Shown in pieces: positions 1-22,960 of a DNA stretch of 22,960 nucleotides. Both the position numbers and the translations under genes were made by a program. A model generated the notes under the pieces. That model made no database searches. It was not told the origin of the DNA and was given only the letters and a program-made list of their open reading frames with translations. Each line of letters opens with the position of its first letter. Positions within the stretch are counted from its first letter, which is position 1. Source of the DNA: a virus; the IMG/VR virus record IMGVR_UViG_3300045999_007468, positions 1-22,960 of that record. One strand, written 5' to 3'.

Positions 1-281
1 TCTTCTTGAAATTGTTTTATTTCATTAGGAGGATCTATTTCAAATAATTTTTTAACTTCTAAACCAGATCCTTTAATTTTATTAGGAACAGCTTTCCATC
101 CTAATTTATAATAATATGGATTTTTTACTCCTTTTTCATTAGTACCTTTTGAAAAAGAATATTTAGTAGCATATTGAGGACCAGTTCCAGAAGACATACT
201 AGCACCTCCGCCTCCTGTTGAAGATGTTTCTTTTAATTTTTTAACAATTTCTTTTACAATATGTTTAATTTTATCAGACAT
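1..281 (-). CDS. Leader-bearing phage protein, C-terminus cut by window edge
   Basis: The frame opens at an ATG at 281 and stays open to base 1, so only about 93 N-terminal residues are visible. The protein begins with a Lys-rich amphipathic helix, MSDKIKHIVKEIVKKLKE, ending in L-K-E at residues 16-18. A glycine-rich stretch (TGGGGASM) and a GTGPQYATKYSF segment follow. I recall similar glycine-rich then QYAT-type starts in environmental T4-like phage proteins of unknown function, but cannot verify this here. The start overlaps the stop of the upstream gene by 8 nt, so the two are probably translationally coupled. It lies two genes after the portal, where T4 has its prohead core genes. The leader matches those of the large operon at the other end of the window. 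Function unknown; a virion or prohead role is inferred. Confidence 0.75.
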   Translation of the reverse strand, partial: MSDKIKHIVKEIVKKLKETSSTGGGGASMSSGTGPQYATKYSFSKGTNEKGVKNPYYYKLGWKAVPNKIKGSGLEVKKLFEIDPPNEIKQFQE

Positions 282-1131
282 TTACTACTTCTAATTCAGT
301 TAATAAATCACAATATTGTAATAAGTTTACTAAATCATCATCTGTAACTTTATAAGTTTTATCTACAGGTTTAATAAGAGATATGACTTCATTAAGTTTA
401 ATTTTTGTTACAGGATCTTTAGTTTCAGAATTTAAATTTTCTAATTCAGATTTAATTTCTTTTAATTTACTGATGTAAAATTCTTTTAAACGAGGAGTAT
501 TATCTATAGAATTTATAAGTTCTTTTAAAATTACTTTCTGGTGGTGATTTAAATCCTCATATTTATTATTAAAGTTTTCTAAAATAATACGATAAGCTAA
601 AATTCTAGTGTCTTTATCAGATTTTTTAAATTCTTCTAAAACTTCATCTTTAATTTTTTCTTCAGAAATAGGAGCTGCTGTTAAATGCTCTAAAATAGTT
701 ATTTTATTATTAATAATGTTTTCAGGACTAATATCAACTGGGGTATTATATATTTCTGTTAATGTATAAAAAGCAGCGTAAACTTTATAGTTAGGTAATT
801 TATGGTTAAAAAACTCATTTAAATCATAATATTTTTGGATTTCAGATATTAGATTATATTTTTGTTTTTTAATGGTTTTCCTATTTAAAGTCTTAGAAGA
901 CTCAAGAAGAGTATCAATAGTTATGTTAGCTTTAGATTCAGTTAAACTAGTTTTTTTTAATAAGGTTTCATACAATCTAAATTCTTTCCCTAATTCTGTT
1001 TTAACAAAATACTTTTTAAGTAAATCTTTAACAGGAGAGTCTTTTCCTTCTAATGTATCAGCCGTAATTTGCCTTACAAGCAATTCAAAAAGGATACCAG
1101 GGTTTTTATACTTCGAATGTTTTATTTTCAT
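274..1131 (-). CDS. Conserved T4-like phage protein downstream of portal (285 aa)
   Basis: This 285-residue soluble protein has no signal peptide or membrane segment. It opens with a basic stretch (MKIKHSKYKNPGILFELLVRQ) and continues as a mostly helical Lys/Glu/Leu-rich chain. I recall proteins with a KHSKYKNxGILFELLVRQ start next to the portal in environmental T4-like phages, but know no established function. Its place directly after the portal gene, where T4 encodes prohead core proteins 67 and 68, suggests a role in head assembly; this is inference from context. A TATAAATA late-promoter candidate lies 14 nt upstream of the ATG. The gene overlaps the next one by 8 nt. It lacks the L-x-E leader of its neighbours, so it need not be a cleaved internal protein. 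Confidence 0.8.
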   Translation of the reverse strand: MKIKHSKYKNPGILFELLVRQITADTLEGKDSPVKDLLKKYFVKTELGKEFRLYETLLKKTSLTESKANITIDTLLESSKTLNRKTIKKQKYNLISEIQKYYDLNEFFNHKLPNYKVYAAFYTLTEIYNTPVDISPENIINNKITILEHLTAAPISEEKIKDEVLEEFKKSDKDTRILAYRIILENFNNKYEDLNHHQKVILKELINSIDNTPRLKEFYISKLKEIKSELENLNSETKDPVTKIKLNEVISLIKPVDKTYKVTDDDLVNLLQYCDLLTELEVVNV

Positions 1132-1145
1132 TCTAAACAGTAATT

Positions 1146-1153
1146 TATTTATA
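1146..1153 (-). promoter_or_regulatory. Candidate T4-type late promoter (TATAAATA)
   Basis: The minus strand reads TATAAATA exactly, within the palindrome TATTTATAAATA, 14 nt upstream of the ATG at 1131. T4 late promoters consist of just this octamer, read by the phage sigma factor gp55. In such AT-rich DNA several chance copies per strand are expected. Support comes from its position in a short intergenic gap before a morphogenesis gene, and from the same arrangement before 6300. Confidence 0.45.
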
Positions 1154-1169
1154 AATATATTAAAATTTG

Positions 1170-3068
1170 TTACTCACGTATTTGATTTTCATCTAATAAT
1201 GATTCTTTTTGTTTGTCTGATTCAAATACTAATTGTTTTCTAGTGATAGGAATTTTTTCTAGCATTTTTGATTGAGCGGGTGATAATATTTTGGTTTCAA
1301 GAGCTAATGGAGATCCGCCTTTATAGTTAGGTTTTATTGAATCAGAAGCATCATTATCTTTCTTCATTCCTAATGACCCTATTCTATCTTTTCCAAAAGC
1401 GCTATCTTGAGTGTTCCTATCTGTGTTTTTTTCTTTAGGTCTTCCTAAAGGATTTGTTTCATCGTATCCAAAAGGAACATCATCTTTATTTCCAAATCTA
1501 TCTCTACCATATAGAGAAGCTAAATCATGTGGTGTACCATACGATTGACCTGTTTCTACTGGGTCGTTTCCTTCAGATTCAATTTGAGTTAATCTAAATT
1601 TGCGTTTAACATCTTCTCTGATTAAGTCTCTATATTCATCGTATTGGTCTTCACTTAAGTGGAAGATATTTTCATATATCCAATCAGAAGGTAAAAGTTT
1701 ATTTTCTAACATTTGATTTGCTAAATCAACTTTTTCTTTCATTAAAGCTATTCTTTCTTGATCATAAATGATTGAAGGAGTAGTTAAAGATAATTCAAAA
1801 TTAGTTAAACTTTCAGCTGTATAACCTTGGGTATATAAATGGACTAAAGCTATTTTATTTAATTCTGAGAGGATGATTCGTTGGATTCTATCAATAGTAC
1901 GAGCAAATCTAATATCTTCGGCTGCTAATGTTGCTTTACCTGTTAAATCTTTCTCATATCCAAGGAATGCTTTTGGAACTTTAAGAGCAGCGAATAATTT
2001 ATCTCTTAAATAAACAACATCTGTAATTCCATCATATTGTAAACCTTGAAGAGTATCAATTTTAGTTGATTGATCATTTCCACGAACAGGAATATAAAAA
2101 TCTTCAAGCAGGTTTTGCATGTTGTATTTTAAATTATATTCACCTGTTTGTTGGTCAATATAAGGAGTACGTTTCATTTTAGAAATTGTTTTCTGCATAA
2201 AATTTTCTATTTCAGCAGGGGCAATATTTCCAACATTAACATAAAATATGCGTTTTTCAGGCGCTCTAACAATACGATGGATTAACATCGCGTCTTCCAT
2301 TAAAGTATATTGTTTAAACAACTTACGAGCAGGTTCTAAATATGATCTACCATAAGGTAAAAAATTAGTATCTGTTAATAAACGGAAATGAGCCATTTCA
2401 TAGTTATCAAAAATAATAGATGTACCTTGTTGTGCTGAGTTAGGTACGTCAAAGTATCCATAACTTGAAGCAGATATTCCATCAGGGTCAAAACGAAATC
2501 TTACAGATGCTGGGTTGTCTCTATCGTATCCTTCTTGTCTTTCGATATGGTATGCTGTGTATGGAATAACATTATACACACCATACTTTTCAGCGATTTC
2601 TAATTTTAGAAAGAAATCACCATACTTACACATATTACGAATCCAAGGCCATAAGTTAAATTCTATGTTTAATACATCATAAAATAAATTATATAGAATT
2701 TTTTGTACATCTTCATCTGAACTACGAATCTGGAGTACTTCTCCCATATCATTCTTTAAAGTACTTTCATCCGCTATAATATCAAGAGCAGAAGCAATAA
2801 TTGCATCTGTATCCATAGCATCATATTCTGTATATAATGTAGGGCGTAATGTTTGGTAGTTAAATGAGTTTTGATACCCATATAATGAAGTAGCTGAGTT
2901 TGTGTAGATTCGATTAAACCTATCTACTAATGAATTAGTTTGGAGTTCACCAGATTGTTGAATTTGGTTAACATCCATTACCTTTAATTGAGTTCCTCCT
3001 TGATTACGGATTACAACATCAGTTGAAAATAATCGTTTTAATCTAGAGAATAAATCTTTATTTGCCAT
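1170..3068 (-). CDS. 20: Portal vertex protein (T4 gp20-like)
   Basis: The 632-residue product has the size and character of T4-like portal proteins. The portal forms the dodecameric ring at the unique head vertex, nucleates prohead assembly and is the channel for DNA packaging by the terminase. Recognisable segments include YDAMDTDAIIASALDIIADE near residues 80-100, WPWIRNMCKYGDFFLKLEI near 140-158, a central RIVRAPEKRIFYVNVGNI segment, and DKLFAALKVPKAFLGYEKD followed by LAAEDIRFARTIDRIQRII, all typical of this family. The C-terminal 130 residues are polar and probably disordered. It follows the terminase gene by 23 nt. The tail sheath and tube genes (18 and 19) that separate terminase and portal in T4 are absent here. 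Start is the ATG at 3068. Confidence 0.95.
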   Translation of the reverse strand: MANKDLFSRLKRLFSTDVVIRNQGGTQLKVMDVNQIQQSGELQTNSLVDRFNRIYTNSATSLYGYQNSFNYQTLRPTLYTEYDAMDTDAIIASALDIIADESTLKNDMGEVLQIRSSDEDVQKILYNLFYDVLNIEFNLWPWIRNMCKYGDFFLKLEIAEKYGVYNVIPYTAYHIERQEGYDRDNPASVRFRFDPDGISASSYGYFDVPNSAQQGTSIIFDNYEMAHFRLLTDTNFLPYGRSYLEPARKLFKQYTLMEDAMLIHRIVRAPEKRIFYVNVGNIAPAEIENFMQKTISKMKRTPYIDQQTGEYNLKYNMQNLLEDFYIPVRGNDQSTKIDTLQGLQYDGITDVVYLRDKLFAALKVPKAFLGYEKDLTGKATLAAEDIRFARTIDRIQRIILSELNKIALVHLYTQGYTAESLTNFELSLTTPSIIYDQERIALMKEKVDLANQMLENKLLPSDWIYENIFHLSEDQYDEYRDLIREDVKRKFRLTQIESEGNDPVETGQSYGTPHDLASLYGRDRFGNKDDVPFGYDETNPLGRPKEKNTDRNTQDSAFGKDRIGSLGMKKDNDASDSIKPNYKGGSPLALETKILSPAQSKMLEKIPITRKQLVFESDKQKESLLDENQIRE

Positions 3069-3091
3069 ATTTTATAATATACTAATAAATA

Positions 3092-4669
3092 TTAAAGAAG
3101 CCAACGAATATCTTCTTCTCCTCCATATGGGTTATCTATCTTCCAAGGGTTATCTTGAAACCCCTGGGCTGAGTATCCTCCTGTAAAACTATGTTTAATA
3201 TTTGACATATTGGAGAGCATACTTTTAGTTAGATCAATCCCATGCTGTTTGAATTTAAATGAAGTATCTCTCATAAATTGACCTATAGCAAAAGATATTA
3301 CTAAATCATCATTATAACCACTTTGAGCTTCAGCTTTACCATTTTTCCAAATAAATACTTTCATTTCTTCGATCAAACGTTTAGACTGTATAGTTACACC
3401 TTTATCGGATAATGCTTCTTGGAATTTACCTATACAAAGTGGTCTAGTTCTAGTATTCATAGTAAAACCAGGTACCATTTTACTTGTATCCATATATTCA
3501 GAAAAATATGAGTCAGCAGTTACTTCACCACTTTTAGGGGAATAATATAGATTTGGATATCCTTTTTCAATAATAGTTTGAATAGTAGCCCACCCTATAT
3601 TAGCATTTTCAACAATCAATAATGCATTATTATATTCTATAGAGATATGGGTAAGTAAATGTCCAAATTCTTTAGTTCCAATTTGCCCTTTATATTCCCC
3701 TACTTGAGTATTAGTCTCTACATCTATTATATGAAACGCGGAATGGTCTTTTCCATCACCTCTAGCAACATCTGCTATAACCATATATGATCGAGAATAA
3801 TCTGCTGGTTCCCATATCCATAAATTTCGGTCAACTCCTCGTCTTTCAAGTGGGTCTTTTATATATGTTTTTTCATAGAATTCTAAAAATTCAGGATAAA
3901 ACACAACATCTCCAGATGTGCTAAAATCACAATCACATTCTTGAGCTGCTAATCTAGGATCACCTAATAATTCATCTTGTCTATTTCTCCATGATTGATC
4001 TCGTTCAGGATGGACCATCCATGGTAAACGAATAGGTAAAAAATCATTTTCTTGATTTTCTGCTCTAACCCATGTTTGATGAAACCAATTACCAGTACCA
4101 TAAGGAGTAGATAAAGCAATACAACCTCCACCAGTTGCTAATGTTTGTTGTGCTGATGCCCATATTTCACCGATGTTCTCAATGAATGCAGCCTCATCTA
4201 TTAATAGGAGAGATACTGCTTCTGATCGACCAGCATCACTTGATGCTGAGGTTGCTTTTATCTGAGACCCGTTATTTAATCGGAGGGTTAATTTATTATT
4301 TTCTTCTGAGGGTGGTTTAAGCCAAGATGGTAAATTTTCATACATGAATTTTACCTTAGTAACCATATTTTTAGCTGTGTCTTGTTTAGTAGCAATACAT
4401 AGTACGTTTTTATCTTGATGAAAAATCATTAACCATAAAGAATACCCTGCACCTAATGTTGAAATTCCTAACTGCCTAGATTTAAGTACTATTGAATATG
4501 GGTTATCTCTCCATAAATGTAATACTTTTTCTTGGAATGGGTATAAATTAAATTGAATTCGTCCACGTTGAGGATGTTGAATGAAACAATATTTACGCAT
4601 AAAATGTGCTGGGTCTTGGGCACATTTAATATATTCTTGGCGAATAATTTGCTTTATATCTTGACTCAT
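3092..4669 (-). CDS. 17: Terminase large subunit, packaging ATPase-nuclease (T4 gp17-like)
   Basis: The 525-residue motor protein pumps DNA into the prohead through the portal and cuts the concatemer. The ATPase domain shows a Walker A variant SRQLGIST (residues 64-71), Walker B LLLIDEA (154-160) and a coupling motif ALSTPYGTGNW (185-195). The RNase H-fold nuclease domain shows candidate metal ligands D300 (VIADVARGDG), E354 (LIVENANIGW) and D454-D455 (GYNDDLVISF). All catalytic motifs are present, so the protein should be active. No small terminase gene is recognised beside it. The gene begins 4 nt after the stop of the spanin-like gene and runs into the portal gene, forming one packaging unit. 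Confidence 0.96.
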   Translation of the reverse strand: MSQDIKQIIRQEYIKCAQDPAHFMRKYCFIQHPQRGRIQFNLYPFQEKVLHLWRDNPYSIVLKSRQLGISTLGAGYSLWLMIFHQDKNVLCIATKQDTAKNMVTKVKFMYENLPSWLKPPSEENNKLTLRLNNGSQIKATSASSDAGRSEAVSLLLIDEAAFIENIGEIWASAQQTLATGGGCIALSTPYGTGNWFHQTWVRAENQENDFLPIRLPWMVHPERDQSWRNRQDELLGDPRLAAQECDCDFSTSGDVVFYPEFLEFYEKTYIKDPLERRGVDRNLWIWEPADYSRSYMVIADVARGDGKDHSAFHIIDVETNTQVGEYKGQIGTKEFGHLLTHISIEYNNALLIVENANIGWATIQTIIEKGYPNLYYSPKSGEVTADSYFSEYMDTSKMVPGFTMNTRTRPLCIGKFQEALSDKGVTIQSKRLIEEMKVFIWKNGKAEAQSGYNDDLVISFAIGQFMRDTSFKFKQHGIDLTKSMLSNMSNIKHSFTGGYSAQGFQDNPWKIDNPYGGEEDIRWLL

Positions 4670-4673
4670 AAAA

Positions 4674-5102
4674 CTATTTAATTGAAAGTACGGTAATTAA
4701 AGCTACTAAAGATCCCAAGAATCCTCCACTTAACCATTTAAGTCCTTTCTTTAAATTATTGTTTTGGTTTGTTAAAGTAGTTACATCTTTTTCAAGACCA
4801 GTAATTATATTAGTTTGTTTTAATTGAATGTTATAATGAGTTTTATTTTGCTCAATACATACACTATCTTTTACTTTATAATCAGATATAATACTATCTT
4901 TTTCAACTATTTTTTCATTTAGTTGAGTAACTAATTTTTGAGTTTTACCTAACTCTTCTATTGCTGCATCTCCTTTAACTATATCAATAGCTATTTTTTG
5001 GGCAGTTTTGTAATCAAAACAAATTTTACTAGTATCTTTCTGAGAAAAAGTCGTTAAGCTGAGAAGGAGTGTAGGTATTAATATCTTTAAGTTTTTTATC
5101 AT
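4674..5102 (-). CDS. Exported coiled-coil protein with C-terminal membrane segment, spanin-like
   Basis: The 142-residue product starts with a signal peptide or membrane anchor (KNLKILIPTLLLSLTTFSQ); the FSQ end resembles Flavobacterial signal-peptidase sites. It then has a FDYKTAQKIAIDIVKGD segment, a long predicted coiled coil (about residues 45-115) and a hydrophobic C-terminal helix (WLSGGFLGSLVALITVLSI). I chose the ATG at 5102. A GTG at 5111 is also in frame but would add three residues before the signal peptide. It overlaps the upstream membrane/coiled-coil gene by 74 nt in another frame, the layout of Rz/Rz1 spanin pairs, which fuse inner and outer membranes at lysis. No lipobox is visible, so it is not a classical Rz1 lipoprotein. 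Lysis role is inferred; no endolysin gene is nearby. Confidence 0.7.
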   Translation of the reverse strand: MIKNLKILIPTLLLSLTTFSQKDTSKICFDYKTAQKIAIDIVKGDAAIEELGKTQKLVTQLNEKIVEKDSIISDYKVKDSVCIEQNKTHYNIQLKQTNIITGLEKDVTTLTNQNNNLKKGLKWLSGGFLGSLVALITVLSIK

Positions 5103-5382
5103 AGCGAACACGTATATCAGTTATTTCTTGGTTTGTTGTATTAATTTCGTTATTTAATGAATCTATTTTAACTTGGTGTTGTAAAATTGAGTTATCTAAT
5201 TCAACTTGTTTCTTTTCTAGATCAATTAAAGTACGATTTAAACTATCTATTTCTTGTTTTTGTTTATCGTATTTTGAAAGATTAACACTTTCAGGACGGA
5301 AAAACATAAAAATTAATAGGAGTAAAATAATCGCACCCATTACTAGGTGCGATACATTTAACTTTATAGTTTTGGTTTTCAT
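5029..5382 (-). CDS. Small membrane-anchored coiled-coil protein, i-spanin-like
   Basis: The 117-residue protein has one N-terminal transmembrane helix (about residues 11-29, MGAIILLLLIFMFF). A heptad-rich Glu/Asp/Lys/Leu coiled coil covers residues 35-95, and the tail ends YTPSQLNDFFSERY. An inner-membrane anchor with a periplasmic coiled coil is the plan of the inner-membrane spanin (Rz type). The 3' end overlaps the next gene by 74 nt in a different frame, supporting a paired function. It begins 3 nt after the stop of the Lys/Glu-rich leader-bearing gene. The fold could also serve another envelope-spanning role; spanin is the best guess from architecture, not from sequence identity. Confidence 0.7.
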   Translation of the reverse strand: MKTKTIKLNVSHLVMGAIILLLLIFMFFRPESVNLSKYDKQKQEIDSLNRTLIDLEKKQVELDNSILQHQVKIDSLNNEINTTNQEITDIRVRYDKKLKDINTYTPSQLNDFFSERY

Positions 5383-5385
5383 AAA

Positions 5386-6300
5386 TTAAAATCCTAATTT
5401 ATCTAATTTTTTATCTATTTCAGCTTTAACTTTATTAACCTTTTTAAGTTCATCCATTAAAGCATCTTTTTCTGATTCTTTAGCTGCTTTTCTTTTATCA
5501 TTTAACTCTTTCATTTTAGCTTCAGCTTGTTTTTTAAGTTTTAAAAGAGCATCTCTATCATCAGATATTTTATCTAATTTAGATGAAGTAGATTTAGGAC
5601 CTTCTTTTTCTTTTTTAGGTTCGTCTTTTTTAGGCTCATCTTTTTTAGTTTCTTTTTCTTTTTTAGAATAAGAAACATCATCAAACCCATCATCTCCTTT
5701 AGTTAAAGTAGCTTTTTTAGGTTCGTCTTTTTCTTTTTTCTTAACTCCCGAATCAGGCAATGCTGTTTTTTCTTTTGGTTCAGATTTTTCACCAGCTGCT
5801 CTACCTCTTTTCTTATCAGATTTACCTAAGAATGGAGTAAAATCAATTAATTCATCACCTGACTTATCTGTAAATGCTTCATCTTCAGGTCGGTTTAAAA
5901 ATTTACGGATTTCTTTATTGTTAAAAGTTGCAGTATCAACACCATACTCTTTACTTAAAGCATTAGTGTCAACTGTACCTTCATCTTCTAGTTTCTTAAG
6001 TAATAAATTAAGTGCTTTACTCTTAGAAACTCCTTCTTCTCTAAATTGATTTAAAGTAGATTTGAAACCTTCCATATCATTTACATCATAAATTGGAGCT
6101 TCATTTAACATATCTTCTTCAAGAGTAGACTCAGCTACACCACTTTTCATCATATCAGCTTTTTTCTTTTGTAAAGCTTTAATTTCTAAATCTGCAGCTT
6201 TTATAGCGGCCATTTTGGCTGCTTTTTCTTCTGCTTCTCCTTCATGAAGGATAGTGCTGATTTCTTCACGTATAATTTCAAGTAATCTAGATTTTTTCAT
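5386..6300 (-). CDS. Leader-bearing Lys/Glu-rich protein, probable internal head or scaffold-type protein
   Basis: The 304-residue product opens with the amphipathic leader MKKSRLLEIIREEISTILHE, ending in L-H-E at residues 18-20. A second L-x-E site, MLNEAPIYD, lies near residues 64-67. The middle (about 150-240) is low-complexity Lys/Asp/Glu/Pro with repeated KKDEPKK units. The last 65 residues form a charged coiled coil. No enzymatic motif is visible. In T4, scaffold and internal head proteins are highly charged, helical and cut by the prohead protease after (L/I)-x-E, so an internal capsid or scaffold role is plausible but inferred. A TATAAATA late-promoter candidate sits 10 nt upstream, consistent with late expression. 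It lies directly before the spanin-like pair and terminase. Confidence 0.8.
   Translation of the reverse strand: MKKSRLLEIIREEISTILHEGEAEEKAAKMAAIKAADLEIKALQKKKADMMKSGVAESTLEEDMLNEAPIYDVNDMEGFKSTLNQFREEGVSKSKALNLLLKKLEDEGTVDTNALSKEYGVDTATFNNKEIRKFLNRPEDEAFTDKSGDELIDFTPFLGKSDKKRGRAAGEKSEPKEKTALPDSGVKKKEKDEPKKATLTKGDDGFDDVSYSKKEKETKKDEPKKDEPKKEKEGPKSTSSKLDKISDDRDALLKLKKQAEAKMKELNDKRKAAKESEKDALMDELKKVNKVKAEIDKKLDKLGF
5611..5732. repeat. Imperfect internal repeats encoding KKDEPKK-type units
   Basis: A 20-nt sequence, ttttttaggttcgtcttttt, occurs identically at 5611-5630 and 5713-5732, with degenerate copies between. It encodes the Lys/Asp/Glu/Pro repeat of the overlapping gene and is best explained as local slippage in a low-complexity linker. 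Confidence 0.6.
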
Positions 6301-6310
6301 TATTTAAGTT

Positions 6311-6318
6311 TATTTATA
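6311..6318 (-). promoter_or_regulatory. Candidate T4-type late promoter (TATAAATA)
   Basis: The minus strand reads TATAAATA within TATTTATAAATA, 10 nt before the ATG at 6300 and just after the upstream stop codon. The same AATATTTATAAA core recurs in the gap at 1146, and with one change (TATAAACA) at 7853-7860 before 7844. Position and recurrence support a late promoter; base composition keeps confidence moderate. Confidence 0.45.
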
Positions 6319-6322
6319 AATA

Positions 6323-6853
6323 TTAGAAACTTAATGTCTGTTTAATCTGTTGTATTCTTTCCTCAGTAGTACCTGATATTTTGTAAAGTCTTCTAAGTTT
6401 ATGTGGGTATTTATCAAATAGTCTATTAATGTTTTTATCAATTTCTATTCTATATCCTGGGTCAATTGTTCTAACTCCATTATCTTCTATTTCTATACCT
6501 TCAGGTGAAACATAGAATATATAATCATATTCTCTGATTAAGTTAAGAGCCAATTTTTCAAATTGATCAGATATCATATATGGGATTGATTTAGCAGCTC
6601 GAGTAAATGCCATAACATCAATTATAGTACGATCAGTTATAATATTTTCAACCATTAATTCACTGGCACGTTCAGCTAAAAATACTATTTGGCCCTTAAT
6701 AGTAGAATCAGTATTTAATGGGATACCTAAATCACGTAAATACTTTGAACGTTCAGTTGCAAATGTATAATCTTTAAATTCAGGTAATTCTTTTAAAGCG
6801 TTAACTAATGTAGTTTTACCTACAGACATTGTTCCACAAAATCCAATTTTCAT
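6323..6853 (-). CDS. P-loop nucleotide kinase/ATPase (AAA_28 / NadR-like)
   Basis: The 176-residue protein is a compact P-loop NTPase. Walker A is GTMSVGKTT (residues 7-15). An acidic/basic motif IITDRTIIDVMAF (71-83) contains D74-R75 and D79, as in NadR-like and deoxynucleoside-kinase-like families. A short strand DYIFYVSPEG (110-119) carries the substrate or base pocket, followed by an Arg/Lys-rich C-terminal helix as lid. Length and order fit the AAA_28 family, which includes NMN/nicotinamide-riboside kinase domains and phage members of unknown substrate. Phosphorylation of a small nucleoside-like substrate is likely; which one cannot be read from the sequence. It starts 3 nt after the small HxxxGPA-repeat gene, so the two share the promoter at 7113. 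Confidence 0.8.
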   Translation of the reverse strand: MKIGFCGTMSVGKTTLVNALKELPEFKDYTFATERSKYLRDLGIPLNTDSTIKGQIVFLAERASELMVENIITDRTIIDVMAFTRAAKSIPYMISDQFEKLALNLIREYDYIFYVSPEGIEIEDNGVRTIDPGYRIEIDKNINRLFDKYPHKLRRLYKISGTTEERIQQIKQTLSF

Positions 6854-6856
6854 AAT

Positions 6857-7090
6857 TTAAAATCTAGCTTTAGCACCTCCTGATTTATACCAAGGCAACC
6901 CATCACCACCTTTTTTAGCGGCTTTCCATTCAGACTCAGTATGCTTAATTCCGTTAATATAATATTCTCTTTGTTTCATATTACCTTCAGGAATATAAGC
7001 TGGTCCTTCTAGGTTATGCATTTTACCATCTAGGTAATAAACGATAGTTCCATCAGGGGAAACTAATTTTTTGGTTTGAGTATTTGACAT
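6857..7090 (-). CDS. Small MORN-like / HxxxGPA repeat protein (77 aa)
   Basis: The 77-residue product contains a repeat of the kind DGTIVYYLDGKMHNLEGPA followed by REYYINGIKHTESEW. This matches the short beta-hairpin repeat (nG..hr.dGPA....G...yy.nG..h.e..w) common in T4-like and jumbo phage proteins and related to MORN-type repeats. Here there are only about one and a half repeats, then a basic Gly/Lys tail. Function is unknown. It is the first gene after a host-type promoter (TTG at 7141-7143, TATATTCA at 7113-7120) and has the AAAATAAAAAGTT leader shared by the first genes of the other units. It probably forms a two-gene unit with the P-loop kinase. Confidence 0.75.
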   Translation of the reverse strand: MSNTQTKKLVSPDGTIVYYLDGKMHNLEGPAYIPEGNMKQREYYINGIKHTESEWKAAKKGGDGLPWYKSGGAKARF

Positions 7091-7104
7091 AACTTTTTAT
7101 TTTT

Positions 7105-7128
7105 AATTTACTTGAATATAAGTAAATT
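7105..7128. promoter_or_regulatory. Palindrome over the -7 box, possible operator or weak terminator
   Basis: On the minus strand, AATTTACTT and AAGTAAATT are perfect 9-bp inverted arms around ATATTC. The centre is the -7 box TATATTCA of the promoter for 7090. It may bind a repressor, or act as a weak hairpin for the upstream unit, which otherwise has no visible terminator. Confidence 0.4.
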
Positions 7129-7143
7129 TTTCTTAAAAAACAA
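7113..7143 (-). promoter_or_regulatory. Bacteroidota-type promoter for 7090
   Basis: The minus strand has TTTG ending with TTG at 7141-7143, a 20-nt spacer, and TATATTCA at 7113-7120, followed by an A-rich leader (AAAATAAAAAGTTATG). The Bacteroidota consensus is TTTG about 20 nt before TAnnTTTG. The spacer length is identical in all four promoters of this type in the window. Confidence 0.65.
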
Positions 7144-7144
7144 A

Positions 7145-7381
7145 CTATTGAATTTCATTTATATATTCTAAAAACTCAAGAACAGATTGTTTATGTTGAA
7201 AAGAATTTTTAGCAGTTTCTTTTAACATACTGTCTACATCATGTTCTCCTTCTTCTAATGTAGAAGCAATAGGTTTTAAAATAGATTCTACTATTTCATA
7301 CTCCCCATCTTCACCATAATCATGAACATCATTTAGATAAAGATTAATATATTCTGTTAATTTATCCTTTGATACTTTCAT
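7145..7381 (-). CDS. Small acidic protein of unknown function (78 aa)
   Basis: This 78-residue, strongly acidic, probably all-helical protein has the segments YINLYLNDVHDYGEDGEYEIVES and LEFLEYINEIQ (C-terminus). I recognise no domain. Its start overlaps the 3' end of the DUF6884-like gene by 20 nt in another frame, so it is the last gene of that unit and probably translationally coupled. Acidic small phage proteins are often inhibitors of host nucleic-acid-binding proteins, but nothing specific supports this here. Confidence 0.6.
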   Translation of the reverse strand: MKVSKDKLTEYINLYLNDVHDYGEDGEYEIVESILKPIASTLEEGEHDVDSMLKETAKNSFQHKQSVLEFLEYINEIQ

Positions 7382-7844
7382 ATATGTATTGTTTAATTTT
7401 TGTAAATACTTCCCGTAATTTATTTAACTGGCTATTTAACCATTTTAATCTTTGCCCAAATCTTTTACCACCCATTGGAGTTTCTATATTTTTTTCAGGG
7501 ATATATTTAGTTAGTGGTTTAATATATTCATTTCCAGCTAAAAATATAAATGTATCTTTTTCTAAGTTTAAACCTCTAGATTTCATTTCTTTATAAACTT
7601 CTTCACCCCATTTTTCTTTTTCCTCTTTATTAAAATCTTTTAGAGTTAGATCATATGGTTTTAATTTTTGGTTTAAATTAACTAAATGATGTTTAGCCGA
7701 TAAAATATACATTTTATCAGGTTTAAGGGTTTTACCATACTCTAATGTTTTTTGAAACATAGGTGAAGCCGAATATAGTTCTTGAGCAGGGGCTTCATAT
7801 GATGTTTTAGATTTGGTGCAGCTTAAAAAGACTATTTTGGCCAT
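7362..7844 (-). CDS. DUF6884-like protein
   Basis: The 160-residue protein shows the family pattern: N-terminal KIVFLSCTKSK (residues 3-13), PAQELYSASPMF, MYILSAKHHLV with the SAK motif, a PYDLTL segment, IFLAGNEYIKPL, and a C-terminal PMGGKRFGQRLKWL. I recognise this layout as the DUF6884 family, found in phages and bacteria next to DNA-processing or conflict genes. To my knowledge its biochemical activity is not established. It lies 20 nt after the unknown gene of the MoxR/VWA unit and overlaps the next small gene by 20 nt. A near-match to the late octamer (TATAAACA) precedes it. The family call rests on motif order rather than a search. Confidence 0.7.
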   Translation of the reverse strand: MAKIVFLSCTKSKTSYEAPAQELYSASPMFQKTLEYGKTLKPDKMYILSAKHHLVNLNQKLKPYDLTLKDFNKEEKEKWGEEVYKEMKSRGLNLEKDTFIFLAGNEYIKPLTKYIPEKNIETPMGGKRFGQRLKWLNSQLNKLREVFTKIKQYIYESIKG

Positions 7845-7864
7845 TTATATTTTGTTTATAAATA

Positions 7865-8899
7865 TTAACAGACTGTTATCTCTTTAATAATGTTCTTTTT
7901 AATCATTGCATTCATATGAATTCTAAAACAATTCATAAATGTTTGAGAATATTCAGGATATTTTGTTATTAACATCGGTAATAAGTTATCTATTGTTGCT
8001 GGGTATGTTAGGGTGGATTTTATATGGATGTTATTTTTAAGTTGTTTAATTAAATAATTATAATTTTTATTATTTGTACGGTTTGTTTTTAATCCATAAA
8101 AATAATTAAACAAATAAATAAAATACGGTTTTGACGATTCAAATTCTAAATTAGCCATAATTTCTTTAGCTAATTCCATGTTAGATTCATCTTGACTAGA
8201 TATCATATTAAGTATATTCTCAAATATATCTTCATCTATAGATAATCCTTCATTCGTAACTTTATTTATATGATGGTCATATATTATTTTAAGATTATAT
8301 TTTTCTATATTTTCTTGTAAATTTAAGAAAAAACCTACATTATCACTTATTTTTTTCCCTCCCCAAGATTTACTTATAGGAACACATTTTATTAAGGGAT
8401 AATAATCTTGTATAAAATAAAAATTACCATCTAATGTTGTAAGTTTTTTACATTCCTCTGGTGAGACGAAATAATGAGTTATATTTTCACCATTAGACTG
8501 ATCAATTCTATAATAATTCTCAGTTGAAATATATTGTTGTAATAGTGGGTTTTGAAGAAGAGCTTCTGAGGGTATTATATAATACTCTTCTATGTCTCTG
8601 TTTATATAGGAAGAGTATAGAAAATCATAATTAATAATTAAAGCATCAAGTGTATTTAATTTTCTAGATGTTTTAATATTTAATTTATTTTCTTCAATAT
8701 AATTTTTTAGTTTATAAGAAGGAAAATTAGATAATGGAGTTAAATATACTGTGGTATTATCTTCGAGTTTATTTTCTACATGTTGGTTAAAAAATTCTCT
8801 AGATTTATTTATGTTTTCTTCTATGATATACCCTGTTATATGATACCAATTATGACGTAATTTATTTTGGTATCCTAGTGTTAAAAAAGCTCCTATCAT
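7865..8899 (-). CDS. Unknown protein in MoxR/VWA unit (344 aa)
   Basis: I do not recognise this 344-residue protein. It is rich in Asn, Ile, Tyr and Lys, has no signal peptide or clear membrane segment, and carries no known catalytic motif. The first 200 residues look alpha/beta and Tyr-rich. The last 140 look helical (for example NILNMISSQDESNMELAKEI) and end in Cys. It starts 2 nt after the stop of the MoxR ATPase gene, so the two are almost certainly co-translated. MoxR ATPases usually act on or with a VWA protein plus a target or adaptor, so this may be the third component. A helical-repeat adaptor role is only a guess. Confidence 0.7.
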   Translation of the reverse strand: MIGAFLTLGYQNKLRHNWYHITGYIIEENINKSREFFNQHVENKLEDNTTVYLTPLSNFPSYKLKNYIEENKLNIKTSRKLNTLDALIINYDFLYSSYINRDIEEYYIIPSEALLQNPLLQQYISTENYYRIDQSNGENITHYFVSPEECKKLTTLDGNFYFIQDYYPLIKCVPISKSWGGKKISDNVGFFLNLQENIEKYNLKIIYDHHINKVTNEGLSIDEDIFENILNMISSQDESNMELAKEIMANLEFESSKPYFIYLFNYFYGLKTNRTNNKNYNYLIKQLKNNIHIKSTLTYPATIDNLLPMLITKYPEYSQTFMNCFRIHMNAMIKKNIIKEITVC

Positions 8900-8901
8900 G
8901 A

Positions 8902-10083
8902 CTATTTACTTAAAAATTTAATTAAAACTTTATCCAACATTAATAATTTAAATGCATTTGAATTACCATTATATATTGATTTTACAATATTATACTTTAA
9001 ATCCATTGCGAATAATTCTTCATTCATTAAAAATGATAATCTATTAATAAATGATTTTTCAACTTTATTATTCTTACTGTAATACAAACTGTAATTAATA
9101 ATTCGAGTTGATAGGATTGAGGCTAAATCTGCTCTATAATCTTTATCTTTTCCTATAACCCCCTTTAAAGTATTAAGAACATACTCTTCACTCTCATGAG
9201 TTAATATAGTTTCAGGTGAGATAATTTTATCTAGTTTATTGTTAATAAACATTGTGAACATTGTTGTAAACTCAGACCCAACTGATCCTTCTCCAATCAT
9301 TTGAATAAGATATAAATTATCATCAAACGGAGAAATAGATGAAATTGAGTTAAAGAATGTTGTAATACTTCTTGAATTAGTATCTGTTGAAACTAATTCT
9401 GGATGTTTTAATAAGAAATTAATACATCTGTTATCTATCTGGTTATTCTCAGCCCATTCACTCCAACAATTAATATCAAATTTTAAATTAACTGAGATGA
9501 ATCGTGTTTTTTGGGCGTTATCTATACTATTAACTAAATATTCTCCATTATCAGGATTGGCGGTTAATATAATATGCCAATCTTTAGGTAAAGACCAACT
9601 AATATATTGTTGTCTATCTATTAGCTCCATAACAGCTTGTATGAACCTAATATCAGCTCTATTCCAATCATCTAATAATAAGATACCACCATTTGATTTT
9701 CCACTAATCCACTCAGGTGGGCAATAACTCATTCGGTTTTGACCTGTGAATTTGTAACCTAATTTAGTATATTCTTCAACTGCGTGTTCATCAATCCAAA
9801 TACAATCTGTTTCTGTTTTACATACTTCAAACTGTCTAATTGGAAATCCTACTAAATCTCCTAATTCTTCAATTTGGGCTAAATTTAACTTAACAAAATT
9901 TAAATCTAACTCATTAGCTAATTGAATAATTGTTGATGTTTTTCCAATCCCAGAATCACCTATTACTTCAACTGCTACTGGTAATTTACCGTTGTTTTGA
10001 AGGTAACGATTGTTGTTAATAATGTGAGTTAGAAATTCTTTTGCTTCGTTAATATTTAACGAAATTTGTTTACCATTTGACAT
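8902..10083 (-). CDS. MoxR-type AAA+ ATPase
   Basis: The 393-residue protein is an AAA+ ATPase of the MoxR/AAA_5 type, which remodels or activates partner proteins, typically with a VWA-domain co-chaperone. Walker A is GDSGIGKTS (residues 42-50), Walker B ILLLDDWNRAD (134-144), sensor 1 ILTANPDNGEY (172-182), with a candidate arginine finger at R194 (KTRFISV). An insertion around residues 85-130 between Walker A and B carries several Cys and aromatic residues. The C-terminal third is helical. It has its own host-type promoter and lies just downstream of the VWA-metallopeptidase gene, with a hairpin between. Functional pairing is strongly suggested; the target is unknown. Confidence 0.88.
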   Translation of the reverse strand: MSNGKQISLNINEAKEFLTHIINNNRYLQNNGKLPVAVEVIGDSGIGKTSTIIQLANELDLNFVKLNLAQIEELGDLVGFPIRQFEVCKTETDCIWIDEHAVEEYTKLGYKFTGQNRMSYCPPEWISGKSNGGILLLDDWNRADIRFIQAVMELIDRQQYISWSLPKDWHIILTANPDNGEYLVNSIDNAQKTRFISVNLKFDINCWSEWAENNQIDNRCINFLLKHPELVSTDTNSRSITTFFNSISSISPFDDNLYLIQMIGEGSVGSEFTTMFTMFINNKLDKIISPETILTHESEEYVLNTLKGVIGKDKDYRADLASILSTRIINYSLYYSKNNKVEKSFINRLSFLMNEELFAMDLKYNIVKSIYNGNSNAFKLLMLDKVLIKFLSK

Positions 10084-10105
10084 AACTTTTATTTTTAAAT
10101 TTACC

Positions 10106-10136
10106 TAAATATATGAATTAAGGCCTAAAAGGCCAA
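10106..10136 (-). promoter_or_regulatory. Bacteroidota-type promoter for MoxR gene
   Basis: The minus strand has TTTGG with TTG at 10134-10136, a 20-nt spacer, and TATATTTA at 10106-10113, then the leader AAAAATAAAAGTTATG. The spacer contains the GGCCT hairpin that follows the VWA gene, so terminator and promoter overlap. Confidence 0.65.
10122..10134 (-). terminator. Short hairpin after VWA-metallopeptidase gene
   Basis: The minus strand reads GGCCT-TTT-AGGCC, a 5-bp GC-rich stem with a 3-nt loop, 10 nt past the stop at 10145, followed by TTAATTCATATATTTA. The U-run is weak, so termination may be partial and allow read-through into the MoxR gene. Confidence 0.5.
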
Positions 10137-10144
10137 ACTAAAGA

Positions 10145-11353
10145 TTAATCTTGAATTTTAATAATATTACCCCATCCATCTTGTTTAACATTTTCTATGG
10201 TGTTTCCGTTGGAACATAATACAGTTAACATAGGTTTAAATGTATTTGATGTTTTTCCACCTATGTATCCATCAGTTAATATAATTAAACTGCTATATTG
10301 TTTATGTTGGTTTACATAATCAATAAATGGATTCATATCTGTACCACCTCTACCAACAACAAACTCAGGCATTTTACCTTTATATTCATAGACATTATGT
10401 ATGTTAGCATCACCTTCAGCTACTGTTATAGTAATTCCTGTTTTATACATGTGGTATATTTCGTTGAAGAATTCTATTAAATCTTTTTCTCTTACTGAGC
10501 CTGAAGTATCTACTCCTACTAATACATGTTTTTTAGGTTTGATTTTTAATGCTGGATTTTCTTCGTAACGTTTATTTAATTTACGTCTGGTTTTTTTAGT
10601 GTAAATTTTAGATGAAGATCCAAAAAATCTCCTAAAATAAGATTTCCAATCGTATGAAGGAGCAGTTATCTCAAACATACTATCAATGTAATTCTTTAAC
10701 TCTCCAGGAACGAATCCTCGACTTGTATCTTTTTGATTTTCAACAATAGATTTTATTTGATGTTTAATTTGAGATGCTATTAATTTTTTATCAGCTTCAG
10801 ATAGACTATCAAACTCTTTCCAAGTTGGATGTAACTTACCAGCTTCACAACCATGATTTCCTCCAAAACTTGGATCACCATCTAACATAGCGTTTAATGA
10901 TGGGCTAGTTCCATCTTTTTTAGCTTGTTCTAATAACTCATAATATACTTTTGTACCTGCTTTTTCAGGTAATTTTAATTCAGGGAATGTAGATAACAAT
11001 ATAATATCTTCTGATGGGTAGTATTCGGGTTCTAGATATTGATTAATTTCTAAATCTGCTGCTAAATTATGTAAGTCATGGTTAGGAAACCATTCTCTAT
11101 CTTCTAAATGACAAAAACATATATGGAGTAATTCATGTTTAAGAAGTCCTATTTTCTTCTTATCATTGTCTAAACTATTCCAAAATTCTTCATTGATTGC
11201 TAATTGGTAGTTTATGTTGTTTTTACATACACCAGCAGTTGGTACATCTTCTCTTACTACTTTATTTAATGTTGAAAGAAAAATACCATAAAATGGTTCA
11301 CTTAACATTAACTGTTTACCTATACGGCCAACATCTTCTAAAACATTTGTCAT
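10145..11353 (-). CDS. VWA-like domain protein with DUF2201-type metallopeptidase domain
   Basis: The 402-residue protein has two parts. The N-terminal domain carries a zinc-protease-like motif KHELLHICFCHL (H73-E74-x-x-H77), followed by HNLAADLEIN (95-104), as in DUF2201 putative metallopeptidases. The C-terminal VWA-like domain has an intact MIDAS: DTSGS (D282, S284, S286), GGTD (T338) and LTDGY (D361). Such proteins are usually encoded beside MoxR ATPases, as here. The ATPase is thought to act on the VWA partner in a metal-dependent way. It is transcribed from its own host-type promoter, directly after the terminator of the FAD gene. Whether the peptidase is active, and on what, is unknown. 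Confidence 0.87.
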   Translation of the reverse strand: MTNVLEDVGRIGKQLMLSEPFYGIFLSTLNKVVREDVPTAGVCKNNINYQLAINEEFWNSLDNDKKKIGLLKHELLHICFCHLEDREWFPNHDLHNLAADLEINQYLEPEYYPSEDIILLSTFPELKLPEKAGTKVYYELLEQAKKDGTSPSLNAMLDGDPSFGGNHGCEAGKLHPTWKEFDSLSEADKKLIASQIKHQIKSIVENQKDTSRGFVPGELKNYIDSMFEITAPSYDWKSYFRRFFGSSSKIYTKKTRRKLNKRYEENPALKIKPKKHVLVGVDTSGSVREKDLIEFFNEIYHMYKTGITITVAEGDANIHNVYEYKGKMPEFVVGRGGTDMNPFIDYVNQHKQYSSLIILTDGYIGGKTSNTFKPMLTVLCSNGNTIENVKQDGWGNIIKIQD

Positions 11354-11369
11354 AACTTTTATTTTTTCT

Positions 11370-11400
11370 TAAATATAAAAAAGGCCTCCTAAGAGGCCAA
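11370..11400 (-). promoter_or_regulatory. Bacteroidota-type promoter for VWA gene
   Basis: The minus strand has TTG at 11398-11400, a 20-nt spacer, and TATATTTA at 11370-11377, then AAAAAATAAAAGTTATG. The spacer is made up almost entirely of the terminator hairpin and U-run of the upstream FAD gene, so both signals share the same bases. Confidence 0.7.
11378..11398 (-). terminator. Intrinsic terminator of FAD dehydrogenase gene
   Basis: The minus strand reads GGCCTC-TTAG-GAGGCC followed by TTTTTTAT: a perfect 6-bp GC-rich stem, tetraloop and U-run, 5 nt beyond the stop codon at 11404. It is a textbook factor-independent terminator embedded in the promoter of the next gene. Confidence 0.85.
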
Positions 11401-11403
11401 TTT

Positions 11404-12771
11404 TTACAATAAACTTTCTGCTACATAAATTGCTTGTGCTCCTGATACTGTAATTCCACGTGCACTTAAAGCATCACCTACGAAATGTACATTTGGGTAA
11501 TCAGTTAATGCTAGGTTTTTATAATCCACTTTAACTTCAGGTGATAGATATTTTACCTCAGGAATGTATATACCCCAATCATCTTGTAATGTTGGGAATA
11601 CTTTTTTCATATCCATGATAAAATCCATTACATATTTAAAATAACCACCCATTGCAGGTTCTACAACATGAGTAAGTGTATCTAAACTAATTTGAGTTGA
11701 GGTTACATTATTACCTTCAGATGTTGTTGAGGGTTTACGAGATGGACTATAATACAAACCAGTTCCGTTTGATTGTAATTTATTTACTACATCACGTGAC
11801 CAAGTAAATGGATCTTTAATACCATTAATTTCCATTAATATACCAAAGTTAGTCATATTATTTCTATATGCTTCGTCTTTCTTAGCGTGACCATTGTAAC
11901 TGTGATCCCCATATGTTTCTTCTACAGCAACATAAGCAGCATTATTATTTGTACAAAATGAACGTAACGAAACACCTTCATTATCAAATTTTCTATATAA
12001 CTTAAAGTCATATGAAATATCAATTAGTTTTTGGAAGTGTTCTTGTGGTGCTTCAAATCGAACACCAATTTGAACTGATTTAGGTTCATCTGGGAGTTTA
12101 TAGTCATTTGCTAGCTGTTGAGCAAAATCAATACCTGATTTGCCTACTGCAAATATAAGTTCATCGTATTCTATTGTTGTATCTATATATGGTTTAAAAT
12201 TATCTAAACCATTTTCTTTACCTAATTTATCAAATTTTTCAACTAATTTATTATCTACAAATACAACTTTATTTGTTTTAAAATCAATAGCATGTACTTT
12301 AGTTTCCCAAATAAAATTTACACCTTTATCAACTAAATAATCGTACCATCGTTTTCCTATTTCGTGTAAATAATCTGTACCAATGTGATATACTCCAAAT
12401 AAGCGAAGTCCAAAGTATGGTTTGATAAATTCTGGTTCTTCTGTTGGGTTAGAGTACATAATAGCTTCTGGTTTAGGGTGGAAACGTTTTACCATTTCTA
12501 TAACCTGATCCATTAGATCATATGCTTTATCTTCTCCACAATATTTAGATAATTGTCCTCCAATAGATGTATGATATGTTAATTTACCGTCACTCCAAAG
12601 TCCACACCCCATGAAACCTGACATAACTTCATCAGGTTGGCGTTTGTAAGGGTCTTTACCCATATCGATTACGGTAATAAGTTCTCCAGGGTAACCATTA
12701 TCTACTAGTTTAGTAGCAGCACATATTCCAGCAACTCCTCCACCAACAATTACAATTTTCTTTTTTTCCAT
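11404..12771 (-). CDS. FAD-dependent dehydrogenase/oxidoreductase (COG2509-like)
   Basis: The 455-residue flavoprotein has an N-terminal Rossmann fold with GxGxxG (G10, G12, G15 in VIVGGGVAGICAA) and an acidic ribose-binding end at VIDMG. The segment SGFMGCGLWSDGKLTYHTS is reminiscent of the GxGxxSDGKL motif of the COG2509 uncharacterised FAD-dependent dehydrogenases. The second nucleotide-contact region is ELIFAVGKSGIDFAQQL. The C-terminal FAD motif is VHFVGDALSARGITVSGAQA. Domain order and length fit an intact enzyme; substrate and electron partner are unknown. It follows the homing endonuclease by 4 nt and ends at a strong terminator. As a phage gene it may be an auxiliary metabolic gene or serve nucleotide or cofactor redox; context does not decide. 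Confidence 0.85.
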   Translation of the reverse strand: MEKKKIVIVGGGVAGICAATKLVDNGYPGELITVIDMGKDPYKRQPDEVMSGFMGCGLWSDGKLTYHTSIGGQLSKYCGEDKAYDLMDQVIEMVKRFHPKPEAIMYSNPTEEPEFIKPYFGLRLFGVYHIGTDYLHEIGKRWYDYLVDKGVNFIWETKVHAIDFKTNKVVFVDNKLVEKFDKLGKENGLDNFKPYIDTTIEYDELIFAVGKSGIDFAQQLANDYKLPDEPKSVQIGVRFEAPQEHFQKLIDISYDFKLYRKFDNEGVSLRSFCTNNNAAYVAVEETYGDHSYNGHAKKDEAYRNNMTNFGILMEINGIKDPFTWSRDVVNKLQSNGTGLYYSPSRKPSTTSEGNNVTSTQISLDTLTHVVEPAMGGYFKYVMDFIMDMKKVFPTLQDDWGIYIPEVKYLSPEVKVDYKNLALTDYPNVHFVGDALSARGITVSGAQAIYVAESLL

Positions 12772-12775
12772 TTTA

Positions 12776-13369
12776 TTATTTATATTTCCATTTATATCCT
12801 AAAGCGGTCTTTTGTCTTCCTAATATACAATCTTTTATTTGAGAAGTCAAATTACTTGTTTTATTTGTTTGTTCTTTTATCCATAAAGCTGCTTGACCTT
12901 TACTTTCCCATTCTCTAATTAATTCTCCATTCAAACCAAACATTAATAATGGTTTAGCTTGTTTACGCTTAGCTATTAATATATTTTGTTGATGTTCTTT
13001 AGTAAATGGTTTAAGTTTGCCTTTATTACCTTTACTTATTTTTTCTTTAACCTTATCTGTATAATATTGGGAATGATTTTGTAACGATGCTTTTATTTTA
13101 GCATTTCTTTCAGGAGGTGATATCCATCCTGGTCCTCTTCCTCCACCACCATTATTTTTATTTTCTAATTTAAATCCCCAAGATTTAAATAATTCAATAT
13201 ACCATGACTCCCAAAATCTCCACTCATTATCATCTACACAATCTATTTCAATTATTTTACTGTTTGTTTTTTTATCACCATGAGTGTAATATCTATCTTT
13301 TATTTCTTGTAATGTTTTACCAACATAAAAAGGAATATTATTTCTTTCTAATATGTAAATCTTAGTCAT
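12776..13369 (-). CDS. GIY-YIG homing endonuclease with NUMOD3 and IENR1 motifs
   Basis: The 197-residue protein has a GIY-YIG nuclease domain at residues 3-65. Diverged IYI (4-6) and YVG (15-17) core motifs are followed by R26, H30 and the likely metal ligand E54 in FWESWYIEL. After a Gly/Asn linker come a NUMOD3-type DNA-binding motif (DKVKEKISKGNKGK, about 105-118) and an IENR1/NUMOD1-type C-terminal module (LLMFGLNGELIREW ... LGYKWKY, about 141-196). This is the usual build of free-standing phage homing endonucleases, which cut a related genome near their own site and spread with flanking DNA. It sits between two unrelated genes with gaps of 31 and 4 nt, consistent with a mobile insertion into the unit driven from 13890. 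Confidence 0.9.
   Translation of the reverse strand: MTKIYILERNNIPFYVGKTLQEIKDRYYTHGDKKTNSKIIEIDCVDDNEWRFWESWYIELFKSWGFKLENKNNGGGGRGPGWISPPERNAKIKASLQNHSQYYTDKVKEKISKGNKGKLKPFTKEHQQNILIAKRKQAKPLLMFGLNGELIREWESKGQAALWIKEQTNKTSNLTSQIKDCILGRQKTALGYKWKYK
12777..12784 (-). promoter_or_regulatory. Possible late promoter octamer before FAD gene
   Basis: TATAAATA on the minus strand, 5 nt before the ATG at 12771 and overlapping the 3' end of the endonuclease gene. This is very close to the start codon for a functional promoter and may be chance in AT-rich DNA. Confidence 0.2.
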
Positions 13370-13400
13370 ATTATTTTATTATAAATATGCTAAAATTCCA

Positions 13401-13874
13401 TCAGACCAACACCCATTCTGGTTTATTGTTTAATTTTTTCCAATCTAGTTTTTTAATTGCTACCTTATCGTTAATATAAAAATTTTTGTAAGCATCTATA
13501 ACATTCCCCAATTTAAATTCATCAGGCATACATTGAGGGGGATCGATAAATCCATTATCAGGTATATTAGGTTCATTATTTCGAAGCCATTCAAGTACAT
13601 CTTTTGTTTTATGTTTTTTACCATATCGTTTTTCAAATTCATTACATATTTCTAAACCATGTTGAACTAACCATCTATAATGTTGGATTGATTCTCTTGT
13701 CCATTTTGTTGAAGGATGGTTAGTATGGGCTTGTTTATAAGGTGCTGTTGAACCATTTACCCAATGAGCAGTACTACACATTTGTGCACTTTCAATTTGC
13801 ATTTTTCTAATATGATCATCTGCTAATTCACGAGCGGCTATGATCGGATCTTCATTAATATAAAATATATTCAT
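13401..13874 (-). CDS. Conserved phage protein, ESAQM/DH family (157 aa)
   Basis: The 157-residue protein begins MNIFYINEDPIIAARELADDH and continues RKMQIESAQMCSTAHWVNG, then YRWLVQHGLEICNEFEKRYGK and a PPQCMPDE segment. I recognise this start (nIF.ld.dP..AA....D.H..KM..ESAQml.tA) from a widespread family of myophage proteins. Its members are usually left hypothetical or sometimes labelled pyrimidine-dimer glycosylase by automated annotation; I cannot support that label from motifs. Conserved D, H, K and H residues near positions 19, 20, 23 and 37 suggest an active or binding site. It is the first gene after a host-type promoter and shares the AAAATAAGAGTTATG leader. Confidence 0.8.
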   Translation of the reverse strand: MNIFYINEDPIIAARELADDHIRKMQIESAQMCSTAHWVNGSTAPYKQAHTNHPSTKWTRESIQHYRWLVQHGLEICNEFEKRYGKKHKTKDVLEWLRNNEPNIPDNGFIDPPQCMPDEFKLGNVIDAYKNFYINDKVAIKKLDWKKLNNKPEWVLV

Positions 13875-13889
13875 AACTCTTATTTTGTT

Positions 13890-13920
13890 TGAATATATAA
13901 AAAAAAGAAGCCCAATCCAA
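13890..13920 (-). promoter_or_regulatory. Bacteroidota-type promoter for 13874
   Basis: The minus strand has TTTG with TTG at 13918-13920, a 20-nt spacer, and TATATTCA at 13890-13897, then AAAATAAGAGTTATG. The -33 TTTG forms the loop of the preceding terminator hairpin. Confidence 0.7.
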
Positions 13921-13929
13921 AGATTGGGC
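13898..13929 (-). terminator. Intrinsic terminator closing the leader-protein operon
   Basis: The minus strand reads GCCCAATC-TTTG-GATTGGGC, an 8-bp perfect stem with tetraloop, followed by TTCTTTTTTTT. It lies 56 nt after the last stop of the operon (13986). Confidence 0.9.
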
Positions 13930-13955
13930 CACAGCTCCTAAAATTTTTAAAAATC

Positions 13956-13974
13956 GACAGGCTATGAATCTGTC
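13956..13974 (-). other. Secondary hairpin in operon 3' region
   Basis: The minus strand reads GACAG-ATTCATAGC-CTGTC, followed by ATTTTTAAAAATTTT. It lies between the operon's last stop and the strong terminator. It may stabilise the mRNA end or be a remnant element; it is too short for a tRNA. Confidence 0.35.
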
Positions 13975-13985
13975 TATAAATTATT

Positions 13986-14417
13986 TTATTTCACATCATA
14001 TTCTACTTTATCTACTATTAATTTATTTATAGTATTAATATTCACCATTCTGTATCCTCTGGTTTTGGCATCAAATACAGGGATTAATCCTTTTTCATCT
14101 GGGTTGTATGGTAAGGTTCCTCCTTTAAGGTACACTTTGACTCCTAAGCGAGCATTCATTACTCTATTAGTACCATCTTTTTTAGTAAAAGATACTGTAA
14201 AGTATTTCCCTTTAGTACTTTTTATAATTTGAGCAGCTTCTTGTTTAGAAATAGTCCTATTAGGAAATTCAGGATTATCTTCAGGTTTTTCTTGAGGTTG
14301 TTCTGGTTCTTGAGGTTGCTCAGGTTGTTCTTCTTCTGGGGTTTCCTCAGTTGGGGGGTTTTCTTCTTGTTCAAGAAGAATATTTTTTAAAGTATGTAAT
14401 AAACTTAGGGATTTCAT
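13986..14417 (-). CDS. Leader-bearing protein with SH3-like (DUF2693-type) domain
   Basis: The 143-residue product has three parts. A hydrophobic/basic leader, MKSLSLLHTLKNILLE, ends in L-L-E (residues 14-16). A Pro/Glu/Gln-rich linker spans about residues 17-52. A compact C-terminal domain runs from about residue 55, with FTVSFTKKDGTNRVMNARLG and GLIPVFDAKTRGYRMVNINT. That domain matches the pattern of phage SH3-barrel proteins of the DUF2693 type (vtF.KkdGt.R.m ... l.VfD....gyR.vnl.ti). It starts directly at the preceding stop (TAA-ATG, no gap) and is the last gene of the operon. If the leader is cut after LLE, the product would be an acidic-tailed SH3-like protein inside the capsid. Function unknown. 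Confidence 0.8.
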   Translation of the reverse strand: MKSLSLLHTLKNILLEQEENPPTEETPEEEQPEQPQEPEQPQEKPEDNPEFPNRTISKQEAAQIIKSTKGKYFTVSFTKKDGTNRVMNARLGVKVYLKGGTLPYNPDEKGLIPVFDAKTRGYRMVNINTINKLIVDKVEYDVK

Positions 14418-15185
14418 TTATCCTAATTGTTCAAAATCATCATTTATATCTAATAAAAAATCATCAGTTACTCCTTGATCATTAGATAATATAATTTTTA
14501 TTTCACTACCGTATACTTTTTTATCTTTAACTTGGACAGTCTCTCCACTTTTAAACAACCCAATATCACTATTTAATGTAAATACATCTCCAACATTAAT
14601 TTGGCTTCCTTGGATTTCTTTTAGTTGATCTTCTTGGAGAATATCATCTAAAATTTCATTAATTTCTTTTTTTAATTCGTTAGTATTATCTGTAATTTTT
14701 TCTACTTCTTTAACATTAATTACTTTATAACCTATATTATACGGTTGATTAAGTTTATATGTTAAGTAATTTTTAATTGAAGTATTCTCACCATGTTCAT
14801 TAATATCATCTTGAGTAATAGATATTACTATATCATCAAAATCTTTTTCACCTTGATTATCTCTAAAAGCATAAAAAACTTTATATTTAGCTCCTAATTC
14901 AAGATCTCCTAAAAATGAAGGTTGATTTAATATTTTTTGATAGTATTCTTCAGCAGGAGTCATTTCATATAATTTTTCTTTAGCTTGACGGTAATTAAGT
15001 TTAACAATATTTTCTTTCTTTCCATTTCTTCTAATAGTTGTAAGTTCAATTATAAACCCATCATCAGAAAGTACCTTATGTTTCTCACCCATGTAAGTCA
15101 CTATATCACCTTCTTTAAACATAACCTCGTTTAAAGCTTTTTTAAGTTCTTCTTTTATTAATTGTCTTAAACTATTAAATTTCAT
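14418..15185 (-). CDS. Leader-bearing protein with two small beta-barrel-like modules
   Basis: The 255-residue protein starts with the leader MKFNSLRQLIKEELKKALNE, ending L-N-E at residues 18-20. A Tudor/SH3-like module follows (FKEGDIVTYMGEKHKVLSDDGFIIEL, 23-48), then a middle domain (about 85-165). A second charged helix, ELKKEINEILDDILQE (170-185), looks like an internal leader; it is followed by another SH3-like stretch (INVGDVFTLNSDIGLFKSGETVQV, 196-219). The protein therefore looks like two leader-plus-barrel units fused. It overlaps the upstream cupin-like gene by 4 nt (ATGA) and abuts the next gene. No catalytic motif is visible. A cleaved internal virion protein is inferred from the leader. 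Confidence 0.78.
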   Translation of the reverse strand: MKFNSLRQLIKEELKKALNEVMFKEGDIVTYMGEKHKVLSDDGFIIELTTIRRNGKKENIVKLNYRQAKEKLYEMTPAEEYYQKILNQPSFLGDLELGAKYKVFYAFRDNQGEKDFDDIVISITQDDINEHGENTSIKNYLTYKLNQPYNIGYKVINVKEVEKITDNTNELKKEINEILDDILQEDQLKEIQGSQINVGDVFTLNSDIGLFKSGETVQVKDKKVYGSEIKIILSNDQGVTDDFLLDINDDFEQLG

Positions 15186-15484
15186 GATTTATATATTTTT
15201 AATCTTAAATTTCCATCACCTTTAATAACACGATGCCATTGATGACGTTTTATAAATATTGGTTGGTTTAGTGAGGTTGGTAACTCGTTATCAAGTTGTA
15301 CTCCCCAATTTGTTTCTCCAAGTATTTCTATTGTTCTATCTTCATCATCACGGTGCCATAACAATTTAATTGGGTCTATATTTTCGTTAAATTCACGAAT
15401 AATATATTTGTCTGTAACTTCTATGTCAGTGTATGGTTTATTCACTTTCTTTACGCTCTTGCCAACCGTATGATACGCTATCAT
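15182..15484 (-). CDS. Cupin-like small phage protein (100 aa)
   Basis: The 100-residue protein has a core, LLWHRDDEDRTIEILGETNW ... QPIFIKRHQWHRVIKGDGNL, with the spacing of a single small cupin barrel. Two His-containing strands (WHRDDEDR near 43-50; HQWHRVIKG near 81-89) could bind a metal. I recall phage proteins with WHRDxxDR and HRxIKG motifs, but no known substrate. The only ATG is at 15484, giving a 47-nt overlap with the upstream Cys-rich gene in a different frame. No alternative start lies after that gene's stop without losing conserved sequence. It lacks the L-x-E leader of its neighbours, so it may act in the cytoplasm or as partner of the HiPIP-like protein. Confidence 0.75.
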   Translation of the reverse strand: MIAYHTVGKSVKKVNKPYTDIEVTDKYIIREFNENIDPIKLLWHRDDEDRTIEILGETNWGVQLDNELPTSLNQPIFIKRHQWHRVIKGDGNLRLKIYKS

Positions 15485-15875
15485 TTGTTATTGGCCCACC
15501 AGCGGCCCATGTATAACAAGTACGAGCAGAGTGGCATTTAAAATGGTGCATCCAGCAATAACCTAATTTACCATCCTTATCGCTAAGTTTACCTGGCATA
15601 CATTTTTCCATTCTTGGGGAGATATCGAATGCTGCGCAATTACCACAATTAGATTGTTTTGCAATTTCTGGTTCAGTATTCCATTTTTTAGCATATTCTT
15701 CCCAGTATTTCTCATCATTAAGGTTTAAAGGGCCATATTTGATGTAATCTGCTTCAATAGCTGAATTTCTATTTTTAGTATTTAATTCTAAATCTTGAGT
15801 AGGTAAAGGACAAGCCATAGCTGCTTCATATAATTTACCTTCGGCTAAATATTTTTTTAAATCAAAGTTATCCAT
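15438..15875 (-). CDS. Leader-bearing Cys-rich protein with HiPIP-like iron-sulfur motif
   Basis: The 145-residue product begins MDNFDLKKYLAEGKLYE, with L-x-E at residues 10-12 and a second site ending at E17. The body, from CPLPTQDLELNTKNRN, has seven Cys. Four (C77, C80, C92, C107) sit in NCGNCAAF ... CMPGKLSDKDGKLGYC. This recalls high-potential iron-sulfur proteins (C-x2-C ... C-x-x-PGK ... GWC). C114 and C120 and H110-H111 follow. A [4Fe-4S] or other metal site is therefore plausible but not proven. Its first 26 nt of coding sequence are identical to the start of the gene at 20998. It follows the 1073-residue gene by 10 nt and overlaps the cupin-like gene by 47 nt. A redox or structural role inside the virion is inferred. 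Confidence 0.8.
   Translation of the reverse strand: MDNFDLKKYLAEGKLYEAAMACPLPTQDLELNTKNRNSAIEADYIKYGPLNLNDEKYWEEYAKKWNTEPEIAKQSNCGNCAAFDISPRMEKCMPGKLSDKDGKLGYCWMHHFKCHSARTCYTWAAGGPITNDSVSYGWQERKESE
15850..15875. repeat. 26-nt direct repeat, copy 1 (leader module)
   Basis: Identical to 20973-20998. It encodes the first nine residues of the leader (MDNFDLKKY) in the same codons, in front of an unrelated protein body. Upstream non-coding sequence differs. Confidence 0.9.
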
Positions 15876-15885
15876 ATTATTTTAA

Positions 15886-18800
15886 TTATTCTATTTTTAA
15901 GTCTTTAAGATTATATATTCTGTTAAAGTCATCATCTTCAGATGGGTACCCTAAATAAAGTGGTTGGCCTCCTAGCTCTGAATCCCCGGAAATGTTGTCT
16001 TTTACTACTTTTCCAGATTCATCAACTAATACCCAAGAATCGTATTGGTAATCTTTTGTTGATTTAGGTAGGAGAATATATGTTTTGTCTCCATCTTTAA
16101 TTAGGAAAGGTAAAGCCCATAATAAAGTTTGATATTGAAGATTCTTATTAAACTTTTCTGCTAATTCAATAATTGCTTTTCTTTCAGCTGGGGATAAATC
16201 ACTCCATTGTTTTTGACTGAATGGTATGGTATTAACTTCTTGTTCAGGCATGTTTGATGTGTTCTCTAAAGCTTCATCGCTTATGTTTGTTTGAGAGCCA
16301 AATTCCCAAGAATCAAATAATTTAGAGTATATCTCAAATAATTTTCTAAGTTTATCATTTTTAATATACTTAATAGCAGATTTAGGTAAATAATCTAAAT
16401 TTTTTAATTGTTTTTCAACATATTTTTCTGCTATATTATCTCCAAAATATTTTTCAATATACTCAAAAGTTAAATTATTATCATATTTTTCTAAATATTT
16501 TTGCTTAGCTTCTTCATCTAGATATTGTATAAATGGTAGTGGTAATGGATCATTAGGATAATATCTAGAACTAACAACAGCGTAACGTTTAGCTAAAGCT
16601 TCATTATTTTTTAAAGCAACATATGGGAATTTCTGTCTATTATCAATAGCAATATTAGCTAAAGTTGTAGACCTACCTTCATAATTTATTTTATATTGAG
16701 GTAATATTTCTAAGATGTCAGGAGTAAGTTTATTTTGAGATGCTTTACCTTGAACATATTGGATTTTTTCATCTTGGGATAATTCTTTAAAATCACTTAA
16801 AGATAAATTTTTTCCAGAAGCAAATTTTCTACTACGTTCAACTGGGGAGAGACCAATAGGTTTAAAATAATCTTTTAATCCTTTAATTTTAGCCCATGTA
16901 TCAGCAGGTACAATATCTTTTATACCTTCCCATCCTTTATCTTTAGTATTAATATCACCTCTATTATTTGCTCCTGTTACTATGTATTCTTTACCATCTA
17001 ATGATACTTGAATTACAAATGCATGCCACTCGTCATCAAACGGAGCATGCTGCGGAGTTGAAGGTTTATTTCTATCAAAGACAAAATAAAATGTAGGAGT
17101 TTGTTCTTTAAATCTGTAAGTATCATACATGGTGTTTCCTGTCTGGGTTACACACCATCCGTATTTTTTTCTTTTATTTTCAGGGTTTATAGGGTTATAA
17201 GATATACATTTATGAACATCGTCTCCTTTATAAATCTCAATCCCGTTTTTATCGTATATTTTATCTGCGTCAGTTGATACTAAATTTTCTTCTCCTTCTT
17301 CTGCTGTTTTTTGTGAAGGGAATAAAGCATCCATCATTTGTTCAAATGCAGACCATGACCAAACTCTAGGGTCTAAATAAGCATTATTAGATAATAATTT
17401 TTTAGGTATAAAGTTTAAAACTTCTTCTTTTGTAAATCCTTCATCTTCTAAACCTTCTTGTGCTGCTAATTTTAATTTATCTTTATTAGCTATAAAACGA
17501 GCAACATATGATTGAGCAGTAGGTTTATCTACTTCACCTTGTTGAACAAATTTATTAACAGCATCCTTTTTAACTTTGTCAGGATTTTCAGGTAATGATC
17601 TGATTAATTTAACCATATCATCAAATGAATATTTGTCTATATTAAGGTAGTTTTGTCCTTTTTTTAATTCATCAGGTAAAACAACTATTTCTAATTTTTG
17701 AGCTAATCCTGATTTGATTTGATCAAAACGTTGAATTAATTGTTTAGCTAAATTATCATCAACTTTTGGGTTTTCTTTTTTCCAACGTTCAATAGTAGTC
17801 GCTATAGTTTTTTCTGAGTATTCATTGAGTAATTTTTCAGATAATACTTTAGTGTATTTTTTTAAGTTACTATTAATTGTAGTTTTAATTTCTTTGTTAA
17901 AAGATTCTAAAAATGATTCTGTAAATGATTTACTTGTTTTGATTTCATTTGTTGTCGGTCTATCTTGAACAACATCCATAAATTCTAAAAATGATAAAAA
18001 GCTATCTGGGTCTCCCCATGCTTCTTCCATGCCCTCATCTTGACTAAGAAATTTTTTTATATCACTTATAGATATTGTTCTATTATCTTGAGTAGCTTCT
18101 CTAAACATTGTTATAGCATCAGCTACATCTTCACCAAGTTCATACCTAATATCTTCATAGTTTTGGTTTAACCAAGGTTTAAATTCAGGGTTAAGAAAAT
18201 ATCTACGTTCTGGTCTACTTACTTTAATTTCATCAAGGTTCCCTAGATTAAAATCTTTTATAATGTTTTGTTTTAGGACTTCATTATCTGCATTATTGTA
18301 GTAATATCCTGAATATTCATGGTATTTGGATTTAAATGTAGGGGATATTAAAAATGTTTGTCCTGCACCGGGGGTTGAGGTTTCTTTTCTAGCTAGGATT
18401 AATGGGATGTTATTATATTCTCCAAGTATATAAAAAGATTTTGCTGCTTTTCCTTTTCTAGGGACTATCCCAACATATACTTTAGCAGGTTCTATTCCTA
18501 ATATATCATTGAATAATTTTAAAGCGTTTTGTTTAGTAGTAGAAGATAATAAATTTGAACCTTCATTCCATGTTAATTCTACTCCTTGTTCTTTCCCACT
18601 AAGATTAATTTTACCTAATTTTAAATTCAAAGGTAATATCTCTTTATTTGTTATTTGTTTAAGATTCTTTTTAGCATCAGCTAAAGAAACTAATTTAGGA
18701 TCTACAGAAGGTTTATTTATTTTTATTTCATTAATAGTAGGAATTAAATCAACACCTGATATTCTATTTAATGGGATCCTATAAGAATCAAAACTAGATT

Positions 18801-19107
18801 CAGTGCTATGTTTAGATAATACACTTTCTGCTATAGACAAATTTGTTTCATATTCATTATATGCTGCTTCTATTTCTTCTTCAGGAGCTCCTCCTCCAAA
18901 ACTAGGTTCGGGGATATAAACTTCTAAATATTCATTATCATTATCATCTACTTCAACATCTACATGAGCATCTATAATAGTATATCTTTTATCCCAGCCA
19001 TAATAATTGTCAAATATGTATTTTTCATCAGCTAATAAAGCCCAATCATCACCTTTTTTTATTATTCGAAGTGGAGATATCTTATTTATTTTTATTTCAT
19101 TAAACAT
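15886..19107 (-). CDS. Large multidomain leader-operon protein with repeated NEIKI motifs (1073 aa)
   Basis: At 1073 residues this is the largest gene in the window. It starts MFNEIKINKISP. Related motifs recur at residues 125-133 (INEIKINKP), 290-298 (LDEIKVSRP) and 386-393 (TNEIKTSK), dividing the N-terminal part into segments of 96-165 residues. A mid-region domain (about 612-735) holds HKCISYNP, YGWCVTQTGNTMYDTYRF, PTFYFVFD and EWHAFVIQV. I recall this Trp-Cys / TFYFV combination from large environmental phage proteins, but know no activity. Residues 790-935 are Tyr/Lys-rich and repeat-like. A C-terminal domain (about 960-1070) follows. No signal peptide or membrane helix is visible. The multidomain build and leader-type motifs suggest a virion-packaged, possibly protease-processed effector polyprotein; this is inference. 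Confidence 0.8.
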   Translation of the reverse strand: MFNEIKINKISPLRIIKKGDDWALLADEKYIFDNYYGWDKRYTIIDAHVDVEVDDNDNEYLEVYIPEPSFGGGAPEEEIEAAYNEYETNLSIAESVLSKHSTESSFDSYRIPLNRISGVDLIPTINEIKINKPSVDPKLVSLADAKKNLKQITNKEILPLNLKLGKINLSGKEQGVELTWNEGSNLLSSTTKQNALKLFNDILGIEPAKVYVGIVPRKGKAAKSFYILGEYNNIPLILARKETSTPGAGQTFLISPTFKSKYHEYSGYYYNNADNEVLKQNIIKDFNLGNLDEIKVSRPERRYFLNPEFKPWLNQNYEDIRYELGEDVADAITMFREATQDNRTISISDIKKFLSQDEGMEEAWGDPDSFLSFLEFMDVVQDRPTTNEIKTSKSFTESFLESFNKEIKTTINSNLKKYTKVLSEKLLNEYSEKTIATTIERWKKENPKVDDNLAKQLIQRFDQIKSGLAQKLEIVVLPDELKKGQNYLNIDKYSFDDMVKLIRSLPENPDKVKKDAVNKFVQQGEVDKPTAQSYVARFIANKDKLKLAAQEGLEDEGFTKEEVLNFIPKKLLSNNAYLDPRVWSWSAFEQMMDALFPSQKTAEEGEENLVSTDADKIYDKNGIEIYKGDDVHKCISYNPINPENKRKKYGWCVTQTGNTMYDTYRFKEQTPTFYFVFDRNKPSTPQHAPFDDEWHAFVIQVSLDGKEYIVTGANNRGDINTKDKGWEGIKDIVPADTWAKIKGLKDYFKPIGLSPVERSRKFASGKNLSLSDFKELSQDEKIQYVQGKASQNKLTPDILEILPQYKINYEGRSTTLANIAIDNRQKFPYVALKNNEALAKRYAVVSSRYYPNDPLPLPFIQYLDEEAKQKYLEKYDNNLTFEYIEKYFGDNIAEKYVEKQLKNLDYLPKSAIKYIKNDKLRKLFEIYSKLFDSWEFGSQTNISDEALENTSNMPEQEVNTIPFSQKQWSDLSPAERKAIIELAEKFNKNLQYQTLLWALPFLIKDGDKTYILLPKSTKDYQYDSWVLVDESGKVVKDNISGDSELGGQPLYLGYPSEDDDFNRIYNLKDLKIE

Positions 19108-19121
19108 ATTTACTAGTTTAA

Positions 19122-20174
19122 TTATTTAAGACCTGCTAATTTTTTCATTCGGTCAAAATTTTCATTTAATCCTGTTAAACCAGTATCGTCTTTAGTTAAA
19201 TCACTTTTAATATCTTTAAGAGTATCATTAACCCATTTTTCTTGAGCTGGGGTTAAAGAGTCTTGGATTAGGTTTTCTATGAATGATTTAAATTCAGGGG
19301 TGCTTAGTTTATATATTTCTACAAATAAGTACTCTCTCATTCTAGGGTCATTATATTCACTGCTGATATATAATTTATTAACAGCATCATATATAAATTT
19401 TCCATAACGAAGATCATCAGGTTCATTCTCTAATTTATCTACATTGGCTACAGCTCGTGTATTAGCTTCTAAATCATCTCCAAAACCATGTTCAGATATA
19501 AGTTCATATAAACCTTTAATAATTTCATGTACTAAAAATGAAAAATTATCACCCCATGCTTTTATAACTAACTCATCAGTTTCTTCATCATATCCACCTT
19601 CTGATTCGCCTCCTTCTACTTTATCCTGTTGGGCTAACATTGCTAATAACATAGCGATAGCTTCTTCATCATCATAAATTCCAAAAGCAGAATTAAGTAA
19701 TTTATTATATTGTTGAAGTAAATCTTCATCAATTTGGCCTAAAGCATCACCAAATAAATTTATAGCATACGCTCCACGAATTGAACTACCTTGAGTAATA
19801 CCATTAATAATACGACGTTTTTCATCTTCAGGCATCTCAATTTCAGGGATGTCAGGAACAGGAAGTAAAGGTTTTTCTCCACTTCCCATTTCCATAGGAG
19901 GTGCTCCTATTTTAGCTATGATTTTAATGTTTTGATCTTCAATTATAGGATAAGCTTCTTTAACTAAATCTACAGCTAATTTTTCTAATTCAGGAATATA
20001 TGGTTGTTCTATTTCTGCTATACTACCAAGAAGTTGACCAGTAGATCTCATCACCTGCATTAAGTTCTGGTTTCCTAAAAGTTTTTTTCTACTTTCTTCA
20101 GATTTTTTCTTTAGGATATCTACTACTTTTGGTGGGAAGAATTTTTCGTATTGTGCTTCAGTAATATTTTTCAT
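19122..20174 (-). CDS. Conserved phage protein with C-terminal LNENFDRMKKLAG tag (350 aa)
   Basis: The 350-residue acidic, mostly helical protein starts MKNITEAQYEKFFPPKVVDIL. It has a Pro-rich stretch (101-114), a helical block with FSFLVHEIIKGLYELISEHG (211-230), and ends LNENFDRMKKLAGLK (336-350). HEIIKG lacks the second His of HExxH, so a metalloprotease call is not supported. I recall the ending (n.xRMqkLAGl) as a short tag at the ends of many environmental phage proteins; it contains L-N-E and may be a C-terminal version of the leader/cleavage signal. The start overlaps the nucleotidyltransferase-like gene by 17 nt, and the next gene follows after 14 nt. I recall homologous proteins in environmental T4-like phages, of unknown function. 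Confidence 0.78.
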   Translation of the reverse strand: MKNITEAQYEKFFPPKVVDILKKKSEESRKKLLGNQNLMQVMRSTGQLLGSIAEIEQPYIPELEKLAVDLVKEAYPIIEDQNIKIIAKIGAPPMEMGSGEKPLLPVPDIPEIEMPEDEKRRIINGITQGSSIRGAYAINLFGDALGQIDEDLLQQYNKLLNSAFGIYDDEEAIAMLLAMLAQQDKVEGGESEGGYDEETDELVIKAWGDNFSFLVHEIIKGLYELISEHGFGDDLEANTRAVANVDKLENEPDDLRYGKFIYDAVNKLYISSEYNDPRMREYLFVEIYKLSTPEFKSFIENLIQDSLTPAQEKWVNDTLKDIKSDLTKDDTGLTGLNENFDRMKKLAGLK

Positions 20175-20544
20175 TATAATATTTTAAATCATTTATATGT
20201 TTTTCTTTAACTATATTTTCTTTTTTTAACTTCCATTGATATACTTCATCAACAGGAGATAATTTTAAAATATGTCCATCATAAATATGTTCAACATATT
20301 GAGCATTTGGATTTATAAATAAATCAAATTTTAACCCATTATGTTTATATGTTTTTATTCTACGTTTTTCTTTTTTTACTTCAAATAAATCATAAATATG
20401 AATACGATTTGTTGAAATAATGTCTATATCTTTAGGTATTCTATACGGTATAATTCCTTGCAATATCAATGAAACACTTCCTCCAATGTATATGTTAGGG
20501 TATTTTTGTTGGAATTTAGCGAGTAAGGCTACTTCCATCTTCAT
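20158..20544 (-). CDS. Nucleotidyltransferase-fold protein (MNT/AbiEii-like)
   Basis: The chosen ATG at 20544 gives 128 residues starting MKMEVALLAKFQQKYP; the ATG at 20538 is equally possible. The frame is open further upstream to 20613, but that part lies inside the preceding gene and reads as low-quality sequence. The core YIGGSVSLILQGIIPYRIPKDIDII has the GGS...D-x-D arrangement of minimal nucleotidyltransferases. A third acidic residue could be the D of LKFDLFINP. The C-terminal KHINDLKYY resembles the K/R-H-x-x-DL ending of AbiEii-like families. It overlaps the upstream gene by 29 nt and the next by 17 nt. It has no L-x-E leader. Transfer of a nucleotide to a protein or RNA target is possible; the target is unknown. 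Confidence 0.65.
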   Translation of the reverse strand: MKMEVALLAKFQQKYPNIYIGGSVSLILQGIIPYRIPKDIDIISTNRIHIYDLFEVKKEKRRIKTYKHNGLKFDLFINPNAQYVEHIYDGHILKLSPVDEVYQWKLKKENIVKEKHINDLKYYNEKYY

Positions 20545-20998
20545 CAAAATGTTTAAGATCAGGATAATATTCACCTTTATTATCAAACCATCCCGCATTT
20601 TCTCCATCATCACTTAAAGGAGCTGTTCTTATTTCTATAACCCCATCAGTAGTAATTGTTATTTTAGTATCATATGAGTTTGAAGGTGCTCCAGGAGCTG
20701 GGGAGAAATTAGCCCAGGCTTTAATAAGGTATATTCCTGGTTTTAGATTGTTTATAATGTTTTGAAATGCTATGTATTGTGGGTCATCAGGATTGTCTCC
20801 CATTCTTTCTAGGTCATAATTTTCTCCGTCTGGTTCAAGGATGCCTTCAGGGCTAGAACTTTCTAAATACCCATCAGTAAAAAGATTTAGATCATTTATA
20901 TATTGTTTTGGGAACAATCGGCCTGAACCAGGGTTTATAGTTATTTCGTTTAAAAGTGGGTTATTATTTAAGTATTTTTTTAAATCAAAGTTATCCAT
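20516..20998 (-). CDS. Leader-bearing protein of unknown function (160 aa)
   Basis: The 160-residue product starts MDNFDLKKYLNNNPLLNE (L-N-E at 16-18) followed by ITINPGSG, so it combines the MDNFDLKKYL leader with the NEI-type motif. The body is acidic and Pro/Asp/Gly-rich. A beta-rich part, NLKPGIYLIKAWANFSP and TKITITTDGVIEIRTAP, resembles a small beta-sandwich. It has no Cys or catalytic signature. Its first 26 nt are identical to those of the HiPIP-like gene at 15875, although the bodies are unrelated. The start overlaps the upstream stop by one base (TAATG), and the 3' end overlaps the nucleotidyltransferase-like gene. A virion-internal role is inferred from the leader. Confidence 0.78.
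   Translation of the reverse strand: MDNFDLKKYLNNNPLLNEITINPGSGRLFPKQYINDLNLFTDGYLESSSPEGILEPDGENYDLERMGDNPDDPQYIAFQNIINNLKPGIYLIKAWANFSPAPGAPSNSYDTKITITTDGVIEIRTAPLSDDGENAGWFDNKGEYYPDLKHFDEDGSSLTR
20973..20998. repeat. 26-nt direct repeat, copy 2 (leader module)
   Basis: Identical to 15850-15875, beginning exactly at the ATG on the minus strand and ending within the leader. The two copies are about 5.1 kb apart in the same operon and orientation. Confidence 0.9.
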
Positions 20999-21258
20999 TA
21001 GTTAAGTTTTTTAAAACGTTGTACAATTTTATTTACAATTTCTTGGTCTTCCCCTTCATACATAGCTTTTGCTGGTCGTGTTTTAGGGATAACACTAGGT
21101 TTACCAGGGCGTAATGTACGACGTTTTTCTTCAGATGGTGGAGCACCTGGGATTGTTTCTCTACTTGGTTTAGTAGGAGCTGTAGTTGGTTGATTTTTTT
21201 CTGAGAGAATGGCTTTAATCTCTTCTTTAATCATTTTTTTTAATAGGTCTTTTTTCAT
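20998..21258 (-). CDS. Leader plus basic Pro-rich peptide (86 aa), probable internal head peptide
   Basis: The 86-residue product starts MKKDLLKKMIKEEIKAILSE, ending L-S-E at residues 18-20. A Pro/Thr/Arg/Lys-rich segment follows (KRRTLRPGKPSVIPKTRPAK) and the C-terminal helix EIVNKIVQRFKKLN. Counting charged residues after the predicted cut gives a net charge of about +8, consistent with DNA contact inside the capsid, as for small T4 internal proteins. No enzymatic motif is present. It follows its upstream neighbour by 10 nt and overlaps the next gene by one base. It is the cleanest leader-plus-basic-cargo example in the window. Function inferred from composition and leader only. Confidence 0.78.
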   Translation of the reverse strand: MKKDLLKKMIKEEIKAILSEKNQPTTAPTKPSRETIPGAPPSEEKRRTLRPGKPSVIPKTRPAKAMYEGEDQEIVNKIVQRFKKLN

Positions 21259-21268
21259 ATTTTATTTA

Positions 21269-21625
21269 TTAAAATTTTGTAGCTATGAAATATTCACTTT
21301 CATCAGTTACTAAAACTATAGCGTTTCTATAATCTACTATAGGGGTTAAACTCTCTCCTATAATCATGATATCCCCAGGTTTAATAGTATTGTAATAATT
21401 AGTTATTTTAGTAATGTATTCTGCTGGGTTATCTATTCCGAAGTCATCAACAAGTAAATCTTCAAGAGAATCATAAATATCTCCTTCTATAAATTCATCT
21501 AATGTATCATGTTGAATTAAATATGTCAACATAGTTTCATCTAGATTAAGCATATCTTCAAATGCTTTTCTTTTATTTAAAGCTGGGCTGATTTTGATTT
21601 CTTTAAGTATACTTATTAGTTTCAT
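21269..21625 (-). CDS. Small acidic leader-bearing protein (118 aa)
   Basis: The 118-residue product starts MKLISILKEIKISP, a short leader with L-K-E at residues 7-9 that also contains the EIKI motif of the 1073-residue protein. The body is acidic: a helical N-terminal half (about 20-80, with EDMLNLDETMLTYLIQHDTL) and a beta-rich end, PGDIMIIGESLTPIVDYRNA and IVLVTDESEYFIATKF. I recognise no family. It starts one base after the upstream stop and precedes the basic 86-residue gene by 10 nt. An internal virion or accessory role is inferred from its place in the operon. Confidence 0.72.
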   Translation of the reverse strand: MKLISILKEIKISPALNKRKAFEDMLNLDETMLTYLIQHDTLDEFIEGDIYDSLEDLLVDDFGIDNPAEYITKITNYYNTIKPGDIMIIGESLTPIVDYRNAIVLVTDESEYFIATKF

Positions 21626-21626
21626 A

Positions 21627-22100
21627 TTATTTAGTTTTACCCCATTTTTTACCTTTTCCTGGGTCTTTACATTTTGCTGCTGTAGGACGACATGATGGAT
21701 ATTTAGAGCGTTTTTCGCCTTTTTCTCTCCCGCATGATTTATATCCTGTTATTTTACCATCTTTTCTAATAGGTGCATTGCAATCAACCCAACCACCTTC
21801 TTTGCCAGGTGTTCCTTTACGTTTAAACCATTTATATAAAGATTCATCTTCTTGGATGATTTCTAGGATAATTTCTTTTAGTTTAGCATATCCTGATCCG
21901 TATGGTGATGATTTGCCTGATTGGGGGTTGTCTGTTTCTTTGATGCCTTTCCAAATCATTCCTTTACGGCATTTCACAACAGCACCAGATTTGTAAGCAG
22001 AGGGTTTATCATATTTACGGTCTGCGATACGTAAACATCGATCACGTTTTTCTTTTTTTTCTAAAAGAATTTCTTGTATGAGTTTTTCTAATCTAGTCAT
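21627..22100 (-). CDS. Leader-bearing Cys/Lys-rich protein, DUF5872-like C-terminus
   Basis: I chose the ATG at 22100, which overlaps the upstream stop as TGATG. The frame is open to 22163, but that part lies inside the neighbour. The 157-residue product starts MTRLEKLIQEILLE, ending L-L-E at 12-14. A segment CLRIADRKYDKPSAYKSGAV and CRKGMIWKG follows. A second helix, YAKLKEIILEIIQEDESLY, resembles an internal leader. The C-terminus, GGWVDCNAPIRKDGK ... CGREKGEKRSKYPSCRPTAA, is Cys/Arg/Lys-rich and resembles the DUF5872-type domain found in phages and large DNA viruses; this family call is from memory. Regularly placed Cys suggest a metal-binding knuckle. Highly basic, so DNA binding inside the head is plausible. 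Confidence 0.75.
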   Translation of the reverse strand: MTRLEKLIQEILLEKKEKRDRCLRIADRKYDKPSAYKSGAVVKCRKGMIWKGIKETDNPQSGKSSPYGSGYAKLKEIILEIIQEDESLYKWFKRKGTPGKEGGWVDCNAPIRKDGKITGYKSCGREKGEKRSKYPSCRPTAAKCKDPGKGKKWGKTK

Positions 22101-22960
22101 CACCAAAATCCTGAAAATGAAGATTTTAAGCCTAATAATTTGGCATATCTTGGCAAGCGGCATGACCAGTAAGATGCTTTTGTTCTATCTTTTTTGTTAG
22201 CACAATCATGACGTGCGGCAAATGCACGACGAGCTTCTGGGTTGTTTATTTTAGCTTTGAGTCCTCCGGTATCTCCAAAAGATACTTTTTTAATTTTACC
22301 TTTATCTCTAACATAAACATAGAATTTTTTAGAGCCTCCACGTTTTGGTTTTCCAATTGGAGGATTTTTCTTTTTATCTTTAGTTTCGTTAAGATTTAAA
22401 AGATCTTCATACTCATAATATACACCATAATCTCTTAATATATCTCTAACTTCTTCTAGGTCGATATATTCTTGTCCTAGTTCAGCTAATAATTCATTAA
22501 AGAAAGGATATTTATCATGGCCTTTTTCTTGTGCTCTATCTAAAATACTTACTAAAGGTATTTCATTAGCTCTTACAGATAAATTAATACCTTCATCTAA
22601 CATAGGTAAATCTAAAGGCACTTTTTTACCTTCATATATTCCAAAATTACCTAAATCAGTTTCTTCTAAAATTTCTTTATCATCATCATTTACATGAATA
22701 ATTTCACGTAAATATAAAGAACGAGCTTCTGCCCATAAATTAAGAAAAGCTTCAGAGCCGTAACGGAACGTGTTTTCGGTAAGTGGGAGTTGTTTATCCA
22801 CATGATATCGCAGATTCTCCGATAATATATCTTTTTTAACTAAACTTTCATTTAGTACTACACCAGGATTACCTACATTATCACAACTATGGCATCCACA
22901 ATTACAAGAGTCTTCTTTAGGGGGTGTAGATAATACTTCTTTAATTAGTTCTCTTAAACG
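22100..22960 (-). CDS. Leader-bearing phage protein with Cys-rich N-terminus and basic C-terminal domain, N-terminus beyond window
   Basis: The frame is open from the right edge to the stop at 22100. A GTG at 22801 could be mistaken for the start, but coding continues upstream without a stop, so the gene is partial at its 5' end. Visible N-terminal sequence reads RLRELIKEVLS, a typical leader helix, then DSCNCGCHSC, a tight Cys/His cluster. Next come VVLNESLVKKDILSENLRYH and DKQLPLTENTFRYGSEAFL, which I recall as a conserved segment of many environmental phage proteins. It includes two L-x-E sites (LNE, LSE). The C-terminal domain has FYVYVRDKGKIKKVSFGDTG, ARRAFAARHDC and ASYWSCRLPRYAKLLGL, another recurrent basic phage module with a possible Cys/His metal site. 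Coupled to the next gene by TGATG. Confidence 0.8.
   Translation of the reverse strand, partial: RLRELIKEVLSTPPKEDSCNCGCHSCDNVGNPGVVLNESLVKKDILSENLRYHVDKQLPLTENTFRYGSEAFLNLWAEARSLYLREIIHVNDDDKEILEETDLGNFGIYEGKKVPLDLPMLDEGINLSVRANEIPLVSILDRAQEKGHDKYPFFNELLAELGQEYIDLEEVRDILRDYGVYYEYEDLLNLNETKDKKKNPPIGKPKRGGSKKFYVYVRDKGKIKKVSFGDTGGLKAKINNPEARRAFAARHDCANKKDRTKASYWSCRLPRYAKLLGLKSSFSGFW

Follow-up and report, generated by a model that had tools for sequence, protein, structure and literature searches.

What is a T4-like phage doing with a MoxR-like ATPase, a protein that joins a metallopeptidase domain to a VWA domain, and a third protein of 344 residues encoded directly behind them? The question is raised by a stretch of viral DNA of 22,960 nucleotides (IMG/VR record IMGVR_UViG_3300045999_007468, positions 1 to 22,960; the window). 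The pairing of such an ATPase with such a VWA protein in phages is already known (PMC7824862, PMC4193335). What is new is the third protein, here called P344, its near-obligate association with the pair, the cyclic gene orders, the comparison with bare sites, and the separation of these three genes (the trio) from the neighboring DUF6884 gene.

Organization of the locus

In the direction of transcription, the window holds the VWA gene (10145..11353), the ATPase gene (8902..10083), the P344 gene (7865..8899, starting 2 nt past the ATPase stop), a DUF6884 gene (7362..7844) and a small acidic ORF (7145..7381) that overlaps the DUF6884 gene by 20 nt and encodes 78 amino acids, 18 of them D/E versus 7 K/R. 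These genes, and all other features given below, are on the minus strand. The earlier note had called five genes here, and the calls hold. All five reading frames are open and conserved in relatives, and each, P344 included, has a dN/dS well below 1, which marks them as real genes. To the left is a gene for an FAD-dependent oxidoreductase (11404..12771; Pfam Pyr_redox_2), whose end forms one border of the cassette site. To the right is g77, a 77-aa gene (6857..7090), whose start forms the other border, as judged from empty junctions. The supposition that the phage is T4-like is supported by a gp20-type portal, the closest isolate for which is Flavobacterium phage immuto, at 60.5%.

The 402-aa VWA protein has a DUF2201-type zincin metallopeptidase domain at its N-terminus, followed by a VWA domain with a MIDAS. 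Both Pfam matches are above cut-off (DUF2201_N, 2.4e-12; DUF2201 (VWA), 1.9e-10), and PHROG 1314 covers nearly the full length. The metallopeptidase motif HELLHICFCH (residues 73-82; 11108..11137) includes the invariant H73, E74, H77 and H82. The MIDAS, DTSGS (residues 282-286; 10496..10510), is completed by T338 and D361. Among 60 distinct VWA proteins there is no variation in HELLH...H, in N-x-A-x-D-x-E-I-N or in the MIDAS residues, and the original description of a metallopeptidase-VWA protein with complete MIDAS stands. The protein is a predicted zincin peptidase and would presumably be active. Its relatives are found in more than 300 phage records. Matches of the VWA profile to HD-domain proteins in the PDB (E 0.075) were treated as chance.

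The ATPase (393 aa) matches Pfam AAA above cut-off (7.7e-5) and PHROG 1297. Its Walker A (GDSGIGKT, residues 42-49; 9937..9960) and Walker B (LLLDDWNRA, residues 135-143; 9655..9681) are intact, and the core residues of Walker A (GxSGIGKT), Walker B and sensor-1 do not vary among 62 distinct ATPases. A Foldseek search with the predicted model ranked the NorQ hexamer first, and the ATPase profile matches midasin (~4e-9); VIA-align of the same model (pLDDT 71) does not tell AAA+ families apart. The earlier note had described an intact MoxR AAA+ ATPase. The intact AAA+ core is borne out; the MoxR label rests on the NorQ structural match, on AAA_3 and AAA_5 scores below the Pfam cut-off and on the VWA neighbor, rather than on a curated model.

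Three genes occur together

P344 as a true companion of the pair should be found beside it in relatives, and we looked for relatives in which it is missing. Scans of IMG/VR used P344, the ATPase and alignments of each as queries. They recovered 225 loci in which the ATPase is long, representing 83 clusters at 98.5% identity. The three genes are adjacent in 74 of the 83 distinct ATPase clusters, or 74 of the 75 that could be evaluated. Eight of the remaining nine are on truncated contigs, and only one (L099) has enough sequence and yet no P344. P344 thus withstands the refutation proposed in the earlier note, in which it would be missing beside the pair in relatives. The VWA gene is present in all 84 loci of the first set that have 1.5 kb upstream of the ATPase. 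Three gene orders occur: VWA-ATPase-P344 (53 clusters), ATPase-P344-VWA (13 clusters, one of which has an extra P344 fragment) and P344-VWA-ATPase (8 clusters). All three are cyclic permutations of a single order.

Outside this group, the pair is found without P344 in LUZ7, S-TIM5, S-TIM54, Moorella phage MTATph1 and Rhodothermus phage RM378, indicating that P344 is a lineage-specific addition. A 353-aa gene that overlaps the VWA stop in the Moorella phage was considered as a third component but is not counted as one; it has no match to the P344 profile or to Pfam. We also dropped three ATPase matches labeled as human faecal phage (H47, H50 and H57), which look like bacterial contigs as judged from the metabolic genes beside them.

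The VWA protein, the ATPase and P344 have a common history that is partly separate from that of the phage backbone. Across 34 loci, the distance matrices correlate with rho of 0.78 (VWA-P344), 0.61 (ATPase-P344) and 0.61 (ATPase-VWA), and remain at 0.56-0.71 once terminase, portal and kinase are accounted for; the correlations are descriptive, given that locus pairs lack independence. For ATPase-P344, none of 500 permutations reached as high a value. DUF6884 distances instead track those of terminase and portal (0.82-0.83), with partial correlations with the trio of -0.12 to -0.23. The two parts are also separable: L252 has DUF6884 and the acidic ORF but no trio, and several loci (e.g., L304, L317 and L328) have only the trio. 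Thus, the unit comprises three genes rather than five. Co-occurrence, which the earlier note proposed to check for three to five genes, is borne out for the trio, and the idea of a five-gene module is not supported; DUF6884 and the acidic ORF are associated genes outside the core.

P344 is a fast-changing protein with a conserved core

Amino acid replacement in P344 is several times faster than in its partners, with their invariant catalytic motifs. Median identity among relatives is 34% for P344, versus 68% for the VWA protein and 80% for the ATPase. At similar dS, the dN/dS of P344 is 0.15-0.49 (0.25-0.49 in wider pairs), versus mostly 0.03-0.08 for the ATPase. These values stay below 1 throughout and thus do not amount to evidence of positive selection. 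Change is also uneven along the protein. The N-terminus, residues 97-204 and the C-terminal loops are variable, and residues 49-96 and 205-264 are conserved. One insertion (residues 97-180; 8360..8611) is hypervariable, with a mean column entropy of 2.2-2.9 bits versus 0.9-1.7 in the flanking core.

P344 had been described as unrecognised, and it has no significant family match in Pfam, PHROGs or NCBIfam. A family of 70 members gave no consistent family match, PDB sequences gave none for P344, and tblastn of isolate phages with P344 and two distant relatives found no match. In bacterial and archaeal genomes, a pattern made from the P344 alignment gave 586 matches and no relatives, a search of limited sensitivity that used a single degenerate pattern. 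Structural matches in BFVD were to four viral proteins, including crAss-like ones; crAss001 has no VWA gene.

The predicted structure of P344 (pLDDT 91.4, pTM 0.72) suggests two parts. Residues 46-219 (8243..8764) form an alpha/beta domain that carries the long insertion. In VIA-align, rows 1-16 for this region are all BRCT proteins, the best with Z 5.7 and 3.1 A over 75 residues, and CheY-like rows follow at Z 3.4-3.7. We regard this domain as BRCT-like with moderate confidence, the best Z being below 8. Pfam BRCT matches none of the 70 family members, and PF00533 matches nothing in two carrier genomes. The helical C-terminal part (residues 218-344; 7868..8248) is predicted to be ARM/HEAT-like, with rows for importin-alpha and designed ARM proteins at Z 3.3-4.0. 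BRCT-like and ARM-like folds are both frequent among protein-binding adaptors. Free-standing paralogs of the C-terminal part, 100-155 aa long, adjoin the trio in 10 clusters.

A cassette gained and lost at one site

Close relatives for a comparison of empty sites were fetched by a terminase scan. In most relatives with enough upstream sequence the order is FAD gene, g77, kinase, terminase, and the window holds the cassette between the first two. The FAD-g77 junction is bare in ~50 relatives, the two genes overlapping, touching or lying no more than 112 nt apart; most of these relatives are fragments, and some may carry the trio at another position, as L317 and L328 do. One relative with a bare junction at this same site (L185) has a terminase 92% identical and a portal 86% identical to those of the window. 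An ATPase of this kind is absent across the whole record in the complete genome of immuto, in Mel-JY01 and in 18 partial relatives (15-74 kb). Mapped onto a tree of 87 terminases, the presence and absence of the cassette call for 6 parsimonious gains or losses, at least 3 of them forced by well-supported branches. The trio is therefore an accessory cassette that has been gained and lost at one site, and it is optional in the many aquatic T4-like phages that have it. Its neighbors differ among lineages and include helicase-like, HD hydrolase and endolysin/tail fibre genes.

Discussion

Five known systems come closest to the trio, and each differs from it. In group 2.2 jumbo phages, a MoxR ATPase is adjacent to a VWA protein with an N-terminal metallopeptidase domain, as here, and the pair is a proposed virion-assembly chaperone (Iyer et al. 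2021, PMC7824862). A third protein is not described there, whereas in our phages P344 is near-constant and the cassette is accessory. The N4-like phages have gp24 (AAA+) and gp25 (vWFA) as core genes (PMC4193335, PMC7650795). These belong to the same families (PHROGs 1297 and 1314) and are adjacent or one gene apart, but the VWA protein is only ~25% identical and LUZ7 has no P344-like neighbor. In N4-like phages at least, a core pair without P344 suggests a role within the phage itself. The archaeal virus ATV also encodes a MoxR-VWA couple, p618 and p892, which act in tail development (PMC4124505). Unlike the trio, this couple has no peptidase domain (PMC7824862) and no P344, and p618 is a virion component.

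The bacterial systems provide two further comparisons. In NorQ/NorD, the pore of the MoxR hexamer receives a finger from the VWA domain, the MIDAS is required for the target, and remodeling of the partner is driven by hydrolysis of ATP (PMC13036017, PMC9976466). NorQ is the best structural match of our ATPase, and both NorQ/NorD and CbbQ/CbbO have a VWA partner with a MIDAS. However, their targets are host enzymes, and a peptidase domain is not reported for NorD. The ternary conflict systems of bacteria, VMAP and iSTAND (PMC7159879), share with the trio the logic of three genes, a MoxR, a vWA and a fast-evolving third protein. They differ in gene order, in the family of the third protein and in the effector at the C-terminus of the vWA protein. 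VMAP-MoxR-vWA is not among the three orders seen, no effector domain is C-terminal to the vWA domain in our protein (the DUF2201 match runs to residue 400 of 402), and no STAND fold is among the best structural matches listed for P344.

We tentatively favor a reading in which the trio is an accessory, ATP-driven remodeling or peptidase machine with P344 as its variable adaptor, although we hold it with somewhat less than even confidence. If it works like NorQ/NorD, the AAA+ protein would form a ring on which the VWA domain docks, and the VWA domain would hold a target through its MIDAS. The fused zincin domain could cleave or clip the target while the ring pulls. P344 would select the target, its conserved BRCT-like/ARM-like frame bearing variable surfaces. 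That P344 might be a target-specific adaptor was already proposed in the earlier note; fast and modular evolution is what is expected of an adaptor, and the role itself we infer. The target, a protein that the cassette probably remodels or cuts, is likely to vary among phages. It is dispensable and exchanged, and P344 changes quickly, which argues for a variable target and hence for a host or rival protein over a constant part of the virion. We therefore give a host or rival-phage target (counter-defence, takeover or exclusion) better odds than a virion part that stays constant. A bolder version, which we consider possible though doubtful, is a new retargetable protein-removal system of three components, carried on an exchangeable cassette: a phage-specific BRCT-like/ARM-like adaptor would direct the AAA+ ring and its zinc peptidase-VWA partner at host defence or rival-phage proteins that vary.

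In this lineage the pair is optional and tied to a variable third protein, which provides a direct handle on the core pair of N4-like phages. Deletion of the trio is likely to be tolerated, and P344 should point to the target. A defence protein as the true target would mean a new counter-defence mechanism; a virion part would settle the assembly-chaperone proposal.

The trio might instead be a chaperone or protease for virion assembly that folds or processes a varying structural protein, such as a tail or fibre protein, with P344 matching the machine to the part. This role would agree with the jumbo-phage proposal, with tail development in ATV and with the core status of gp24 and gp25, and the cassette lies near terminase and portal in the window, as the RM378 pair lies near a head-protein gene. 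But a phage as close as L185 does without the cassette at the same site, the complete immuto genome has a related head module and neither ATPase nor VWA gene, and the neighbors of the trio vary. An essential assembly factor is a poorer fit to such patchy presence at one site than an accessory function in conflict, and we consider the assembly role rather unlikely.

We think it quite improbable that the trio serves enzyme maturation, in which, like NorQD or CbbQO, it would aid metabolism by activating an enzyme of the host or the phage or by inserting its metal. The FAD oxidoreductase gene that adjoins the site in most loci could be taken, with the NorQ match, as a hint of such a target, but it is just as present in loci that lack the trio. 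The intact peptidase motif of the VWA protein has no reported counterpart in NorD, and the speed of P344 would be unexpected if the target were a fixed enzyme. Least probable, in our estimate, is an island of five genes for defence or exclusion, with DUF6884 and the acidic ORF as effector and partner of the trio. All five lie side by side in most loci and are jointly missing at the bare junction, and the DUF6884 protein (Pfam 2.9e-40) matches the PADLOC candidate PDC-M57A at 7.1e-48. Against this are the occurrence of each part without the other, the way DUF6884 follows the backbone, and the promoter-like sites, TTGGC-N-TATATT, which are never found ahead of DUF6884 or the acidic ORF. In the window, sites with the spacing TTGGC-N18-TATATT are in the leaders of the VWA gene (11372..11400) and the ATPase gene (10108..10136). 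Such sites are present in 36 of 69 distinct VWA leaders and 42 of 74 distinct ATPase leaders versus a background of 0.9%, a pattern consistent with two transcripts, one of VWA and one of ATPase-P344. The motif, which resembles the Bacteroidota promoter, is in line with a Flavobacterium phage being the nearest isolate. A terminator-like hairpin (11383..11398) between the FAD and VWA genes overlaps the first of these sites.

Repeats of the cassette and other genes

The accessory cassette (the genes for the DUF2201 metallopeptidase-VWA protein, the MoxR-like AAA+ ATPase and P344, the fast-evolving third protein) has short repeats at two of its gene starts and at its borders. AAAAGTTATG is found in exactly three copies, at the starts of g77, the 77-aa gene at the right border (window 7088-7097), the ATPase gene (10081-10090) and the VWA gene (11351-11360). 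AAAAGTTATGxCAAAT, common to the VWA and g77 starts, is a short direct repeat at both borders and possibly a recombination point. PHROGs (PHROG 1314) and many phage records label the metallopeptidase-VWA family 'HNH endonuclease', a name unsupported by the family's domains.

The DUF6884 gene (window 7362-7844) and the acidic ORF overlapping it form a two-gene unit that can be separated from the cassette. The DUF6884 protein is a strong match (7.1e-48) to PDC-M57A, a candidate defence family in PADLOC. In related loci (L100 9663-9965, L102 1928-2287, L103 9654-9965 and L107 4875-5204), the C-terminal repeat part of P344 has small free-standing relatives, whose genes usually lie directly ahead of the ATPase gene; these relatives are a putative optional fourth component. 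A GIY-YIG-like gene (IYILERNNIPFYVGKT; window 12776-13369; L009 2482-3099; L019 3501-4103; L102, between 3508 and 4374) differs in position among relatives, in one case separating the ATPase gene from that of P344, and is probably a mobile homing-type endonuclease. Proteins with a nucleotidyltransferase-like motif of the GGS...D-x-D type, recognized by eye, are encoded at window 20158-20613, L324 2425-3117, L335 3938-4621, L337 3334-4074, L344 4231-4935 and L111 7205-8344. Such a gene occupies the gap between the VWA and ATPase genes in four loci and follows the MoxR gene in Vibrio phage phiKT1024.

Candidate internal virion proteins

Many window proteins, though none of the trio, begin with a similar short amphipathic stretch whose last residues are acidic, as in LLEIIREEISTILHE, LRQLIKEELKKALNE, DLLKKMIKEEIKAILSE and DNFDLKKYL (genes at 5386-6300, 13986-14417, 14418-15185, 15438-15875, 20516-20998, 20998-21258 and 21627-22163). 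These N-termini resemble T4-type capsid-targeting sequences, which are cut by the prohead protease, and their bearers would thus be a set of internal virion proteins.
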